Assembly: GCF_012027325.1 (NCBI RefSeq)
Contig: NZ_SNUG01000003.1
Coordinates: 186,001 to 250,000 of the forward strand
DNA length: 64,000 nt
Reading direction: 5' to 3'
DNA from: Thermococcus sp. M39
Lineage (GTDB): Archaea; Methanobacteriota_B; Thermococci; Thermococcales; Thermococcaceae
Shown: one piece after another, positions 1-64,000 of the stretch
How positions within the stretch are numbered: the first letter of the stretch is position 1
Layout: every line of letters starts with the position of its first letter
Position numbers and translations under genes: made by a program
The notes under the pieces: generated by a model
What the model saw: the letters and a program-made list of their open reading frames with translations, nothing else
The model's database searches: none
Told to the model about the DNA's origin: nothing

Positions 1-991
1 AAGAAACTTTTCCTTCAATTTTGATTATTCCTGCTCGTTCTGGACTGCATATTGAATTTTCAAGCTTTTCCCTTGGGAGCTTAACCGAACAGTTTAGGCA
101 CACAAGGGATCTTTCCCTTCTAAGAGCTTCAAATTTTATTATATCTCCAATTCTTGCAGAGAACGAGTATAATTTTAGATCAGTACAATTTAAACCCAAA
201 CTTCTACCAGATTTGACGACCTGACAACTTCCGTAGACTATATCACCAACATTCTCTTCTCCGAGTGGTTTTCTCTTAGCTTTCCCAATTAATTTAACGT
301 CATCTGGACTGTTTACATAAAGAGTAAGTGTGGAATAAAGCCGTGCAATTCCTAAGATTTCGACTTTATCTCCAAGATTCAGAGAAAACTTATATGGAAG
401 ATAAACCTTAACCTTTTCTTTTCCGTTCCATATCACTGTCGGCGTTCCGTTGTTTATGACCACTCCAACAACTCTATAAGGAAAACCATCCTTTGGTTCT
501 GCCAAAAAATCCCCCACTTCAAAGCTGAGAATGTAAAATGTATTCCCGTAAAGTACGCCCTTAGCATTCACTTCAGCTCCTTTTTGGATGTTTAAGCATT
601 TGTTAAGTTTCACTTTTTGAGGAATGAGAATGTAGCAGTTGTAATCTACCCAATAAACTCCAGATAAATTGGAAATAAGCAGTTCTTCAGCACTTCCATT
701 TGCAATCTCTAGTGGATACAAAGCTCTCCTCTCTTTGTCAGTTAATTTCCCTCTGATAGTGTAAATTCTGCCCTCTGTTAAATTTCTGTAAACCATGACA
801 GTTTCATATCCATTCGTAAGCACACTAAAATCACCTTTAGAGTAGACACAAAGACCAGTAAAAACTACTGTATCTCCCTTTTGAGCACTTTTAAGGCTTG
901 TATACTCATCATGTCCAATAACATACACAGCACCCAGCATAATCAGAGAAGCCAATATTACTACCATGACATATATTTTTTGCTTAACCAT
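1..991 (-). CDS. exported OB-fold-repeat protein, 3' end cut off
   Basis: This frame is open from an ATG at 989-991 down to the window edge with no stop, so the carboxyl end is missing. About 330 residues are visible. Residues 5-26 form one hydrophobic helix (signal peptide or membrane anchor); the rest is predicted outside the cell. Short beta-rich segments repeat a pattern of the type KGDTVVFTG, KGAEVNAKGVL, LGDKVEILG and IGDIIKFEA, which resembles OB-fold strands. Several Cys residues occur in the visible part. I do not recognise a family and assign no function. Upstream on the minus strand is a TTTAAA-type TATA near 1013-1020. The gene follows the KaiC-like pair on the same strand after a gap of about 110 bases. 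Confidence 0.75.
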   Translation of the reverse strand, partial: MVKQKIYVMVVILASLIMLGAVYVIGHDEYTSLKSAQKGDTVVFTGLCVYSKGDFSVLTNGYETVMVYRNLTEGRIYTIRGKLTDKERRALYPLEIANGSAEELLISNLSGVYWVDYNCYILIPQKVKLNKCLNIQKGAEVNAKGVLYGNTFYILSFEVGDFLAEPKDGFPYRVVGVVINNGTPTVIWNGKEKVKVYLPYKFSLNLGDKVEILGIARLYSTLTLYVNSPDDVKLIGKAKRKPLGEENVGDIVYGSCQVVKSGRSLGLNCTDLKLYSFSARIGDIIKFEALRRERSLVCLNCSVKLPREKLENSICSPERAGIIKIEGKVS

Positions 992-1103
992 GATAGTAAG
1001 TAAATATACAACTTTAAAAAGTTTTCTTTTAACAATGGTGTTGACAGTAAGATTGGCAGTAACCGGGAGGTAATTAAACGAGTACAGCAACCATAATAGA
1101 AAA

Positions 1104-1868
1104 TCAGAGTTGGAGCTTAATTCCAGATTCCGTTATTTCATAAGGTACCCAAGAAAGAACATGTTTAGTTCTTCTCATCCCATAGACTCTTAGATACCTT
1201 CTGAGAGTCATATTTTCTTCTATTAATCTCATTTCAATTATTCCATCAACTATTGCTTTGACCATCATCTCAACATGAGGCTCTTCAATTCCAGAGTTCA
1301 TTTCTAATATCCACACTTGTTTGTGTCTATGAGCAAACTCTTTTAAATCTTCCAAGAATTTGTATATTTGCTTTTTATCCGTTTCAAAGAATATGGGAGT
1401 TAAAGATGATATTACTCCAGTTATCATTGGAGGGTTCTTTTGAGATAAAATCTTTAGGGTTATATCTTTTATAGCATCAATAAGCTGGGTTGTGTCCGTG
1501 ATATCAGTAACGACAGCTTCATCGAAAGTGAACCTAGGGGTGCCTCTCAATCTTTGGCTGTAGGCATCAAGCACGAAGAATGTATCCTCAAGATATGGCA
1601 TAAAATCCCATCCAAAACTAAGAGCATTACTTACAAATTCATATTTTGAGATATCAACGAGTATACCAATTGTAGGATACCCCATAGCTAGCTGCGTGTG
1701 AATAAACTGGCTGATAAAAGTTGTTTTTCCAGATTTTGGATCACCAATAAGCAGAATAACGCTCCCTTTGGGGATGCCCCCCATTATGAGATCATCTATT
1801 ATCCCTGTTGACACTCTTTCCACGTGTTTTTCGACTTCCTCGTATACTTCAAAGAGACTTTGATCCAA
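1104..1868 (-). CDS. KaiC-like RecA-fold protein, degenerate ATPase
   Basis: A single-domain KaiC/RecA-superfamily protein of 254 residues. Walker A is GDPKSGKT at residues 42-49. Two features of its neighbour at 1899-2648 are missing: the Walker B aspartate (VISS where the neighbour has VIDS) and the acidic pair after strand 2 (LVDI where the neighbour has TLEE). It may therefore bind but not hydrolyse nucleotide. I chose the TTG at 1866-1868 because GGGGGTG sits eight bases upstream. The longer frame from TTG at 1889 would place that ribosome binding site inside the gene; the choice remains uncertain. It lies about 30 bases downstream of the intact paralog, presumably co-transcribed. Its function is unknown; archaeal KaiC-like proteins are usually thought to act in signalling. 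Confidence 0.8.
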   Translation of the reverse strand: MDQSLFEVYEEVEKHVERVSTGIIDDLIMGGIPKGSVILLIGDPKSGKTTFISQFIHTQLAMGYPTIGILVDISKYEFVSNALSFGWDFMPYLEDTFFVLDAYSQRLRGTPRFTFDEAVVTDITDTTQLIDAIKDITLKILSQKNPPMITGVISSLTPIFFETDKKQIYKFLEDLKEFAHRHKQVWILEMNSGIEEPHVEMMVKAIVDGIIEMRLIEENMTLRRYLRVYGMRRTKHVLSWVPYEITESGIKLQL

Positions 1869-1898
1869 TGCCAGAACACCCCCAAGCAAAAACTTGGT

Positions 1899-2648
1899 CT
1901 AGTAGATTTCTCCACTTGGATAAACAACTATCCCGTGGCTAGTTATTTCAAAGGGATATTTTCTCATTGAGTGTTTTGTTTCACGCATTTTCCTAATAAG
2001 CAGATACCTCTTCAGCTCAATGTTTCTCTCTTGAAGATCAAGGATAACAACACCCCTCGCTATGTACTCCTCAATTCCATATCTGCTTATTCTTCCAGCA
2101 CTTGGGTCAGGAGCCTCAGTTGTCAAAATTGTTGTGACCCCCATTTCTAGGAGGATTGTATTTAATTTCAGGAGAACTTCCCTAATCTGCTTTTCTTCTT
2201 TGAGTCTAAACGCTATTGATGGAATAGAGTCAATAACTAATCGCTTTGCATTTATACTTTTGACAACTCTATAAATATACCTCAGGAACTGATCGATATT
2301 GAACTTATCCTCAAGAGCAAACTTTTCTTCTGAGGGCAGGCCAACACTTGAACTGACACCATCGACAATAGCAATCAATCCCTGCTCCTCATATTTTTTA
2401 AAATCCCAACCAAAAGAGCGCATTTCTCTTCTAAGATCTTTTGCTCTTTCCTCTAAGGTAACAAAAACTCCGGGTTCTCCATACTCCTCTGCACCTTTAT
2501 ATATAAACTGCGCTCCAAAAGTTGTTTTACCAGTACCTGTACCACCCGTTACTAGGACAGTTGTATTTTCAGGGAAACCTCCTTCAATTAGCTCGTCAAA
2601 CCCAGGAATACCACTTTTGACTCTTTTCACCGTATAAGGTTCGATCAT
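1899..2648 (-). CDS. KaiC-like RecA-superfamily ATPase
   Basis: A 249-residue single KaiC domain. Walker A is GGTGTGKT (about residues 35-42), the TLEE motif carries the expected catalytic acidic residues, and Walker B is LVIDS. The carboxyl part (KMRETKHSMRKYPFEIT) is typical of archaeal KaiC-like proteins and is shared with the third copy at 40091-40834. The start is the ATG at 2646-2648, five bases after GGTGA; the upstream GTG at 2655-2657 is part of that site. The gene heads a two-gene unit with the degenerate paralog. A 16-base inverted repeat lies directly upstream (2661-2676). Such proteins may form hexamers and regulate partners, but no partner gene for this pair is visible here. Confidence 0.88.
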   Translation of the reverse strand: MIEPYTVKRVKSGIPGFDELIEGGFPENTTVLVTGGTGTGKTTFGAQFIYKGAEEYGEPGVFVTLEERAKDLRREMRSFGWDFKKYEEQGLIAIVDGVSSSVGLPSEEKFALEDKFNIDQFLRYIYRVVKSINAKRLVIDSIPSIAFRLKEEKQIREVLLKLNTILLEMGVTTILTTEAPDPSAGRISRYGIEEYIARGVVILDLQERNIELKRYLLIRKMRETKHSMRKYPFEITSHGIVVYPSGEIY

Positions 2649-2660
2649 CTCAATCACCCG

Positions 2661-2676
2661 GTAATATTGATATTAC
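2661..2676. promoter_or_regulatory. inverted repeat before the KaiC-like pair
   Basis: GTAATAT-TG-ATATTAC: two perfect seven-base arms around a two-base centre, ending 12 bases above the start at 2648. It lies at the promoter/leader boundary, so it could be an operator half-site pair. That role is inference. Confidence 0.4.
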
Positions 2677-2926
2677 AACATTTAGCTCTTATTAAGTTTT
2701 ATCTTTCCCCATCTTGTTATGACTAATTTATTTTGGACTGTTAAGCAATATAAAATTTTTGGAGTAAAGTTTCAGATTTTCTGCACTTTCTGCAATCTCA
2801 ATTGTTAATTTTACAAATTTAGGGAATATCCACAAAAAAGAAGGCAATGATAGATACCATGAGGTAATCTTTTTAGAGAGCATAAGAGTTTTATGCCCAA
2901 ACTAACAACCTCCTTAAGGTGAGGTC

Positions 2927-4123
2927 ATGCTAGATCCCTTTGGAAAGAGAGCAAGGGAGATATTAAAAGAATTTGAAAACATCAACAGCTTCTTAGAGAT
3001 TATTCCAACATATCTAGATATAAATCTGGCATTAGAACGAGTTGTATGGTTAAAAGACAATGTCATCCCTAGATACATTTTAGATACTGATGATCTGAAA
3101 GACCTAATGGGATTTTACGCCCTTCTAGGTGCTCTAGCATTTTCTCCATATGGATTTGAAATGGAGCTCGTAAAAGAAGCCAACTTAAGAATTTATCTCA
3201 CCAGAATTGAGAAGTCTAAAAACTTTGAAGAACTATCCCTCTCAATTGAGCCAGTCTCAGAAAATGAGATACCCCAAAGAGATTTAACAATAATTGAAAA
3301 ACGACTTCACAGCGAAATTTCCCCAGAGGAAAGGGATAGAATTGCCCTCAAATATAAAATTAAGCTAAAAGATTTTCTCAGTTTAAATGAAGGCAGTTTA
3401 AAAAGTGTGTATATTAAAAAGGGGTATGCCTATTTAACCAGAAATCAAGTGATAGACCTCTGGAAGAAATCATTTGAGAGAAATCTCGAAAGAGCCGTAA
3501 ATTTATTATATGAGCTCAGAGATGAACTTCCGCAATATTACCTCCAGCTTTACAACAGATTAAGCGAGATTGCAAGAGAACACTTTAAGAAAAGGTTTGA
3601 GAAAGTTGGAAAAGCCAGCACTCAGCCGTTAAGATTTGATTTATTCCCTCCATGTGTTAAAATTGCCCTCGGAGGAGTTCCTAGTGGATTGAGAAACTAT
3701 GCCATAACTGTTCTGTTAACATCATTCTTAAGCTATGCTAGAATATGCCCCAATCCCCCAAGCAAAAATGTGAGAATCAAAGACTGTATAAAGGATTTGA
3801 GTATAATTGAAAAAGAAATTCTACCAATAATAATCGAAGCAGGAAACCGCTGCTCTCCTCCGCTTTTTGAAGACCAGCCGAATGAAATCAAGAACATATG
3901 GTATCATCTCGGCTTTGGATATACCTCAAAGCCCAGGCTGGAAGACAGCGGCACCTCCACTTGGTATTTCCCGCCAAACTGCTCAAAAATTAGAGCAAAT
4001 GCTCCCCAGCTCTGTAAACCAGATAAAGATTGCAAATACATCAAAAATCCCCTCACTTATTATTTGAGAAAGTTGTACTTAGAAAGCAAGAAAGAGAACC
4101 CAGGAGAGGAGAGAAATGAGTGA
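2927..4123 (+). CDS. priL: DNA primase large subunit PriL
   Basis: The non-catalytic large subunit of the archaeal/eukaryotic-type replicative primase, 398 residues, the usual length. It has an alpha-helical amino-terminal domain and a carboxyl-terminal iron-sulfur domain. Candidate [4Fe-4S] ligands are Cys243 (in FPPC), Cys352, Cys363 and Cys369. Further Cys are at 274, 287 and 309. The protein binds the small subunit and helps start and hand over the RNA/DNA primer. The ATG at 2927 follows AAGGTGAGG. The last eight bases overlap priS, so the two subunits are translationally coupled. A TTTTATG element near 2890 may be the TATA box. Confidence 0.95.
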   Translation: MLDPFGKRAREILKEFENINSFLEIIPTYLDINLALERVVWLKDNVIPRYILDTDDLKDLMGFYALLGALAFSPYGFEMELVKEANLRIYLTRIEKSKNFEELSLSIEPVSENEIPQRDLTIIEKRLHSEISPEERDRIALKYKIKLKDFLSLNEGSLKSVYIKKGYAYLTRNQVIDLWKKSFERNLERAVNLLYELRDELPQYYLQLYNRLSEIAREHFKKRFEKVGKASTQPLRFDLFPPCVKIALGGVPSGLRNYAITVLLTSFLSYARICPNPPSKNVRIKDCIKDLSIIEKEILPIIIEAGNRCSPPLFEDQPNEIKNIWYHLGFGYTSKPRLEDSGTSTWYFPPNCSKIRANAPQLCKPDKDCKYIKNPLTYYLRKLYLESKKENPGEERNE

Positions 4124-5153
4124 GCTTTTCAGAGAGGTTACAAAGAAGGAGAGACAACTCTACTATGAAAAGGAATGGAGTGCCAAAAAACTCCCAGCAT
4201 TTATTGTGGAGACTCTTGAAAATAGAGAGTTCGGCTTTGACCATACAGGTGAGGGTCCAAGTGATAGAAAAAATGTATTCCATGATGTTAGGGATTTAGA
4301 AGACTATGTTAGAGCAACTGCGCCTTATGCAATGTTCTCAAGTGTTGCACTTTATGAGGAGCCCAGGGAAATGGGCGGATGGCTTGGCGCAGAGCTTGTT
4401 TTTGACATAGACGCCAAAGATTTACCTTTAAGGAGATGTAACCATGAAAGTGGAACTGTTTGTCCAATTTGCTTAGAGGATGCCAAAGAGCTCGCAAAGG
4501 ATACATTAATCGTTTTAAAGGAGGATTTTGGATTTGAAGATATTCATGTGGTTTATTCAGGGAGAGGCTATCATATAAGGGTTCTCGATGAGTGGGCTCT
4601 TGAACTCGATTCTAAGGCAAGGGAAAAGATTTTAGCATATGTATCTTCAGCCGAGGAGGTTACATTTGAGGATATTCAAAGCAAGAGGATAATGCTGTCC
4701 TCTGGCTACTTCAGGGTGTTCCGTCTTCGCTTTGGATACTTTATAATGCGTGTAAGATACAACCACCTCAAAAACATTGGATTAAATAAAAAGCAAATTA
4801 ATCTAATTCTAAACAACAGAGAAAACATCTACCAGGGATTTGTTAAAGAGGCAAGACTTACAGCTTTTCCGCAAGGTGTAGGGTATAAAACACTCCTTAG
4901 ACTCTTTGCATTATCAACTACATTCTCAAAAGCATACTTTGATGGTAGAGTTACTGTTGACGTTAAAAGAATCCTCAGAGTTCCCTCAAGCCTTCATTCC
5001 AAAGTTGGGTTTATCACAACATATATCGGGAGCAACGAAAAAGAGCTTGAAAAGTTTAATCCCTTTAGAGATGCTGTGCCAAAGTTCAGAAAAGAAGAGG
5101 TCAAACAAGCGTATGAAGAATGGCTCGAGAACAATGAGCTGAAGAGTGAGTAA
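4116..5153 (+). CDS. priS: DNA primase small (catalytic) subunit PriS
   Basis: Catalytic subunit of the archaeal primase, 345 residues, which synthesises primers at replication forks. The active-site aspartates are Asp97 and Asp99 in FDID, and the SGRGYHIR motif (residues 148-155) provides nucleotide-binding residues. A zinc knuckle is visible as Cys108, His110, Cys116 and Cys119. The ATG at 4116 lies inside the priL end (overlap ATGAGTGA) and is preceded by GGAGAGGAGAG. The pair plus the following transporter gene form one plus-strand unit. Confidence 0.96.
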   Translation: MSELFREVTKKERQLYYEKEWSAKKLPAFIVETLENREFGFDHTGEGPSDRKNVFHDVRDLEDYVRATAPYAMFSSVALYEEPREMGGWLGAELVFDIDAKDLPLRRCNHESGTVCPICLEDAKELAKDTLIVLKEDFGFEDIHVVYSGRGYHIRVLDEWALELDSKAREKILAYVSSAEEVTFEDIQSKRIMLSSGYFRVFRLRFGYFIMRVRYNHLKNIGLNKKQINLILNNRENIYQGFVKEARLTAFPQGVGYKTLLRLFALSTTFSKAYFDGRVTVDVKRILRVPSSLHSKVGFITTYIGSNEKELEKFNPFRDAVPKFRKEEVKQAYEEWLENNELKSE

Positions 5154-5155
5154 AA

Positions 5156-6016
5156 ATGGAAATTTCAGGGAGAGTTAAAATAATCTTATCAATGCTAATC
5201 TGGGGAAGTGTTGGGATTTTTGCAAGGTTTACAAATTTAAACGGATTAGGAGTAGCATTCTTTAGGGTCTCATTAGGAGCCTCAATTTTAGCGCTGTTGT
5301 TTAGTATAAAGGATAAATCTTGGTTCCGAGAGGTTAGTGATACCATTAAACAGAAATTTAAATGGGTATTCCTGCTTGGAACTGCACTCGGGCTAAACTG
5401 GGTGTTTTTATTTACGGCCTTTTTGTACACTTCGATAGCAAGGGCAGTCCTTGTTTATTATTTAGCTCCAGTCCTTGCGATACTGATTTCAGCTAAGTTC
5501 CTTAAAGAGAGGATTTCAAAATTCCAAATTTCGCTAATTCTAATGGCTTTTTTAGGTTTGATCATAATAATGAGTGAGCAAAAAATAGATTTAACAAACA
5601 GAGACTTTGCTGGGATTGTATTTGCCCTCATAGCAGCATTTTTCTATGCATTAATTCCTAATTTGGGTAGATTTTTAAAGGACGTAAAAAGCGATGTGCT
5701 GACGTTTACCCAGCTGAGTATAGCATCTATAATCTTGCTTCCTTTTGTTCTCTCCAGTAAAATATCCGTTGGAAAGATTGACTGGTTTGCCGTTGGAATT
5801 TTAGTAGCTGTGCACACTGTTTTTGCACTCTTCCTATACATGGACGGATTAAAAAGCGTTAAAGTTAATGAAGCCGCCTTGCTCAGTTATCTTGACCCTC
5901 TAAGTGCAGTGGTTTATGCATTTTTAGTATTCGGAGAAGTTCCCACCCTGAGAACAATTATTGGTGGGTTCTTAATATTATCGGCGTCCCTTTTAGATAT
6001 ATTAAAGAGAAGATAG
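5156..6016 (+). CDS. DMT-superfamily (EamA) transporter
   Basis: An integral membrane protein of 286 residues with about ten hydrophobic segments in two EamA-type halves, as in the drug/metabolite transporter superfamily. The substrate cannot be told from sequence; the family exports amino acids, nucleosides or other metabolites. The ATG at 5156 is two bases after the priS stop, with GAGTGA as ribosome binding site inside the priS end, so it is co-transcribed with the primase genes although no functional link is evident. A second family member lies at 11503-12342. The gene ends at the 3' end of the convergent RNase P RNA gene. Confidence 0.88.
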   Translation: MEISGRVKIILSMLIWGSVGIFARFTNLNGLGVAFFRVSLGASILALLFSIKDKSWFREVSDTIKQKFKWVFLLGTALGLNWVFLFTAFLYTSIARAVLVYYLAPVLAILISAKFLKERISKFQISLILMAFLGLIIIMSEQKIDLTNRDFAGIVFALIAAFFYALIPNLGRFLKDVKSDVLTFTQLSIASIILLPFVLSSKISVGKIDWFAVGILVAVHTVFALFLYMDGLKSVKVNEAALLSYLDPLSAVVYAFLVFGEVPTLRTIIGGFLILSASLLDILKRR

Positions 6017-6344
6017 GCGAGAGGGCTATAGCCCGCCTTCTGTATTAAGGGAGCATTCGACTAAGCGGCCAACCACGGGACTCACACCGGGAACTCATCG
6101 TCCCTCTTTCGGCCTTGCACCCCGCGGGACGGCCGTTTCACCGATCCCTCCGAGGTCGTCTGCGGGTTAGCTCGGGAGCTGTCACCAGCCCCCTTCGCCG
6201 TTTTCATTCCCATCCCTCGGAGGACGTGTCGTTTCTGCGCCGTTGCCCTCCCTCTCGGGAGGTGCCTTGCGGCACCGCGGCCCCGGTGCGGTGGGCGGAA
6301 CTTCCTCGGGCTCAAGGCCCGGCAACTCCCAGCCCTCTCGCCTA
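6016..6344 (-). ncRNA. rnpB: RNase P RNA (archaeal type A)
   Basis: A GC-rich island of about 329 bases in AT-rich DNA, read on the minus strand. The two ends form a long P1 helix: GGCGAGAGGGCT near 6343 pairs with AGCCCTCTCGCC near 6017. Conserved core elements are present: the GAGGAAGTTCC block near 6300, the ACAGAA sequence near 6040, and several strong GC stems between. RNase P cleaves the 5' leader from tRNA precursors. The length agrees with Thermococcales homologs. The 3' end touches the stop codon of the convergent DMT transporter gene. Exact ends may shift by a few bases. Confidence 0.95.
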
Positions 6345-6362
6345 GAAGAGATTTAGAAAAAA

Positions 6363-6373
6363 GATATTATAAA
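6363..6373 (-). promoter_or_regulatory. TATA box of RNase P RNA gene
   Basis: Minus-strand TTTATAATAT centred about 25 bases upstream of the predicted RNA 5' end at 6344, the normal archaeal TATA-to-start distance. Confidence 0.75.
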
Positions 6374-6380
6374 TGTTTGG

Positions 6381-8006
6381 TCACTTCTTTTTTGGAAGTT
6401 CTCTCTTCTCTATGAATTTTGGGATTTTCGGCTTCCTGTATTTGCCTAGAGGTGACTTTCTCTTAGGCTTTGGCCTTTCTCGTCTCCTCTTGCTGGGTTT
6501 TCTCAGCCCTACAAGAGCCACTACTAAGAAAACCACAGCTAATGCTACAACAAAATATAATATCCAGTTTTTCTTTTCACTCTTTCCTACGCTTTCTGCT
6601 TGAGATGAAGTCGTTTCCTTTGTTCTAATTGTGCTGCTGGAGGATGTTGAAGACAGTGTCTGTGTTGGAGTTTGCTTCTTAACATAAACCGTTCCCTCTC
6701 TAATGCTCTCCTTATCAAATGAAGAAAGCACAAACTGATACTTTGCCTCCCCCTCTGGAAGAGTGAACTCAAGACGTATTTCATTTTTTCCCGAAGTCAA
6801 TACTACTTCCTTCGAGCCCTTATAGAGAGTTCCATTTGCCGCAGTTATCTTATAGCTTAAAACCCCCTCAATTTTTCCCTGATTTTCGTTCATGACTACA
6901 ACTATAAACTCGATCTTTCCACCATCCAGTGTGTGATAGATTATGCTGTCTATTTTTGGGTACGCTATAACATAATACGCTGTCGATTTTTCTCCAAGAG
7001 AGACACCATCATAAGTTACTTTTACAAGAACCTTAACTTCACCGGGAGGCGCCGCTGAGAGTGTAAAGCGAACTATGTTTGTGCCTTTTTGAAGTTGGAC
7101 TGTCTCAGCATATTTGCGAAGCAGTTCGCCGTTTTTATCGTATGTCAAAAGCGTAACATTGAATTTAATGTCTCTTTCAGCCGTTATTGTAACATAAGCT
7201 TCATTTTGAGAATCCTCCATAACTTGAGTGCTCTTTAAAGACAGTGCAGAAAGCTCAACACCAAACTGAATGTAATATTCTTTCGAAAAGCTGTATGTCC
7301 CTCCAGGATATTCCAGAAGGTATACAAGTTTGTAGTTTCCGGACGGTAGATCATAAGGAATCGATAGTTCAAACCGAACTATATTATCCCCTTTTGTCAG
7401 ATTAACAACTTTTGTCATAAGCAAATACTTCTTTCCGTCTCTCTCAAGATATGCAGAGGCTTTCAGCGAAATTATGCTGTTCTTTAAATTTTCAACATGG
7501 GAATAAACAACTATTGTTTCCCCATTAAGCACATAGTTAGAGCTAAAAGGCCTCTCTTTCACATAAGTTATGGCTTCCTTAAAAATAAGCGGTTTGTCAA
7601 CTACTTTCACTGGAACTTTTGCTGTTATTATATAGATATCTCCAGATTCCAAAAAGCCCCAAAAAGTTAAAACGATCTGATAGTTGCCCGGTTTAACGCT
7701 TTCATTCACAAAAAGGGTGTAATCTATTTCTCTGCTCTCCCCAGATTTCCAGTCATTGTATATTGTTTTCTGAAGTTCTAGCCTAAATCCTCCAACCTCA
7801 TTAAGCTTTTCATCCAAAACAACGTACTTGCGGAAGCTTACAACCTTAAAATCAAAATTTTGGTCATTTTTTAGAGTAAAAGTACCTTCTGTATAGTCTC
7901 CAGTAAGCACCAGAATCTCACCTTGAGATGAAAATATGACGAATTGTGCCGACGCAAGAGGCAATAAGAGCAATACTACAGCAATGATTAGTGTTACTCT
8001 TTTCAT
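6381..8006 (-). CDS. type I membrane protein with beta-sandwich ectodomain
   Basis: A 541-residue protein with a signal peptide (residues 1-20, ending ASAQ) and a large extracellular region of repeated beta-strand segments rich in NIVRF/NEIRLEF patterns, like tandem CARDB/NEW3-type Ig folds. A Ser/Thr-rich linker follows, then one membrane helix (starting NWILYFVV) and a very basic cytoplasmic tail of about 40 residues. It is probably a surface-anchored protein; I recognise no catalytic motif. The start is the ATG at 8004-8006, five bases after GGGGGA. The frame is open further up to 8051, but that would overlap the upstream stop. It follows the small membrane protein and UPF0216 on the same strand. 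Confidence 0.82.
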   Translation of the reverse strand: MKRVTLIIAVVLLLLPLASAQFVIFSSQGEILVLTGDYTEGTFTLKNDQNFDFKVVSFRKYVVLDEKLNEVGGFRLELQKTIYNDWKSGESREIDYTLFVNESVKPGNYQIVLTFWGFLESGDIYIITAKVPVKVVDKPLIFKEAITYVKERPFSSNYVLNGETIVVYSHVENLKNSIISLKASAYLERDGKKYLLMTKVVNLTKGDNIVRFELSIPYDLPSGNYKLVYLLEYPGGTYSFSKEYYIQFGVELSALSLKSTQVMEDSQNEAYVTITAERDIKFNVTLLTYDKNGELLRKYAETVQLQKGTNIVRFTLSAAPPGEVKVLVKVTYDGVSLGEKSTAYYVIAYPKIDSIIYHTLDGGKIEFIVVVMNENQGKIEGVLSYKITAANGTLYKGSKEVVLTSGKNEIRLEFTLPEGEAKYQFVLSSFDKESIREGTVYVKKQTPTQTLSSTSSSSTIRTKETTSSQAESVGKSEKKNWILYFVVALAVVFLVVALVGLRKPSKRRRERPKPKRKSPLGKYRKPKIPKFIEKRELPKKK

Positions 8007-8047
8007 TAGCATCCCCCAAATATTTTTGCATTTAGACAATATAAATT

Positions 8048-8314
8048 TCATGTTAAAAGAAGAACTACTCCCAAGAGTGTAAACCCAAAGAAGACAATTA
8101 AACTTACCTTATAAAGGGCAAGTTTTGAGAAGTAAGCTCTGACCATGAGAGCAAGTATTGTGAGCATACTGCCGTAAAAAACTGCGAAAATCCCAAGAGC
8201 CTTCTTTATATCGATCTTTAAGAGCAGAAGTAACCCGAGAACTGCTCCAGCCAATACAGTTATGTGAGGCACTGTGAAAAGGTAGTAATTGAGCAAAACC
8301 CTATTCTCGTCCAT
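8048..8314 (-). CDS. small three-helix membrane protein
   Basis: An 88-residue protein with three hydrophobic helices (about residues 14-32, 36-58 and 66-87), so almost wholly embedded in the membrane. I recognise no family. The ATG at 8312-8314 follows GAGTGAGG by four bases. It sits six bases after the UPF0216 stop and 41 bases before the Ig-like membrane protein, so the three are probably one transcript. Confidence 0.75.
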   Translation of the reverse strand: MDENRVLLNYYLFTVPHITVLAGAVLGLLLLLKIDIKKALGIFAVFYGSMLTILALMVRAYFSKLALYKVSLIVFFGFTLLGVVLLLT

Positions 8315-8320
8315 TGGTCC

Positions 8321-8728
8321 TCACTCCATAATGAATGCATAAGTTGTCGTTGTGGGCAAAGTTTTTCTTATTTTTGGCAGCAAGTATCGAGGGAGAGTGA
8401 CTTCCTTCTTTTCCTCTAGTATGTCATATGTTCCAAGTATCTTCTCAATAACTTTAACCTCAATTTCCCCTCTAACTCTGAAGTATCCATGCCATGCAGT
8501 CGTTATCTCCAGCACAATTGGAAGATTGAGCCTTTCAAGCTCCCATTCCTCTAAGAGGGATTTCAAGTATTCGAGCTCTTCCCTCTTGAAATAGTGGAAG
8601 CTCCCATCTCTAAGCTGTACTTTTGGAGTATCCTCATTTAAAAGCTTCGCTAAGCTCTTTCTCGCTCTAGGTAAGTGGAGGTTAATGCGCAAAATTTCTT
8701 TGTTTATTATTTCGTCCGGCTGAGGCAT
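8321..8728 (-). CDS. UPF0216 (DUF61) family protein
   Basis: A conserved archaeal protein of 135 residues. The amino-terminal MPQPDEIINKEILRIN and following HLPRARKSLAKLL match the UPF0216/DUF61 family as I remember it. No biochemical function is established for the family to my knowledge. The mRNA is probably leaderless: there is no ribosome binding site before the ATG at 8728, and a minus-strand CTTTTTATC TATA box at 8751-8760 is about 28 bases upstream. It opens a three-gene unit with two membrane proteins. Confidence 0.88.
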   Translation of the reverse strand: MPQPDEIINKEILRINLHLPRARKSLAKLLNEDTPKVQLRDGSFHYFKREELEYLKSLLEEWELERLNLPIVLEITTAWHGYFRVRGEIEVKVIEKILGTYDILEEKKEVTLPRYLLPKIRKTLPTTTTYAFIME

Positions 8729-8750
8729 GAATTAAATTAAGACATAGGAG

Positions 8751-8760
8751 AGATAAAAAG
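8751..8760 (-). promoter_or_regulatory. TATA box for the UPF0216 unit
   Basis: Minus-strand CTTTTTATCT, 25-30 bases above the ATG at 8728. With no ribosome binding site in between, this spacing points to a leaderless transcript. Confidence 0.6.
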
Positions 8761-8764
8761 CTTT

Positions 8765-9721
8765 TCACTTTAATGTTCTTAAGAGCTCTTGAACAGTCCT
8801 TCTTACGGCCTCGTAACTGTTCATTCTTGGCTTCCATCCTTTGCTTTTGGCTTTTTCAATGCTCAAGCGCATGAACTTCACATCCCCTTTCCATCCCCTT
8901 CCTCCATCAACTCCACCTGTAAAGTAGAATTCTGGATTAAGCCCCATCTCTTTGCTAACTATTTCTGCAATTTCCTTAACAGTAATCCAATCATCACTGC
9001 CGAGATTATAAACATCATAAACCTTTCCTTCCTCTCTAAACTTTTCAAAAAGGTATAGCATTCCTTCGACTGTATCGCTCACGTGAAGATAACTCTTTCT
9101 CTGAGTTCCATCTCCAAGAATTTCTAAACGATTTGGGTTTGCCTTCAGTTTATTTATGAAGTCATAAATCACTCCATGATTTGAGCGCTCCCCTATTATG
9201 TTTGCTAACCTAAACACCAAGCTCTTTATATCAAAAGTGTGAGCATAGCCACTTATCAAAGCTTCAGCTGCAAGCTTTGCTCCACCGTAAACACTTATCG
9301 GTTCAAGAGGAGCATAATCTTCTGGCGTCGGAATCACCTTTGCATCTCCATAAACCGTTGATGATGAAGTGAAAACTAAATACTCGACTTTTTCCTTCCT
9401 CATGGCTTCAAGGAGATTATACGTTATCAGAACATTTGTCTCATACAAAAGCTCCGGACTTTGTGCTCCGATTCTAACTTCTGGATTTGCTGCTAGGTGA
9501 AAGACGACTTCAGCTCCTTTAACTGCCTCTTCAGCAACCTTTGGATCTCTTAAATCACCTTTGATGAACTCAAAATTTTCACTATTAAGCCATCTCTCAA
9601 TATTCTTTAAGCTCCCGGCACTTAAATCGTCGACAACTCTAACATCATGACCTTGCTCCATTAATCTGTCAACTAAGTGAGAACCTAGGAAGCCCGCTCC
9701 CCCTGTGACTAAAACTCTCAT
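8765..9721 (-). CDS. NAD-dependent nucleotide-sugar epimerase (GalE-like)
   Basis: A short-chain extended dehydrogenase/reductase of 318 residues. It has the amino-terminal Rossmann motif GGAGFLGSH for NAD, Ser/Thr residues at TSSSTVYG and the catalytic YGGAK (YxxxK). The most likely reaction is interconversion of UDP-sugars such as UDP-glucose/UDP-galactose, for surface glycan or glycoprotein synthesis; other UDP- or dTDP-sugar enzymes of the family cannot be excluded. The start is the ATG at 9719-9721 after GGGTGA; the GTG at 9730 belongs to that site. No other sugar genes are adjacent. Confidence 0.88.
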   Translation of the reverse strand: MRVLVTGGAGFLGSHLVDRLMEQGHDVRVVDDLSAGSLKNIERWLNSENFEFIKGDLRDPKVAEEAVKGAEVVFHLAANPEVRIGAQSPELLYETNVLITYNLLEAMRKEKVEYLVFTSSSTVYGDAKVIPTPEDYAPLEPISVYGGAKLAAEALISGYAHTFDIKSLVFRLANIIGERSNHGVIYDFINKLKANPNRLEILGDGTQRKSYLHVSDTVEGMLYLFEKFREEGKVYDVYNLGSDDWITVKEIAEIVSKEMGLNPEFYFTGGVDGGRGWKGDVKFMRLSIEKAKSKGWKPRMNSYEAVRRTVQELLRTLK

Positions 9722-9934
9722 TCCTGTCACCCTTCAAATTGTCTGAACATCAGGTATATATTCTTTTTGTAGTCATGTAATTACAATTCAAAAAGTTTGT
9801 ATATACACCATTGAAAATCTGAATTTCAGTGAGTTAAATTTGTTAATTTTGAAATGACAACATAATAACTTTAACATATTTTTGTTTTTCGTCATAGCGA
9901 TGAAGCCATTTTAGAAGTTTGTCAAAATGCCAAC

Positions 9935-10016
9935 TGTTCAAGCAAAAACCTTATATTGTAAATATTGTTCAGAGTAGAAGCGTTTATATTGAACATTAGA
10001 ACAATAAATGGTGATC
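9935..10016 (+). promoter_or_regulatory. glnA promoter with repeated TGTTCA/TGAACA sites
   Basis: TATA candidate CTTATATTG at about 9949-9957, with a second one (TTTATATT) at 9983-9990. TGTTCA occurs at 9935-9940 and 9966-9971, its inverse TGAACA at 9990-9995, and AGAACA at 9998-10003. TATTGTTC (9963-9970) and GAACAATA (9999-10006) form a perfect inverted repeat. The ribosome binding site GGTGATC is at 10010-10016. The cluster around the transcription start suggests an operator for a nitrogen or amino-acid responsive regulator; the regulator is not identified. Confidence 0.5.
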
Positions 10017-10019
10017 AAA

Positions 10020-11471
10020 ATGAACGAGATAGGAATTGAGAAGGCAAAACAGATACTAAAGGAAAATGGAGTAAAACAAGTGCTATGTGCATTCACAGAC
10101 GTCAGAGGCTATTTGCTAACATTCTCAATACCAGCAAGAGAATTCATAGAGGGAGATGCGTTCGTTGATGGCATTGGTTTTGATGGCTCTTCAGTTAGAG
10201 GATTTAAGACAATAGAGCAGAGTGATATGGTTTGGAAGCCCGACCCATCAACGTTGAGAGTAATCCCATGGACTGACGGAATTCACAAGAGCGCAATAAT
10301 GTTTGGAGACGTTTATGAAGCTGGAGGGAAGGATTTAGCAGAATGTGACCCAAGAGGATTCGTCGCCAAGAGACTCGAAAAGAAGCTGAAGGATGAAGGA
10401 AAATCCGCAATCTTTGGACCAGAGATAGAGTTCTTCATCTTCGATGGGATTGATATCCAAAACCTCTACTGGGACTTGTTTGTCTCACCAAATGGTGGTA
10501 AAGGGGATTCATGGGGAGCACCTAGGGTTATGCCAATAAGCAGCGAGCTTGATGAACTTCCAATAATAAGACCAAAGGAGGGCTACTTTAGGGCTCCTCC
10601 AGAGGACAGAACCGTAGAGTACAGGAACGAGCTCGTGTATTACTTAGAGCAACTGGGGATTATGGTTGAGTATCACCACCACGAAGTAGCTACGGCAGGA
10701 CAAATAGAGCTTGACTTTAAGCCTTTTGGATTAGTTGGAGTTGGAGATGCATTCTACCTCTACAAGTTTGCAGCAAAGAATATTGCCAAGCTACACGGGT
10801 TAATTGCTACATTCATGCCAAAGCCCCTCTACCTGGACAATGCAAGCGGAATGCACACTCACCAGAGCCTCTGGGAAGGAGAACCATTCAAAGGTAAAAA
10901 CCTCTTCTCTGATCCAGATGACGAGTTTGGGCTGAGTCAGTTGGCAAGATACTATATCGGTGGTCTCTTAGAGCACGCACCAGCTTTGACAGCTTTAAAC
11001 GCTCCAACAGTTAACTCCTACAAGAGATTAGTGCCGGGCTTTGAGGCGCCAATATACATAGCATGGAGCCCAAGAAACAGGTCAGCGTTGGTTAGAGTTC
11101 CTGCCTATTTCAAGAAGCCATCAGCAATTAGAGTTGAGTACAGAGGTGCTGACCCAAGCCAAAACCCATACTTGGGAATAGCAGCACAGCTGGCAGCTGG
11201 TTTGGATGGTATAAAGAAGAAGATCGACCCAGGAGACCCAGTCATGAAGGATGTCTATGAGTTAAGCGATAGGGAGAAAAGAGAGCTTGGAATTAAGGAG
11301 CTACCAACAACCTTAAAGGATGCTCTCGAAGCATTAGAAAGCGATGAACTCATGAAGGAAGTCCTAGGAAGCCACATATACGATGCGTTCATTGAGCTCA
11401 AAACTGCTGAATGGAACCAGTACTGCCTGTACGTAACTCCATGGGAGTTTATGAAGTATTTTGATATCTGA
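10020..11471 (+). CDS. glnA: glutamine synthetase, type I
   Basis: ATP-dependent ligation of ammonia to glutamate; the central nitrogen-assimilation enzyme, a cytosolic dodecamer. The 483 residues match GSI. Visible signatures are GFDGSSVRGF near the amino end, the ATP/metal region around HHHEVATAGQIELDF, and NRSALVRVP near the glutamate site. The start is the ATG at 10020, five bases after GGTGA; the upstream ATG at 10008 overlaps that ribosome binding site. The gene is alone, with a repeat-rich promoter upstream and T-rich DNA downstream. It is convergent with the DMT transporter gene. Confidence 0.97.
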   Translation: MNEIGIEKAKQILKENGVKQVLCAFTDVRGYLLTFSIPAREFIEGDAFVDGIGFDGSSVRGFKTIEQSDMVWKPDPSTLRVIPWTDGIHKSAIMFGDVYEAGGKDLAECDPRGFVAKRLEKKLKDEGKSAIFGPEIEFFIFDGIDIQNLYWDLFVSPNGGKGDSWGAPRVMPISSELDELPIIRPKEGYFRAPPEDRTVEYRNELVYYLEQLGIMVEYHHHEVATAGQIELDFKPFGLVGVGDAFYLYKFAAKNIAKLHGLIATFMPKPLYLDNASGMHTHQSLWEGEPFKGKNLFSDPDDEFGLSQLARYYIGGLLEHAPALTALNAPTVNSYKRLVPGFEAPIYIAWSPRNRSALVRVPAYFKKPSAIRVEYRGADPSQNPYLGIAAQLAAGLDGIKKKIDPGDPVMKDVYELSDREKRELGIKELPTTLKDALEALESDELMKEVLGSHIYDAFIELKTAEWNQYCLYVTPWEFMKYFDI

Positions 11472-11474
11472 GCG

Positions 11475-11497
11475 TTTCTTTTCCTTTAGCTTTTTAT
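11475..11497. terminator. T-rich stretch after glnA
   Basis: Runs of T (TTTCTTTTCCTTT, then GCTTTTTA) directly after the glnA stop fit archaeal intrinsic termination. The opposite strand is the end of the convergent gene. Confidence 0.45.
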
Positions 11498-11502
11498 AAT
11501 TC

Positions 11503-12342
11503 CTAAACAAGCACTTCATCCAAATGGACAAGCATCGAACCTCCAATTATTAAAGCCGCCCCAAACAGCTGTTTTAAGGTTAGGGTCTCGTTGAAAATTA
11601 AATATGCTAAAACCAGAGCCACAACTGGTTCTATTGTTGCTATAATTGAGGCTTTGCTTACTTCAACTTCTTTAAGAGCTGTATTGTATAAAATATACGC
11701 CAGAAACGTCGGGAAAAAAGCGAGTGCAAAGAGGTAAGGAACAGCATTTAACGGGATTCTAAAATCTGAAAATGGGAGTAGGAACAAAGCTCCAAATCCA
11801 ATAGTGTACAGCAAGGCTTCTTCTGGCCTCTCATTCCTAACTGCTATTTTACCTAAAATACCATATAAAGCATAAGTAAATCCGGATAAAAGCCCTAATG
11901 CTACTGCAAGAGCACTTACTTCTTCATTATTGGGATTTACAACAAACAGCACTCCAACGACCGCCATTATCAACGCTGTTGATTTTATCGAAGTTATCCT
12001 CTCCTTGAAAATGAAGTATCCTAGTATTGTAGAGTGTATCGGAGCAGTATATAGGAGCAAGACTGCCAAAGACACTGAGGATATTTTCACAGTATAAAAA
12101 TACAACACATAAAACAAGAAAATGCTAAAAAATCCATAAAATGCGTAAAACGGCAGGCGCTCTTTTTTAATTTTCAGACCTTTTGAGAAATTGTAAACCA
12201 AGAGGAGAAAAAACGCAATCAGCACACGATAAAATACCACTGTAAAAGTATCCAAATTAAACTGATACAGCAGTTTGGCAAATATCCCAAGGGTACCCCA
12301 CATGCTGGCAGCTAAAAAAACTAAAAGATAACCCTTTTTCAA
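11503..12342 (-). CDS. DMT-superfamily (EamA) transporter
   Basis: A ten-helix membrane protein of 279 residues with two EamA halves; for example ERITSIKSTALIMAVVG precedes helix 5 and ETLTLKQLFGAALIIGG precedes the last helix. It is a paralog of the gene at 5156-6016. The substrate is unknown. The start is a TTG at 12340-12342, supported by GAGGTGA five bases upstream. It begins nine bases after the nadE stop, so it is probably in one transcript with nadE and the small membrane protein at 13122-13610. Confidence 0.88.
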   Translation of the reverse strand: MKKGYLLVFLAASMWGTLGIFAKLLYQFNLDTFTVVFYRVLIAFFLLLVYNFSKGLKIKKERLPFYAFYGFFSIFLFYVLYFYTVKISSVSLAVLLLYTAPIHSTILGYFIFKERITSIKSTALIMAVVGVLFVVNPNNEEVSALAVALGLLSGFTYALYGILGKIAVRNERPEEALLYTIGFGALFLLPFSDFRIPLNAVPYLFALAFFPTFLAYILYNTALKEVEVSKASIIATIEPVVALVLAYLIFNETLTLKQLFGAALIIGGSMLVHLDEVLV

Positions 12343-12351
12343 GCTCTCACC

Positions 12352-13116
12352 TCAAATCTCTGGTCCTATTGGTAGTCTTCTTTTGTGTTCGGTTTTCTTT
12401 ATTAGGTTTTCAACGTGTTTGACTTTTTCAAGTGGAATACCCAACTCCTCAGCAATTTTTTCTTTTGGCATCTTCAAGTCAACTAATCTGTAAAGGATTT
12501 CGTCCAAGAGTTTGTAACTTATGCCAAGCTCGTCTTCATCAGTTTGTCCAATCCAGAGTCCAGCAGTTGGTTTTTTCTTAATGATCTTCTCTGGAACGCC
12601 TAACCTCTTAGCAATCTCCCAGACTTCAGTCTTATAGAGGTTTATCAATGGGGCATAATCACTTGCCCCATCGCCCCATTTAGTGTAGTAGCCAGTCAAA
12701 AGCTCGCTCTTGTTGCTTGTTCCAAGAACAATGCGATTTTCTTGATTAGCATGAGCGTAAAGTAAAATCATTCTTGTTCTTACCATTATGTTGCCTTTGG
12801 TAATTTTGTCCGGCTCGAAATCAAGGCTTTTTTCAAAAGCATCAACAATTGGCTTGATGTTGATGATTTTGTAATTTATCCCAAGGGTTTCACAAACCAG
12901 TTTTGCATCTTCCACATCTTGATTCTCATAATAAGGCATTATCAAGCCGAGAACTTTCTCCTTCCCCAAGGCTTTCACTGCAAGGAAAGCAGTTGTCGCA
13001 CTATCAACACCACCACTAACACCAACCACTACACCATTTGCATTCGCCTCATTGACTTTCTCCCTAATGAAAGAGACAATTTTCTCGATAACTTCCCCAT
13101 AATCTAGAGTCCTCAT
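12352..13116 (-). CDS. nadE: NAD+ synthetase
   Basis: Ammonia-dependent amidation of deamido-NAD to NAD+, the last step of NAD biosynthesis. It is a 254-residue N-type PP-loop ATPase with SGGVDS at about residues 34-39 and [18 protein letters not shown] in the active-site region. There is no glutaminase domain, as usual for the short archaeal form. The ATG at 13114-13116 follows AGGTGA; the GTG at 13125 lies within that site. The TGA of the upstream gene is embedded in the ribosome binding site, which suggests translational coupling. Confidence 0.95.
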
Positions 13117-13121
13117 CAAAA

Positions 13122-13610
13122 TCACCTTCTCTTCTTCCGTGCTTCTCCAACAGCACTTTCCATAAATCTAATGTATCCATACACACTTAAAGCACTCCCT
13201 ACAATCATGAATACGAAAGCTAAAAGGGATAAGAGTGAGTAAGGATAATCAATACCATAGACCTTATATGAATAGCTCACATTGCCGCTCTCAACACTTA
13301 TCTCAGGCTGAGAAGTTGGATTTAGATAGACAGACTGGTTTTTAAGGATGTAAGAGTTGATTTTCCCCTTTTGAATAACAATGACGCTTGCATTTTGGGA
13401 TGAAAGGATTAAAGTTCTGTTTGTAATGAAATAATTGTTCTCAAAGTTTTCATCCCCAATAATATGATGCCCTATGCTCAGAGTTCCCTCAGAAGAATAT
13501 GATTTCTCAACACTGTACATTGATACAATGGACAGCAGGAGGGCAAGCGCCAAAAAAATCAATCCACCTTTTATCAGCGGATAATTGATGGCTTTCCTAA
13601 ATGTAGTCAT
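13122..13610 (-). CDS. two-helix membrane protein of unknown function
   Basis: A 162-residue protein with a hydrophobic helix near residues 15-33, an outside beta-rich loop of about 85 residues with several N-glycosylation sequons (for example NRT, NAS, NQS and NVS), a second helix near residues 120-145 and a basic cytoplasmic tail ending KKRR. I recognise no family. The ATG at 13608-13610 has a weak GGAAGTGAT site. It is directly upstream of and coupled to nadE. Confidence 0.75.
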
Positions 13611-13646
13611 GATATCACTTCCAGGTAGAAATAAAGAAGGAAAGAG

Positions 13647-14654
13647 TCAGATTTTACCTACCAGGTGGCACTCGACCCAGTGGTTGTGCTCGTATTCAAT
13701 GAGTTGTGGATGCTTGGCATCACAGAGCCCTTTCTCCATGTAGATACATCTTGGATGGAATCTGCATCCTGGTGGAATGTTTACTGCGCTTGGAACTTCA
13801 CCCTTAATTGGCAGTTCTTTGATGATGTTTCTTCTCTCCGGAATTGGCTCTGGAACAGCTGCTAAGAGAGCTCTGGTATATGGGTGAAGTGGATTATCGA
13901 TGACAACTTTAGCTGGGCCCATTTCAACAATTCTCCCCAAGTACATGACTGCTATCCAGTCGGCGAAGTATCTTGCCGTTGAAAGATCGTGGGTAATGTA
14001 GAGGTATGTAACTCCCATCTTTTCCTTGAGCTCCTTCATCAGCTCAAGAATCTCTGCTCTAATAGAGACGTCAAGCATCGAAACAGGCTCGTCTGCAACG
14101 ATGAATGTTGGATTCAAGATGAGTGCTCTTGCAATAGCAACTCTCTGTCTCTGACCACCTGAAAGCATGTGTGGGTGTCTTCCAACGTAATCCTCTGGTG
14201 GAACTATCTTAACCATTTCTAATGCCTTGTAGATGAGCTCTTCTCTCTCTGCCCTTGTTTCACCTATTCCGTGAATTAAGAGAGGCTCCTCAAGAACGTC
14301 GTATATTCTGAATCTCGGGTTCATTGATGAGAAAGGATCCTGGAATATCATCTGAACTTTTCTTCTGTACGCCTTAATTTCTTCTTGCGTCTTAAGGTTA
14401 GTAACATCTTTTCCTTCCAGATATATTCTACCATCTGTAGGCTCAAGGAGCTTCATGACGAGCTTTCCTGTTGTTGTTTTACCACAACCGCTCTCACCGA
14501 CTAAAGCAAAGACTTCCTGCTTATGAACTTCAAAGCTAACGCCATCAACAGCTCTAACGAATCTCGGAGGCTCCCCTCTGAGTGCTCCGAGCAATCCTCT
14601 CTTGATTGGGAAGTACTTCTTAAGATTTTCAACTTTCAAAATCGGCTCAGCCAT
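13647..14654 (-). CDS. peptide-type ABC transporter ATPase (OppF/DppF-like)
   Basis: One of two ATPase subunits of an oligopeptide/dipeptide-family importer, 335 residues. It has Walker A GESGCGKT (about 53-60), signature LSGGQRQ, Walker B ADEP, and the family's carboxyl extension with the Cys-rich PPGCRFHPRCIYMEKGLC segment. That segment binds an Fe-S cluster in some homologs. It is the last gene of the five-gene cluster. The ATG at 14654 follows GAGGGATG. It lies 10 bases after the OppD-like gene. Confidence 0.93.
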   Translation of the reverse strand: MAEPILKVENLKKYFPIKRGLLGALRGEPPRFVRAVDGVSFEVHKQEVFALVGESGCGKTTTGKLVMKLLEPTDGRIYLEGKDVTNLKTQEEIKAYRRKVQMIFQDPFSSMNPRFRIYDVLEEPLLIHGIGETRAEREELIYKALEMVKIVPPEDYVGRHPHMLSGGQRQRVAIARALILNPTFIVADEPVSMLDVSIRAEILELMKELKEKMGVTYLYITHDLSTARYFADWIAVMYLGRIVEMGPAKVVIDNPLHPYTRALLAAVPEPIPERRNIIKELPIKGEVPSAVNIPPGCRFHPRCIYMEKGLCDAKHPQLIEYEHNHWVECHLVGKI

Positions 14655-14664
14655 CTTTCATCCC

Positions 14665-15624
14665 TCACAACAGCCAGCATGCTGCATAGTGGTCTTTATC
14701 AATCTCCTTCAGCTCTGGCTCCTGCTCTCTACATACCTGCATTGCATATGGACACCTCGGGTGGAATCTACAACCGCTTGGTGGTTTAATGAGGTTTGGT
14801 GGTTGTCCCGGGATGAATTCAAGCTTATCAACATCTTCGTGCAGTCTTGGGATTGCTGCAAGTAACTTCTGTGTGTATGGGTGAGCTGGCTCATAGTAAA
14901 TCTTCTGACTGTCACCAATCTCGATTATCTTTCCAGCATACATGATTGCCACTCTGTCGCTAATCTCTGCAAGAATGCTCAAGTCGTGTGTAATGAATAT
15001 CATTGAAAGTCCAAGCTCTTTCTTAAGCTTCTTCATTAAGTTGATGATCTGCGCTTGAACAACGACGTCGAGAGCTGTTGTTGGCTCATCAGCAATGACA
15101 ACCTCTGGTTCGAGAATTAATGCCGTTGCAATGACAACTCTCTGCTTCATACCACCGCTTAACTCGTGTGGATACCTGTAAACAATCTCCGGTGAAAGAC
15201 CAACTAGCTCAAGGTACCTCATTGCTCTGTCCAAAGCTTCCTCTTTGTCCATACCCTTGTGATAAATAAGCGGCTCAATCATCTGATAACCAATTGTATA
15301 AACTGGATTCAAAGCATTCATTGCACCTTGGAATATCATTGAAATCTTTTGCCATCTAATTTCCCTTCTCAACACATCTTCTGGAAGTCCTACAATCTCC
15401 CTGCCATCGATTTTAACGCTACCACCGACTATCTTTCCTGGAGGAGTTGGCATTCCCATTAAAGTAAAACCAAGGGAGGACTTGCCACATCCGCTCTCTC
15501 CGGCAAGTCCCAAGACTTCTCCCTTCTTGAGCTCAAAGCTAACACTGTCAACGGCTTTGACGACACCTCTGGATGTGAAGTAATACATCTTAAGATCTTT
15601 AACTTCAAGGACAGTTCTAGCCAT
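14665..15624 (-). CDS. peptide-type ABC transporter ATPase (OppD/DppD-like)
   Basis: Second ATPase subunit, 319 residues, paired with the OppF-like one as a heterodimer on the cytoplasmic face. It has Walker A GESGCGKS (about 42-49), LSGGMKQR, Walker B IADEP, and the carboxyl CRFHPRCPYAMQVC segment shared by the family. The ATG at 15624 follows GAGGTGTG. It is ten bases from both neighbours' ends, inside the transporter operon. Confidence 0.93.
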   Translation of the reverse strand: MARTVLEVKDLKMYYFTSRGVVKAVDSVSFELKKGEVLGLAGESGCGKSSLGFTLMGMPTPPGKIVGGSVKIDGREIVGLPEDVLRREIRWQKISMIFQGAMNALNPVYTIGYQMIEPLIYHKGMDKEEALDRAMRYLELVGLSPEIVYRYPHELSGGMKQRVVIATALILEPEVVIADEPTTALDVVVQAQIINLMKKLKKELGLSMIFITHDLSILAEISDRVAIMYAGKIIEIGDSQKIYYEPAHPYTQKLLAAIPRLHEDVDKLEFIPGQPPNLIKPPSGCRFHPRCPYAMQVCREQEPELKEIDKDHYAACWLL

Positions 15625-15634
15625 TTTTCACACC

Positions 15635-17077
15635 TCACAACCTCTTGAGTCTTGGGTTTAACACTCTATCCAATGCTACACCAATAAGCACGAATGTCAA
15701 TGCGACTAATGAAATTGCCAGTCCTGGTGGAATGACCCACCACCAGTATCCGTTAATTGTTGCGCTGTTTGTCTGAGCATCATAGAGGATTTGTCCCCAT
15801 GTAACTGCTGTTGGGTCACCAAGTCCAAGGAAGCTTAGCGATGCCTCTGTTAAAACTGCTCCAGGAACGCTCAATGCCATGACAGCAAATGCATATGGCA
15901 TGATCTGTGGCATGATGTGCTTGAAGATAATTCTTCCAGTTCCAGCACCCAACGCTTTTGCCGCTTCAACATAAGTTTGCTCTTTAATCTGAAGTGCCAT
16001 ACTTCTAGCAACCTTAGCAATTCCCGTCCAACCGAACATTACTAGGAGGAAAACTATTGTCCACAGTGTAACGTGTCCCTTGAATGCTGCACCTAAGAGG
16101 ATAAGGATTGGCAGTGTCGGGATTGAAGCAACAAACTCGTTAACTCTCTGCATGAACTCGTCCTTCCAGCCACCAAGGTATGCACTTGTAACACCGTAAG
16201 CAATTCCGATTAAAACGCTCAAGACTGCAACTGAAACACCAACGACAAGTGAAACTCTTGTTCCCCAAACTAAACCAGCCCAAAGGTCTCTTCCCTTGTA
16301 ATCTGTTCCCATCAGTCCGTATGTTCTTCCAGTGAGGATAATCTGAATTGGTTTTAAGTCAATTTTATCCCCCTCATTGAATGTGAAGATTTCAACTTGG
16401 AACTTGTAGTCTCCATGAAGCGGCTGTGGATTTACAAGTATTCCTGGTTCAGCTTTTGCAAATATAACCTCCATAACATCCATTGTGCTCTTTATCGTCT
16501 CCACTCTGCCCTCAAGGTTCTTCGGATCTTCAAATTGTGAAGCCCAGTTGAACACATTGTTCCTAACCGTGCCCATCTTTGCAATTTGATAGATTGAACC
16601 CTCTATCAAATCAGCACTTAAAAGCTCAATTTTCTGACCATCCGGTCTGTATACTGAGATAACAATTTGAGCCGGGGAATTCAAATCAGCTAGCTGAACT
16701 CCAATGTTCTTTATTATCAAGTCTTTTGGGGGCAAATCATATCTATTGTTGTAGTCAAATTCAAAAGCATAGTACTTTATTCCTCCTCCTAAATCCTCGC
16801 CTTCTTGTGTGATCTTTAAGTTGTCATATGTTAGGACTTCGTGAGCTGCAAGCTTCTTCGTTGTGAAGTAGTTGTACCAAACTGGAGGAACATTAGTTGG
16901 ATTTCCTTCCCAGTATGTAGTCCACTTCTTTGGTATGTCTGGCTCAGTTATGTAGGGTGCCGCTATGGCTGTGAAAACTAAGAGAGCAAGTAAGAATAAT
17001 CCAAGCAATCCACCTTTTTGCCTTCTAAATTCAAACCAAAAGTCCTTAAGGCTCTCTTTTACATCAACCCATCTCAT
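15635..17077 (-). CDS. peptide-type ABC permease (DppC-like) with large outside domain
   Basis: A permease of 480 residues, well above the usual 280-300. After the first helix (about 22-41), residues 43-252 form a soluble, beta-rich region outside the membrane. The standard permease core follows, starting with the family motif GTDYKGRDLWAG; the EAA loop (EAAKALGAG, about 371-379) contacts the ATPases. The inserted domain may contact the binding protein or glycan/S-layer material; that is inference. The ATG is at 17077. The gene sits between the partner permease and the ATPases. Confidence 0.92.
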   Translation of the reverse strand: MRWVDVKESLKDFWFEFRRQKGGLLGLFLLALLVFTAIAAPYITEPDIPKKWTTYWEGNPTNVPPVWYNYFTTKKLAAHEVLTYDNLKITQEGEDLGGGIKYYAFEFDYNNRYDLPPKDLIIKNIGVQLADLNSPAQIVISVYRPDGQKIELLSADLIEGSIYQIAKMGTVRNNVFNWASQFEDPKNLEGRVETIKSTMDVMEVIFAKAEPGILVNPQPLHGDYKFQVEIFTFNEGDKIDLKPIQIILTGRTYGLMGTDYKGRDLWAGLVWGTRVSLVVGVSVAVLSVLIGIAYGVTSAYLGGWKDEFMQRVNEFVASIPTLPILILLGAAFKGHVTLWTIVFLLVMFGWTGIAKVARSMALQIKEQTYVEAAKALGAGTGRIIFKHIMPQIMPYAFAVMALSVPGAVLTEASLSFLGLGDPTAVTWGQILYDAQTNSATINGYWWWVIPPGLAISLVALTFVLIGVALDRVLNPRLKRL

Positions 17078-17087
17078 CTACCTCACC

Positions 17088-18149
17088 TCATGTGCTCTGG
17101 GATGCACCAACTTTAACTCTTGGATCAAGGTAACCATATGCCAAGTCTGCAAGGATCATGCTTATTAGATAGAGTGCAACTGTAACGAATGTAACACCCA
17201 TGAGGAGCCTTGTCTCGTTCTGCTGCAAAGCAGTCCAGTAGAGTCTTCCCATTCCTGGCCAGTTGAAAACACCCTCTGTAATGATTGCACCACCAAGAGA
17301 TCCGAGAAGACTGAATATTGTCATTGTGATGATCGGTGGAGCAGCTGCTCTTAAAGCGTGACCGTAAATTACCTTCCTCTCTGGGACACCCTTAGCTCTT
17401 GCAGCCATGATGAAGTCTTCTTGCATTGTACCAATCATGATATTTCTTGTTGTCCATGCCCATCCACCAAAGAGAACGAACACAATTGTTCCAACTGGAA
17501 GCACCATATGATACAGGATGTCAGTATAATATGCAAATCCTTCCTTAGGTGGAGTAGATGTCATACCACCACTTGGGAACCAGCCCAATTTGAATGAGAA
17601 AATTAGGATTGCAATCATTCCGAACCACCACATTGGTATACTGCTCGTAAGCATTGCAATGATAGAAACTGCTCTGTCCAATGCACTCCCTGCAACTTGT
17701 GCTGCCTTAACTCCCAAGAGAAGACCAATCAAAATAACAATTATTTGAGCTGTTGTGAAGAGTAAAACTGTTCTTGGGATTGCTGCAGCAATAATCTTTT
17801 TCACATTTGTTTCACCAAATATTGGTGTCTTTGTATTTCCGAAGTTTAAGGTGAGTGTGTCTTTTGTTCTCTCTAAGACCCTAACCCAGAAGGGCTTATC
17901 CAGTCCATAAGCATGAATTAATCTGTTGTACTCATTTTGATACCACTGTTGGAATCTTTCGGGATCAGCTGAGAGCTGTTTCATTAACTCGGGATTTGCT
18001 CTCAGTTTCATATTTATCTGCTCTTGTATGCTTGATTTTAAGTCTTCTTCTGCAACTTTCGTAAACAAAACTGAAACAAGTAGCGTTACTAATGCCAGCA
18101 CTAAAAGTGCATTTAACAGCCTAATTGCTAGATAACGACCGTACCCCAA
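17088..18149 (-). CDS. peptide-type ABC permease (DppB-like)
   Basis: Partner permease of 353 residues. The first helix is at about 8-27, then an outside segment of about 90 residues, then the five-helix core with an EAA-type loop (MAARAKGVPERK). The start is a TTG at 18147-18149, chosen because GGAGGTG lies six bases upstream. It is the first gene of the membrane and ATPase block and has its own promoter after the binding-protein gene. Confidence 0.92.
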   Translation of the reverse strand: MGYGRYLAIRLLNALLVLALVTLLVSVLFTKVAEEDLKSSIQEQINMKLRANPELMKQLSADPERFQQWYQNEYNRLIHAYGLDKPFWVRVLERTKDTLTLNFGNTKTPIFGETNVKKIIAAAIPRTVLLFTTAQIIVILIGLLLGVKAAQVAGSALDRAVSIIAMLTSSIPMWWFGMIAILIFSFKLGWFPSGGMTSTPPKEGFAYYTDILYHMVLPVGTIVFVLFGGWAWTTRNIMIGTMQEDFIMAARAKGVPERKVIYGHALRAAAPPIITMTIFSLLGSLGGAIITEGVFNWPGMGRLYWTALQQNETRLLMGVTFVTVALYLISMILADLAYGYLDPRVKVGASQST

Positions 18150-18224
18150 ACCTCACACCTCCCTGTTCATATGTGTTCATTCGGGATATTTCTCATTCAT
18201 CAACATTTTCAATCTTGTAAAACT

Positions 18225-18236
18225 TTTATATATTTT
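18225..18236 (-). promoter_or_regulatory. TATA box of the permease-ATPase genes
   Basis: Minus-strand AAATATATAAA-type box about 75 bases above the permease start, in the gap after the binding-protein gene. It would let the four downstream genes be expressed separately from the abundant binding protein. Confidence 0.6.
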
Positions 18237-18360
18237 TCTATAACGGTCGATGAATAACATATTGGGTCAAGAAAGTGCAGTAGTAATCCGGGAATATGAG
18301 AACAGTAATACAATATCCCACAGCAACTTTGGCTTAGAAGCACAAATTGCAGAACAAAAT

Positions 18361-18392
18361 TAAATTTAATGAAGAAAAGAAGGAAAGAAAAT
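18361..18392 (-). terminator. T-rich terminator after the binding-protein gene
   Basis: On the minus strand the bases after the stop read TTTTCTTTCCTTCTTTTC and further T runs, as expected for archaeal termination between the binding protein and permease genes. Confidence 0.5.
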
Positions 18393-21140
18393 TCACTTTC
18401 TTCTTCTCAAGAGCAGTGGAATCAATGCTAATCCAACAAGGGCTGCTGGACCACAGATTCCACCGCCAGTTGTTGTGGTTGGTGATGGGCTCTCTGATGT
18501 GGTGGTTGTTGTAGTTGTTGTGGTTGTAGTGGTTGTTGTCTTTGATGTGATTTCCTTCTTGATGACGACGACCGTCTTCTTGTCTGTGAATGATGTAACG
18601 CCCTCCATGAGTCCGCCTTTGACGTAGATGTCGTATCTTCCTGCCTCCCACTTAGCTGTCTCTGATCCTGGAACGACAAGTTCAAATACTCCAGCCTTTG
18701 CAAGCTTAGCCTCACCACTGTAGACTATGTTGCCGTTCTCGTCTCTTATCTCAACATAGACGAATCCCTTGTCAGCCGGCTGTGTTCCCTCTGTTGGGTA
18801 CTCAACGACCATGTTTGCTTTAACCTCAATCTTCAAGTCGTCTCCGGTGAAGACTCTTGTTGGGACGCTGACACCAGCAAGCTCGAGCTTTGCAAGGATG
18901 AGCTTCTGCTTCCAGTAGTCAACGCTGAATGGATAGGTTGGGTCTCTAAATGCTTTGAGCTCAACGAAGATCTTATCTGGGTCGTACCTCTCGATATAGA
19001 ATGGACCGTTGCTGACGACTGCATTGCCGTGAGTGTCAATCCACTTGATGAGTGCGTCGTAGCCTGGTGTTGGATCCTTGACATCGTCAGCAATTGGAGC
19101 TGGAACAGCCTTCTTGGCCTTGAGAGCCTCGATAACTTTCTTCAAGTCTGCAACGTGGTCCTTGATGAGCAAGTCGAGCTGTGCAACACCCTCTGCCTCC
19201 TCACTGAATGAGTACTTCTGTGAAGCTCCGTACTCTTGTCCCTTTGCAACGAGCTCACCCATTGCATAGAGGAGCTGCCATGGAAGTGTTGGCCAGACAG
19301 CGTTGTTTGCAGCGATAACATCGTCAGCGATTGGGTGGATGTAGTCTGTGTAGACTACAATTGTGTCCTCGTCAACGAACTCGTAACCCTTAATCTGGTT
19401 AGCGATATCAACGAATGCGTTTGCGATCTTCTCGTCGTAGTATGGATCATCGTCTCCGTTCTTGTATGCCCACTCGTAGTTGAATGCAATTGCATACTTG
19501 AAGTCTGCCATTGTCATTGGTGTTCCATCGTGCCAGTTGCCAAGCTTACAGTCGTAGGTGACCTTAGCCTTAGCTTCCTCACCAGCGTGAGCAGCAACCC
19601 ACTTCTGGAGTGTTGCATTCCAGATAACTGCATCATCTGGGACCTTAATTGGTCCTCTCTCAACCTTGAACTCACATCTGACTGGGATGTATGTTCCAGT
19701 TGAGAGGTCTGTAAAGACTGGGTAGTCCCTAACAACTCTCCAGATTGCTGATGCGTAAACGTCGTCAATACCACCAATTGGGTTGAATGCGCTCATGAAG
19801 AGTGCACCAGTTGCTGAGTACTCAGCGACGTTAACAACCTTGTCTGGGGTCTCTGCTGTGATCAAGCTCCATCTTGTCCAGAGACCGCTTGAAACGTCCC
19901 TTGCAATTGACTTAACTCTGTTCTTGTTAACTGGGAAGTACTCCCAAGTCTCTGCAGTGAACATTCTGATGCTGTCCATTATACCGAGACCCATGCTTAT
20001 CTTCTGGAGGTCCCAGTACTGGTCAGCATTGCCCTCCTCAAGGACGTACTTCTTGCCGTTGATCTCAACGCTTGTGAGGACGAGAAGCTTTGTAACATCG
20101 TCAATTGTCCAGTCGTAGATTTCTTTGAGCTTGTCACCACCATAGTACTTAAGATCGAGTGCCTCAACAGCCTTATCTGGACCGCCAATGTAGTCGATGA
20201 AGTCCTTAACTGTGAGGGTTGGCTTGTACTCCCATCCGACTGGAGCTGGAAGCCAGCCATACCAGTCAGCATACCAGAAGGCAGTGTAGTCATCTGGCCA
20301 CTTGATGTTGACTGTTGAAACCCAACCAGCAGTGTAGAGGTTCCACTCATAGTTCTTTGGATCGCTCAAGTAGACTGTTGATGAAGCCTTTCTTCTGTCC
20401 CAGAGAAGCCTCTCAACCTTAAATCCAAGGTACTTCTCAATTAAGTCAGCAACATAGAGACCTTCGTCCTTTCTTCTGTCCTCAATTCTGATGATGAACT
20501 TAACTGTGACTGGCTCACCGTTGAAGTACCAGAATCCATCATCCTTCTTCTCAAGCTTGTAGCCCTGCTTTGCCAATTCCTCAGCAGCCTTCTTCATTGC
20601 CTCGTCAACCATCTGCTGAGCCTTGGCAATATCAGCTGTAGCTGAAATTCCAAGAGCCTTGTAAACTGGCTCGAAGTATGGGTTTGCACCTGTGCTTGGT
20701 CTGATACCGCCGATCATTGGTGCACCTGAACCCTGGAGAATGTTCTGGACAATGTACTGTCTGCTGACGAGCCAGTTCATTGCAAATCTTATCTCTCTAA
20801 TTGCAAATGGGTTGAAGTACTTCTTATCACCAACTGTGATCAAGTATGGGTTGTCGTCATCATGAACTGGATTCATGGTGATTTCCCAGTAACCGCTTGC
20901 TGTCTTAATGAGCTTCAAGTTGTTCAAAACATCTGCTGGCAAGTCTTTGAATTTAGCACCAGAGACTGACCAAAGGAAGATGTCCAAGTCTCCCTTTGCA
21001 ACGTCAGTGATACCAGTTTCTTCGTTAGTCCTAATTGAAATATAGACTTTGTCAGGGGCAGGCCCCTGCTCTGCTGCAGCTAATGGTCCTAAGAGCATAA
21101 CAAAAACAAACAACAAGGCCAAAATTCCAGACCTCTTCAT
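18393..21140 (-). CDS. SBP_bac_5-type binding protein, permuted, CGP-CTERM
   Basis: Solute-binding protein of the adjacent peptide-family ABC importer, 915 residues (family usually about 550-650). The signal peptide is residues 1-23. Motif order is unusual. Segments normally in the second half come first: KGDLDIF at 49-55, then the NP..IREIRFAMNWLVSRQYI region at 110-130. The normal first half follows later: FNPIGG at 452-457, HDGTP at 537-541 and NGPFYIERYDP at 711-721. An Ig-like beta domain (about 748-860) is next, then a Thr-rich linker (868-881) and a CGP-CTERM tail (CGPAALVGL.. RRRK, 896-915), the Thermococcales sorting signal. The ATG follows GGGAGGAC. The substrate is probably peptides, or oligosaccharides as for some archaeal members. 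Confidence 0.92.
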   Translation of the reverse strand: MKRSGILALLFVFVMLLGPLAAAEQGPAPDKVYISIRTNEETGITDVAKGDLDIFLWSVSGAKFKDLPADVLNNLKLIKTASGYWEITMNPVHDDDNPYLITVGDKKYFNPFAIREIRFAMNWLVSRQYIVQNILQGSGAPMIGGIRPSTGANPYFEPVYKALGISATADIAKAQQMVDEAMKKAAEELAKQGYKLEKKDDGFWYFNGEPVTVKFIIRIEDRRKDEGLYVADLIEKYLGFKVERLLWDRRKASSTVYLSDPKNYEWNLYTAGWVSTVNIKWPDDYTAFWYADWYGWLPAPVGWEYKPTLTVKDFIDYIGGPDKAVEALDLKYYGGDKLKEIYDWTIDDVTKLLVLTSVEINGKKYVLEEGNADQYWDLQKISMGLGIMDSIRMFTAETWEYFPVNKNRVKSIARDVSSGLWTRWSLITAETPDKVVNVAEYSATGALFMSAFNPIGGIDDVYASAIWRVVRDYPVFTDLSTGTYIPVRCEFKVERGPIKVPDDAVIWNATLQKWVAAHAGEEAKAKVTYDCKLGNWHDGTPMTMADFKYAIAFNYEWAYKNGDDDPYYDEKIANAFVDIANQIKGYEFVDEDTIVVYTDYIHPIADDVIAANNAVWPTLPWQLLYAMGELVAKGQEYGASQKYSFSEEAEGVAQLDLLIKDHVADLKKVIEALKAKKAVPAPIADDVKDPTPGYDALIKWIDTHGNAVVSNGPFYIERYDPDKIFVELKAFRDPTYPFSVDYWKQKLILAKLELAGVSVPTRVFTGDDLKIEVKANMVVEYPTEGTQPADKGFVYVEIRDENGNIVYSGEAKLAKAGVFELVVPGSETAKWEAGRYDIYVKGGLMEGVTSFTDKKTVVVIKKEITSKTTTTTTTTTTTTTTSESPSPTTTTGGGICGPAALVGLALIPLLLRRRK

Positions 21141-21491
21141 GGTTTAGTCCTCCCTCATTTTTTTAAACACTGCTGCATTCCTTAGGGTATAAAGGCATAA
21201 GATTATACATGCGATCCCTATTTAAGAGTTACGTTTTTGTAAAACTTTAGAAGCATTTACTGAAAGATCGTAAGCCATTAAATTGAACACAGGCATAGTA
21301 ACTATTAAACAGAACAATGCGATACTAAATATCCCCCATATAAAAATCTTGAAGCGTATTTTTCTTATCTCTTGAAATGCTTTTGAAAAAATTCTGTAGA
21401 AAGCCCAGAAAATCGTCTGAAACCTTGTTTTGTTTAAACCATAACGAAAAACTTAAAAAGATTGGACATTTGACGTTCAAGCGGGCACTTT
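21141..21491. other. divergent intergenic region with start-less open frame
   Basis: Promoter elements for the binding-protein gene on the minus strand (TTTATACCC near 21187 and TTAAATAGG near 21220) and for pyrC on the plus strand (ACTTAAAAAG near 21450). Between them, a minus-strand frame runs from about 21450 to a TAA at 21222-21224. It reads like a membrane-peptide end (IFIWGIFSIALFCLIVTMP) but has no ATG, GTG or TTG near its beginning and no ribosome binding site. It may be a gene remnant. Confidence 0.4.
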
Positions 21492-22715
21492 ATGTATGAG
21501 CTTGTTCTCAAAGGCAAGTTCTTCATTGAAAATCAAGTTGTAAATGGATACATTGGAGTTGACAATGGTAAAATTACAAAATTCTCGAAAAGTCCTCTTA
21601 AGGGAGAAGAGATAATTGAAACAAAGGTTCATGAAGTCATAATGCCCGGAATGATTGATGTTCACGTCCATTTAAGGGATTTTAACCAAAAACACAAGGA
21701 AACAGTGAAAAGTGGAACTATGGCAGCTCTTCATGGGGGGATAACAACAGTATTTGACATGCCAAATACAGATCCACCAATAATGACTAAAGAAATTTTT
21801 GAAAAAAGAGAGGAGCTGTTCAAGAAAAAATCATACGCAGATTATGCATTGGGGATTTTAATTGCAGGGAATTGTGAAGAAGTTAAGAAAGCAAATGCAG
21901 ATTTTTACAAGATTTTTATGGGAGCTTCCACAGGAGGAATTTACTCAGAAAATTTTGAAGAGGATTATAAATGCGCCAGCAAAAGGGTTAGTGTCCATGC
22001 TGAGGATTATGAGCTAATCCAAAAATTTCCAGAGAGACCCAACATTGTGGAAGTCAAAGCAATTGAAAAAGCTCTGAATGCTAGCAAAAAATTGAAGAAA
22101 TCCCTCCACATATGCCACGTCTCTACAAAAGAAGGATTAAAGAGAATTTTGGAAGAAAGTCTTCTATGGATAAGCTTTGAAGTTACTCCCCATCATCTAT
22201 TTCTAACAAAAAACGACTTCGAAAAAAATCCTCTCTTGAAAGTGTATCCCCCATTAAGAAGTAAGGAAGATGTCAGATATCTTTGGCAGAACTTCAAAAA
22301 AATCCCAATTGTTGCAAGCGACCATGCCCCTCACACTTTAGATGAAAAAGAAGAAGGTGCAGCAGGGTTACCAGGATTAGAGACAGAATTAGCCCTTCTT
22401 TTGACAGCACACAATAAAGGCATGGTTTCCCTTTGGGATATAATTGAAAAAACATCTCTAAATCCAGCTAAGATTTTTGGAATAAAGAACAAAGGTTTCG
22501 AAGTAGGGAAAGACGCTGATTTAATAGTTGTGAACTTAAAAGAAGAGTGGAAAGTTGAACCTGAAGAGTTTTATACAAAAGCAAAATGGAGTCCATTTGA
22601 AGGATGGAAGTTGAAAGGAAAGGTTAAGATGACTCTGCTTAGAGGAAAAGTTGTTATAGAAGACGATGAAATCGTAGGAAAGCCAAGGGGGGAGAGAATT
22701 GTTATTGAGAGTTGA
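21492..22715 (+). CDS. pyrC: dihydroorotase
   Basis: Amidohydrolase of 407 residues that closes carbamoyl-aspartate to dihydroorotate in pyrimidine synthesis. The metal-binding DVHVHLRD is at residues 56-63, MPNT follows in the substrate region, and later metal ligands are seen around HICHVST and SDHAPHT. The ATG at 21492 has no clear ribosome binding site. A TATA-like TTAAAAAG about 35 bases upstream gives a very short leader. The end overlaps pyrK by 17 bases. Confidence 0.95.
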   Translation: MYELVLKGKFFIENQVVNGYIGVDNGKITKFSKSPLKGEEIIETKVHEVIMPGMIDVHVHLRDFNQKHKETVKSGTMAALHGGITTVFDMPNTDPPIMTKEIFEKREELFKKKSYADYALGILIAGNCEEVKKANADFYKIFMGASTGGIYSENFEEDYKCASKRVSVHAEDYELIQKFPERPNIVEVKAIEKALNASKKLKKSLHICHVSTKEGLKRILEESLLWISFEVTPHHLFLTKNDFEKNPLLKVYPPLRSKEDVRYLWQNFKKIPIVASDHAPHTLDEKEEGAAGLPGLETELALLLTAHNKGMVSLWDIIEKTSLNPAKIFGIKNKGFEVGKDADLIVVNLKEEWKVEPEEFYTKAKWSPFEGWKLKGKVKMTLLRGKVVIEDDEIVGKPRGERIVIES

Positions 22716-23445
22716 ACTGAGTGAAGTGTGGGAAGAAGCCAAGAACATTAAAGCGTTCCGCTTTAGTAGAGAACTTGATTTCGTCCCAGGACAATTTATA
22801 ATGGTCTGGCTTCCAGGCTTTGGGGAAAAGCCGTTCAGCTTAGCTGATAAGGACCTAATCCTCGTAAAGATAGTTGGAGCATTTACATCAAAAATGTTTG
22901 AGCTGGAAGAAGGAGATTACATTTGGATTCGCGGTCCTTATGGAAAAGGGTTTGAGCCAAAAGGCAAGAACATTGGAGTGATTGCTGGTGGAATTGGAAT
23001 TCCCCCGCTGTATGCTCTTGCAAAGCATTATAGAGGGCATTTTGAGAGAATCACTTTGATTTATGGAGCTAGAAGTAAAGATGAATTTGCACTGCTCGAC
23101 ATTGAGAATTATGTTGACGAAATTATTCTAACAACTGACGATGGAAGCTTAGGAGTTAAAGGCTTTCCAACGGATTTTTTAGCAGAGAGAAAGGATGAAT
23201 TTGACTATGTTTATACTTGCGGTCCCGAAATTATGATGGCAAAAGTCCTCGAAATTATGAACTTTAAGAACGTTCAAGTTTCAGCTGAGAGGTATATGAA
23301 GTGCGGAATTGGTGTCTGTGGAAGCTGTGCTCTTGGGGAGTACCTAGTATGCAGAGATGGACCTGTGTTTTATGGAGAACAGCTCAAGAACACAGAGCTT
23401 GGAAAATTCAAGAGACTGCCAGATGGGAGGATTGCTAAGCTTTAA
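22699..23445 (+). CDS. pyrK: dihydroorotate dehydrogenase electron-transfer subunit
   Basis: FAD/[2Fe-2S] flavoprotein of 248 residues that passes electrons from PyrD to NAD+. The ferredoxin-reductase-like domain includes GPYGKGFEP and GGIGIPPLYAL. Carboxyl-terminal Cys residues in KCGIGVCGSC and VC form the [2Fe-2S] site. The start is a TTG at 22699 with GGGGGGAGAG just upstream, inside the pyrC end; TTG at 22705 is an alternative. pyrD is not in this window. The overlap with pyrC indicates coupled expression of two pyrimidine-pathway proteins. Confidence 0.94.
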   Translation: MLLRVELSEVWEEAKNIKAFRFSRELDFVPGQFIMVWLPGFGEKPFSLADKDLILVKIVGAFTSKMFELEEGDYIWIRGPYGKGFEPKGKNIGVIAGGIGIPPLYALAKHYRGHFERITLIYGARSKDEFALLDIENYVDEIILTTDDGSLGVKGFPTDFLAERKDEFDYVYTCGPEIMMAKVLEIMNFKNVQVSAERYMKCGIGVCGSCALGEYLVCRDGPVFYGEQLKNTELGKFKRLPDGRIAKL

Positions 23446-23504
23446 CTATTTTTGTCCAATTAACTTTTTAATACTATCACAAACTCTCTTTTAAGGTGAG
23501 AAAA

Positions 23505-24410
23505 GTGAAGTACACTTGGGAAGAATTCGCGAGAAAAATGGGGATTGAAGTCGAGAGACTGGAAAATAAAGAAGCTAGAGAGCTAAAGAAGTTTGTCGAT
23601 GAGCTGATAGCTCCAACTCACTGTCAGTTTTGTCAAGGGTTAGATTTAAGCATTGATAATCCCGTCCATCATCCTTCTTACGAGCTGACTCCAGCATGCA
23701 ATCACGACTGCATCTTCTGTTATTCAAATGTGGCTGTAAAATTGGGAAAAGCACCAAAGCCCGGTTACTATGGCTGGGAAAATCCAAAAGCAATAACAAT
23801 TTCTCAGTATGGAGAGCCTTTGCTCTCACCAAGAATTGTTGAAGTTAATAAGATGCTCCGTGAAAGATTTCCAGAGGCTAGGTTGGACTTGCAAACTAAT
23901 GGGAGTCTTCTAACGGAGGAGCTCTGGCAAAGGCTTGATTTCGATTTAGTTATGATAAGCTTAGATGCCGCAAGCAGAGAAAAGCACAGGATGATTACGA
24001 ATGCTGACACTTTTGATAAAGTTGTAAATGCCCTCAAAATAGTTGGTTCTGATAAATCTGTTCGTTCAATTGTGAGGACAATCTTTATGCCAGGGATAAA
24101 TGATGAGGACATTCCAAAGATTGCTGAGCTAGCGGCTTCACTTGGAGTTGATGAAATGATGCTCCAGCCTTTAACGATACACAAGCTGAATGAAGAAAGA
24201 CTAAAAAGAGCGGGTTTAGATTTTGAGAGGGCTGAAAGTGTTAGGGAGCTACTCAAAGTAGCGATGGAAGCTAAAAAATACATAGATGTCAGGATAAGCG
24301 GCTGTTTATTAGTTCAATTAAAGCATATGGACGCTTTAACATTATACAACGTTTACAAAGTTTCAAGAGAAGTCGCACCTTTGGTTAAAAGGGAGAGAAG
24401 AGAAGTTTAA
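23505..24410 (+). CDS. radical SAM protein
   Basis: A 301-residue radical S-adenosylmethionine enzyme. The cluster motif is CNHDCIFC with Cys65, Cys69 and Cys72. An extra Cys pair (Cys40, Cys43) precedes it. GEPLLSP and later TNGSLL and VRTIFMPGIND segments form the expected barrel. The substrate is unknown; the short length, without a second cluster domain, resembles uncharacterised archaeal members of the MoaA/biotin-synthase type. The GTG at 23505 follows AAGGTGA by five bases; the GTG at 23496 is part of that site. The plus-strand neighbours are pyrK and the PP-loop protein, each separated by gaps. Confidence 0.88.
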   Translation: MKYTWEEFARKMGIEVERLENKEARELKKFVDELIAPTHCQFCQGLDLSIDNPVHHPSYELTPACNHDCIFCYSNVAVKLGKAPKPGYYGWENPKAITISQYGEPLLSPRIVEVNKMLRERFPEARLDLQTNGSLLTEELWQRLDFDLVMISLDAASREKHRMITNADTFDKVVNALKIVGSDKSVRSIVRTIFMPGINDEDIPKIAELAASLGVDEMMLQPLTIHKLNEERLKRAGLDFERAESVRELLKVAMEAKKYIDVRISGCLLVQLKHMDALTLYNVYKVSREVAPLVKRERREV

Positions 24411-24545
24411 CTTTTTGAAGGCGTATTTCTTGGTGAAACGTATGGGGACGGTTTTTATTTTTATAGCCCTCTAATTCCCCTAAGGGACGAAATCTCAGTT
24501 GTGTTTTTATTTGCTGGAAAAGGGTCTCAAAGATTCAGAAGATAA

Positions 24546-24554
24546 CCTTTTAAA
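24546..24554 (+). promoter_or_regulatory. TATA box of the PP-loop gene, leaderless
   Basis: CCTTTTAAA centred 25-27 bases before the ATG at 24576, with no ribosome binding site in between. This predicts a leaderless transcript. Confidence 0.65.
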
Positions 24555-24575
24555 CTCCCATTCTTTCTTCCTATC

Positions 24576-25400
24576 ATGCTCACATGCTCACTCTGCATAA
24601 ACAACGAAAAAACTTCAAAAATTGAAATTATTGCTGGAAAACACATCTGCAAAGAATGCTTAGTTTATCTCAAGCACAAGCCAGATAGGGGTAAAATTAG
24701 GGCTGAGTTGGATGAGCTTATGAAGAGTGTTGATAAAGCAATTGTGGCTTTTTCTGGCGGAAAAGACAGCACAGTTGCGCTTTATTTAGCCAAAGATGTT
24801 TACAAGGTTCCAGAACTTGAAGCAGTCATGATTGACCACGGTTTTATGGCAAAGGAAGCAATTGAAAATGCCAAAAGGATAGCAGAATATCTGGATGTGC
24901 AATTTACAATTCTGCGATATGATTATTCAGACATCTTCCGTGAAGCTCTCTTAAAGGCCCAATCTCCATGTAGGAGATGCTCAAAGAGGACTATGGAAAA
25001 GCTGAGAAAGTATGCACTGAAGAAAGAGGTTAAATACATAATCACAGGTCACGAATTACCTTTTGGCCATTATCCCTACCGCTTAATGTCTGGCGGGATA
25101 GTTCAGATTAGGCTTTTGAGCTTGATGAGCGAAAGCGAGAGATTTGAAATTCTGAAAAAGCTACCTTTTGAGTTTCCCAAGTTAGCTGGATATACAACGA
25201 ACTGCCTCATCTTAGGTCCAGCCTTGGAGAGGTACTATGAAAAACACGGCTTCAGCTTTGAGCATAGGAGAATAGCAGCTTTGGTTAGGTATGGGCTTTT
25301 AGACAAAGAGAAAGCTTTGGAAAAAGTGAAAAAGCCAGAGATTCCAGAAGAGATAAAGAGAGAGGTCTACGAGCGTTTAAACTTGAAGGAGCCGCTTTAA
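24576..25400 (+). CDS. PP-loop ATPase, TtuA/TtcA-like tRNA thiolation type
   Basis: A 274-residue N-type ATP pyrophosphatase. An amino-terminal zinc ribbon is formed by Cys4, Cys7, Cys25 and Cys28; the PP-loop SGGKDS is at 60-65; and CRRC near residue 130 could hold an Fe-S cluster or active cysteines. The layout resembles TtuA/TtcA/NcsA enzymes that replace tRNA oxygen with sulfur. It lacks the carboxyl-terminal zinc finger seen in TtuA, so the substrate is uncertain. Its 3' end overlaps the convergent alaX gene by 24 bases. Confidence 0.85.
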   Translation: MLTCSLCINNEKTSKIEIIAGKHICKECLVYLKHKPDRGKIRAELDELMKSVDKAIVAFSGGKDSTVALYLAKDVYKVPELEAVMIDHGFMAKEAIENAKRIAEYLDVQFTILRYDYSDIFREALLKAQSPCRRCSKRTMEKLRKYALKKEVKYIITGHELPFGHYPYRLMSGGIVQIRLLSLMSESERFEILKKLPFEFPKLAGYTTNCLILGPALERYYEKHGFSFEHRRIAALVRYGLLDKEKALEKVKKPEIPEEIKREVYERLNLKEPL

Positions 25401-26603
25401 TTTTTCCTTAGCAATCTCAAGCACTTTCTCTGGTTCAACCTTAAATCCTCCGCCTTTAGCTAAAACTTCACTGCCTCCCCCACCGCCACTTGTTTCCTTG
25501 AGGACTTCCCTCAAAAGCTCCTTCATTGAAACACCTTCAACACCTCTGTTCTTTGCAAATATCACATAGTTCCTCCCAACAACTAAAGCAATTGTGTTTG
25601 GATTCTTATCTACCAAATAGACCACAAAAGCTTGGGCATCTTTCATATCAAGCTCCTCAACCGTGCTAACGATTTTAATTCCCTTAACTTCTTCAGATTC
25701 CTTTAAAAGTGCTTTAGCCTTCCACTCCCACACCTCTAGTCTTAAAGCCTTCTTCTCCTCTTCAAGCTTCTCAATCTCGCTTTTAAGTTCCCTAACCCTC
25801 TCAACTAGGGGCCTGTTCTTATTTGGCATCTCATCTAAGCTTCTCCAGTAATCCTTCAAAAGATCACCCAAATACCTCAAAGCTCTATTCCCACAGACAA
25901 ACTCAATGCGCCAAATGTTTTTGCTCTTCTTGTAGAAGTTCACAACTTTAATAAAGCCGACTTCTCCCGTGCTTTTTACATGAGTTCCCCCACAAGGAAT
26001 TACATCAACACCAGGAATCCTGACAATCCTTATTGGGGGCTTGACCTTATCAGAAAGATCTTTTCGGAGCTGGTTTCTTAAATCCTCAGGAAGCTTATCG
26101 TAAAACTCAATTTCAACGGGCAAATCTCTGCGGACGATTTCATTAGCCCTAATCTCAGCCTTTAAAATATGCTCCCAAGTCAGCTTTCCATCAAAATCAA
26201 TCTCAATCTTGTTGTAGTTTTCAAAAATCTGAAAGCCCGTCGTGTTGCTGTCATACAAATCTTTTAGAACTGCTGAGAGAATGTGCTGACCCGTATGCTG
26301 CTTCATGTTTTCGTATCTCCACTCCCAGTCGAGCTCAAGCTCAACTTCTTCTCCAGCCTTTGGTTCCCTGCCTTTTAAAGTTCCCTCGTGCCAAATCTCA
26401 TCTTTGCCGTAAACCTTTTCTACTCTAATCTCAAAGCCATCTCCCTTAATAATCCCTCTATCGCTTGGCTGACCACCACCCTCTGGATAGAAAATCGTTC
26501 TGTCGAGCTTGAGCTTGATTCTATCCCCCTTAAATTCAAGAGCGTCAATTCTCGCTTTTGCTTCCTTGAGATAAGCGTCATCATAAAAGAGCCTAGCTGT
26601 CAT
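25377..26603 (-). CDS. alaX: alanyl-tRNA editing protein AlaX (large form)
   Basis: Trans-editing enzyme that hydrolyses mischarged Ser- or Gly-tRNAAla. The 408 residues include the editing domain with zinc ligands in HTGQH and CGGTH, a coiled-coil linker (about 250-290) and a DHHA1-type carboxyl domain with a glycine-rich SGGGGGSE loop. That makes it the AlaX-L class. It complements AlaS at 50826-53561. The start is the ATG at 26601-26603 after GGGTGA; the TTG at 26615 overlaps the site. Confidence 0.93.
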   Translation of the reverse strand: MTARLFYDDAYLKEAKARIDALEFKGDRIKLKLDRTIFYPEGGGQPSDRGIIKGDGFEIRVEKVYGKDEIWHEGTLKGREPKAGEEVELELDWEWRYENMKQHTGQHILSAVLKDLYDSNTTGFQIFENYNKIEIDFDGKLTWEHILKAEIRANEIVRRDLPVEIEFYDKLPEDLRNQLRKDLSDKVKPPIRIVRIPGVDVIPCGGTHVKSTGEVGFIKVVNFYKKSKNIWRIEFVCGNRALRYLGDLLKDYWRSLDEMPNKNRPLVERVRELKSEIEKLEEEKKALRLEVWEWKAKALLKESEEVKGIKIVSTVEELDMKDAQAFVVYLVDKNPNTIALVVGRNYVIFAKNRGVEGVSMKELLREVLKETSGGGGGSEVLAKGGGFKVEPEKVLEIAKEKLKRLLQV

Positions 26604-26665
26604 GTAATCACCCAACAGAAATAGAAAGCGGGCAGTATAAAAATATTGTCAAATGCAGAGAAAAA

Positions 26666-27313
26666 CTACTCAGCCTCAGCTCTTGCCTCAAGGATTGCTT
26701 TAACCCTCTTAAGCCTGAAGAAGTTTTCCCTCTCCATCTCATCCAAGTGTTGGCTGATAAACTTTACAGTCGCTTGCATTCTCGGAATTATGATGTACTC
26801 AAGGGCATTAACTCTTCTCTTCGTCTTCTCAATTTCCTTTGCCAATCTTTTGAGAGTCTCCTCAACTTCGGCTAAGCGAACCGCTAACTCCAAAACTTCT
26901 TCAAACTTCTCCGCTGCCAAATCAACCCTTGGAGAGCTTGCAACAAACGTGTATCCTCTTTCGTCTGGCTTTCTCTTGAAGGATTCTGCCTCAATCAGCG
27001 GCACTGAAACACCCATGATGTTTCTCTTCCTTATCTCAACTTCCTTGTTTGGCTTAACACCGAGAGCAATTTCCTTAAGTCTGAGCAGACCAACATCAAT
27101 CTCAGCTAAGCGTAAAGCTTCAAAGGCTTCTTCTATCTTTTGGTTAAGCTCTCTCCTCAAGTTCAACGCTTCATCATAAATTGTAAAAAACTCCATAATT
27201 AAGGCATCCTGCTTCTCCTTGAGAAGCTTATGTCCCTTCTCTGCAAGCTTAATGCGCCTTTTTAGTTTGAGCAACTCCATACGGGTTGGCTTGACTTTAA
27301 GTATCTCTGACAT
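26666..27313 (-). CDS. atpD: A-type ATP synthase subunit D
   Basis: Central rotor stalk subunit, 215 residues, mostly two long helices that form a coiled coil inside the A3B3 head. The amino end carries the typical [13 protein letters not shown] and a long carboxyl helix follows. It is the last gene of the nine-gene operon, 28 bases after atpB. The ATG at 27313 follows GGGTGAG. Confidence 0.95.
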
Positions 27314-27341
27314 CTTGGCTCACCCCAAGAAAATAATGGAA

Positions 27342-28730
27342 TCAAGAGGAGCGCCTGTACTTTGGATGATACTTCTTGATGTACTTTGGCTCAATTCTCT
27401 TAAGCTCGCTTTCTGGAAGCATTGCAAGTAATTCCCAACCAAGGTCAAGTGTTTCCTCAATGCTTCTGTCTTCATCGTATGCTTGAGCAACGAATTCCTT
27501 CTCAAATCTGTCAGCAAAGGCTAAGTACTTTCTATCGGTCTCAGATAATGCTTCTTCACCAACGACAGCCACTAAATCTCTTAAGCTTCTACCTTCAGCG
27601 TAAGCTGCATAGAGCTGCTGTGAAAGCTGTGGGTGGTCTTCTCTCGTTCTTCCCTTACCGATACCGTCCTTCATGAGTCTTGAAAGTGAAGGTAGAACGT
27701 CTATTGGTGGGTAGATGCCTTTTCTGTGTAGATCTCTACTGAGAACTATCTGGCCCTCTGTAATGTAACCTGTCAAGTCTGGAATTGGGTGAGTTATGTC
27801 GTCGTCGGGCATTGTGAGAATTGGCATCTGGGTAATGCTTCCCTTCTTTCCTCTAACTCTACCTGCTCTCTCGTAAATTGTTGCCAAGTCAGTGTAGAGG
27901 TAACCTGGATAACCTCTTCTTCCTGGAACTTCCTCTCTTGCTGCTGAAATTTCACGCAAAGCCTCACAGTAGTTCGTCATATCTGTAAGGATTACCAAAA
28001 CCTGCATGTCGTAGTCGAAAGCTAAGTATTCGGCAACTGTGAGGGCCATTCTTGGAGTAATGATTCTCTCGATAGCTGGGTCGTCTGCTAAGTTGAGGAA
28101 CAACACAGCTCTCTCAATTGCACCTGTCTCTTCAAAACTCTTTTTGAAGAAGTTAGCTTCCTCGTATGTAATACCCATTGCAGCGAAGACGACAGCGAAC
28201 TGCTCCTCCTCACCTAAAACCTTTGCCTGCCTTGCTATCTGTGCAGCTAATTTGTTGTGTGGTAAACCGCTACCGCTGAAGATTGGCAGCTTTTGACCTC
28301 TAACGAGTGTGTTCATTCCATCTATGGCAGAAACACCTGTTTGAATGAAGTCTCTTGGATAAGCTCTCGCGACTGGATTGAGAGGAGCACCGTGAACGTC
28401 TCTCCTGTCCTCTGGAATTATCTCTGGACCTCCATCAATGGGCTTACCAATACCGTTGAATATTCTACCGAGCATGTCCATTGAAACTGGGACTTTCAGC
28501 GTTTCACCAGTGAACCTTACGTGGGTTGTCTTAACGTCCAAATCTCTTGTTCCCTCGAAAACCTGAACAATTGCCATATCTTCCCTTGCTTCCAGCACTT
28601 GACCTTTTCTCTTTTCCCCGCTCTCTGTCTCTATCTCAACGACTTCACCGTAAGCTACTCCTTTGACTCCCTGAACAATCATGAGAGGACCGTAAATCTT
28701 GCTAATTGTTGAGTACTCCTTTCCTGACAT
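27342..28730 (-). CDS. atpB: A-type ATP synthase subunit B
   Basis: Non-catalytic nucleotide-binding head subunit, 462 residues. It resembles catalytic subunit A but has no canonical P-loop; the equivalent region reads [10 protein letters not shown]. The start is the ATG at 28728-28730 (next residues [14 protein letters not shown]), matching the usual amino end; the GTG at 28739 would add three residues. It is five bases downstream of the atpA stop. Confidence 0.96.
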
Positions 28731-28735
28731 CTCAA

Positions 28736-30493
28736 TCACGCTCCATACTTCTTAAAGAGTTCTCCAAACTGCTCTTTTGTCTCATCTATAAGCTTGGCAA
28801 TCTCATCAACGTTAGGCTCAAACTTCATTCTACCGATTTTCTCTCTTACTGGAAGCTTTGCAATCTCTTCAACCGGTATTCCTCTGTCAATTGCCTGCAT
28901 GGTGTAGTCATAGAAGTTGAGTATAACGCGCATCATTGTAACCTGCTTCTTTGGTGGACAGTAGGTATCAACTTCATGGAAGGCATCTTGCTGGAGGTAG
29001 TCCTCTCTGAGCATCCTTGCAACCAGTAAAATGGCTCTCTCCCTGTCTGGCAGAGCATCTGGACCTACAATTCTGACAATCTCCTGGAGTTCAGCCTCTT
29101 TCTGGAGGAGCTTCATTGCAGTGTCTCTCATCTCTTTCCACTCTGGGTCAACGTTCTGGTGCCACCAGTCTTTGATTGAGTCAACATAAAGTGAGTAGCT
29201 CATAAGCCAGTTGATTGCTGGGAAGTGTCTTCTTCTAGCTAAGTCAGCATCCAGTGCCCAGAAGACCTTGACAACTCTCAATGTGTTCTGGACTACTGGC
29301 TCTGAGAAGTCACCACCGGGTGGTGAGACAGCTCCGATAACTGAAACGCTCCCAACCCTGTAGTCGCTTCCCAACGTTACAACTCTACCTGCTCTCTCGT
29401 AAAATTCAGCAATTTTTGAAGCTAAATATGCTGGATAACCCTCCTCACCTGGCATTTCTTCCAATCTACCGGAGATTTCTCTCAAAGCCTCAGCCCATCT
29501 GCTAGTTGAGTCTGCCATCAAAGCTACGTCATAACCCATGTCTCTGAAGTACTCTGCGATTGTAATTCCGGTGTAAATTGAAGCCTCTCTAGCTGCGACA
29601 GGCATGTTCGAGGTGTTTGCAATTAAAACCGTTCTCTCCATCAATGGCTTTCCACTTCTTGGGTCTTTGAGCTTTGGAAACTCCTCAAGAACATCTGTCA
29701 TCTCGTTACCTCTCTCACCGCAACCGATATAAACTACGACCTGAGCGTCACTCCACTTTGCTAGCTGGTGCTGTGTAACGGTCTTTCCACTTCCGAAAGG
29801 ACCAGGAATTGCCGCAGTTCCACCCTTGGCTTGTGGGAAGAATGTGTCAATTGTTCTCTGACCGGTGATGAGCGGAACCTCTGGAGGAAGCTTTTCTTTG
29901 TAGGGTCTCTTCTTTCTGACGGGCCACTTCTGATACATCTTAAGCTCCTTAATCTCTCCACTCGGTGTCTTTACCTTTGCGATAACTTCCTCAATTGTAT
30001 AATCTCCTTCCTCAGCAATCTCAACAATCTCTCCCTCAATCCCAGGAGGAACCATTATTTTGTGGACGATTAAGCTCGTCTCTGGAACTTCACCAAGAAT
30101 GTCTCCACCAACTACTTTATCACCAACCTTAACTCTTGGAGTGAAGTGCCACTTCTTGTCCCTTGGTAAGGCTGGAGCTGTCAAACCTCTTGCAATGAAA
30201 TCACCACTTTTCTCTCTAAGAACTTCAAGTGGTCTCTGAATACCATCATAAATCGAAGTCAGCAAACCGGGACCGAGTTCAACGCTAAGTGAAGCTCCTG
30301 TTCCAATAACGGGTTCTCCAGGCTTAAGGCCAGCAGTTTCCTCATAAACCTGGATGACAGCTTTATCGCCCTCTAAACGGATAATTTCTCCTATCAGACC
30401 AAGTTCGCCAACTCTAACGACCTCATACATCCTTGCTCCTCTCATGTCGTCAGCAACGACCAGAGGTCCAGCAACTCTAATTATCCTTCCCAT
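28736..30493 (-). CDS. atpA: A-type ATP synthase catalytic subunit A
   Basis: Catalytic head subunit, 585 residues. The P-loop is GPFGSGKT (about 231-238), preceded by the archaeal non-homologous bulge region typical of A/V-type subunits (about 110-200). No intein interrupts it, although several Thermococcales carry one at this P-loop. The ATG at 30491-30493 follows GAGGTGA; the GTG at 30502 is inside the site. It drives ATP synthesis with the membrane ion gradient. Confidence 0.97.
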
Positions 30494-30498
30494 TTTCT

Positions 30499-30807
30499 TC
30501 ACCTCTTTAGCTCAACACCAATTGCTTTTCTTACAATTTCCCTCAGCTGTTCTTCACCAAAGACTGAACCAAACTTATCGGGAATTTGAAGGATGATTGG
30601 AAACGTCACATCAGGAATCCCAATTCTCTGAGCTAAGCGCTCAGTGATTAATATTATACCAACATCTTCCCTCTCTATAAGCTCTTTTAACTTATTCTTT
30701 GCTCTTTCATTTTCTAGTGGAGTTTCTTCAAAAGAATAAACTTCATGGACTCCAGCAAGCTTAAAGCCCAATGCAGTGTCTCTATCACCCATTAAAACTA
30801 TCTTCAT
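30499..30807 (-). CDS. atpF: A-type ATP synthase subunit F
   Basis: Small rotor subunit, 102 residues, with a Rossmann-like amino domain starting [19 protein letters not shown], typical for V/A-type F subunits. It binds subunit D in the central stalk. Its ATG overlaps the atpC stop by four bases (ATGA), and its own stop lies inside the ribosome binding site of atpA. Confidence 0.95.
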
Positions 30808-31916
30808 GGCAGTTCACCTACAATAGCTTTTATGCTCTCTGGCTTGATTCTGTCTTCAATAAGCTTCGCTATTGCCTTGAGCTTTCTTATTTCGCTCTCC
30901 TTTGCGAGGATGTAGTTTAGCGGAATTGCAACGCTTAATGGGTAGAATCTTGTCAACTCGTTGATTTTCCTCTTTATGTATCTCTCAAATGCTTTGTTAA
31001 ATGCGTCCAAATCGCCGCTTTCAAGGCCTTCCCTTACCTCCCTGAGAACTTCATTGTATTTCGTTGAATCAAGCTCAGCCAATGCCATGCTAAGGTCTTC
31101 AACGTGCATTAGAGTATCCAGGGTTCTTTGGTTTAAGCTGCCTCCCGGGATTAGGAAAGGCCTTATTTTATCAGCGCCCAAACCATGGAGCTTTGCTCTC
31201 AAAATTGTCATCAGGTTTATCTTGTCAATTTTGAGCTTAACGAATTCCTCAAGGATTTTTCTCTCTTCATCTTTTCTTGACTGTGCATATCTCAGCAGCT
31301 TTGCATAATGCATTTTGTAAAGCTCTGTTTCAAACTCTTCGACAGTAATTTCTTTAAGGAGGAGTCTCTGATAAACTTCCTCATATTCCGTTCCCTCAAG
31401 GATGACAAGAATTTCCTCCATGGTTTTAGCTTCAGCCATTGCTTTAATTCTCTCAACCATGGTTCCAAGCTCTGCTATGTAATCCCTTGCAACCTCACCA
31501 TAGAGCTTGGCCTTAACAACAGCGGCTATATTCCTAATGTCCCACTCTTCAAGGAGAAGCCTAAAGAAGGGATTAACTCTTTTAGGCAAAATCTTAAACA
31601 TTAAATTGTAAGTATCTGCAAGGGCCTCATCAAATGCTCTATCAATTGTTTCAACAGTATATACCGAGAGCTTACCCAAATAGGGCTTATAGTCGCTATC
31701 TTCAAGGTTCATTACAAAATTGTTTAGGGTTTTTGATTCCGCAAGCTCATTAAATCTCTGCTCAGTAAAAAGCCTGGCTTCCATAGCCCTAATCCTTGCA
31801 TTTGGGTAGGAATATGGAGTGTATTTATAGACAATCGAGCCTGTCTTGTAAGCTATCCATGTGAAAACCACTGCAAGGGTTGTGTCTAAGATGCCAGTTA
31901 TTGTGCTAATTTCCAC
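30804..31916 (-). CDS. atpC: A-type ATP synthase subunit C
   Basis: Funnel-shaped socket protein, 370 residues, which joins the rotor stalk to the membrane c-ring. It is mostly helical (V/A-type d/C subunit). The start is a GTG at 31914-31916 with GGGTGA a few bases upstream. It lies six bases after the atpE stop and overlaps atpF by four. Confidence 0.94.
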
Positions 31917-31922
31917 TTTCCA

Positions 31923-32534
31923 TCACCCAAAGAGCACTTTAGCAATTCTTGACCTAAGCTCACTTTCTAAACGCTCAATTCTAGCCTCAAATGTGTTGTC
32001 AACTCTGATTGTCCTATCAGCATTCTCAACCAAAACTCCACCGATGGTTTCAATTTTGTCTCCAAGTTCAATGCTCATCTCTCTACCTGTCTTCTCATTC
32101 AAAAATGTCTTAATCTCGTCGATTTTCTCAGCTATTAACTGCAAAGTTGCCTCGTTTGAGCTAACTCTAATCTTATCTTCGCCGAGTTCCTTAACAGCCT
32201 GAAGCATTAGGTCCTTGACAACCTCAAAGTACTCATCCTTTGGAAGAGCTGCCAGTCTCTCTTTGAGGCTCTTAAGAACTTCGTTTATCAACTCCTCTTG
32301 AAGAGCCAGCCTTTTCTTTCTAATTTCGAGCTTAGCATTTGCTACAATCCTCTGCTTTTCTATTTCAGCTTGTGTTTGTGCTTTTCTCAAAATCCACTCT
32401 GCTTTAGCTCTAGCTCTTTTTTCTGCTTCTGCTTTAATTTCCTCAGCTTGCTTCTCTGCTTCGCTTAGAATATACCTTATCTTCTGCTCTGCCTCTCTGT
32501 TTATCTCCTCGATGATCAGCTTTGCTCCTTCCAT
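31923..32534 (-). CDS. atpE: A-type ATP synthase subunit E
   Basis: Peripheral stator stalk subunit, 203 residues. The amino-terminal half is a charged, continuous coiled coil (residues about 5-100); the carboxyl half is a globular domain that binds the head. It pairs with subunit H. The ATG at 32534 follows GGGAGGC. Confidence 0.94.
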   Translation of the reverse strand: MEGAKLIIEEINREAEQKIRYILSEAEKQAEEIKAEAEKRARAKAEWILRKAQTQAEIEKQRIVANAKLEIRKKRLALQEELINEVLKSLKERLAALPKDEYFEVVKDLMLQAVKELGEDKIRVSSNEATLQLIAEKIDEIKTFLNEKTGREMSIELGDKIETIGGVLVENADRTIRVDNTFEARIERLESELRSRIAKVLFG

Positions 32535-32566
32535 TGCTCTGCCTCCCTAAAGGAAAGTTAAGGGGC

Positions 32567-33055
<489 letters not shown>

Positions 33056-33070
33056 TCAACACCTCCTACC

Positions 33071-35041
33071 TCAAATTTCGAGTTCCGAAACTTCCCTTCT
33101 TGATTTGAAAGGCTCAAACCTTTTGCCTTCTCCAGAGTAAAATGTTCCGAAAAATTCAACATAGTGCAAACGGAGAGCGTGAACGAAAGCTCCCAAGGCA
33201 TTTATTGCCGTTGAGAATATCTGTCCTCCAATGAAGACAATCAAACCAACAGCAATGCCAAGAGGAACTGGGCCTATCTTCAGACCCCATATCATCTGAA
33301 CAATTATGTTGATGACCATGGCAATTCCCGACGTTGCCAGAGCTAGTGCCATTAATCTTGCATAGCTGAGCCAGTTTCCGACAAAGCCGAAGAAGTCAGA
33401 GATTATCATTAATATTGCCAAAGCTCCGTTTCTAAGCTCACTGAGGACAAATAGGACTAGCCCAATGCCAAATAATGCTTCAGCTGCAATTAATGGAACC
33501 ATTCCTGCCAAGGAAAGTGCAAATAATGCTGTACCAAGGATTATAAACATCCAAGTGAGTTGATCGAGTACTGCATCTTTTATTTCACCGTTTTTGATTT
33601 TGACTATGAAGCCCACTGTGTATCCTATGAACAAGTGCATGAGACCTATTGCTAAAGAAATTTCAAGGACCATTAATGCATCTCTCATTGCATCAAGTTT
33701 CCTCCACACATGGAACCCTGCAAGGTCAAGAGCATTTCCAAAGTAGCTGCCAAAGAATATTCCCATGAGCATAGTGAAGAAGGAACTCCAAAGCAAGATA
33801 TTTGCAAATTTCCAGGTTCCATCTTGGAGATGCTTGTGGCCTTTGACCAACAACGCGGCTATTATTCCTATCAGCAGACCGTACATGAAGTCCGTGAGCA
33901 TGAAGCCGAAGAAGAATGAATATGTAAAGGCTAAAATCGGTGTTGGGTCAATTTCATTGTACTTCGGAACTCCAAACATCTCTGTGAGCATCTCAAAAGG
34001 CGCTATAAGCTTTGGATTCCTAAGTTTGATTGGAATGTCGTCAAGCTCTTCTTTAGTTGGCTCCTTGATGTTGATGTAGACTTTACCTTCTGTAACTCTC
34101 TTTATGCCTTCCACAACCCTTGGAACATCTCTTCTTGGAAGCCAGCCAAGTAGAGCAAAGGTCATGTTGGTTCTGGCGAGATGACTAAGAATGTTTGCTT
34201 TGTCTCTCTCGTTTTCCATTAGCTCCTGATAGAAAACTATGTCGTCATAATACTTTCTCGCAAGCTCTTTTGCTTCTTTCTCTGCTTCTGCCAACTCTTT
34301 CTCCTTTTCAACTAACTGATGCTTGTATTCCCTTATGACTTCTCCTGGAGTACCCTTCCCTTCTGGAACCTCTATGCGTTCAAAAGCATACTTAGCCAAC
34401 ACTGGATTTGCCTTGTCATAATCTTTCTTGAGGATAGCAAACACAACCAAATACCTAGCCTTAAACTCCTTTGAAACATAAGCAACTTTGCCTTCAAGAG
34501 TTTTTGTTAATTCCTCTACAAGATGGGTATATTTATCTCTGTCAACAAAGCCAACAACGATCTCAATCTTTTCGGTAGGTCTCAGATATGAGACATCAAT
34601 GTTCAAAGCGGATAAAAGCTCAAGAACAGCTATGTTGTTCTTTATCCTCTCTATCTCGGTGTTAATCGAGCTTATCTTGCCCTCAACTTGCTTGATTTGA
34701 GGCTCAACTTCCTCTAAAAACTTTTCAACTTCTTTCACAAGGTCTTCAATGCTCCTGTACTTGTATTTCCTCTTTGATATCATCGGCGGGAAGAAGAACT
34801 CCTTAATGCCGCCTTTTTTCTCCTCCCTATATCCTTTGAGAAAATCGACCAAACGGGAAATGCTTATGCTGTAAGAAGTTGCTTTTCGATAAAACTCATT
34901 GGGAACATCTTTTTGAGCTATTTTAACATCAAGCTCCCTTATTTCGACTACACCTTCTTCATGAAGGTACGTCAAAAGCTTATCCTTATATCTATTAATG
35001 CTTATAAGTTCAATTTTAACCATCTCTTCGGGCTTAAACAT
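33071..35041 (-). CDS. atpI: A-type ATP synthase membrane subunit I
   Basis: Stator membrane subunit, 656 residues, homologous to V-ATPase subunit a. The amino half is cytosolic with coiled-coil arms (about 80-330) that bind the EH stalks. The carboxyl half has seven to eight membrane helices that include the conserved basic residue region (RLHYVEFFGTFYSG at the carboxyl end) forming the ion path against the c-ring. It starts two bases after atpH. Confidence 0.95.
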   Translation of the reverse strand: MFKPEEMVKIELISINRYKDKLLTYLHEEGVVEIRELDVKIAQKDVPNEFYRKATSYSISISRLVDFLKGYREEKKGGIKEFFFPPMISKRKYKYRSIEDLVKEVEKFLEEVEPQIKQVEGKISSINTEIERIKNNIAVLELLSALNIDVSYLRPTEKIEIVVGFVDRDKYTHLVEELTKTLEGKVAYVSKEFKARYLVVFAILKKDYDKANPVLAKYAFERIEVPEGKGTPGEVIREYKHQLVEKEKELAEAEKEAKELARKYYDDIVFYQELMENERDKANILSHLARTNMTFALLGWLPRRDVPRVVEGIKRVTEGKVYINIKEPTKEELDDIPIKLRNPKLIAPFEMLTEMFGVPKYNEIDPTPILAFTYSFFFGFMLTDFMYGLLIGIIAALLVKGHKHLQDGTWKFANILLWSSFFTMLMGIFFGSYFGNALDLAGFHVWRKLDAMRDALMVLEISLAIGLMHLFIGYTVGFIVKIKNGEIKDAVLDQLTWMFIILGTALFALSLAGMVPLIAAEALFGIGLVLFVLSELRNGALAILMIISDFFGFVGNWLSYARLMALALATSGIAMVINIIVQMIWGLKIGPVPLGIAVGLIVFIGGQIFSTAINALGAFVHALRLHYVEFFGTFYSGEGKRFEPFKSRREVSELEI

Positions 35042-35042
35042 T

Positions 35043-35354
35043 TCAGCCCCCTCTTATGAGTTTTATGCCCTCATCAATAGCTTTCTCAAAGTTTTCAGTT
35101 GCTCTCACTTTAAGCTCTTCAAGCTCTTTATTCCCTTCCTCAATGAGCTTGTTAGCTTCAATTTCACCTTCTTTCTTCTTATCCTCAATTATCATTCTTG
35201 CTTTCTCTTCAGCCTCAGCAATTATTTTACTCTCAAGCTCTCTTGCCTCTTCCTTTGCTTTTTGAACAATGAGCTTTGCCTCTTCCTTTGCTTTTTCAAT
35301 CCTCTCCTCTGCTTCCTTTTCAGCTTCAACGATTTGCTTAATTACTTCCTCCAT
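35043..35354 (-). CDS. atpH: A-type ATP synthase subunit H
   Basis: Stator stalk partner of subunit E, 103 residues, almost entirely one long charged helix. It is the first gene of the ATP synthase operon. The start is the ATG at 35352-35354, four bases after GGAGATGAT, giving the usual length. The frame remains open to 35393 but that would put the ribosome binding site inside the gene. A TATA-like box lies near 35411-35421. Confidence 0.92.
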   Translation of the reverse strand: MEEVIKQIVEAEKEAEERIEKAKEEAKLIVQKAKEEARELESKIIAEAEEKARMIIEDKKKEGEIEANKLIEEGNKELEELKVRATENFEKAIDEGIKLIRGG

Positions 35355-35357
35355 GAG

Positions 35358-35375
35358 CATCATCTCCCGATGATG
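35358..35375 (-). promoter_or_regulatory. hairpin over the atpH ribosome binding site
   Basis: In the mRNA, CATCATC and GATGATG (seven-base perfect arms, loop GGGA) fold directly before the atpH ATG and include most of the GGAGATGAT site. It could limit initiation of the ATP synthase operon; at growth temperatures near 80 C it may not be stable. Confidence 0.35.
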
Positions 35376-35410
35376 GGTGAAAATGAGGTTCATCTTTGGC
35401 TAGTCTAATT

Positions 35411-35421
35411 GGTTTAAATAG
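35411..35421 (-). promoter_or_regulatory. TATA box of the ATP synthase operon
   Basis: Minus-strand CTATTTAAACC-type box, predicted to start transcription near 35390, about 35 bases above the atpH start. A second TATTATACG-like element is near 35432. Confidence 0.5.
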
Positions 35422-35472
35422 TTTATGCTCGTATAATATGACATAATGTCGAAAAAAGAAAGGAAAAAAGAA

Positions 35473-36159
35473 TTATTCTTCACTCTTTTTCCTTTCGAGA
35501 AGAGATTTGATTTCTTTAAGGACATTATTCTTAGCAAATATAACAATTTGTCCTTTCTTTGGAAGTTTAGTGTCACCAGATGGAATAATTAGATTGCCTT
35601 TCTCATCGTAAATTGCAACTATGAGGGCATCTTTTGGAAGACCAAGGTCCTTCACAACTTTTTCAGCAACTTCACTGTTCTCGTCAATTTGGAATTGAAC
35701 AATTTCCGCCCCTTCTTTTGGGAATATGACCCTGTTGAAGCCTGGAGTAACTATGCTCCTGAAAATATAGTTCGCTGCTATCTCCTCTGGACTTATAACG
35801 AAGTCAAAGTATCTCTTGAGGTCTTCAACCCTCTCAAAGACCTCTTTATTCTTTGGATTGCTGACTCTCAAGATTGTAGTAACTTTTGGATTCAAATGCT
35901 TTGCTAAAATACAAGCAAGGAGATTTGCATCGTCCCTTCCAGTTAAGGCCGCAAACGCATCAGCCTGCTTTATATTCGCCTCTTCAAGAGTTTTTTGGTC
36001 AGTTGCATCACCTTCAATGACGAGACCATTAATTAAAAGAGAGAGCTCCTTGGCTCTCTCCTTGTTCATTTCAATTATTGTAACATCGTCCCCATTCGCT
36101 TCAAGCATTTTTGCAACTAAATATCCAACCCTGCCTGCCCCCATTATCACAACAAACAT
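35473..36159 (-). CDS. TrkA-family K+ channel/transporter regulatory protein
   Basis: A 228-residue cytosolic protein. It has an amino-terminal Rossmann domain (GAGRVG at about residues 7-12, with ERAKE and DATD segments) that binds NAD(H), and a carboxyl-terminal TrkA-C (RCK-C) domain. It gates or regulates a Trk/Ktr-type potassium transporter, which is not in this window. The start is the ATG at 36157-36159 after GGTGA; a TTG precedes it directly. It begins five bases after secD and may be read through from it. Confidence 0.9.
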   Translation of the reverse strand: MFVVIMGAGRVGYLVAKMLEANGDDVTIIEMNKERAKELSLLINGLVIEGDATDQKTLEEANIKQADAFAALTGRDDANLLACILAKHLNPKVTTILRVSNPKNKEVFERVEDLKRYFDFVISPEEIAANYIFRSIVTPGFNRVIFPKEGAEIVQFQIDENSEVAEKVVKDLGLPKDALIVAIYDEKGNLIIPSGDTKLPKKGQIVIFAKNNVLKEIKSLLERKKSEE

Positions 36160-36163
36160 CAAA

Positions 36164-37687
36164 TCACCTCTTCTCTCCTATGAGGAATTTTGCTATCTCA
36201 GCATAAGCCGGTCTCGTTATTGTAATTCCAATTAAGACACCGAGTATTGTTGTGAATGCAAAGCCTCTTAAGCCGCCAACGAAGAACTTGAAGAGGAAAC
36301 TCATTGCCACAATTGTTGTCGTTGCAGAGGCTAAGATAACAAAGAATGCTCTTCCCATTCTCTTAAGTATGCCGCTCCTTTTCGTAATCTTCTCTCTCCC
36401 TCTCCTTCCTAATAGCTCATCGGTGATAACTATCTGTTGGTCAACACCAGTACCTATTGCTGCTATGATTCCCGCAATACTTGGTAAATCTAAGTTCCAC
36501 TTAATTAGGGCAGCAATTCCGAGGATTATTATGACTTCACTTAAGCTCGTTGAGACTACTGGGATTGCAATCTTAAGCTTTCTGTAGTGAGCATAAATTA
36601 CTAATCCAACAACTATTAAAGCCGCTATTCCAGCTATTAAGACCTGCTTCTTGAAGTTCTCTCCCAGCTCTGGCGAAATATATTGAGAACCTTCAACGTA
36701 AACCTTAACGGGTAGTGACCCGCTGCTTAAAACGACAGCTATAACTTGAGCATCTTGCTGAGCAATGTATTGGTTTGGCGCAGTTCCGGTTATTCTTACA
36801 TCGGTCTGTGGAATGCCTCGAGCCAAACCTTCACCAAGGCTGTAGGGACCGTATAACCCCAATGCCCTCGTTATTAAGCTCCTCAAGTCTTCACCTTGCT
36901 GTGGCTCAATGTATCTAACTTTTATCCCTTTTGCTTCAAGCTGCTCTTTGAGGTTTTTACCAACACCAACTAGAACAACAAGCTCCTTGTCCTTAGCGAG
37001 ATTCGCTATCTCGTCAACGCTTTGATTTGTATATGCAATTGTGTCAATGTTGAACGCTTTCTTAATTCTCTCAGTTAAGGGCATTGCATCTGGAGCTTCC
37101 CCTTTGAAGTCAGTAATCATTAGATTATAACCCTCTTGAGGAACTACGAAGAGAGAATTCACAGGTGGGTCGAGGAACATGTCAACAGGGTAGCCTGCTT
37201 TGTCTTTAGCTAACTGAGCAAACTTCTCTGCCGCTTGTTTTGAGATTCTAAATGGAACAGACCATTCATAATATGTGCCCTTTGGTTCTATCTGAATTGG
37301 AAATACTTGGACAATATCCTCACCAGTTGCAAAAATTACCCCTTCAAATTCTGCATAAAATACACCTTGTCTCTCAATGGTCTCTTTCACGCTTCTTGCT
37401 TCTTCTTCCGTAACACCAGCGACTTTAACAATTATGTATTGGTCCCCCCAAGGCTCAACTTTAATATCTTTTACACCAAGCTGATTCAGTCTCTTTTCCA
37501 GAGAAACTTTCACCTGTTCCATTGTATTTTGATCAACAGGATGCTCAAGCTTAACGGTGATAGCGGTTCCTCCACTTATGTCAAGACCAAAAGTTAAGCC
37601 GTAAATGAGCAATGACGCAATTGAGCCGATTATAAAGACAGTGAGCAGTAAGACTCTCCAATTAAAGAGAAGCTTTTTCCAGTTCAT
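36164..37687 (-). CDS. secD: preprotein translocase subunit SecD
   Basis: RND-family membrane protein, 507 residues, which with SecF uses the ion gradient to finish protein export. It has one amino-terminal helix, a large outside domain (about 35-325) with the LDISGG signature, then five helices near the carboxyl end ([13 protein letters not shown] is the conserved charged motif). The ATG at 37687 overlaps the secF end by four bases. Confidence 0.95.
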
Positions 37688-38613
37688 TTCCTACCCCCCT
37701 TTCTCTTCTTAGGAGTTTTTGATGTTGTGGGCGCTTTTTTAGGAGCTTTACTTTTCTCCCTCTCCTCTTTCTTTGCTATGAACCATCTCAAGACACCAGC
37801 GTTCAAAATCCATGTGTTCATGAAATCCGCCAGCAAACCAAAGATTAAAACTATTGCAATTTCATCAATAACCTTAGCTGTTGAGAACAGCCAGAGTGAA
37901 GCTAAAGCTCCCAAAGTTGTAGTGCTCATTGTAAAACCAGTTGATACTGCAGAGAAATAGGCCTCTTCAATGGTATCTTCTTTTCTTTTAAGGAGCTTTG
38001 TAGTCAAAAGAATGTTGCTGTCAACTGAGTAACCTATAAGCATTAACAGAGCTGCAATTGTCGCTTGGCTTAACTCGATGCCGAAGATGCTCATTAGGGC
38101 TAGAGCTATCACCATGTCTGAGAACGCTGAGAATATGACTGTGAATGACGGAACTGGAACTCTGAAGAACAGAAAGACGACAACTGCCATTCCAAGGAAT
38201 GCTAGGCTTATTGCTTTTATTCCTTGCTCTCTTGCCATTGCTCCAAAAGTGGGCCGAACTTCTGATATCGCATACTTTGCATCCGGGAAGCGTTGCTTAA
38301 GGACTTCCCTTATTTTTTCAGGATCAGCATCTGCCGGTGCATAAACATTTATTCCACTGCTTTCTTTCCCAATTCCAGTGAATTTCTCAACTCTAACATC
38401 TATATTAAGCTGTTGAGCGAGATATTTAGCAATCTCATCCGAGTTTGCATCTACACCATAGGCAGTTACAACCACTCCACCCCTGAGGTCAATTCCAAGC
38501 TGGGGGAAGTGAACTGCCAGAATTAAGAGTGACACAAAGAAAACTGCCAAGGGATAAATTATCATTTTTTTAGTTTCAATTTCTGTGAGCTTTTTAAGTT
38601 TGTCTTTGATCAT
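37684..38613 (-). CDS. secF: preprotein translocase subunit SecF
   Basis: Partner of SecD, 309 residues. The first helix precedes the IDLRGG motif and outside domain, followed by five helices including [10 protein letters not shown]. The carboxyl tail is very basic ([10 protein letters not shown]). The ATG at 38611-38613 follows GAGGTGA; the GTG at 38622 is within it. The archaeal order F-D is as usual. Confidence 0.95.
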
Positions 38614-38763
38614 TCCTTTCACCTCTGAACAATTTTAAAGGTGTTCGATTAAACTCTTTTCCATTATTTCGGCGAAAGTATTTTAAAAGTATGTGGTATT
38701 TAAGTTTGCCTTCGAGCACTCAACTTTAAAAGGTGAAGTGCAAAAGGTATGGTGGTGAGGATC

Positions 38764-39180
38764 ATGGACACCATAGGATACCATTATGTAGTCGAAGCTT
38801 CAGGCTGTGATCCCGAGATTCTGAGAGATGCTAACAAGATAAGAGAGATCTTTCTCAAAGCTGCAGAAGCGGGAGATATGGAAGTTAAAGCAAGCTACTT
38901 TTTCAAATTCTCCCCAACAGGCGTCAGTGGTATGGTTATCGTTGCAGAATCACACATCTCAATCCACACATGGCCCGAGAAGGGCTATGCTGCTATAGAC
39001 GTTTACACTTGTGGAGAAAAAGCCGACCCAGAAAAGGCAGTTGATTACATCCTTGATGCAATCGGAGCAGAATACGCTCACGTTTCAGAAGTCAAAAGAG
39101 GCATTGAAGAAGAGGACAACACATTTACACACATGATTCTGACATGGGAAGAAAAACTCGACAGGAAAAATAAGAAATAA
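38764..39180 (+). CDS. speH: S-adenosylmethionine decarboxylase proenzyme
   Basis: Pyruvoyl enzyme, 138 residues, that supplies decarboxylated AdoMet for aminopropyl transfer in spermidine and branched polyamine synthesis. The precursor cuts itself before Ser63 (AESH); His68 and Cys83 are the expected processing/catalytic residues. The start is the ATG at 38764, with GGTGAGG five bases upstream. The frame is open up to 38749, but the bases there are the ribosome binding site. An arginine-decarboxylase paralog of this family exists in some archaea; the short length and HTWPEKGYAAIDVYTCG favour AdoMet decarboxylase. Confidence 0.93.
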   Translation: MDTIGYHYVVEASGCDPEILRDANKIREIFLKAAEAGDMEVKASYFFKFSPTGVSGMVIVAESHISIHTWPEKGYAAIDVYTCGEKADPEKAVDYILDAIGAEYAHVSEVKRGIEEEDNTFTHMILTWEEKLDRKNKK

Positions 39181-39183
39181 TAA

Positions 39184-40071
39184 TCATTCTAAGAGCTTTT
39201 CAATTTCTTCCTTTAGTCTTTCAATCTTTTCTTTGAGCTCTTCGAACTTGATCTTGTATGACTCAAGCTCCTCAATTCTCTTTCTCAGCTCTTCGTTCTC
39301 TTTGCTTAATTCCTCAAGCTTCTTCTCAAGCTCCTCTTTTGCTGCTGTCAGCTCCTTGACTATCTTTTCCAGCTTTTCTACTTCCTCCTCCTTAGCCTTA
39401 AGCTTCTCTTCAAGCTCCTTGATTTTGGTCTCGTCAAATTTCTTCGCCTGAAGTTCCATGAGCTTAACCTTTGCCTCGCTCAGCTCCTTTTCTAGCTCTT
39501 TCTTCTCCCTCTTAACTTTTTCAAGCTCTGCTTTTGTCTCCTCAAGCTCTCTCCTTAATTTTTCAATCTCTTCCCTAGCTTTCTCTAAGCTCTCAAGCTC
39601 CACTGTCTGCTTCATCTTCTCAAGCTCTTCTTTAAGCTTCTCGTACTCAAACTTGAGCTTCTCATACTCGTGCATTAATTTTTCGTATTCTTCCTTAGCG
39701 ATTACTTCTTTCAGTCCACCTTTCTCGATCATTTCAATTGTCTTAATGAGCTCGTCGAGCTTTCCTTGCTTGATTAATTCATAAGTCTCTCTAACTAATT
39801 GTCCAGCTTTGCTCTCGCCCTTGAGGTGCTTTCTTATTGTTTGCTCAGTCCTTCCTAATTCCCTTGCAATCTCGCTAACTGTCATTCCAGCCTTTTCTCT
39901 CGCAATAGCACCAGCAGCAACTGCTAAGCTGTCAACCCACGTCAATCTTTCGGCTGGGTCTTTGATAAGCTCAATTACCTCTGGTCTGAAAAGTGTTGCA
40001 AATAAGAGAATGCTCTCAAGCTGATGAATCTCTTGTCTTCCAATTGGGTTGAGTGGGACCTCAATTGCCAT
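39184..40071 (-). CDS. HTH protein with long coiled coil, KaiC-linked
   Basis: A 295-residue protein. The amino part (about 1-75) is helical; an HTH-like segment, GMTVSEIARELGRTEQTIRK, follows at about 60-80; then residues about 110-295 are an uninterrupted charged coiled coil. The amino domain matches my memory of the near-KaiC regulatory domain (TIGR03879), found next to archaeal KaiC genes, and here it lies nine bases after one. Likely role: a DNA-binding or scaffold partner of that ATPase. The ATG at 40069-40071 follows GAGGTGA. It is convergent with speH, with only three bases between. Confidence 0.85.
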   Translation of the reverse strand: MAIEVPLNPIGRQEIHQLESILLFATLFRPEVIELIKDPAERLTWVDSLAVAAGAIAREKAGMTVSEIARELGRTEQTIRKHLKGESKAGQLVRETYELIKQGKLDELIKTIEMIEKGGLKEVIAKEEYEKLMHEYEKLKFEYEKLKEELEKMKQTVELESLEKAREEIEKLRRELEETKAELEKVKREKKELEKELSEAKVKLMELQAKKFDETKIKELEEKLKAKEEEVEKLEKIVKELTAAKEELEKKLEELSKENEELRKRIEELESYKIKFEELKEKIERLKEEIEKLLE

Positions 40072-40090
40072 ATCTCTCACCTCCTACACT

Positions 40091-40834
40091 TCACATCTCT
40101 AAAACTCTACCTCTCTTCAATACTTTGTCATGGTAGACAATTATTCCTTTGTCAGTAATGTCAAATGGATGCCTCCTCATTGAGTGTGATGTTCCTCTCA
40201 TCTTCCAGACGATTAATGAACGCTTGAGCTCACCATCAATCTCATCAAGGTCAAGCCTTATGATGCCATCAACACCGTGCTCAACTCCAGGTCCACCGAA
40301 TCCTCTCTCACCAACACTGATCTGGCTCACAAAGATTGATGTACATCCTGTTCCGGCTAAAACTCTCTTGAGCTGTAAGATTATACTTCTCGCCATGGCT
40401 GGCTTGTTTATGTAGAGAGTTGTGACTGAGTCAACAACAACTCTCTTTGCTCCAATGTCTCTAATTGCTTGTCTCAAAACATCAATGAACTCTCTAAGGT
40501 CTGTCAAGTCGTGGACAATATACTTTTCATATTCTTTTGACTTTCCAATTCCAGCCGTAAAGGCATCAATCATTGCGAATAATCCCTCTTCTTCATATTT
40601 TTTCACATCCCAGCCAAATTGAGCCATGTTCTGCCTCACTTGGACTGGATGTTCTTCCAAAGCAACATATATGCCAGGCTCACCCATTTGAAGACCGTTC
40701 CATAAGAACTGCTGACTGAAAATTGTCTTACCAGTTCCTGGCCCACCGCTTAGTAAAACGACGTTCCTCTCTGGTATACCCCCATGAAGTATTTCATCCA
40801 TTCCCGGAATTCCCGTCTTAACGCGCTTAACCAT
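40091..40834 (-). CDS. KaiC-like RecA-superfamily ATPase (KaiC_arch_3 type)
   Basis: Third KaiC-like protein of the window, 247 residues. Walker A is GGPGTGKT (about 30-37), the acidic motif is ALEE, Walker B is VVVDS, and the carboxyl segment is [17 protein letters not shown]. All catalytic residues are present. The start is the ATG at 40832-40834 following GGTGG; upstream in-frame codons to 40855 are inside or before that site. It is co-transcribed with the coiled-coil HTH protein. An inverted repeat lies 41 bases upstream. Confidence 0.9.
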
Positions 40835-40874
40835 CTCCACCACCCCCATCATCAAAATTAGGTTATTTTAACAT

Positions 40875-40894
40875 AATCAGAAAAAGCTCTGATT
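40875..40894. promoter_or_regulatory. inverted repeat in the KaiC promoter region
   Basis: AATCAGA and TCTGATT, seven-base arms with a six-base spacer, between TATA-like sequences (CTTTTATATACC, 40925-40936 on the minus strand) and the KaiC start. It could be an operator or a leader hairpin. Confidence 0.35.
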
Positions 40895-40936
40895 TTAATT
40901 ACCAAAATATACTATAAACGTAGAGGTATATAAAAG

Positions 40937-41443
40937 TTACGCTTTTTTGTGCCGCCGTATAAACTCCCCAACATCTGTAATGTTTTTAATAAAGCTCCTC
41001 TCACTATTTGGTTGAATTCTGCCAATTCCCAAAATCACTCCATTCTCATCGAAGAGAACAAGCTTTTTTGTACCTTCCCATTTGTATTCTTTAATGCCCC
41101 TTTTTGGAACATCTTTGCCCGTTGTGAAAAGGAAAGCAGCCTTTGGCTTCAAGATTGCATAGTTCTTTTTGATATCAACGAAGTAGAAGAACTCAATGTT
41201 TGGATAGAATTTCTCCACCAAATTTTCATCAACCTTTATTGTTCCAACAAAAGTTCCAAAGGAATAGGGCTTGAGCTTTAGATTTTCAATCTCTCTCCAA
41301 ACTTCCTCGTTTACAGCATAAACATCTCTGAATTTGCCTTCAACAACTGCAAAAAAGCTGTGCCTAAGTTCGCCATATTTTTCTGCTTCTCTCAAAATTA
41401 AGTCAAACTCCCATGAGGAAACTCTTCGATATCTAAGCTCCAT
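40937..41443 (-). CDS. PUA-domain protein, NIP7-like
   Basis: A 168-residue protein with an alpha/beta amino domain followed by a PUA-like RNA-binding segment ([20 protein letters not shown], then [18 protein letters not shown]). The layout resembles archaeal NIP7-type pre-PUA plus PUA proteins of ribosome assembly or RNA modification; that assignment is from memory. The start is the ATG at 41441-41443, after GGTGTTGGG; the TTG at 41467 would place the site inside the gene. It is alone, upstream of the KaiC promoter. Confidence 0.72.
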
Positions 41444-41567
41444 CCCAACACCTAATATGAATTTCAAAAGCGGAGGTTATAAGCCTTCAGCATGTAATTT
41501 GGTAATAGACTATAAGTATCGCCGAGATTATTTGTCAAGTTTTTGATTCTTTTCCACTCTTAAGCTG

Positions 41568-41848
41568 CTAAATTAAATCCTTATCCGGGCCTATATCGTT
41601 GAGTTTCAAATCTTTCAAATTCATTCCGAGTTCGAGAGATTCTGCTGTTTGCTGAATTATTGATATTACCTCATTAAAAGCCATTAGTCTTCCTAATGCA
41701 TACATATATCCTCCCATATCTTTGTCTTTGCATTTTTCAGCTTCATCTTTTTCTTTTTAGCCTCTAAAGCCCTCTCTTTAATAGCTTCACATAGTTTCAT
41801 AAATAAATGTCTTGTAGCATATCTATATCCACATTTTCCAAATTCCAT
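41568..41848 (-). pseudogene. small conserved-looking gene broken by one frameshift
   Basis: Minus-strand ATG at 41846-41848, preceded by GAGG, opens a frame (MEFGKCGYRYATRHLFMK...) that runs into an A-rich stretch near 41745-41755 and then a stop. Moving one frame at that stretch continues in protein-like sequence (...GGYMYALGRLMAFNEVISII..., then ...LNDIGPDKDLI) to a TAG at 41568-41570. The total is 281 bases, two more than a multiple of three, so a single one-base loss or two-base gain explains it. It is either a pseudogene or a sequencing error in an A run. I do not recognise the family. Confidence 0.55.
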
Positions 41849-41958
41849 CACCTCTTGTTCTTATTCCTCTACACTTTCTATGGAATACTCCTAGAGAGGA
41901 TAAAACTTTCGCTAAAATTGACTTAATCCTAATAACACGAAGCCATGAGCATAAACCC

Positions 41959-43227
41959 TCATAGTCCACTATACCTCAGCGTTATCACTGAAACTCCAAG
42001 TAAGAGAATTGACAGAGAAAAGTTTGTCTCAAAACCAAAGAGCTCTACTAAAATACCACTTGCCAAGTTCCCTATAATTGCTCCAAGAGAGCTTATCAAG
42101 TTGTATGTTCCAATCAGTGTTCCTCTCTCTTTTTCCGGAGCATTCTTAGAGATTACCAATGTTGTTGATATCCCTATATATGCCCACGTGTAACCAGCTA
42201 AAAAGTAGGAGATAAAAGCCAAAAGTAAGAACTTTATCCCACTAAGTTTCAATGCAAAGAGCAAAATCACAAACCCAGCGATCCTAAACATCAGGGCATT
42301 TCTAAGCACCGATATACAACTTTTTGTCTTCAGCTCCATCCCAACCCTTGTATACATGTAAGCTGAGATTGCTGAATTACCCACGCTCATTAAGTATACC
42401 ACTGAAGCTGTATAACCCCTATCTTTTAGAAGAACCGGAAACTGAGTAAAATACAACATTCCACCAATCCAGAACAAAAAAGTTGAAAGATAAAATATTT
42501 TGAATTTCCCACATGAAAAGTGAGGCATGTGAATAATCATATTTGGAAGGTATCTAAACTTCTCAATAACATATCCAAAATACACGCCAAGAATCTTTCT
42601 ATCAATGTGTAAGGGAACCTCTCTAATCACCTTAATTCCCCAAGGAACAGAGATAAGACCAATCACACCAAGCACTATAAATATCTCCCTAATGCTCAAG
42701 AATTGTGAGAGCACAAAACCAATCATTAATCCTATAACCCAAGCCCATCCACAAATTTCATTGAACTTCCCTATAGCATAATCCCAATCCTCAAATCGAA
42801 AGCTCTTAGTTATTATTAGGATTGGTATTGGAATTGTGGATGCAATGAAAAATGAATAGATAGCATTCGTTAAAATCACCTGAGGCACGGACCTGTTTAA
42901 TACAAAGACAAATGTCATCAATGCTGAACCCAAAAATCCTATGATAAGGAAAACTTTTCTCCTATTTAACTTATCAGATAGTTTTCCCCAAAACAGTCCT
43001 CCAAGCATTGAAAAGCTACTTCCAACAGCGGTAACTACACCAACCTCGGAAGGGCCACCTCCAACAGCTAACGTTAGGAGAGGAATCAAAGGAGCTGTAC
43101 CACCAGTTGATATCTTAAAAGGCACAAAAGAATAGAACCACTTTGAGTTGTTAGGTCTCTTCCTCATTTGAGCAGCCTTTTCAAGGCTCTTCAATGTTGC
43201 TCTTTCCCTCTTCATTGAACGCTTCAT
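41959..43227 (-). CDS. MFS transporter
   Basis: A major facilitator protein of 422 residues with about 12 membrane helices. The loop between helices 2 and 3 has the MFS motif GKLSDKLNRRK. A basic cytoplasmic amino tail of about 25 residues precedes helix 1. The substrate is unknown. The start is the ATG at 43225-43227 with GGGGTG nine bases upstream; the GTG at 43236 is inside that site. The next gene up is the acidic small protein on the same strand. Confidence 0.9.
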   Translation of the reverse strand: MKRSMKRERATLKSLEKAAQMRKRPNNSKWFYSFVPFKISTGGTAPLIPLLTLAVGGGPSEVGVVTAVGSSFSMLGGLFWGKLSDKLNRRKVFLIIGFLGSALMTFVFVLNRSVPQVILTNAIYSFFIASTIPIPILIITKSFRFEDWDYAIGKFNEICGWAWVIGLMIGFVLSQFLSIREIFIVLGVIGLISVPWGIKVIREVPLHIDRKILGVYFGYVIEKFRYLPNMIIHMPHFSCGKFKIFYLSTFLFWIGGMLYFTQFPVLLKDRGYTASVVYLMSVGNSAISAYMYTRVGMELKTKSCISVLRNALMFRIAGFVILLFALKLSGIKFLLLAFISYFLAGYTWAYIGISTTLVISKNAPEKERGTLIGTYNLISSLGAIIGNLASGILVELFGFETNFSLSILLLGVSVITLRYSGL

Positions 43228-43286
43228 GAAAAACACCCCAATATCAAAGAAAAAATGAGAACATAAAAAGAGGAGAAAGAGAAAAG

Positions 43287-43466
43287 CTACCAGTCTTCAT
43301 CTTCTTCATCAATATCCCAATCTTCGGACTCATCCCAACTTTCTTCTTCAAAGTCCTCGTCTTCTTCCCAGCTTTCCTCTTCAAATTCTTCTTCCTCAAA
43401 TTCTTCTTCTATAATTGGCTCCTCTTCGTATTCCTCAACTTTTTTCTGTCTCTTTGGAGGTTGCAT
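43287..43466 (-). CDS. highly acidic small protein
   Basis: A 59-residue protein. After a short basic start (PPKRQKK) nearly every residue is Glu or Asp, with regularly spaced Trp and Phe (repeats like EEESW and ESEDW), so it is strongly negative and probably disordered. The ATG at 43464-43466 lies six bases after a perfect GGAGGTG; the GTG at 43475 is part of it. No family is recognised. It may mimic nucleic acid or bind a basic protein; this is speculation. Confidence 0.72.
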   Translation of the reverse strand: MQPPKRQKKVEEYEEEPIIEEEFEEEEFEEESWEEDEDFEEESWDESEDWDIDEEDEDW

Positions 43467-43621
43467 TTGAGACACCTCCCGCCCCCGAGGGGCATCAATA
43501 TTGGTAAAACTTGGGTTTATAAACTTTTTGCTAGATAATGTTGATTCTCAGCCGAGAACTAAAAATTTTAGGGTAGATTAACAAAGTTAACACAAAATAA
43601 AAGCCTCACCTAGGAGAAAGG

Positions 43622-43630
43622 TTTATATAC
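43622..43630 (+). promoter_or_regulatory. strong TATA box before the PLP/DUF1611 operon
   Basis: AAAGGTTTATATACC has a good BRE/TATA match. It predicts a start near 43655 and a leader of about 90 bases to the ATG at 43746. A nearer, weaker box (AATATAACC, about 43703) is also possible. Confidence 0.6.
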
Positions 43631-43745
43631 CCATAACTTACCGTAAATTGGACAACTCCAAATCTTAAAGAATCAGGCTATAGTAAACCAAGATTAGAGC
43701 AATATAACCTTATTAATATTAGAATTGAGAGATTTGGTGGGAGAT

Positions 43746-44060
43746 ATGGAGGACAAAGAAAGCTCCGATAGTGAGACACCACTCATAAGAGCCAGAAAAT
43801 TGGAACAGTACGTGGGAATATCAAAAATATACCCCAAGTTCAAGTTCATGAATCCTACTGGAACCCACAAGGATAAAAATGCGCTCAAAGCGATACATGA
43901 TTCTAACGGTTACATATTTGAATTTTCAGATGATCATGCTGAAATTTTGTATAAGCTTGAGAACATTAAAGCTCTTCCCGCATCTGCTTTAGTCTTGACG
44001 GGTTTAGTGAAATTTGTGAAAAAGTTTGGTGTAGATGGCAAAATTTTGTGCTTATCTTAA
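43746..44060 (+). CDS. shortened threonine-synthase-like PLP-fold protein
   Basis: A 104-residue protein whose ends match fold type II PLP enzymes but whose middle is missing. Residues 10-45 (TPLIRARKLEQYVGI...NPTGTHKDK) match the threonine-synthase amino region with the PLP lysine at Lys42. Residues 55-90 (GYIFEFSDDHAEIL...ALPASALVLTGL) match the carboxyl region. About 250-300 residues that would carry the phosphate loop and most of the active site are absent, with no stop or frameshift. It cannot be a normal catalyst; it may be an in-frame deletion relic or a new small protein. The ATG at 43746 follows GGTGGGAG. It is the first gene of the DUF1611 operon. Confidence 0.7.
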   Translation: MEDKESSDSETPLIRARKLEQYVGISKIYPKFKFMNPTGTHKDKNALKAIHDSNGYIFEFSDDHAEILYKLENIKALPASALVLTGLVKFVKKFGVDGKILCLS

Positions 44061-44075
44061 CTGGAGGGTTTAACG

Positions 44076-45170
44076 ATGGAAAAAACCCTAATACTGGCTG
44101 AAGGTAGATATAACACAACAGATGGGAAGACTGCACATGGTCTGGTTAGGTACTCCAAAAGGTTCCGTATTGTTGGTGTTATAGACTCAACACTCTCTGG
44201 GAAAGATGCAGGTGAAGTTTTGGATGGTATTCCACGGGGAATTCCAATATATGGAAGCTTTGAAGAAGCAATCTCTGAGAATCCAGATGTCAAATACCTA
44301 ATAATTGGAGTCGCTACCCCCGGAGGATACCTGCCCAAGGTGTATCGTGACATAATAAAGAAAGCTATTAAACGGGGCATTAACATTGTCAATGGCCTCC
44401 ATAACTTCTTAAGTGATGATCCAGAATTTTCTCGTCTTGCAAAGCGCTATAAAGTCGAACTAATTGATGTGAGGAAGCTATATCAGGACATGAAAATTCC
44501 ATTCACTGGAAAAATTAACGAAGTTACCTCAATTAAAGTTGCTGTCCTCGGAACTGATGGAGCAATAGGAAAAAGGACAACTGCAATAATGCTCCATGAA
44601 GCATTTGAGAGACTTGGAAAGAAAAGTGTCTTCGTTGCAATGGGACAAACCGGCTGGATGCAGGGAGCTAAATACTGCATAGTTATGGACTCCATAATCA
44701 ACGATTTTGTTGCTGGCGCAATAGAAGATATCATATGGCGGGCATGGAAGGAAGAAAATCCAGATGTCATAGTTACACATGGCGAAGGCTCCCTTCTTCA
44801 TCCCGCATATCCAGGAGGTTTTGAGCTTATAGCTGCAGGGAGGCCTGATTACATAATCCTCCAGCATGCACCTATGAGGAAACACTTCGATGACTTTCCT
44901 CAGTATGAAATTCCACCACTTGAAAGGTATATCCAGCTCATAGAGCTTCTCTCTGGAAAAAAGCCAATAGCAATAACGATAAATTCGGAAAAAATGACAA
45001 AGGAGGAAGCTCTGAAAAAAGCAAGAGAAATAGAGATTCAGTATGGAATAATGACCAGAGTACCGCTTTATGAAGGTGTTGAAGACATAGCAAAAGCAAT
45101 TATTGAAGATGCAGAGAAAATAAAAGTTTCCATTGGAGTGGAAGAAAGTGTTCAGCCTCAAGTGCTTTGA
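44076..45170 (+). CDS. DUF1611 P-loop protein (DgcN-like)
   Basis: A 364-residue protein with an amino-terminal Rossmann-like domain (about 1-150) and a P-loop NTPase-like domain with GTDGAIGKRT at 159-168 and THGEGSLLHPAYPG at 234-247. DUF1611 proteins in bacteria sit next to dipeptide epimerases. From memory, one (DgcN) was shown to acetylate D-glutamate in a D-glutamate catabolic pathway. Here the neighbours are a PP-loop protein and a GNAT enzyme instead. The ATG at 44076 follows GGAGGGT. It overlaps the next gene by 23 bases. Confidence 0.88.
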   Translation: MEKTLILAEGRYNTTDGKTAHGLVRYSKRFRIVGVIDSTLSGKDAGEVLDGIPRGIPIYGSFEEAISENPDVKYLIIGVATPGGYLPKVYRDIIKKAIKRGINIVNGLHNFLSDDPEFSRLAKRYKVELIDVRKLYQDMKIPFTGKINEVTSIKVAVLGTDGAIGKRTTAIMLHEAFERLGKKSVFVAMGQTGWMQGAKYCIVMDSIINDFVAGAIEDIIWRAWKEENPDVIVTHGEGSLLHPAYPGGFELIAAGRPDYIILQHAPMRKHFDDFPQYEIPPLERYIQLIELLSGKKPIAITINSEKMTKEEALKKAREIEIQYGIMTRVPLYEGVEDIAKAIIEDAEKIKVSIGVEESVQPQVL

Positions 45171-46584
45171 TTACATTATTATCGAAAAGCCTAAGATAGA
45201 ATCAAGAAGGATCTCTGCTTTCTACATTATTTCGATAGATGGAGAGGAAAAGAAATTTAAGCTAATACACCACTATCCAGAAAGAATACCAAAAATAGAT
45301 TTATTCGCTAAGCTGATGACAATAACACCGGCAATCAACTATGGGCTCTTCACACCGCTCATATATTTTGATTTCCCCCTCGATGAGAGAGACATACAAT
45401 TCTTTAGAGACATGATGGAAATAACTGCAAGAGATATATTTGTTAACAGGATAGCAAAGAAAACAGGCTTTGTTAAAGAGGAATTCATTCCGAAAGAGAT
45501 TACACCAAAAATGGCAGAGCCGATGGCACAGATAAAGGCAGAAGAAGTGATACACGAAGATATAAAATTTGAACCCGATTATAAAAAGTGCGCAGTAATG
45601 TTAAGTGGGGGCAAAGAAAGCCTGCTTACATACGGTTTAATGAAAGAAATAGGCTGTGAAGTTTATCCATTCTTTTTTAATGAGTCAGGAGGACACTGGA
45701 AGGTTGCGCTGACTGCTTATAAATGGTTCATCAATAATGAACCAAATACAAGGAAGGTTTGGAGCAACGTTGACAGGCTCTATAATTTCATCGAAAGCAG
45801 CATGAGGATATTAAAAAACATTCGCAAACCAAAAGCAGAAGTTTATCCAATAAGATTGTTCTTTTTTGAACATTATGTTTTCTCATTCTTGCCTCTAATA
45901 TACAAGTATAACATCGGAAACATTCTCCTCGGAAATGAATATGATGACCCAAGAGGACTCAGCTATGAATTTCATGGAATTTCCCACTTCTATGCAGTCT
46001 TTGACCAGAGCCAATATTTTGACAAATACATGACAAGGTGGTTTGAGGAGAGAGGATTAAAAGTGAGACAATGGTCAGTCGTCAGACCTTTGAGCGGATT
46101 AATCGTTGAGAGGATACTTTATACTCGCTATCCAACTTTATTTAGACTCCAACGCAGCTGCCATTCAGTTCACAAGGAAAATGGAGAATATGTGCCCTGC
46201 GGAACGTGCTTTAAATGCAATGGAATTCTAACATTCCTCCTAGCAAATGGGATAGATCCAACTTTAATAAAATACAAACCCAAACATGTTGATACATTAC
46301 CTGAGAGGATAAAAGAGGGCAAGATAAGGCTTGACAAGGATGAGCTTGAGCATTCTCTCTATTTAATAAAACAGAAAAACCCAAACTTTCCAATTGAAGG
46401 AAAACCTCACTGGCATGTTGAGATGCTCCATTTTGATGACAGAAATTCCCATTTTGATAACATTCCGGAGGAATTTAGAGAAGCAATCTACACAATTTTT
46501 GAAAAGTACACGAAAGGGTACGTCTATCTCAAAGATGAGAGATGGATTAGAATCTCACGGGAGGAAGCTCTTTATGGAGTTTAA
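45148..46584 (+). CDS. PP-loop protein with zinc cysteines (QueC/MurL-like)
   Basis: A 478-residue protein. An amino-terminal domain (about 1-145) of unknown type is followed by an N-type ATP-pyrophosphatase-like domain with MLSGGKES (PP-loop at 153-158) and FNESGGHW. Cys338, Cys351, Cys354 and Cys357 (RSCHSV...PCGTCFKC) look like the QueC zinc site. The size and plan also recall MurL, an ATP-using glutamate epimerase acting on a murein precursor; I cannot confirm homology. Likely chemistry is adenylation of a carboxylate. The GTG at 45148 follows GGAGTGG; the TTG at 45133 is possible. It overlaps both neighbours (23 and 11 bases). Confidence 0.82.
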   Translation: MFSLKCFDYIIIEKPKIESRRISAFYIISIDGEEKKFKLIHHYPERIPKIDLFAKLMTITPAINYGLFTPLIYFDFPLDERDIQFFRDMMEITARDIFVNRIAKKTGFVKEEFIPKEITPKMAEPMAQIKAEEVIHEDIKFEPDYKKCAVMLSGGKESLLTYGLMKEIGCEVYPFFFNESGGHWKVALTAYKWFINNEPNTRKVWSNVDRLYNFIESSMRILKNIRKPKAEVYPIRLFFFEHYVFSFLPLIYKYNIGNILLGNEYDDPRGLSYEFHGISHFYAVFDQSQYFDKYMTRWFEERGLKVRQWSVVRPLSGLIVERILYTRYPTLFRLQRSCHSVHKENGEYVPCGTCFKCNGILTFLLANGIDPTLIKYKPKHVDTLPERIKEGKIRLDKDELEHSLYLIKQKNPNFPIEGKPHWHVEMLHFDDRNSHFDNIPEEFREAIYTIFEKYTKGYVYLKDERWIRISREEALYGV

Positions 46585-47020
46585 GATAGTTGATGGAGAG
46601 CAATACCTTGATGAGATCCTTGAATATGATATGCAAGTTAGTAGAGAATTCCTACAATTCGACCTCACAGAAAGAGAATATGTTGAGGCATATTCAGCCG
46701 TTATTAACAAACTATTTTCCGAAGGGAAGCACAAGTTCTTCGCTGCGGTGGATGAAAAAGGAAGATACCTCGGGCATGTGTGGGTATGCATTACAATTGA
46801 TACAGTTGACTATGTAAAAATTGCCTATATCTACGACATCGAAGTGAAAACTAAGGGCATTGGAATTGGTTCAGCACTGCTCAAAAAGGCTGAAGAGTTT
46901 GCAAAAGAAAATGATGCAAGAAAAATAGTCTTGCGTGTAGAGATTAATAACCCAGCACTAGACTGGTATAAAAGGAGAGGATACAATGAAAGAGCCGTGA
47001 TTATGGAAAAACTACTTTAA
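46574..47020 (+). CDS. GNAT-family N-acetyltransferase
   Basis: A 148-residue acetyltransferase with acetyl-CoA motif A in DIEVKTKGIGIGSALLKKAEEF and motif B around NNPALDWYKRRGYNE. The acceptor is unknown; from context it may acetylate an amino acid or a peptide-like product of the two preceding enzymes. The start is the ATG at 46574, with GGAGG ten bases upstream inside the preceding gene. The longer frame from 46394 only shadows that gene. The last nine bases overlap the convergent Cys-cluster gene. Confidence 0.9.
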   Translation: MEFKIVDGEQYLDEILEYDMQVSREFLQFDLTEREYVEAYSAVINKLFSEGKHKFFAAVDEKGRYLGHVWVCITIDTVDYVKIAYIYDIEVKTKGIGIGSALLKKAEEFAKENDARKIVLRVEINNPALDWYKRRGYNERAVIMEKLL

Positions 47021-47509
47021 AATATCCATAAAGCCATCCAAATCAGCCTTATCAAACTCCTCCTTGAATTTCAAACCGAGCTCGGCTATCTCTTCTCTTG
47101 TGATGATTTCTTTTCCTTCCCCTATTCCGGGACAGCTTTCATCATAATACAGCCAGAGCTTTTCCCCTTTATATTCAAAAGGCTCTTCCCCTTCAACGCC
47201 CAGAGGTTTGTGAGAAACCATAAAAGGATAAATCTGACAAACTAGGGGATTGTAGTCATGGATTTTGCATTTGCCCGTCTCTGGGTCATGAAATACACAG
47301 CCCAAATCCCACTCTCTGTAAGCCAAGACAAACCTAATTTTTCCGTTTTCAGCTGTGAAGAGAACGAAGTCTTGAGGATCATGGCTATGCTCTGCTATAC
47401 GTTTTATGTCGTAAAGTGTGAGGTAGATAAACCTCCCACGGCAGCAATCTATACAGAATTTGCACTCAAATTTAACATCACTTTTGAGAGGTTTGGGTTT
47501 AAATCTCAT
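47012..47509 (-). CDS. YkgJ-family cysteine-cluster protein
   Basis: A 165-residue protein with conserved cysteines in FECKFCIDCCRG, DLGCVFHDPETGKCKIHDYNPLVCQIYPF and SCPG, the pattern of the UPF0153/YkgJ family, which binds zinc or iron-sulfur. Function is not established. The ATG at 47509 follows GAGGTGAG. It lies nine bases after elp3 on the same strand and overlaps the GNAT end tail to tail. Confidence 0.88.
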   Translation of the reverse strand: MRFKPKPLKSDVKFECKFCIDCCRGRFIYLTLYDIKRIAEHSHDPQDFVLFTAENGKIRFVLAYREWDLGCVFHDPETGKCKIHDYNPLVCQIYPFMVSHKPLGVEGEEPFEYKGEKLWLYYDESCPGIGEGKEIITREEIAELGLKFKEEFDKADLDGFMDILK

Positions 47510-47518
47510 TGACTCACC

Positions 47519-49291
47519 TCAGGTATTCAAATGTGCATCAAACTCTTTGCTCTTTCCAAAGTCAGCATAGCTTTTATCCAGGCGCTTGCTCACATAAGGA
47601 CCGTCTTTTCTATAACCGAACTTTCTGTAATATTCCCTAACTCCAACGCCGCTGATGACAAGCATCTTCTTGACATCAAACTCCTCTCTCGCTATTCTCT
47701 CCGCCTCTGCCAAAAGCTCCATTCCATATCCTCTGTGTTGCCACTCGTATTTAGGTTTGCCTCCAATTGGCACCAGTGGGCCGTAAACGTGAAGCTCTCT
47801 AACAATTGCTGATGGTACTCTGTTGATTTCTTTACGGTGGGCTTTTTCGCTTGGAATCCTCAACCTAAGGAAGCCTATGAGAATGTCATTCTTAACATCC
47901 TCAAAGCTGAGGAAAATTTCTCTGCCCTCGCTTGCTTCATAGTCCTCTCTCAAAAGCTTTATATGCTCAACTTCTGGCTGAATTCCAAACTTCTGCATCA
48001 CATGACCAACCTCTCTGAATCTAATTTCTCTTGGCCTTATGCCTCTCTTGATGAGCTCGTTGAAGACGAGCTGTCCTAAGTTGGAGTGCTTAACCCCAGC
48101 AGCAATTAGAGGAACAGGAATGTCTCTCTGAATCCTCATAACGCGAACCCACTTTGGAATTATCTTGTAAACCTCAACAAGGAGCTCAACTGCTTCTTCA
48201 GTAGTGTATGGCCTATATTTACCTTCTTTGTACCACTTGTACAGGATTGTATCCTCCGTTACAAGCGTCGGATAAATCTTCAACATATCTGGTTTAAAGC
48301 GAGAATCTTCAAAGATTATCTGGAAGGCCTTTAAATCCCTCTCAAAGTTGCTTCCCGGCAAACCGGGCATCATATGGTAGTTTATTTTAAGTCCAGCATC
48401 CTTCAAAAGCTGAGTCGCTCTAACAACGTCTTCAACGGTATGCCCTCTCTTAACTCTCTCATATATGAAGTTGAAAACAGTTTGGACACCAAGCTCTACT
48501 CTTGTAGTACCAAAGGCAAGCATTCTATCAATGTGTCTCTCAAAAGACCAATCAGGACGAGTTTCAATAGTCAAGCCGACCATTCTGACCTTTGCCTTCT
48601 CATTCTTTCTCTGCTCGTCTTCGAGGTAGTAGTACTTTTTCTTATGAGTTCTCTCCCAAGCGGCTTTAAACTTGGGATCTTCATCAAATACCGAGTAGTC
48701 TTTTTTAATCAGAACTCTAATCAGCTTTTCTTCAAGGTTCTCTACATCCTTAAAGTAAGGAAAGTCGTTCATTGCCTTAAATGCATTTTTTATGAACCAT
48801 TCTTGATAATCCAAGTCCATTGCTGGAAATGTTCCGCCTTGAATAATCACTTCAACCTTGTCAATGTCATGTCCTATGTCATAGAGCTGCTTTAAACGGC
48901 GGAGCATGATTATGTAAGGGTGATAAGCACTTTGAATTGCTCTCAAAGCTGATGGTTCTTTTCCAGTGTAGCTCTGCGGCGAACCTTCAGTAGGGCCTCC
49001 AGGACAATAGATGCACCTCCCGTGAGGACATGGAAAAGGCTTTGTCATCATTGCAACAACTGCAACACCGCTTATTGTCCTCGTAGGCTTCTTCTTAAGG
49101 AAGTCTTTGAACTTCTCCCTATCCTCTTTACTCATAACTCTCAAGATGTCAGCGTTACCGGGAAGCTTGCTCAAATGATATTTTCTCGCAACTCTAACCT
49201 TAACCTTGTTTAATTCCTCTCTGCTTTTAATCTCACCCGAAATTATCATCTGAGCGATTTCCTCGCAGGCTTTTCTATAAGCATCCATCAT
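47519..49291 (-). CDS. elp3: Elp3-type tRNA U34 modification enzyme
   Basis: A radical SAM/acetyltransferase fusion of 590 residues that starts the 5-carboxymethyl-type modification of wobble uridine in tRNA using acetyl-CoA. The cluster motif is CPHGRCIYC (Cys88, Cys93, Cys96), and the carboxyl GNAT domain (about 430-575) has GYGMELLAEAE. In archaea Elp3 works without the other Elongator subunits. The ATG at 49291 lies five bases after GAGGTG. It is divergent from the Nif3-like gene. Confidence 0.95.
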   Translation of the reverse strand: MMDAYRKACEEIAQMIISGEIKSREELNKVKVRVARKYHLSKLPGNADILRVMSKEDREKFKDFLKKKPTRTISGVAVVAMMTKPFPCPHGRCIYCPGGPTEGSPQSYTGKEPSALRAIQSAYHPYIIMLRRLKQLYDIGHDIDKVEVIIQGGTFPAMDLDYQEWFIKNAFKAMNDFPYFKDVENLEEKLIRVLIKKDYSVFDEDPKFKAAWERTHKKKYYYLEDEQRKNEKAKVRMVGLTIETRPDWSFERHIDRMLAFGTTRVELGVQTVFNFIYERVKRGHTVEDVVRATQLLKDAGLKINYHMMPGLPGSNFERDLKAFQIIFEDSRFKPDMLKIYPTLVTEDTILYKWYKEGKYRPYTTEEAVELLVEVYKIIPKWVRVMRIQRDIPVPLIAAGVKHSNLGQLVFNELIKRGIRPREIRFREVGHVMQKFGIQPEVEHIKLLREDYEASEGREIFLSFEDVKNDILIGFLRLRIPSEKAHRKEINRVPSAIVRELHVYGPLVPIGGKPKYEWQHRGYGMELLAEAERIAREEFDVKKMLVISGVGVREYYRKFGYRKDGPYVSKRLDKSYADFGKSKEFDAHLNT

Positions 49292-49360
49292 CCATACACC
49301 TCTAAAGTCTCACCCTTTGGTTTAAGGAAAGCGGGTTAGCTTAAAAAGGTTGTCAGTTTA

Positions 49361-49377
49361 TATTCACTTAGTGAATA
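49361..49377. promoter_or_regulatory. 17-base palindrome between elp3 and the Nif3-like gene
   Basis: TATTCAC-TTA-GTGAATA, perfect seven-base arms. It directly follows a GTTTATATT TATA box on the plus strand, covering the region between TATA and start where an archaeal repressor would bind. Confidence 0.5.
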
Positions 49378-49396
49378 ATTCGGCTGGTGAATAAAA

Positions 49397-50155
49397 ATGG
49401 CGAGCAGAGACGAGATTGTAAACTTCCTCGATGAATATTTGAACATAAAAGCCTTCCCAGACAAATCGAAAAACGGCCTCCAAGTTGAAGGGAAGAGCGA
49501 AGTTAACACAATAGCCTTTGCCGTTGATGCATGCTTAGATACTTTTGTGAAAGCAAAGACATTCAAGGCTGACATGATAATAGTCCACCACGGCATAGTC
49601 TGGGGCGGAGTTGATTATATAACGGGGCTCATTCAAAAGAGGCTCAAGTTCCTCCTCGAGAACGACATAAACCTCTACGTTGCCCATGTTCCCTTAGATG
49701 CTCACCCAGAAGTTGGAAACAACGCCCAACTTTTAAAGCTCCTTGATTTAGAGCCCAAAGAGCCTTTCGGAGACTATGGAGGCGTTACAATCGGATTTAT
49801 CGGCGAATTTGAAGAACCAAAGCCTCTCCCGCTGATAGCTCAAATTTTAGTGGAAAAGCTGAAAATTGACTATGTGAAGAGCTATGAGTTCGGAAGGAAA
49901 GAAATTAAGAGGGTCGGGGTCATAAGCGGAGCTGGAGGATTTGCAATTGAAGAAGCTGTGAGAAAGAATGTTGATTTGTTCATAACAGGCGAGTTCACTC
50001 ATGGAAACTATAGAACGGCTGAAGACTTAAGGCTGAGTGTTCTCGCAGCTGGACATTATGCAACAGAAACTTTAGGTGTTAAGGCACTAATGCCTCTCTT
50101 GAGAGAGAAGTTTGGTGTTAAGACGGTTTTCATAGATAATTCCACAGGACTCTAA
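49397..50155 (+). CDS. Nif3-like dinuclear metal-centre protein
   Basis: A 252-residue member of the NIF3/YbgI family (often labelled GTP cyclohydrolase I type 2). Metal ligands are visible in HHGIVWGG, AHVPLDAHPEVGNN and, near the carboxyl end, GHYATETLGV. Homologs form hexameric toroids; their physiological role is not settled. The ATG at 49397 follows GGTGA. A TATA box and a palindrome lie upstream. Confidence 0.92.
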   Translation: MASRDEIVNFLDEYLNIKAFPDKSKNGLQVEGKSEVNTIAFAVDACLDTFVKAKTFKADMIIVHHGIVWGGVDYITGLIQKRLKFLLENDINLYVAHVPLDAHPEVGNNAQLLKLLDLEPKEPFGDYGGVTIGFIGEFEEPKPLPLIAQILVEKLKIDYVKSYEFGRKEIKRVGVISGAGGFAIEEAVRKNVDLFITGEFTHGNYRTAEDLRLSVLAAGHYATETLGVKALMPLLREKFGVKTVFIDNSTGL

Positions 50156-50220
50156 TAACAAGAACCTAGCACAAATGTTAATTAACTCTCTGGAAACAAT
50201 AACGTATAGGAGGGGGGATA

Positions 50221-50685
50221 ATGAACAAGACTCTCCTAGCACTGGGGGTTATAACAATAGTATTACTGGCATATGCCCTCAAAACAGCACAACTTCCAGC
50301 AGCCAGTGTAGATTATGAAGAAGTATTTTACATCAAGAATCAGAGCGTCACATTTATTACAAAAGATGGTGCGGGGTTGTTCGGAATGAAAATAAATCCC
50401 TACGTTGATAGCTTTAAGCTTGAGATAATATTTCCTCAAGGAACGGAGTATCTCATCAAATATGGAGACAAGAACATTAAGGGAAAAGATAAGTTTGAGT
50501 ACAAAGTTTCAAAAGAGGATTTGCCCAAGGAAGTTATATACGTCCAATTTTGGCTTCCAGAAGATGTTACAAAAACAGTGATATTTGAAAAGCAAGAAGC
50601 TACAATACAGATACGAATGATAAAGTTACCATTCTGGAAGTCAAACGAAACCATATACATAAAATACATGAAAAACGAGAAGTAG
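50221..50685 (+). CDS. exported or anchored protein of unknown function
   Basis: A 154-residue protein with a hydrophobic amino-terminal helix (residues 4-24) followed by a beta-rich outside domain. It has NQS and NET sequons and no Cys. No family is recognised. The ATG at 50221 has GGAGGGGGG four bases upstream, an exceptionally strong ribosome binding site. It follows the Nif3-like gene by 65 bases. Confidence 0.72.
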   Translation: MNKTLLALGVITIVLLAYALKTAQLPAASVDYEEVFYIKNQSVTFITKDGAGLFGMKINPYVDSFKLEIIFPQGTEYLIKYGDKNIKGKDKFEYKVSKEDLPKEVIYVQFWLPEDVTKTVIFEKQEATIQIRMIKLPFWKSNETIYIKYMKNEK

Positions 50686-50825
50686 CCCCTCACTTTTTAT
50701 TCTTCTTGAACAGGAGTACACTAAAGATGCAGTCGAGGTAAATTCTGCAATTCTGCTCATCTTTTACAGTGTGGAACATAAAAAGAAATTTAACCATAAT
50801 TTCTCGATCCTAAAATAAAGATAAA

Positions 50826-53561
50826 TCAAGAGGAGAGCCTCTTCCTAAGCTCCTCCAAAGCTTCTCTTGCCTTTCTTACATCCTTTATCTTTCCTTGCGC
50901 TAAGTCCTTCTTTCCTCCACCGCCGCCACCAGCGATTGAAGTTATCACCCTTATAAGTTCGCCAGCTTTGAACTCAAGAGCATCGCCAACTGCAACGACC
51001 ACAGCGTTCGTGTCTTCGCTTATGAGTGCAACTATCCTATTGGACTTCTTCAGCTTGAGTGCTGCTTCTCTTAGATGGTCTAAGTCTCCCTTGACAACCT
51101 CTCCGATGAACTCAATTTCGCCGATCTTCTCGACTTTGCTCTCAAGCTCGTAAACTAGCAGCTTAGCTAATTCTTTCTTGAGCTTTTCAACTTCCTTCCT
51201 TGCTTGCTTCCACTCCTCGAAGAACTTCTCAGCTGTCTCTGGCAACTTTTCTGGTGGAACTCTGAAGACTTCACTTGTCTTCTTTATTATGTCCCTCTCC
51301 TTCTGCCACTCTTTTATCGCAGCTTCACCACATGCGAAGATAATTCTTTCAACTCCATCTTGAATCCTCTCAGTTCTAAGTATCTTTATTGGACCGACTA
51401 AGCCAGTACTCGGCAAGTGAGTTCCACCACATGCCTGAACGTCCCAGTCCTCAATCTTGAGAACTCTGATGACTCTTCCCGGCACAACTCCACCTTGATA
51501 AAGCCTAAAGCCGTACTTCTGCTCCGCCTCTGTTCTCGGCAACCACTCCCAAGTGACTTTTCTGTTCTCCATGACAACCTTATTAGCAAGCCTCTCTATT
51601 TCCTTCAGCTCCTCTTCACTAATGCGCTTGTAGTGGGAAATATCTAACCTCGCCCAATCTGTGCTCAGCTGTGAGCCAGCTTGCCAGACGTGCCTGCCAA
51701 GAACCCTCACCAAAGCTCCCATCAGAACGTGGGTTCCAGTATGGTGTCTCATGTGCTGAATTCTCCTATCCCAGTCGATTTTTCCGTGAACTGTCATTCC
51801 TTCTTTAAACTTCTCTGGCTCCTTAACTCTGTGGAGTATCACCTTTCCAACCTTCTGAACCTCTAGAACTTCAACACCGTTAAGCTCACCAGTGTCGTAC
51901 GGCTGTCCACCACCTTCTGGATAGAATGCTGTTTTATCAAGAACGACCCACTCATCAATGACCTTGAGAACTTTAGCGTCGAACTCCTTCATGAACGGGT
52001 CTTCATAGTAAAGCGTTCTCGTATCTGGCAAGTCTCTTACAAGCTCGAAATCAACGATTTGTTCCTCTTTTTCCTCTTTTGCCGTCTTTTCTGCTTCCTT
52101 TGCTACTAAGCTATAGAAGTTGTCGGGTATGTGAACCTTTATACCCTCTTTCTCTGCTATCTCCTTAACAATCTCTGGCGTTAAGCCGTGGCTTTCGTAG
52201 AACAGTATGAGCTTCTCTAGTGGAATTTCGTCTTTGCCTTCTTTCCTAAGCTTCTTAATTTCTCTTCTGACCAAATCGGAGCCTCTCTTAAGGGTTTCTT
52301 GATATCTCTTCTCTTCCACATTAATCATGTCCAAAATGACGTCTTCCATCCCCTCAAACTCTGGGAAAGTCTTGTGAAGAGCTTTTATGTGCATGGCAAC
52401 GATTTCGCTGAGCGGAATCTCCAAACCAAGCTCCCTCAAATGCCTAATGCTCTTCCTTATCAACAGACGAGCAAGGTAGCCAGCTTTAACGTTTGAAGGA
52501 ACAACTCCATCAGCCAGCATGAAAGTTAAGGCTTTTGTGTGATCGGCTATTGCATAGATAAGCTCGTAGGGTCTTATTAGTCTCTCAAGTTCCTCAACGC
52601 TTATCCCAACTCTGCTCGCAACTTCTCTTCTCAAAACTTTAAGGTCACCCATGTCCTCGATGTCAAACATTCCAGCCAGCCTTGAGTTTTCCATTAGAAT
52701 CCTGTCGTCAATCTTCTCAATGCCAGCCATTCTCTTGAGGGGCTCAATGACATAACCTAAGACAGCATCGTAAGCCGTTGGAGTGCCTTGACTCATCCAA
52801 ACTAACCTCTCAAGACCATAACCGGTATCAACGACCTTGGTATCCATTGGGATGTATCTGTCCCCTTTGATAATCACAACTTGGTCATCCGGAGTTCCGG
52901 GAGGTGCTAGCTTATACTGCATGAACACAAGCGTAGCAACTTCCAAACCTCTATAAAGGACTTCAAAAGCGGGTCCAGCGTTTCCTCCACCTGCCCATGG
53001 GTTCTCTTTGAAGGTTATGTCTTCAGGCTTCATCTTCAGATCCTTAGTGAAGAACTCGAAAGCTAATTCAACTGTCTCATCCATCCAGTATATCGGCTTG
53101 CCTGGATAGTTGAAGGCATGATGTGCCATCATTTCGAAGATTGTGAAGTGTCTCCCCGTTATTCCAACGTTGTCAATGTCTGTGAATCTTATTGAAGGCT
53201 GGGAAATTGTGAGCGGATTTGCTGGAGGATCAGCTTCTCCACTAATGACCCAAGGTTGGAAGTCCATAATGCTTGCCCCAACGAGGAGAACATCATCTCT
53301 CCATCTAGGCAGAACTGGATACCTCTTAACCCTTCCATGCCCATGTCTCTCAAAGAAGCTTAAGAATGCCTCTCTCATTTCATCAAGCGTGTACTTCTTT
53401 GGAATGCCCGGCTTTCCTATGAACTGGTACTCATCACACGGAGGGTCCCCACATGTCTCTCTGTCTGGATCGAGCGTCCAGAAAGGTTTTCCACAGACTT
53501 TACAGGTCTTCCTTATCCATCCTTCCTCTTTAAACATCCTCGTTGTCATATCCATTGACAT
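50826..53561 (-). CDS. alaS: alanyl-tRNA synthetase
   Basis: Class II synthetase, 911 residues, charging tRNAAla. It has an amino-terminal catalytic domain with zinc-like Cys pairs ([16 protein letters not shown]) typical of archaeal AlaRS, an editing domain with HHTGTH and CGGTH, and a carboxyl DHHA1 domain ending in [14 protein letters not shown]. The start is the ATG at 53559-53561 after GGGTGA; the GTG at 53570 is inside that site. A TTAATATAAC element near 53630 may be the TATA. Confidence 0.97.
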
Positions 53562-53705
53562 TTTAATCACCCTTCCAAAATTAACTAGTGAAAAGTACTT
53601 ACCTTAAAAACAACAGAAGAGTGAAGTTATATTAAGTTTACTGAAATTTAGGCAAAAACAAGAAATATGAAGAATTTGTCTAGTATAAGCTCCCATTAGA
53701 CTGAG

Positions 53706-53966
53706 CTAATCCTCTTCATTCTCATTGATTACAATGATTGGGAAGTTCATCTTTTTGAGCATCTCTATGAGTTGCTCATACGTTTTTCTTAAGCGTTCAA
53801 GCTTATATCGTAAATTTTGGTTCTCAATAGCTAAGCTCGTAGCTTCCTCCGTCTTGGCTCTAAGCTGAGCTTTAAGCTCAATTATCTCATCTTCAAGCTC
53901 AATAATCGAACGTTCTAACCTCTCAATTTCCTCATACAGATCTTTGCATATCTTTTCTTTGAGCAT
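53706..53966 (-). CDS. small coiled-coil protein
   Basis: An 86-residue protein that is one long amphipathic helix (about residues 5-72, heptads of Leu/Ile) followed by a short hydrophobic strand and an acidic end (ENEED). No family is recognised; it could be a dimeric adaptor or DNA/RNA-associated protein. The ATG at 53964-53966 follows GGTG; the in-frame TTG at 53975 is less likely. Its leader contains the box C/D RNA at 53976-54034. Confidence 0.68.
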   Translation of the reverse strand: MLKEKICKDLYEEIERLERSIIELEDEIIELKAQLRAKTEEATSLAIENQNLRYKLERLRKTYEQLIEMLKKMNFPIIVINENEED

Positions 53967-53975
53967 ATACAACAC

Positions 53976-54034
53976 CGGTCAGACCCGCGAAACCTCATCA
54001 CTGATTTCAGGGGGCTCCAGACTCATCATTCCTC
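53976..54034 (-). ncRNA. box C/D guide RNA 1
   Basis: Minus strand: C box ATGATGA (54023-54029), 12-base guide GTCTGGAGCCCC, D' box CTGA (54007-54010), five-base spacer, C' box GTGATGA (53995-54001), 12-base guide GGTTTCGCGGGT and D box CTGA (53979-53982). This order and spacing are the archaeal C/D sRNA consensus for ribose methylation with fibrillarin, Nop5 and L7Ae. Predicted targets are complementary to the guides and methylated opposite the fifth base before D or D'. It lies directly upstream of the coiled-coil gene on the same strand. Confidence 0.85.
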
Positions 54035-54509
54035 AATTTTTTGATTATGATTCTCATAACTAATAAGATTTTCCCTCAATTTTCTCCCAGAGGCCACATC
54101 TTTATTTTAAGCTGACTTTTTGAGCTTTAAACCTCTTTCTCAGCAAGAGGTTAAAAGGAAAAATGAAGGCTTTTTGGCTTCAACTTGATCAAGCTTTAGT
54201 TCATTAATAAACTATCACCAATGAGAAACTCATATGATTTGAAAAGGAGAGCTTACTCCCTTAATCCTGCCAGATTTTTAATGCACTTCTCACTGTTTAC
54301 TGTGTATATTATAGTTTCAAAAACATATCGTTGCCAAAATGTAGCATATATAACCTCAACATTACTTGAGAAAAACTTCAACAATTAGCCAAAATCCTTA
54401 AATATTTTGTCGATATTAAGATAAGTTTGTAAAGTACACCAATGCAGAAAACTCTACTTTATGGTACAGTGACGTTCAGAAAAAACCTAAATAGGTTGGA
54501 GGTGTCTAT
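54035..54509. other. gene-free region before the AGCS symporter
   Basis: No convincing gene. A hairpin is at 54130-54152 (AACCTCTT, seven-base loop, AAGAGGTT). A ten-base palindrome CTTGATCAAG is at 54184-54193. AT-rich TATA-like elements precede the symporter gene (TTAAATATT near 54396). GGAGGTG just before 54510 is its ribosome binding site. Confidence 0.4.
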
Positions 54510-56057
54510 ATGGGAGCCATAATAGATTTTATTAACTGGTTAGATGGCATGGTTTGGGGTCCCCCCATAATGATTTTGCTTGTTGGTACAGGGCTCTTCC
54601 TCACCATAGTTCTGAAAGGAATTCAGTTCCGCAGACTTGGATGGTCAATTAGGTTTACTCTCTTTGAGGGAAGAAAGAAGCAAGGTGAGGGTGACATCAC
54701 ACCATTCCAAGCATTGATGGCAACCATCGCTGGAACAGTAGGTATTGGAAATATCGCTGGTGTCGCAACTGCAATTCACCTTGGTGGTCCTGGAGCACTG
54801 TTCTGGATGTGGGTTACAGCATTAGTTGGTATGGCAACAAGATACTCAGAGGGTCTCTTAGGTGTTGCTTTCAGAAGCAAGCTACCAGATGGAACAATGA
54901 TTGGTGGAACATTTAACTTCCTTGAAATAGGTCTTGCAGAAGAGAAGATATCACCAACAGCAAGATACTTAGCGATGGTATTTATGTTAATATTTGCAGC
55001 ATTTATCGGATACGAAGCCATTGGACTGAGTGGCGGACTCAAGATTCTAGCAATAATAATCGCACTGCTCTTTGCTCTGTTGGCGTTCTACCTTACAAGA
55101 GAACAGTCCTTACCAAAGCTTGGAAAAACCCTTGCAGTGCTCTTTGCACTCTTCGCGGCGATTTCAGCATTCGGTATTGGTAACATGACTCAGTCAAACT
55201 CCTTAGCATTGGGAATGAAAGTTGCATTCAACATTCCAGAGTGGGCAAGTGGAGCATTCTTCGCGTTCCTGACATTCATAGTTATCGTTGGTGGAATTAA
55301 GAGAATTGGTGAGGTTGCAGAGGCTTTAGTTCCATTTATGGCAATAATCTACTTCATCTTCGCAATTGGAGTCTGGATTAAGTTCGCTGGACAACTGCCA
55401 AGTGCAATAGCACTAATTTTCAAGGACGCATTCACTGGAAGCGCAGTTGCTGGCGGTGCAGTTGGTACAACCATAAGATGGGGTGTCGCAAGAGGTCTTT
55501 TCTCAAATGAAGCTGGTCTTGGTACGGCAACACTTGCCCACGCAGCTGCAAGAACAGACCACCCATCAAGACAGGCTCACGTTGCTATGCTCGGACCATT
55601 CATTGACACACTCGTCATATGTTCACTGACTGGAATTTCAATTGTAGCAACTGGTGCTTGGCAAACAGACAAAACAAGTACAGCATTAACCCAAGAAGCA
55701 TTCGCAAGAGCCTTTGGACACATCGGTGAGATAATGGTCGTTATCGGTGTCATACTCTTCGCATACTCAACAGTCTTAGCATGGTCATTCTATGGAAGAC
55801 AGAACATCATGTATTTAGCTAAGTGGATTGAAGGTGACCCAGAGAAGTTCGCCAGGCTGTATCCAAAGCTTCATCTGATTTACAACCTACTCTTCGTAAT
55901 ATTCATCTACATCGGTGCAACAACAGTCCTAGAAAACGTCTGGACATTCTCAGATATGATGAACGGTCTCATGGCAATACCCAACTTGATTGGTCTAATA
56001 CTGCTCTACACAGTCATTAAGAGGTACACCGATGAGTTCGTCACAGCGAATCCATGA
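54510..56057 (+). CDS. AGCS-family alanine/glycine:Na+ symporter
   Basis: A sodium-coupled amino-acid transporter, 515 residues and about 11 helices. Family signatures include the amino-terminal helix region GTGLFLTIVLKGIQF, ATIAGTVGIGNIAGVATA and GRQNIMYLAKWIEG. It imports L- or D-alanine, glycine or related amino acids with Na+, matching the Na+-based energetics of this order. The ATG at 54510 follows GGAGGTG. It is followed by a T-rich terminator and a class III aminotransferase-like gene. Confidence 0.95.
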   Translation: MGAIIDFINWLDGMVWGPPIMILLVGTGLFLTIVLKGIQFRRLGWSIRFTLFEGRKKQGEGDITPFQALMATIAGTVGIGNIAGVATAIHLGGPGALFWMWVTALVGMATRYSEGLLGVAFRSKLPDGTMIGGTFNFLEIGLAEEKISPTARYLAMVFMLIFAAFIGYEAIGLSGGLKILAIIIALLFALLAFYLTREQSLPKLGKTLAVLFALFAAISAFGIGNMTQSNSLALGMKVAFNIPEWASGAFFAFLTFIVIVGGIKRIGEVAEALVPFMAIIYFIFAIGVWIKFAGQLPSAIALIFKDAFTGSAVAGGAVGTTIRWGVARGLFSNEAGLGTATLAHAAARTDHPSRQAHVAMLGPFIDTLVICSLTGISIVATGAWQTDKTSTALTQEAFARAFGHIGEIMVVIGVILFAYSTVLAWSFYGRQNIMYLAKWIEGDPEKFARLYPKLHLIYNLLFVIFIYIGATTVLENVWTFSDMMNGLMAIPNLIGLILLYTVIKRYTDEFVTANP

Positions 56058-56059
56058 AC

Positions 56060-56100
56060 TCAATTTTTCCATTTTCTTCTTTTTGATTTTTGGTTTTTAA
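56060..56100 (+). terminator. poly-T terminator after the AGCS gene
   Basis: Repeated T runs (ATTTTTCC, TTTTCTTCTTTTTG, ATTTTTGG, TTTTTAA) directly after the stop, as in archaeal intrinsic termination. Confidence 0.65.
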
Positions 56101-56144
56101 CTCAGAAAAGCTTGGATTCCAAAATACAAATTTGAGGTGGTTTT

Positions 56145-57527
56145 ATGGGCTTTGAGGAATTTCCCAAGATAGTTATTAAGCCTCCGGGACCAAAGGCAAA
56201 GGAGCTGATTGAAAGAGAAAAGAGAGTGATTTCCTCTGGTCTCGGTGTTAAACTATTCCCAGTTGTTCCTGAGAGGGGTTTTGGAGCTTTAATAGAGGAT
56301 GTTGATGGGAATATTTTCATTGACTTCTTAGCTGGGGCTGCTGCAGCATCAACAGGCTACGCCCATCCAAAGTTGGTTAAAGAAGTTCAAGAACAAGTTT
56401 CAAAGATACAGCACTCAATGATAGGTTATACCTATAGCAAAAGAGCCATAGAAGTTGCTGAAATTTTAGCAGAAAAAGCTCCAATTGAAAATCCGAAGAT
56501 ACTCTTCGGTTTGAGCGGGAGCGATGCAATGGATTTGACCATGAAGGTAGCACGCTTTGCCACGAGGAAGCCATGGTTCATAGCATTTATTGGAGCTTAT
56601 CACGGACAGACTTATGGTGCAACTTCCATAGCCGCATTCCAGAGCTCTCAGAAGAGAGGGTTCTCACCTTTAGTGCCCAATGTTGTGTGGATTCCTTATC
56701 CAAACCCCTACCGAAACGTCTGGGGAATCAACGGCTATGAAGAACCAGATGAGCTGATAAACCGCTTTTTAGATTATCTTGAGAACTACGTTTTAGCCCA
56801 TGTAGTTCCACCAGATGAAGTTGCCGCTTTAATAGCGGAGCCAATTCAAGGAGACGCAGGAATAGTTGTTCCGCCAGAGAACTTTTTCATCGAACTAAAG
56901 AAGGTCTTAGATGAACACGGCATTCTCTTGGCGATGGATGAAGTTCAAACGGGCATTGGAAGGACCGGAAAGTGGTTTGCAACAGAGTGGTTCAAAGTAG
57001 AGCCAGACTTCATTTCCTTTGGAAAGGGAGTTGCTAGTGGAATGGGGCTGAGCGGAGTTATAGGAAGGGCTGAGCTAATGGACATGACGAGCGGAAGCGC
57101 TCTATTAACTCCAGCTGCCAATCCAGTGATTTCAGCAGCAGCCTATGCTACACTGAAGATAATTGAGGAGGAAAAGGTCATTGAGAACGCCCAAAAGGTC
57201 GGGGCATTCATAATGAAGCGCTTGAAGGAAATGCAGGAGAAATATGAAGTCATGGGCGACGTTAGAGGAAAGGGACTGATGATTGGTGTTGAAATCGTTA
57301 AGCCAGATGGTAAACCAGACCCAGATCTAACTGGAAAGATATGCTGGAGAGCCTTTGAACTCGGCTTAATTCTGCCGAGCTACGGAATGTTTGGAAATGT
57401 CATCAGAATTACACCTCCGCTAGTTATAACTGAAGAAATAGCAGAGAAAGGATTAGAGATTATGGAGCAGGCTTTGAAAGATGCATTGGCTGGTAAAGTG
57501 ACTCACAAAGTTATTACTTGGCATTGA
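56145..57527 (+). CDS. class III aminotransferase family (possible amino-acid racemase)
   Basis: A PLP enzyme of 460 residues. GSDAMD (125-130) contacts the cofactor phosphate; Asp265 in DEVQTGIGRTG contacts the pyridine nitrogen; Lys294 in SFGKGV forms the Schiff base. By family it could be an omega-aminotransferase (ornithine, GABA). However, Pyrococcus homologs in this family have been reported to be amino-acid racemases, and the adjacent AGCS alanine symporter supports an amino-acid racemase or aminotransferase role. The ATG at 56145 follows GAGGTGG. Confidence 0.9.
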   Translation: MGFEEFPKIVIKPPGPKAKELIEREKRVISSGLGVKLFPVVPERGFGALIEDVDGNIFIDFLAGAAAASTGYAHPKLVKEVQEQVSKIQHSMIGYTYSKRAIEVAEILAEKAPIENPKILFGLSGSDAMDLTMKVARFATRKPWFIAFIGAYHGQTYGATSIAAFQSSQKRGFSPLVPNVVWIPYPNPYRNVWGINGYEEPDELINRFLDYLENYVLAHVVPPDEVAALIAEPIQGDAGIVVPPENFFIELKKVLDEHGILLAMDEVQTGIGRTGKWFATEWFKVEPDFISFGKGVASGMGLSGVIGRAELMDMTSGSALLTPAANPVISAAAYATLKIIEEEKVIENAQKVGAFIMKRLKEMQEKYEVMGDVRGKGLMIGVEIVKPDGKPDPDLTGKICWRAFELGLILPSYGMFGNVIRITPPLVITEEIAEKGLEIMEQALKDALAGKVTHKVITWH

Positions 57528-57590
57528 TGAATTTTCCTTCATGATTTAATTTTTAAACCCCCTCTTCTAATCTATTTTCGGGTGAAAAGC

Positions 57591-57710
57591 ATGGGGCTTA
57601 AAGAATTCTTTGCAGAATGGAGGAGGAGATGTCCATTCATAAGAGCAATCGAAAAATGGCGCTTTGAGAGGAAGAAAAACAAGTTTGAAATTAAAAGGAA
57701 GAACACTTGA
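57591..57710 (+). CDS. 39-residue basic small protein
   Basis: MGLKEFFAEWRRRCPF...KRKNT, 39 residues, about a third Lys/Arg, one Cys, probably helical. The ATG follows GGTGA by five bases, and a TTTTTAAAC TATA box near 57550 fits a normal leader, so translation is likely despite the size. No family is recognised. It ends two bases before the convergent membrane-protein gene. Confidence 0.62.
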   Translation: MGLKEFFAEWRRRCPFIRAIEKWRFERKKNKFEIKRKNT

Positions 57711-57712
57711 AG

Positions 57713-58042
57713 TCACGAGTTTTGGGAATACGCTATAGCAAACTTAATACCCACGAATAGGGGAGTTATTAGGAAAAGAGCGGCGTTTTTAAGCTGAGCA
57801 TTCAGAAGGTAGTAAAATTCAATTCCGAGAGACAGTGAAAGCAGTAAAAGAAACATTCCGTAAATTACTGCCTTCTTAACGCCGTAGAGATGCAGACCAA
57901 AAACGAGAAAAGCTGAAAAGAAGATTGGATTGAGAGGATTAGGAAAAGAGATTTTCGGATAAGCTGCAGAGAGGACTATCCCGGAAACTCCAGTTAAAAT
58001 ATAGAGAGGAGCAAAGATTTTTCTGCCCATACCACTTCCCAT
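57713..58042 (-). CDS. small four-helix membrane protein
   Basis: A 109-residue protein with four hydrophobic helices and short loops. No family is recognised. The start is unsure: ATG at 58042 or 58030 (after GGAAGTGG), with a GTG at 58045. It lies immediately downstream of box C/D RNA 2 and hisS on the same strand, so it is likely expressed from the same transcript. Confidence 0.68.
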   Translation of the reverse strand: MGSGMGRKIFAPLYILTGVSGIVLSAAYPKISFPNPLNPIFFSAFLVFGLHLYGVKKAVIYGMFLLLLSLSLGIEFYYLLNAQLKNAALFLITPLFVGIKFAIAYSQNS

Positions 58043-58044
58043 CA

Positions 58045-58101
58045 CGGTCAGCTAGTCAGTCCTCTCATCACCGGTCAGCAACGGGTTTAATCATCATCCA
58101 A
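58045..58101 (-). ncRNA. box C/D guide RNA 2
   Basis: Minus strand: C box ATGATGA (58091-58097), guide TTAAACCCGTTG, D' CTGA (58075-58078), three-base spacer, C' GTGATGA (58065-58071), guide GAGGACTGACTAG and D CTGA (58048-58051). The C box overlaps the hisS stop codon TGA (58094-58096), so the RNA is part of, or processed from, the hisS transcript end. Targets are not identified. Confidence 0.85.
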
Positions 58102-59407
58102 GCATTTCCTTAACTTCCTCAACTATCTTTTCAATTGCAACACTCTTCTGCTCTCCAGTTGCCATATCTCTAATCGTGGCTTTTCCTTCAGCCAGATCTC
58201 TCTTTCCGAGTATTATAACGAGGGGTATTTCAAGCTTATCAGCATACTCTAAGGCTTTTTTCAGTTTTCTTCCCTGCAAGTCATACTCTGCTTTAATCCC
58301 CGCTTTCCTAAGGGCTTGGGTTATCTCTATTGCCTTGGCTTTGACCTCAAGCTCCTTTCCAATGTAAACCACAAAAACGTCTGGACTTAGTCTAAAGCTC
58401 GGCAAAAGTCCTTTGCTTTCCAATATTGGGATTAGCCTCTCAATTCCAATTGCAAAACCTGTCGCTGGTGTCGGCTTTCCACCAAAGACCTCTATTAAGT
58501 TGTCATACCTCCCACCGCCACCAATGGAGCCAATACCAAGTTCATTCGGAGCTATTGCCTCAAACACAATGCTTGTGTAATAGTCAAAGCCTCTCGCGAT
58601 TCCAAAGTCGATTAAAGCATATTTTTCAACACCATAAGCCTTCAAAAGCTCAAATAATTCCTCAATTTTTTTCAGTTCTTCCTTAGCTACTTCACTTGTA
58701 AACAGCTCGTAAGCTTTGGGTAAGATTTCATCAGGCTTTCCTTTAAGCTCAATCAAAAAGAGAACTTTGTCAATGGCATCATCGTTCAGTCCAAAGTCTT
58801 TGAGAGACTTTATGAATTCCTCCCTCGTCATCTTGTCCTTCTTATCAATTAATCTCATCAATCCAATGTCATCTTCAACGCCCAGCATTTTGGCAAACTC
58901 ATCTAAAAGAACTCTGTCACCTATATTAACTGTAAAGTCTTTGAGACCCGTTGCAAGATAGCTCTCAATCATTAAAGCTATTACCTCAGCATCAGCCTCG
59001 ATGTTTGCCGAGCCAATGAGCTCAACGCCAGCCTGCCAGAACTCTCTCAAGCGACCGCTCTGAGGTTCTTCGTAGCGGAACATATTTGTTATGTAGTACC
59101 ACTTCACGGGCTTTGGAGCGTTCTGGAATTTATTGACAAATAAGCGAGCTACGCTTGAAGTCAGATCTGGTCTCAGGGATATATCTCTCCCACCTTTGTC
59201 CTTAAAGGCGTAGAGCTGCTTCACAACTTCCTCTCCGCTCCTGAGCTGGAAGAGCTTGGTGTATTCAAAGGTTGGAGTGAGGATTTCTTTAAAGCCATAA
59301 ACCTCGAAGACCTCTCTTATCCTTTCAAACACCCATCTCCTTTTAGCCATATCCTCTGGAAGTAAATCTCTCGTTCCTTTTACTCTCTCAATTCTCTCTT
59401 TTACCAT
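58094..59407 (-). CDS. hisS: histidyl-tRNA synthetase
   Basis: Class II synthetase, 437 residues, charging tRNAHis. Visible are motif 2 around MFRYEEPQSGRLREFWQAGVELIG, the histidine motif ARGFDYYTSIVFEA, the GGGGRYDNL motif and a carboxyl anticodon-binding domain (about 330-430). The ATG at 59407 starts an ordinary-length protein. Its stop codon lies inside the C box of guide RNA 2. Confidence 0.96.
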   Translation of the reverse strand: MVKERIERVKGTRDLLPEDMAKRRWVFERIREVFEVYGFKEILTPTFEYTKLFQLRSGEEVVKQLYAFKDKGGRDISLRPDLTSSVARLFVNKFQNAPKPVKWYYITNMFRYEEPQSGRLREFWQAGVELIGSANIEADAEVIALMIESYLATGLKDFTVNIGDRVLLDEFAKMLGVEDDIGLMRLIDKKDKMTREEFIKSLKDFGLNDDAIDKVLFLIELKGKPDEILPKAYELFTSEVAKEELKKIEELFELLKAYGVEKYALIDFGIARGFDYYTSIVFEAIAPNELGIGSIGGGGRYDNLIEVFGGKPTPATGFAIGIERLIPILESKGLLPSFRLSPDVFVVYIGKELEVKAKAIEITQALRKAGIKAEYDLQGRKLKKALEYADKLEIPLVIILGKRDLAEGKATIRDMATGEQKSVAIEKIVEEVKEMLG

Positions 59408-59459
59408 TTTACCACCTTCCTGCCATTAAGAATGCAAAAAACCTTAAAAGTCATTTGCT

Positions 59460-60077
59460 TCAGGCAGAGCTTTGAAGCAGTCTGAGGAAAATCCCACCAA
59501 CGCCTTCAACCATCATCTGGGCACCAATTGCCATCGTGAAGAGACCTATTATTCTAATAAAAACACCCAAGGTTGTTTTCTTGATGTTCTGAATCATGTA
59601 GAGCGTTACGAACATGAGCAGAGCAGTTAGCAAAATCGCTATTAAGATAGCTGAGGCAGAGACCTTTAACCCATACTCCGCTGTCAAGGTGATTGCAGTT
59701 GTTATTGCAGCAGGTCCTGCTATAAGAGGAGTTGCAACCGGAACTGCAGCTAAGGCTAAGATGTTCTTCTCCTTCTTGAGTGTTACCATACCGCCGCCTT
59801 CCAGTGCCTCAAGACCTATTTTAAACAGAACGAATCCTCCAGCAACCTTCAAGGCATTCAAATCAATGTGAAAAATATCCTGCAGAATTATTTTACCAGC
59901 TAAGGCAAAGATTATGAGCAGGATAAAACCGATTAAGTTTGCTCTAATGATGAGCTGCTTTATGTCTTCTATATGAAAGTCCTCCCTAAGTAAGCTAACC
60001 AAGAGTATCTTATCGCTCGGATCAATCATGATTAGCATCAGCAATGAAGCGCTGAGGATTTCCTCAATCATCGGCAT
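59460..60077 (-). CDS. MarC-family membrane protein
   Basis: A six-helix membrane protein of 205 residues with the family motif [13 protein letters not shown] near the amino end and [12 protein letters not shown] centrally. MarC proteins were named for antibiotic resistance but their function is unclear. The mRNA is probably leaderless: a minus-strand TTTATAAA at 60100-60107 is about 25 bases before the ATG at 60077, and no ribosome binding site is seen. ATG 60071 is an alternative. Confidence 0.86.
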
Positions 60078-60099
60078 CAAGCTTTTTGAATGGTGGAGA

Positions 60100-60107
60100 G
60101 TTTATAA
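60100..60107 (-). promoter_or_regulatory. TATA box of the marC-type gene
   Basis: TTTATAAA, 23-30 bases above the ATG at 60077, the spacing expected for a leaderless archaeal mRNA. Confidence 0.6.
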
Positions 60108-60116
60108 ATTTATGCT

Positions 60117-60174
60117 ATGCGATGATGATACCGGCACTGGCTGAATCATGATGAGCGCTCGGTTGGCTGAGCAA
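60117..60174 (+). ncRNA. box C/D guide RNA 3
   Basis: Plus strand: C box ATGATGA (60122-60128), guide TACCGGCACTGG, D' CTGA (60141-60144), three-base spacer, C' ATGATGA (60148-60154), guide GCGCTCGGTTGG and D CTGA (60167-60170). TGC before the C box and GCA after the D box can pair as a terminal stem. It is antisense to the last 29 bases of the METTL5-like gene. No TATA box lies at the right distance, so processing or an unusual promoter is likely. Confidence 0.87.
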
Positions 60175-60772
60175 ACCTATATATGTCAACCTTTATCCTC
60201 TCCAGCCTCTTGCGGTGGAAGAAAAACTGAGCCGGAATTTCAAAGTCAACTGTTAGTCGGTGCGTTATTGTAAAGCCGTTATCCCTCACAAAAGCCTCAA
60301 TAAATTTCCTGACTTCGGGCTTTGCCAGATGGATTGAATACACAACCCTGCTTATTTCAAAAGCCTTTAGAAGAAAAGGCCTGTCCGCTTTTGGATTTTG
60401 AGAGCCAAAAGGGGGATTCATGATGACCGTGTCAACTTGCTTATCAAAAAAGCTCACATCAGAGAAAATCAGCTCAACACAACTTTCCACACCCAGAGCT
60501 TTTACATTCTCCCTTGCTATTTTCAAAGCATTTTCATCAATTTCAACAGCGTAAACCTTTTTTGCCCCCAAAAGGCAAGCTCCCACACTTAAAACTCCTG
60601 TGCCGGCACCTAAATCAGCTATAACTTTGCCTTCAACGTCGTCCAAAGAATATGCTAACCATAAAAGCTCAGCTGCAACGTTTCCCGGAGTTCTATACTG
60701 CTCCAGCTCTGGTCTGGGATTTTCAAACCCTTTGAGCCTTGAGAGGAGCATTGCAAGATGCTTCTTCTTCAT
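60146..60772 (-). CDS. METTL5-like RNA adenine-N6 methyltransferase
   Basis: A 208-residue SAM-dependent methyltransferase. The SAM motif is DLGAGTG (53-59), the acidic residue is in VEIDEN and the catalytic NPPF is at 119-122. The amino end (LEQYRTPGNVAAELLWLA) and length match METTL5/PH1948-type enzymes, which methylate an adenine of small-subunit rRNA in eukaryotes. The ATG at 60772 has GAGGGG eight bases upstream. It starts two bases after the membrane-protein stop. Confidence 0.9.
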   Translation of the reverse strand: MKKKHLAMLLSRLKGFENPRPELEQYRTPGNVAAELLWLAYSLDDVEGKVIADLGAGTGVLSVGACLLGAKKVYAVEIDENALKIARENVKALGVESCVELIFSDVSFFDKQVDTVIMNPPFGSQNPKADRPFLLKAFEISRVVYSIHLAKPEVRKFIEAFVRDNGFTITHRLTVDFEIPAQFFFHRKRLERIKVDIYRFAQPTERSS

Positions 60773-60774
60773 AG

Positions 60775-61152
60775 CTAACCCCTCATGTAGCGAAGTAACT
60801 CCTCAAAGCGCATCTCAAACCTGAAGCCTGGAATGTTGTACATTGTGCCGATTGTCGTTAAGATAAACATTACAACAACAAGGGCTATTATGAAGCCAAA
60901 CTCAGCTGTTAAAGCTGATACAATCGCTTCTCTTGAGTTCAAGCCTATAAGGAGGAGCACGAGGAAGAGATATAGAAAGCCGAGAAGAATGTCAATGTAG
61001 AGAGAGATGAAGACTCCAAATATTGAAACCGTGAGGAGCAACAGTTTCCTCGGCTTCTTATACGTGAAAACCTCTATAGCGGTCTTTAAGAAGCTGTAGT
61101 ACATGAAAATCAGCAGAAGGTGAAGAGCTGAGTCTAATATGAGTCTAAGCAT
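60775..61152 (-). CDS. membrane protein of unknown function
   Basis: A 125-residue protein with about four hydrophobic helices and a short basic/aromatic tail (MRFEELLRYMRG). No family is recognised. The ATG at 61152 follows GAGGTGA. It lies between dph2 and the METTL5-like gene, four and two bases away, so the three form one minus-strand operon. Confidence 0.75.
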   Translation of the reverse strand: MLRLILDSALHLLLIFMYYSFLKTAIEVFTYKKPRKLLLLTVSIFGVFISLYIDILLGFLYLFLVLLLIGLNSREAIVSALTAEFGFIIALVVVMFILTTIGTMYNIPGFRFEMRFEELLRYMRG

Positions 61153-61156
61153 CCTT

Positions 61157-62200
61157 TCACCTCTTTGGAAGCTTTAAGCTTATTCCCAAAGGCTCATCAA
61201 TCTCCCTTTTACCCCCAAGAATTTCATCAAACTCATACTCTTCTCTCAAGCCGAGCAGTAATTCAACCTCCTTCGGCGTTAAAACGGGCTTTCTCCACTT
61301 CTCTGCATCGTCTATTGGTACACGAGGACAAGCAACAACAACGTAGGCATCAAAATCAAAGCCCTCCAAAGCCTCTGGATTTATGTAGTTCATTGCTATC
61401 AGCTGTGCTTCTCTCCCGTGCTCTTTTAAAAGCCCCATTATTCTCTTAGCTTCCCCTAAGCGTAGCTGTCCCTTCTTTGTGCTTATAATAACGCCAAATT
61501 TCTTAGCATCATAAGCTCTAGCAATCATTCCCCACCTTTTCCTCACAATCTTTTCTACTTCCTTATCCATCCAAGCGAAGTCTCCACTGTAAGGGTTGAT
61601 AGCTAAAGTTGGCTTTTTTGTGGCTAAAGCAACACCAATTGGGTGAAAGTAGCCAGCACCTATGAACAGAATTCCATCAACTTCCTTTCTAACTCTTGCC
61701 GTTGTGAAGTTGCACCCCAAAACCTGTCCAGCAAATGAAACCCTATTATCTCCCTCGCCAATGAAAACTTGAAAGCCCCTCTCTTCTAAGAACTCCCGTA
61801 CTCTCCTTAAATCCCTTATGTGCTGAACTGTTGTTACGAGAGCTATTTTTTTACCGAGCTTTTTAATCTCGTTTAAATTATTCTCCAAAGCTTTCACAAC
61901 ATCAACTTTTGCAAAAGCAGGGACAAAAATTACAGGAATTTCTAGATTAAGCTGCATGTAAGAGTGACCTAAATGGATCAAAACATCGCAGCCGAGCATC
62001 TTAGCCTCTCTATCAGCTAAATCACAAGCCCCATAGTTTATATCTCCACTTATTATTACCTCAATTCCATTCTTTTCCAAAAATTCAGCCAAAGCTTGAG
62101 CTTCTTTCTTTAACCCCTCTGGAGTTTGAATAAGAACTTTTTTAGAATCTAACTCCTCAAGGTTCTGTAGTATCTCCTCAAAGGGTATCTCGTGAATCAC
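61157..62200 (-). CDS. dph2: diphthamide synthesis radical SAM enzyme Dph2
   Basis: Iron-sulfur enzyme, 347 residues, that transfers the 3-amino-3-carboxypropyl group of SAM to a histidine of translation factor EF-2, the first step of diphthamide. The three cluster cysteines are Cys59 (NYGACD), Cys163 (LGCN) and Cys291 (VACPRV), each in its own domain. The start is the GTG at 62198-62200 after GGGGGA. The frame from 62230 is rejected because it would lie in the TATA box (62231-62241). It heads the operon with the membrane protein and METTL5-like gene. Confidence 0.94.
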   Translation of the reverse strand: MIHEIPFEEILQNLEELDSKKVLIQTPEGLKKEAQALAEFLEKNGIEVIISGDINYGACDLADREAKMLGCDVLIHLGHSYMQLNLEIPVIFVPAFAKVDVVKALENNLNEIKKLGKKIALVTTVQHIRDLRRVREFLEERGFQVFIGEGDNRVSFAGQVLGCNFTTARVRKEVDGILFIGAGYFHPIGVALATKKPTLAINPYSGDFAWMDKEVEKIVRKRWGMIARAYDAKKFGVIISTKKGQLRLGEAKRIMGLLKEHGREAQLIAMNYINPEALEGFDFDAYVVVACPRVPIDDAEKWRKPVLTPKEVELLLGLREEYEFDEILGGKREIDEPLGISLKLPKR

Positions 62201-62229
62201 TTTAATTCCCCCTGTGAAAACCAACCGCA

Positions 62230-62241
62230 AGCTTTATATTT
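62230..62241. promoter_or_regulatory. shared bidirectional TATA box (dph2 / YhfC-like gene)
   Basis: AGCTTTATATTT reads as a TATA box on both strands: GAAATATAAAGC on the minus strand for dph2, 30-40 bases before its GTG, and CTTTATATTT on the plus strand for the gene at 62289. Confidence 0.55.
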
Positions 62242-62288
62242 CTAATGTTTCCACAATACATCGAAGTCCGAGGTATTGGTGGTGAAAA

Positions 62289-63395
62289 ATGAAAAAGATA
62301 ATTTTGAGCTTATTTCTTCTTGTTATGGTTTCTACCTCATTAATCCATGCAGCGCAGCCCTATGACGAAGTTGCAAAAGCAGTTTTTGAAAGCCTAAAAA
62401 CTGGAAATTACTCAATTCTCGAACCATATCTGGACGAAAAAATGAAGGAGGCTTTTAATGAAAAATCCTTCAATGCTTTAAGAGAACAGATGATTTCGAA
62501 ATATGGCAATCTTGAAAGCTTTGAATTTGCTGAAGAAGGAAAAGCTGGGGAATTTATTTTGGGGTATTATCATTTTGAGTTCGAAAAAGCTAATGTTACG
62601 ATAAAACTTGTTTTTAGCCAAGTTGATAGCGAATACAAGCTTTCTGGACTCTGGATTAAAAAAGTTATTTGGAAGGAAAAGGGAATTCCCCTTCCCTTAG
62701 CAGTTAGTTTGCCCATCTTGGGCGGAATATTAGCATTACTAACAGTTTACACCATTGGGTTTAAGAAGATTAAAGGTGCAGAGCTTATTTTGGGCTTCTT
62801 TTTAGTTGCAGTAACACTTTTCATTCAGCCGATAATTCAGCAAGCTCCATTCTTGGCCTTAGGAATTAAATCAAATGCAGATATAATTGCTAAAGGGTTT
62901 AGTTTCACAGTTATCACAGCGATTTGGCTTGGATTTGTTGCCGGATTCTTCCAAGAGAGTCTGAAGTATGCTTTTGTGAGGAATAAGACTCTTAAAGAAG
63001 CACTCTTCATTGGAATTGGATTTGGACTCGGTGAGGCAGTTTTGGTGCCGTTGCTTCAAGTAGTTCAAAGCTTTGCTCTAGGAGGTTTGCCTCCAGTCCA
63101 GCTGACACAAGCACTGCTTAGCTCATTTGAAAGATACATAGCGACTCTTTTCCATGGAGGAACCACTCTAATACTGGCATACGCTTATAAAAATGGATTT
63201 GGAAGAAAAGCTTTAGTAGTCCTAAGCATTGCCCACAGCGTTATTGATACGTTTGCCGCATATTATCAGCTCACGAATTCCCAGACAAGCTTAATAATGA
63301 CTTATGGTATCATCATTGTTATAACACTCATACTACTGCAGTATGCCATTCCAAAAGCGAAAGTAGAAAAGGAGGAAGAAAAGGTTGTTTGGTGA
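62289..63395 (+). CDS. exported domain fused to YhfC-like membrane metalloprotease
   Basis: A 368-residue protein: signal peptide (1-21), a soluble DUF3887-like domain outside (about 25-128), then about seven membrane helices. In these helices lie GFFQESLKYAF (Glu223), GFGLGEA (Glu249), LFHGG (His289) and AHSVID (His316), the spaced Glu/His pattern of YhfC/PrsW-type intramembrane metallopeptidases. It may cleave a membrane or surface substrate. The ATG follows GGTGGTGA. It overlaps padR by 11 bases. Confidence 0.78.
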   Translation: MKKIILSLFLLVMVSTSLIHAAQPYDEVAKAVFESLKTGNYSILEPYLDEKMKEAFNEKSFNALREQMISKYGNLESFEFAEEGKAGEFILGYYHFEFEKANVTIKLVFSQVDSEYKLSGLWIKKVIWKEKGIPLPLAVSLPILGGILALLTVYTIGFKKIKGAELILGFFLVAVTLFIQPIIQQAPFLALGIKSNADIIAKGFSFTVITAIWLGFVAGFFQESLKYAFVRNKTLKEALFIGIGFGLGEAVLVPLLQVVQSFALGGLPPVQLTQALLSSFERYIATLFHGGTTLILAYAYKNGFGRKALVVLSIAHSVIDTFAAYYQLTNSQTSLIMTYGIIIVITLILLQYAIPKAKVEKEEEKVVW

Positions 63396-63756
63396 TCCAA
63401 AAGAGAAAGCCCTAAAAAAGCTGAGGAGGGAGCTTAGGGCTGGCACTTACTCCTTTATCATCCTATCTATTCTTGAGAATAAAGGGGATATGCACGGTTA
63501 TGCAATCAGAAAGGAGTTTGAAAAGCTGAGTAATGGTAAAATCGTGCCAAGTGAGGGGACTCTTTACGATTTGCTGAAAAGCTTGGAGAAATACAAGCTA
63601 ATTGAAGGTTTTTGGGCTGAAGTTGGAGGGAGAGCTAGGAAATATTATCGGATAACCCCTCTTGGAAAAGATGTCCTTAAAGAGCTTAAGGAAGAGGTGG
63701 AGTTTGTCAATAACGTTGTTAAAAAGCTGATGAGGGATGAATATGGATGGGATTGA
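63385..63756 (+). CDS. PadR-family transcriptional regulator
   Basis: A winged-helix regulator of 123 residues, of the PadR type: SFIILSILENKGDMHGYAI (helix 1-2 region), SEGTLYDLLKSLEK (recognition helix) and RARKYYRITPLG (wing). It probably senses a small compound and represses its own operon. The start is a TTG at 63385 with GGAGG about ten bases upstream inside the preceding gene. It overlaps the next gene by 14 bases, so all three are translationally coupled. Confidence 0.88.
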   Translation: MFGDPKEKALKKLRRELRAGTYSFIILSILENKGDMHGYAIRKEFEKLSNGKIVPSEGTLYDLLKSLEKYKLIEGFWAEVGGRARKYYRITPLGKDVLKELKEEVEFVNNVVKKLMRDEYGWD

Positions 63757-64000
63757 AGCAATGAACATGATGTTTGAAATGTTCCTTGCTGTCACGATGT
63801 TTATAGCCGGCCTGCTAACTTACCTCTTTAGAAACGAGTCGAACATGGCGATAGGCTTTCGCTTTGGCTACACCTTTGCATCTAAGGAGGCATGGGTAAA
63901 GGTAAACACCTTCGGCGGAAAAGCTTTCATGGCTTTTGGAATTTTGCTCTTCATCTTGAGCCCTAAAATTCATAATATGCTCATTTTCACCTTAATAGTA
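63743..64000 (+). CDS. SdpI-like membrane protein, 3' end cut off
   Basis: The ATG at 63743, after GAGGGATGA in the padR end, opens a frame to the window edge (86 residues seen). It has a hydrophobic helix (about 9-27), then IGFRFGYTFASKEAWVKVN and a second helix. This I-G-x-R-x-x-x-T/Y..S..E.W..N pattern matches the SdpI family. In Bacillus, SdpI gives immunity to a self-made toxin and is encoded next to its repressor. Here it follows a PadR repressor and a protease-like gene. Confidence 0.75.
   Translation, partial: MDGIEAMNMMFEMFLAVTMFIAGLLTYLFRNESNMAIGFRFGYTFASKEAWVKVNTFGGKAFMAFGILLFILSPKIHNMLIFTLIV

Follow-up and report, generated by a model that had tools for sequence, protein, structure and literature searches.

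Can the receptor of a peptide importer be exported and anchored when the two halves of its chain stand in exchanged order? This question is raised by one gene in Thermococcus sp. M39, which lies in a 64,000-nucleotide stretch of DNA (the window, meaning the whole stretch). The gene runs from 21140 to 18393 on the minus strand, starts with ATG and forms a single open frame, and its parts follow one another as S2-S3-S1-Ig-Thr-CGP in a protein of 915 residues, where the segments are named by their place in the normal order: S1 is query 433-738, S2 is 38-320 and S3 is 323-429. These parts, and the genes that follow, are as listed here.

18393..21140, minus strand: circularly permuted OppA-like solute-binding protein (SBP); ORF of 915 amino acids, reversed-order match to 7fi3, SBP_bac_5
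21072..21140, minus strand: putative signal peptide, residues 1-23 (MKRSGILALLFVFVMLLGPLAAA), recognized by eye, with its start kept in collinear relatives
19854..21029, minus strand: S2+S3, residues 38-429, equivalent to the C-terminal half of normal OppA (7fi3 chain 331-721); phmmer 314.5 bits, AlphaFold model
19845..19853, minus strand: joint ETP, residues 430-432, by which the old C-terminus runs on into the old N-terminus; the gap between the phmmer stretches
18927..19844, minus strand: S1, residues 433-738, equivalent to the N-terminal half of normal OppA (7fi3 chain 4-310); phmmer 185.8 bits
18561..18884, minus strand: Ig-like domain, residues 753-860; weak FlgD_ig match, conserved in the Ig clade of relatives
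18465..18545, minus strand: Thr-rich linker, residues 866-892; from the sequence
18399..18458, minus strand: CGP-CTERM membrane anchor signal, residues 895-914; TIGR04288, 29.6 bits against a cut-off of 21
17088..18149, minus strand: ABC permease (DppB/OppB-like); from the sequence, with orthologues following the SBP gene in all operon orders
15635..17077, minus strand: ABC permease (DppC/OppC-like), its first membrane helix followed by a long insert; from the sequence, conserved in relatives
14665..15624, minus strand: ABC ATPase (DppD/OppD-like); from the sequence, conserved in relatives
13647..14654, minus strand: ABC ATPase (DppF/OppF-like); from the sequence, conserved in relatives

As to the chain order, a phmmer search of the PDB sequences returned one relevant relative, 7fi3_A (total E 7e-147), which is the OppA of Thermococcus kodakarensis (TkOppA) solved with an endogenous pentapeptide, and the match consists of two stretches in swapped order: query 38-429 aligns to 7fi3 chain 331-721 (314.5 bits, i-E 1.7e-92) and query 433-738 to chain 4-310 (185.8 bits, i-E 1.4e-53). 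The Pfam profile SBP_bac_5 (PF00496) scores 62.8 bits, above its curated threshold of 32.4, and its positions 145-360 of 368 align to residues 26-289, i.e. the second part of the profile lies at the start of the protein; in a separate genome search with SBP_bac_5, profile positions 5-152 fall further downstream in the same ORF (L006). The preliminary description had proposed a circular permutation in an exported, anchored protein with second-half motifs coming first, and these alignments bear out both proposals; its landmarks KGDLDIF (residues 49-55) and DYW (741-743) do lie at those positions in the translation, and the anchor signal that it named is recognized by TIGR04288 above the cut-off. 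The Ig-like domain fared less evenly, as the segment is conserved in close relatives but its profile support is weak (FlgD_ig E 7e-4, under the Pfam cut-off). The canonical collinear N-to-C order of SBP_bac_5 is absent from the 915-residue protein, which is homologous but permuted, and no collinear single alignment of it to normal SBP_bac_5 proteins or to 7fi3 was found, an outcome named beforehand as contrary to a permutation. Two separate complete binding domains are ruled out because only one set of segments, and hence one set of halves, is present. At the level of sequence, a true circular permutation of an OppA-like protein is confirmed.

Might the swapped order nevertheless be a product of assembly or annotation? 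The assembly from which the window comes has 54 contigs, which speaks for such a reading, but 94 searched genomes of the family yielded 16 full-length collinear copies, the window's own included (57-100% identical), several of them in one- or two-contig genomes, some single-contig or complete, and the gene is one open frame with a signal-like start and an anchor. We reject an assembly artefact as refuted by these collinear copies, and we put the chance of any such error at practically nil. The other full-length relatives are 57-91% identical and belong to several genera, which answers the suggestion in the preliminary description that permuted relatives be sought in other Thermococcales.

Is the window protein's order the only departure from the normal one? 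We built segment profiles and scanned them over all ORFs of the fetched loci. The normal order, N (S1-S2-S3), is common; order A, that of the window protein, is S2-S3-S1; order B is S3-S1-S2; order C is S1b-S2-S3-S1a, with a cut inside S1; and order D, seen in a single protein, is cut inside S3. The 110 tree-labelled sequences comprise 39 of N, 38 of A, 23 of C, 9 of B and 1 of D. Direct searches against 7fi3 bear out these orders independently of the segment profiles: a C-order protein (L046) matches chain 259-723 and then 4-241, a B-order protein (L064) matches 620-722 and then 4-616, and the D-order protein (L142) matches 660-724 and then 6-653, whereas a normal-order control (L117), which heads the same operon, matches chain 1-726 in one stretch. 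The cuts in the 7fi3 chain are at ~310-331 for A, ~241-259 for C, ~616-620 for B and ~653-660 for D; from known OppA domain boundaries, we take cut A to be the first crossing between the lobes. TkOppA itself is a Cluster C protein to which both halves of the window protein are homologous over ~700 residues, and compared with it, the window protein has its halves swapped, its old ends fused and an Ig-like domain placed before the anchor. Judged from these sequences, the normal order and four circular permutations, i.e. at least five chain orders, occur within ~110 relatives, and two or three orders coexist in several genomes (for example, A, B and C in G014).

What fold would the permuted chain take? 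A first AlphaFold model, made with 9 alignment rows, was poor (pLDDT 51.5) and was set aside; a model of residues 24-742, for which fragments of B- and C-order relatives were added, reached pLDDT 82.4 and pTM 0.76. Both Foldseek and VIA-align ranked 7fi3 first for this model, with model residues 2-410 superimposed on 7fi3 residues 347-754 (Z 37.7, rmsd 3.3 over 399 residues, 39% identity). Because both programs keep chain order, the match they could make was confined to the first half of the model; the predicted structure supports an OppA fold for that half (the part within residues 38-429), and an OppA fold of the second half is suggested by its 185.8 bits of similarity to 7fi3. With the chain permuted at the hinge, the lobes should be linked by fewer covalent crossings, and one might thus imagine a domain-swapped dimer in which each site is built from halves of two molecules. 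The old ends, however, are joined by just three residues, as if they touched within one molecule, and AlphaFold is fairly confident of the monomer at the pTM given above; we regard such a dimer as very improbable.

The permuted gene is the first of an intact opp operon, in which two permeases and then two ATPases follow, and SBP genes of orders N, A (with the Ig-like domain), B1 (L063-L066), C and D all stand directly upstream of the same permease and ATPase orthologues, the available flank for some loci reaching only the first permease. The insert in the second permease of the window (15635-17077) spans, by eye, ~200 residues. How often, then, has the order changed? A tree of the first permease is immune to shuffling within the SBP and covers operon copies only; on it, B forms one clade that lies within C, D lies within N and A stands separate, which amounts to four order changes, the least possible for five states. 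The tree of the SBP itself, with segments restored to the normal order, has seven order changes and rejects a single clade for B and for C (AU p ~7e-59 and ~1e-39, respectively), and in trees of S1 only and of S2 only, the N clade is retained and both B and C remain divided. Within one genome, the B2 and C copies show mosaic identity ranging from 36 to 100%, and gene conversion between same-genome copies may inflate the count of order changes. Because of this mosaic identity, and because B is one clade on the permease tree, we claim at least four changes as the safe count and take seven as the upper reading.

By what route could one gene have been cut in so many places? We propose that tandem gene copies would have fused, the old ends being joined once for A, B and C together and a second time for D, and that the fused tandem would then have been trimmed at different surface loops to give the different orders. 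Almost every protein of order A, B or C has ETP or a close variant as its S3-S1 joint, and therefore the old ends were probably joined once for these three orders. Additionally, the loop at which C is cut is kept in A and B, with 59 residues in most rows (60-61 in a few), and the S1-S2 linker has 25-30 residues in most N, B and C rows (more in some N proteins). With the ETP joint, these lengths mean that every junction is intact somewhere in the group, as expected for orders carved from a fused tandem gene, and we read the one shared joint and the otherwise intact junctions as signs of such an intermediate. Order D has its own 14-residue joint and a place in the N clade, and therefore appears to stem from a second closure.

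Tandem proteins do exist: two ORFs (L053:6379-12633 and L047:5971-9873) each hold two permuted SBP units, the A-A protein of L053 being 2085 residues long with Ig/PKD-type domains and that of L047 running off its contig. These known tandem proteins repeat a permuted unit, with long linkers, and are not the N-N ancestor postulated here; what they show is that tandem forms are tolerated, not ancestry.

The orders might instead have come, without any fused tandem ancestor, from recombination among paralogues that differ in order and coexist in a genome, or from gene fission and re-fusion. Genomes with two or three orders at once, such as G014, and the mosaic B2 and C copies would fit such a history, as would the gene's presence as two ORFs at L070, L073, L081 and L087; the split ORFs, however, overlap in different frames and could reflect sequencing errors, the halves as two independent exported genes were not found among the loci, and the finding of all junctions intact somewhere is what a tandem ancestor predicts. 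We hold this route to be unlikely, if still a serious competitor to the fused tandem. At each of the four two-ORF loci, the divided SBP gene sits beside an intact operon, and a frameshift, a pseudogene or a sequencing error could account for the division.

In the chain of the window protein, lobe II and the C-terminal part of normal OppA come first, three residues bridge the old ends, and what is normally the N-terminal part comes last, leading into an Ig stalk and the C-terminal anchor. The permuted chain would adopt the ordinary two-lobed OppA shape, and peptides would be bound in the cleft and delivered to the permeases as by the normal-order relative; given the homology and the operon, peptide binding and transport by the permuted receptor are most likely. 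Our main reading, to which we assign a probability of roughly 0.85, is that the window gene encodes the permuted peptide receptor, anchored at the cell surface, of an ABC importer for oligopeptides and that the orders arose from fused tandem copies.

As a rule, a natural circular permutation is regarded as one ancient event that sets two distant proteins apart. A tethered ABC solute-binding protein with a natural circular permutation has a precedent in TpMglB-2 of Treponema pallidum, a glucose-binding protein of Cluster B that still binds glucose and closes, and whose authors suggest that the permutation may suit tethering (PMC4990184). TpMglB-2 has the Type I/Cluster B fold, a sugar ligand, one permuted order and a moved part of weak similarity, whereas the window family is of Cluster C (PF00496), with at least four permuted orders and strong homology in every part; the window protein matches PF00496 and OppA-type structures, not the TpMglB-2-like fold (Cluster Bc). 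Among DNA methyltransferases and in saposin/swaposin, natural circular permutations come with intermediates that support permutation by duplication (PMC3320104), but these are unrelated folds, and the window family can be traced in one operon gene of one archaeal family. In the open-access literature, we found no paper that treats permuted SBP_bac_5 proteins or TkOppA and no report of several chain orders in one SBP family; thus, natural circular permutation as such was already known, as was one permuted SBP with a different class of fold, and the OppA-type case with several orders is new within that literature.

Why would the order be shuffled at all? The C-terminal stalk and anchor would depart from the hinge region in order A, from lobe II in B and D, and from a different site on lobe I in C, and the site of trimming would shift the tethered C-terminus to another place on the receptor. 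Since the Thermococcales receptors, like TpMglB-2, are also tethered, a changed tether position would be, by analogy, a reasonable motive for the shuffling. A broader proposal, which we offer tentatively and at somewhat less than even odds, is that the chain order of this receptor is evolutionarily labile, with at least four and perhaps seven re-permutations by way of persistent fused tandem copies, selected for moving around the receptor its C-terminal tether or, where one is fused, a kinase, protease or stalk. Chain order is normally fixed, and here related archaea carry one gene, in the same operon, in four differently cut forms as well as uncut; with a solved reference and live normal-order controls, the route of permutation, its cost in folding and ligand binding and the role of tether position become testable. 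Annotation is also affected, as a single-order profile reports only part of a permuted protein as its best stretch.

Beyond the family, class-level relatives G094, G095 and G097 carry the permuted gene. In a phylum sample around the Geoglobus record, it is present in 4 of 392 genomes, two of them known Geoglobus records, and the other two copies score almost exactly as the Geoglobus copies do. The Geoglobus copies (L044, L045) have order A without the Ig-like domain and a whole operon, and L151 and L152 score nearly the same; horizontal transfer is probably behind this group. A copy on a short contig labelled Candidatus Altiarchaeales (L039:239-3019) groups within Thermococcales, and the contig is probably mis-binned.

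SBP segments also occur fused to other domains. For example, in one ORF (L057:5255-9097), a membrane helix connects an A-order SBP domain with a PknB-like Ser/Thr kinase, as in a receptor-like kinase, and another (L055:4310-8671) is a normal-order SBP-kinase fusion with PEGA domains (Pfam), which L074, L076 and L077 resemble in length and SBP order. The window's own genome encodes a subtilase of 2211 residues (L049:774-7406; Peptidase_S8, PPC, CARDB) with only the S2-S3 part, and in two giant proteins (L054:6444-15116 and L059:4291-8007, the latter cut by a contig end), NosD/beta-helix repeats are fused to an SBP of A-like order. Finally, the B-order proteins outside the operon (L067, L068, L069, L048 and L071) carry an extra domain at the C-terminus that weakly resembles S-layer sequences (S_layer_C E 0.0017 for L048).

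Follow-up and report, generated by a model that had tools for sequence, protein, structure and literature searches.

A conserved operon of two archaeal phyla that combines PLP-fold, DUF1611, PP-loop and GNAT proteins, with a possible role in amino-acid modification

The genes for a PLP-fold protein, a DUF1611 protein, a PP-loop protein and a GNAT acetyltransferase form a real, conserved operon that is common to heat-loving archaea of two phyla. It has not been described before within the literature searched: work on DUF1611 and D-glutamate, on MurL in archaea, on MurL and PP-loop proteins, and on D-amino acids in Thermococcales does not mention this gene set, in keeping with the first-pass annotation, whose author knew of no such pathway. 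The operon defines a testable unit centred on an enzyme family without a named function. The window, by which we mean the whole 64,000-nucleotide stretch of Thermococcus sp. M39 DNA that was analysed, contains the following features:

41440-47033 (strand not applicable): cassette-bearing island of ~5.6 kb, from blastn against G004, G003 and G015
41959-43236, minus strand: MFS transporter, putative exporter, divergent from the operon (MFS_1, 5.7e-35, Pfam)
43287-43466, minus strand: unannotated small acidic protein of 59 aa, codirectional with the MFS gene and just upstream of it
43746-44060, plus strand: PLP-fold fragment (PALP, 3.9e-7, Pfam, below cut-off)
44076-45170, plus strand: DUF1611 protein (PF07755, DUF1611_C, 1.6e-66; PF17396, DUF1611_N, 8.5e-32)
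45148-46584, plus strand: PP-loop protein with a GTG start and no Pfam or NCBIfam family match
46574-47020, plus strand: GNAT acetyltransferase of 148 aa (PF00583, 6.7e-11, Pfam)

The four reading frames of the operon lie where they had been placed from the letters alone, as do the two overlaps, of 23 nt between the DUF1611 and PP-loop genes (45148-45170) and of 11 nt between the PP-loop and GNAT genes (46574-46584). The MFS gene is an additional member of the conserved unit in Thermococcales.

Joint conservation in related genomes is borne out by the neighbourhood comparison. Of 94 Thermococcales genomes, 24 carry the DUF1611 gene, and every one of these 24 also has the PP-loop gene, with a cassette-type PLP gene in or adjoining the locus in nearly all of them. 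The gene order in these cassettes is PLP-DUF1611-PP-loop-GNAT, the GNAT position being conserved in relatives and the divergent MFS gene usually adjoining; the order PLP-DUF1611-PP-loop, with or without GNAT, also recurs in at least four families of the second archaeal phylum. Because the DUF1611 and PP-loop genes accompany each other without exception in Thermococcales and the operon is present in other archaeal families, the set is not a chance association, and the data support one functional unit conserved across archaea. The main groups agree among the PLP, DUF1611 and PP-loop trees, and dN/dS is low for every gene (0.06–0.22), a range that comes from one pair of closely related copies, synonymous sites being saturated in most comparisons that involve the window copies. 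Some genomes carry a PP-loop-GNAT pair without adjoining PLP and DUF1611 genes, and only in Thermococcales was the operon seen next to the MFS family of the window; it is therefore not proven that the genes form one linear pathway. Searches of 23 and 152 genomes from two further archaeal phyla gave no full-length PP-loop homologue, and plasmids, phages and viral contigs gave none that is credible.

In the window, the whole cassette is contained in the ~5.6-kb island. At the corresponding site in G004, G003 and G015, two of which are congeners and one a member of another genus, the flanks are collinear and the island is missing, with ~695 bp, ~458 bp and ~26 bp, respectively, in its place. The operon may be a unit that moves horizontally between archaea. 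The PLP gene of the window is damaged. Alignment with full-length relatives (alignment A2) reveals an in-frame deletion of ~190 codons and an altered C-terminal end, such that the fragment noted on first reading had the right coordinates but was not recognised as the damaged copy of a gene of ~300–330 aa, which most relatives carry at full length. The gene belongs to the PLP fold type II family PRK06381: all five intact cassette proteins tested score 380–443 bits against the ‘threonine synthase’ model (NF004996, cut-off 266), whereas the window fragment scores 79 bits. Cassette PLP proteins share 32–35% identity with the canonical threonine-synthase-like proteins encoded in their own genomes. 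Such canonical genes, at 32–34% identity, are the only other matches in the genome that carries the window, which has no close intact second copy; the pathway in this genome is therefore probably incomplete.

The DUF1611 protein consists of a Rossmann-like N-terminal domain and a P-loop C-terminal domain (GTDGAIGKRT), and its relatives in the PDB are 2g0t, 2obn and 7xrj. It shares its domains with DgcN (NF041892), the DUF1611 N-acetyltransferase of D-glutamate, together with the P-loop and the GQTG, DFVAGAIE, GxGSLxHPAY and H-x-P-x-R-x-H motifs. The DgcN function with which it had been compared is not supported by the curated model, against which the window protein scores 166 bits and relatives 172 and 168 bits, far below the cut-off of 480. 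The partner also differs, being the PP-loop enzyme rather than DgcA; no dipeptide epimerase of the DgcA type adjoins the cassettes in Thermococcales, whereas haloarchaea and two second-phylum genomes (f35) have one next to DUF1611. Alanine/ornithine racemase genes adjoin DUF1611 on bacterial plasmids and beside the closest non-archaeal relatives (~43% identity). The DUF1611 protein is a putative catalyst of an acyl-transfer or carboxylate-activation step.

The PP-loop protein comprises an N-terminal extension domain and a QueC-fold ATPase domain with a zinc site. Its motifs are an SGGKES loop, a DQS (usually YDQS) and the zinc site CHS...CG.C.KC, and both SGGKES and the cysteine cluster (C338, C351, C354, C357) are invariant in 14 of 14 aligned homologues (A5 alignment). 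A model built from Thermococcales sequences alone was poor (pLDDT 68), and we therefore used the AlphaFold model from the A5 alignment (pLDDT 91.9). Foldseek matches it with probability 1.00 to QatC, Cap9 and two QueC structures (2.4e-5 for QatC, 2.6e-4 for Cap9 and 8.4e-4 for QueC), which share the PP-loop Rossmann core and four-cysteine zinc site. The best full-length match is QatC and not a known epimerase, at a low TM-score of 0.39–0.42; a PDB search with the sequence returned nothing meaningful.

MurL is a bacterial cell-wall epimerase that uses ATP, releases AMP and converts L to D. Its model (NF041275) is the sole NCBIfam family matched by any aligned homologue, weakly, in 7 of 14 members and over the C-terminal half, including the zinc-cysteine region; the lengths are similar (447 vs 478). 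The relationship suggested at first reading has indirect support, which passes through the family model and an intermediate archaeal family rather than through true MurL sequences. Direct matches reach 12–19 bits (best 19.2 of nine homologues tested, cut-off 700), and the window protein and other Thermococcales members run alone give none. The cassette family matches a set of MurL-like archaeal proteins at 4.5e-23 by profile, and the three full-length proteins of that set match the MurL model at 1.8e-5 to 1.4e-9. The context differs from that of MurL: it is archaeal, without murein and without a MurD2 partner, and has PLP, DUF1611 and GNAT neighbours instead.

In profile comparisons the PP-loop family lies nearer to the MurL-like proteins than to QueC, and its sequence places it outside the QueC group. 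Neither PF06508 (11 members) nor TIGR00364 was matched in scans for the QueC family. The QueC signature comprises SGGxDS, YPDC and C(x)8CxxCxxC (PMC13329287); the cassette protein has SGGKES, a conserved D-Q-S, no YPDC and a different cysteine spacing. Because of these differences and because the genome encodes its own QueC elsewhere (C3:49009, 166 bits), we reject a nucleoside-acting QueC. The PP-loop protein is a predicted ATP-dependent, carboxylate-activating enzyme of QueC fold that may be related to MurL.

We tentatively propose, with somewhat less than even confidence, that this archaeal, horizontally moving biosynthetic operon makes an exported, acylated amino-acid-like metabolite. The PLP fold type II enzyme, which is threonine-synthase-like, would make or supply an amino acid, which the DUF1611 protein would acylate or activate. 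The PP-loop enzyme would then adenylate a carboxylate with ATP and either epimerise the residue, as in MurL, or form an amide, as in QueC. The GNAT would acetylate an amine, and the MFS protein would export the product, an amino acid or short peptide in acylated and perhaps epimerised form. In favour of this reading are the joint occurrence, shared order and concordant trees of the genes, their low dN/dS, the proximity of the PP-loop profile to MurL-like proteins, the racemases and epimerases next to DUF1611 elsewhere, and the ATP-grasp and Asparaginase_2 neighbours described below. The indirect nature of the MurL homology, the structural match to QatC and the damaged PLP gene of the window count against it. 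The data show the conserved set with its gene order and co-inheritance, the fold relationships, the island and the broken PLP gene; the individual reactions, their sequence, the substrate and the way in which the MFS protein transports are inferred, and glutamate, the substrate first suggested, is not specifically supported. That murein-free archaea make and export a metabolite with a D-configured or epimerised residue, with the PP-loop enzyme as a new type of ATP-driven epimerase that works outside peptidoglycan synthesis, is a more doubtful proposal. If it were true, it would provide a route by which organisms lacking murein can make such compounds, and the heat-stable proteins would suit structural work on ATP use by MurL-type epimerases. 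The operon in any case connects three poorly understood groups, namely MurL, the QueC-fold modifiers and DUF1611.

The PP-loop fold is also that of QueC and QatC, which makes amide formation no less possible than epimerisation. The enzyme could be an amide or peptide-bond ligase, similar to QueC or asparagine synthetase, that joins an adenylate to an amine; the product of the operon would then be an acylated amino-acid amide or a dipeptide, made without epimerisation. The zinc-bearing QueC-fold domain and PP-loop are consistent with this chemistry, as are Asparaginase_2 (beta-aspartyl-peptidase-like) neighbours in other genomes and one archaeon (G638) in which a PLP gene of the cassette family lies next to genes for a MurL-like protein and for a D-Ala-D-Ala-ligase-type ATP-grasp/GNAT fusion protein. 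An asparagine-synthase-type PP-loop gene also adjoins DUF1611 in a Dickeya jumbo phage; its product was rejected as a homologue of the cassette enzyme, the match covering only 48 columns at superfamily level. The profile's proximity to MurL-like proteins and the racemases and epimerases that often neighbour DUF1611 elsewhere argue against a ligase, which we consider rather unlikely.

Salvage of D-amino acids is improbable. It would have the MFS protein import the substrate, DUF1611 N-acylate it in the manner of DgcN and the PP-loop enzyme replace DgcA, the L-form then being used. In its favour, the DgcN-DgcA pair is described as racemising acidic D-amino acids and their amides irreversibly and at high cost (PMC12363236), DUF1611 retains the conserved core of the DgcN-type structure 7xrj, and amino acids serve Thermococcus kodakarensis as a carbon and energy source (PMC9986279). 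Against it speak the DgcN shortfall, the Thermococcales cassette itself, which has neither a deacylase gene nor one for a dipeptide epimerase, and the direction of MurL, reported as unidirectional from L to D (PMC8788868). We regard as very improbable a modification like that of QatC or Cap9, in which the PP-loop enzyme would act on a terminus of some small protein, the conserved acidic peptide encoded beside Thermococcales cassettes being a candidate. QatC, the best fold match, is thought to modify the N-terminus of QatB (PMC13279940), but no QatA, QatB or QatD gene lies beside the cassette, and PADLOC defence families gave matches only at the 0.01 level, none above chance.

The acidic peptide was demoted as a cassette substrate because its gene follows the MFS gene into five genomes that lack the cassette enzymes; next to operons from outside Thermococcales, no convincing copy of it was found. 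The gene belongs with the MFS gene, which itself adjoins most Thermococcales cassettes, rather than with the enzymes. Its very acidic, Trp-containing product is also conserved: 15 aligned loci share a Shine-Dalgarno-like GGGAGGTG and a conserved N-terminus, and single-base codon differences are distributed 118:100:2006 over the three codon positions.

The four genes of the cassette and the divergent MFS gene beside them (41959-43236, - strand) are best explained as a small-molecule operon that modifies an amino acid or short peptide and exports it. We propose that the PP-loop enzyme would activate a carboxylate, that the DUF1611 and GNAT proteins would acylate the amino acid or short peptide, and that the MFS protein would carry out export; glutamate is one candidate substrate among many. 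The cassette comprises:

43746-44060, + strand: PLP-fold fragment (Pfam PALP, 3.9e-7, under the family cut-off)
44076-45170, + strand: DUF1611 protein (Pfam DUF1611_C, 1.6e-66; DUF1611_N, 8.5e-32)
45148-46584, + strand: PP-loop protein, GTG start
46574-47020, + strand: GNAT protein (Pfam, 6.7e-11)

Re-examination of the reading frames recovered these genes as the first-pass annotation had described them, with overlaps of 23 nt (DUF1611/PP-loop) and 11 nt (PP-loop/GNAT). C/D-box RNAs and an archaeal RNase P RNA in the window, together with database relatives named Thermococcus or Thermococcaceae, assign it to Thermococcales. The set is conserved as a neighbourhood: DUF1611 occurs in 24 of the 94 Thermococcales genomes searched, and the PP-loop protein in the identical 24 (24/24). 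Beyond these, part of a PP-loop gene lies at a contig edge in one draft genome (G094), and two genomes (G026, G035) have small PP-loop remnants. The Thermococcales order is PLP-DUF1611-PP-loop-GNAT, with a divergent MFS gene upstream in most copies; none was seen in the inspected neighbourhoods of the G022 and G082 copies. Decay is evident in two copies: the PP-loop gene is split in G072, and most genes are broken in G074. Between two close copies (L016 and L019), dN/dS is 0.06-0.12 across the four operon genes and 0.22 for MFS.

The operon core is also found in a second archaeal phylum, that of G060, where the PP-loop profile gave 17 full-length matches in 398 genomes; there were none in the phyla of G058 (23 genomes) or G059 (152 genomes). 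Genus g92 of family f46 has PLP-DUF1611-PP-loop, and f31 (L126) has all four genes in the order of the window. In f61 (L127) the three-gene core lies a few kilobases from an Asparaginase_2 gene and a GNAT gene, and in f21 (L095-L097, L128, L129) the 3' end of the core meets a convergent gene, GNAT in identified copies. Two further f46 genera, g134 and g153 (L130, L131), pair PP-loop-GNAT with a divergent Asparaginase_2 gene, L131 having an MFS gene too. These Asparaginase_2 (beta-aspartyl-peptidase-like) neighbours could possibly be product hydrolases, and a further archaeon, G638, has a variant operon:

L127, 14997-16464: Asparaginase_2 gene
L130, 10727-11665: Asparaginase_2 gene
L131, 10162-11094: Asparaginase_2 gene
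L123, 7185-11215: G638 operon, PLP, MurL-like and ATP-grasp/GNAT fusion genes

The G638 operon has a PLP protein of the cassette family (PRK06381-type) overlapping the MurL-like protein; next comes a fusion of a D-Ala-D-Ala-ligase-type ATP-grasp domain with a GNAT domain. DUF1611 is absent and its position is filled by a peptide-ligase-type enzyme, with activation and acylation of amino acids persisting as the common theme. The main groups (Thermococcaceae, f46, f21) are shared by the PLP, DUF1611 and PP-loop trees, and the single f31 and f61 copies are placed differently from tree to tree; the three genes thus appear to have been broadly co-inherited, an identical history not being supported. 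MurL-like proteins with MurL as best NCBIfam match were also seen without PLP or DUF1611 alongside (L116:833-2197, L117:1198-2562, L120:1-1107; archaeal families f27, f80).

The window PP-loop protein matched nothing above noise in Pfam or NCBIfam. A structure model built from 14 diverse homologues (pLDDT 91.9, pTM 0.91) matched QatC over nearly its whole length in a Foldseek search of the PDB (2.4e-5, TM 0.39-0.42), followed by Cap9 (2.6e-4) and QueC (8.4e-4 and 2.2e-3), and from this model we conclude a predicted QueC fold. Residues ~1-140 lie upstream of the QueC-like core, with weak RNase-H-like matches there. The QueC catalytic signature consists of SGGxDS, YPDC and C(x)8CxxCxxC (PMC13329287); the cassette family instead conserves SGGKES and a D-Q-S/T motif, together with the QueC-like zinc cysteines noted initially. 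A standard QueC is encoded elsewhere in the window genome. Profile comparison places the family nearer to a group of remote archaeal relatives (4.5e-23) than to QueC (6e-8), and these in turn hit the MurL model (1.8e-5, 1.8e-8 and 1.4e-9, with 6e-4 for a truncated fourth). The link to MurL first suggested is supported indirectly, by way of these relatives; direct matches are weak: MurL is the only NCBIfam match for 7 of 14 cassette-family proteins, at best 3.4e-4. Judged by sequence, the protein is more likely MurL-related than QueC-derived. MurL uses one ATP, forms AMP and acts only in the L to D direction; its adenylation mechanism is a proposal only (PMC8788868).

The PP-loop enzyme could alternatively form an amide without epimerisation. 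Two points tip us slightly towards epimerisation: the relation to MurL and the racemases that partner DUF1611. Elsewhere, DUF1611 genes neighbour racemases or epimerases: an alanine/ornithine racemase family member in Aliiroseovarius, Phaeobacter, Vibrio parahaemolyticus and Ruegeria plasmids, and a dipeptide epimerase in Haloprofundus and in two f35 genomes (there read from sequence). The first-pass annotation's equation of DUF1611 with DgcN is not supported, since the protein scores 166 against a DgcN cut-off of 480, notwithstanding a conserved core shared with 7xrj, which we take to be a DgcN-type structure, and with 2g0t and 2obn. DgcN reportedly N-acetylates D-glutamate and DgcA racemises the product. 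Dickeya phage AD1 (L068:4021-6720) carries methyltransferase, DUF1611 and asparagine-synthase-type PP-loop genes side by side. The DgcN-DgcA pair is described as a costly, irreversible racemisation involving acidic D-amino acids and their amides (PMC12363236). Among four marine plasmids with the racemase pairing (L061, L063, L064, L065), three have small hypothetical genes upstream and some have HflK/HflC or GspS-like genes nearby; DUF1611 also occurs in 32 Erwinia jumbo phage records.

Intact cassette PLP relatives score 380-443 bits against NCBIfam PRK06381 (cut-off 266), placing them in that family; they share 32-35% identity with the canonical threonine-synthase-like genes that their own genomes also carry, and are distinct from them. 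An in-frame gap of about 190 codons in the window gene, lying between the lysine motif and the C-terminal region, has removed the PVGNGTT segment, which by comparison with the fold is the putative phosphate-binding loop; the gene's C-terminal end no longer aligns with relatives. The window genome has no second cassette-like PLP copy. Either the pathway is inactive here, or another enzyme supplies the step, or the assembly is wrong.

The region ~41440-47033 is an insertion relative to the congeners G004 and G003 and to G015 of another genus, with collinear flanks; the site instead holds ~695, ~458 and ~26 bp, respectively, and G015 has its own cassette at a different place. All other six genomes of the window's genus lack the set. 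Because the cassette occupies three kinds of genomic site (window genome, genus g6, genus g3) and is an insertion relative to relatives, it behaves as a mobile unit. Inspection turned up neither a mobility gene nor a clear flanking repeat, and the G+C content of the unit (about 36-41%) equals or lies slightly under that of its flanks.

An unannotated gene separates the MFS and PLP genes:

43287-43466, - strand: small, strongly acidic Trp-containing protein

Its reading frame (49-70 aa) starts with a basic PPKKK and continues Asp/Glu-rich with spaced Trp, without a Pfam match. Almost every Thermococcales cassette read contains it, 15 loci have a Shine-Dalgarno-like sequence ahead of it, and single-base codon differences fall 118:100:2006 by position. 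A profile search at 0.001 missed the window's own copy and so undercounts. Since five genomes that lack the cassette also have the gene next to MFS, we assign it to the transporter.

Follow-up and report, generated by a model that had tools for sequence, protein, structure and literature searches.

An sR23 box C/D guide RNA in front of a coiled-coil gene in Thermococcus sp. M39, and its predicted target in the anticodon loop of tRNA-Trp

The stretch between positions 53976 and 54034 raises the question of what a small guide RNA does when it lies immediately in front of a protein gene, and which RNA it would modify. An earlier note on this DNA had described a box C/D guide RNA with four boxes and two 12-base guides in the leader of a coiled-coil gene, and had named the anticodon arm of tRNA-Trp as a possible target. 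We followed this up in the window (the whole stretch of 64,000 nucleotides that was analysed), in the rest of the assembly and in related genomes.

The sR23 element and its occurrence in the family

The cmscan search of the window gave a match to the Rfam model RF01138 (sR23) on the minus strand, 53977-54031, with 60.8 bits and an E value of 2.7e-12. The gathering cut-off of the model is 45 bits, and the match spans it from end to end (1-54 of 54). This is far above chance level, and by its sequence the element is sR23, a known type of archaeal box C/D guide RNA. Read on the minus strand, which the earlier note had left unstated, the sequence and the Rfam alignment place the C box AUGAUGA at 54023-54029, followed by the D' guide GUCUGGAGCCCC (54011-54022), the D' box CUGA (54007-54010), the C' box GUGAUGA (53995-54001), the D guide GGUUUCGCGGGU (53983-53994) and the D box CUGA (53979-53982). 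A box C/D sRNA was taken to have its C/C' and D/D' boxes in order and guides of 10-12 nt; here all four boxes are canonical (RUGAUGA for C and C', CUGA for D and D') and in order, and each guide has 12 nt. The boxes and guides of the earlier note are confirmed by this and by the end-to-end Rfam match. The locus shares with the Rfam consensus its full length, the same boxes and an identical D' guide core, whereas the D guide departs from the consensus at several places. The fold of the region has a z of -1.5, which is uninformative either way, since a stable fold is not a defining feature of box C/D RNAs.

Other small RNAs were also seen in the window. An archaeal RNase P RNA lies on the minus strand at 6017-6341 (220.7 bits, Rfam), and a second box C/D sRNA, with boxes and guides visible, on the plus strand at 60118-60173 (RF00095, 51.8 bits). 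A probable third one is at 58045-58100 on the minus strand, where the RF00095 match has 38.3 bits and is under the cut-off of 45 of that model.

The family search covered 94 genomes, the present 2.28-Mb assembly and 93 relatives. sR23 was found in 91 of them at E ≤0.01 and was strong in 88, in six of the six genera; the search model contains the same guide, and copies with another guide would escape these counts. Three of the six genomes without a strong match have weak matches only and three have none, and one of the six (G069) is nearly complete. It was possible to parse 70 copies, from 70 of the 88 genomes with a strong match, and the other 18 copies are represented by their coordinates only. 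The parsing pattern required TGGAGCC in the D' guide, a requirement that excluded no locus. The genomes share ancestry, and the conservation counts given here and below are not independent. When the same guide was looked for in a public genome collection, all 21 stretches with named records came from Thermococcaceae, Thermococcus or Thermococci MAGs.

The anticodon arm of tRNA-Trp as predicted target

No tRNA was found in the window, and sR23 therefore lies outside the tRNA-Trp intron, unlike sR50, the box C/D RNA that is encoded in the tRNA-Trp intron of Pyrococcus (Clouet d'Orval 2001) and that, according to a passage of PMC7994747, guides C34 and position 39. The tRNA-Trp gene itself is at C3:339965-340104, about 100 kb from sR23. 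It has an intron of 62 nt after position 37, the same length as predicted for the circular tRNA-Trp intron of T. kodakarensis in a passage of PMC9014305, and the spliced anticodon arm reads GCGGG-CUCCAGA-CCCGC. In the tRNA searches the gene was reported neither by ARAGORN nor by the Rfam tRNA model, presumably because of the intron. It was also missed by a pattern built on the intron C box TGATGA, and it was the near-match sites of the D' complement that revealed it. A search of the genome for the exact D' complement gave, at no mismatches, the sRNA itself as the only match, which appears to refute tRNA-Trp as the target. We rejected this refutation, because the missing match is explained by the intron after position 37 together with C28, which replaces a G at the box-side end. 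The precursor was found in all of the 30 genomes searched, and the anticodon arm is identical in all 30.

Positions 2-12 of the D' guide pair without interruption with positions 29-39 of the spliced tRNA-Trp (11 consecutive Watson-Crick pairs), and C32 falls at the N+5 position of the duplex. The unspliced precursor retains 10 pairs, since the intron happens to start with an A. The published criterion for a guide, as worded in a passage of PMC4644070, is at least nine consecutive Watson-Crick pairs covering the N+5 nucleotide, and the 11 pairs exceed it. The scan for target sites was made over tRNA-Trp, 44 other tRNAs and the 16S-tRNA-Ala-23S operon, and among these no site suited the D' guide better than the one in tRNA-Trp, which ranked first; only 1 of 400 shuffled D' guides reached 11 pairs. 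Across the 70 parsed copies the pairing at C32 is 11 bp in 55, 10 in 13 and 9 in one, and it fails in one, the arm sequence of the 30 genomes being assumed for the remaining copies. The single failure is in a low-completeness genome (G086), where the guide has one extra C. We also looked for covariation between guide and tRNA at C32, and none was available, the arm being invariant in the 30 tRNA-Trp genes. If C32 is the target, such a constant arm would lead us to expect a constant D' guide. Judged by this complementarity, sR23 very probably directs the methylation of C32 in the anticodon loop of tRNA-Trp. The earlier note had taken the D' target from the loop sequence CUCCAGA, with C32 as the predicted methyl site, and would have given the target up if the tRNAs and rRNAs held no match of at least 9-10 bases; the guide complements were checked in both, and the spliced and the unspliced tRNA-Trp each hold such a match.

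sR50 is present in the tRNA-Trp intron of the present genome too, and its guides form, in the precursor, 12 pairs at C34, of which 3 are GU, and 8 at C39. The two RNAs share the tRNA, the anticodon arm and the box C/D mechanism, but sR23 is a separate gene that would address C32, and perhaps G42, whereas sR50 addresses C34 and 39. Furthermore, the D' guide of sR23 pairs almost equally with the spliced and the unspliced tRNA. As the intron guides cover C34 and C39, sR23 adds to the intron guide rather than repeating it, and by its predicted sites it is a complement without duplication. The earlier note had said that such guides are better known from the tRNA-Trp intron than as a separate RNA. 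This needs two corrections, the intron guide addressing C34 and 39 and not C32, and stand-alone C/D RNAs that target tRNA anticodon positions have already been described (in a passage of PMC7994747).

C32, C34 and C39 of tRNA-Trp are predicted as C/D targets in P. furiosus by snoRNAdb, as cited by Wolff et al. (2020, PMC7668247), and from the guide it seems that the C32 prediction corresponds to sR23. G42 is absent from the predicted sites in that passage. The predicted C32 was not detected by Wolff et al. in the P. furiosus tRNAs analysed, mature tRNA-Trp being among those obtained; only Cm34, Am38 and m2,2Gm26 of the predicted positions were detected, in some tRNAs, and their alignment legend says that some regions could not be analysed. 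As it stands in this part of the paper, the non-detection is evidence against methylation of C32. Our literature searches returned no passage with a direct measurement of Cm32 in Thermococcus, and sR23 did not appear by name among the Pyrococcus papers listed.

Neighbouring genes and probable promoter

The placement given in the earlier note is right, and a small coiled-coil-like ORF of 89 aa (53975-53706, minus strand) lies directly past box D. The mechanical start of this ORF is the GTG at 53975, and the ATG at 53966 is the likelier start of the gene. A possible identity as YabA was not taken (32.1 bits against 30 in Pfam, and far below the NCBIfam cut-offs), because coiled coils match widely. 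Next downstream, on the same strand, is an ORF at 50826-53570, which we take from its translation, and from the features we associate with an alanyl-tRNA synthetase, to be alaS.

The matched part of the coiled-coil gene starts at most 25 nt from the sR23 match in 76 of the 88 genomes, and in most genomes about 5 nt separate the end of the D box from the start codon. The gene was found 133-3482 nt away on the same contig and strand in 5 of the 88 genomes, at another place in 3, and was not found in 4. Within stored flanks of about 1.5 kb, 54 of 70 loci have the N-terminus of AlaRS downstream of sR23. In one genome (G088, locus L146) an intact sR23 is followed at once by a break in the coiled-coil frame, with alaS still present at 326 nt, which implies that the sRNA is independent of the protein. 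In another (G077, locus L136) sR23 leads straight into codons from inside alaS, either through a rearrangement or as an assembly chimera.

An A+T-rich stretch, TTATTAGTTATG, is found where a TATA box would lie (54055-54066, minus strand), about 25-30 nt upstream of the 5' end of the sRNA, and across the 70 copies the columns from -38 to -27 relative to the C box have an A+T content of 60-83%. This suggests that the sRNA has a promoter of its own, from which transcription would continue into the coiled-coil gene. A scan for Shine-Dalgarno sequences in 66 copies was mixed, with 12 copies having one, 48 lacking it and 6 in which the start could not be placed, and it was given no weight.

Other readings and the probable working of sR23

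The D guide is less clear than the D' guide. Its positions 1-9 form nine pairs, eight Watson-Crick and one GU, with positions 38-46 of tRNA-Trp (ACCCGCGGA), which puts G42 at N+5. In the present genome this duplex is the best of the 722 sites with a duplex that reaches guide position 3 or nearer to the box. For the commonest version of the guide in the family G42 ranks seventh, with 11 sites tied or better, and 72 of 400 shuffled D guides reached its best 9-bp run, so the match to G42 proves little alone. At least seven pairs to G42 are kept in 66 of the 70 copies, and other registers on the arm have at most five. Four genomes (G049, G055, G060 and G065) have at most five pairs at G42 and have kept the D' guide; in two of them, at L169 (G049) and L168 (G060), where the D guide has lost its pairing to tRNA-Trp, the coiled-coil frame also extends backwards without a stop, 19 nt into the sRNA. 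We give about even odds that the D guide addresses G42, judged by pairing. The suggestion in the earlier note that the D target, beginning ACCCGC, continues the same arm is correct for the sequence; as a target it is plausible, but the match by itself does not beat chance and a site in 16S rRNA competes. That site, AGGCGCGAAACC, may be the real target of the D guide, which would make sR23 a mixed guide for C32 by D' and for one G of 16S by D. It offers nine consecutive Watson-Crick pairs including N+5 in the present genome, as many as the published rule asks for, and the pairing is nine in 36 and eight in 20 of the 70 copies; a 16S target would also account for the conserved GUUU in the D guide. 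However, the site is mismatched at guide positions 2 and 3, which leaves a single pair between the methyl site and the box, and in the genus g3, where the D guide has diverged, all eight copies have at most six pairs to 16S while the pairing to tRNA-Trp stays at 7-9. A 16S target thus seems doubtful to us.

The remaining alternatives concern the purpose of the RNA as a whole. Archaeal TrmJ, a SPOUT enzyme, makes Cm32 in Sulfolobus (passages of PMC5372735 and PMC6313347). Its product is the same as that predicted for sR23, but it is a protein enzyme that modifies C32 of tRNAs with no guide RNA (PMC5372735). A TrmJ-family protein is present in this genome and, with a patchy distribution, in 65 of the 94 genomes of the family. 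C32 could therefore be methylated without sR23, and it is conceivable that the guide duplicates TrmJ and is redundant or a relic. We find this very unlikely, as sR23 is kept both with and without a TrmJ match, and unconstrained guides would have drifted. The nine genomes of genus g3 have no TrmJ match and eight of them a strong sR23, which implies that sR23 does not depend on TrmJ. It is also conceivable that sR23 is mainly a cis-acting kink-turn in the leader, bound by L7Ae and repressing the coiled-coil/alaS operon, with the guides being secondary. In Sulfolobus, kink-turns in message leaders allow repression by L7Ae (passage of PMC5539422), and 11 C/D sRNAs of T. kodakarensis lie in 5' UTRs and 12 in 5' coding ends (passage of PMC4247193), the former being, like sR23, guides within a protein gene's leader that are presumed to be freed by processing. 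The few nucleotides between the D box and the start codon, and the adjacency in most of the family, fit with this. But the RNA and its D' guide are intact also in a genome with a broken gene (G088), in those where the gene has moved (G007, G009, G011) and in the five above where it is separated from the RNA, and a pure kink-turn would need no conserved 11-nt guide, which makes a mainly cis-acting role hardly probable. That assembly on sR23 regulates the coiled-coil gene is nevertheless a reasonable idea. The two functions could be combined, with sR23 methylating C32 and G42 and with RNP assembly in the nascent leader either shutting off the coiled-coil/alaS message or, by cleavage, making it leaderless. 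We consider this combination unlikely; if true, it would link the supply of guide RNPs to a tRNA synthetase operon.

The best explanation overall is that sR23 guides C32 through its D' guide and probably G42 through its D guide, with its own promoter, read-through and processing, and we give this a probability of about 0.83. What we observe is the RNA gene, the N+5 complementarity, the conservation and the gene order; the transcription, the processing, the RNP assembly and the two methyl groups we infer as follows. sR23 probably has its own promoter and would be the 5' part of a longer transcript, which reads on into the coiled-coil gene and then alaS; processing would release the sRNA from it. 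Archaeal box C/D sRNAs are typically expressed as small RNAs, often circular as well. By the known mechanism, L7Ae would then bind the kink-turns and be joined by Nop5 and fibrillarin; of this set fibrillarin and Nop5 were searched for, and the genes for both are present in the genome. The D' guide would pair with tRNA-Trp 29-39 and fibrillarin would 2'-O-methylate the ribose at N+5, C32, next to the C34 and 39 sites that are guided by the tRNA-Trp intron itself. The D guide would probably pair with 38-46 and direct a second methyl to G42.

The element is of a known kind and was correctly read, and as such it is ordinary and well supported. The additions are modest, a possible second site at G42 and a conserved position ahead of the coiled-coil gene, and these are the less expected parts. 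sR23 would complete the predicted guided ribose methylations round the anticodon of tRNA-Trp in Thermococcaceae, with C34 and 39 served by the intron and C32, perhaps also G42, by a separate RNA. The tight spacing between sR23 and the start codon in most of the family raises the question of how a guide RNA and an mRNA are accommodated in one transcript, and the genomes with sR23 and without a TrmJ match allow a clean test of whether an RNA guide takes the place of a protein enzyme at position 32.
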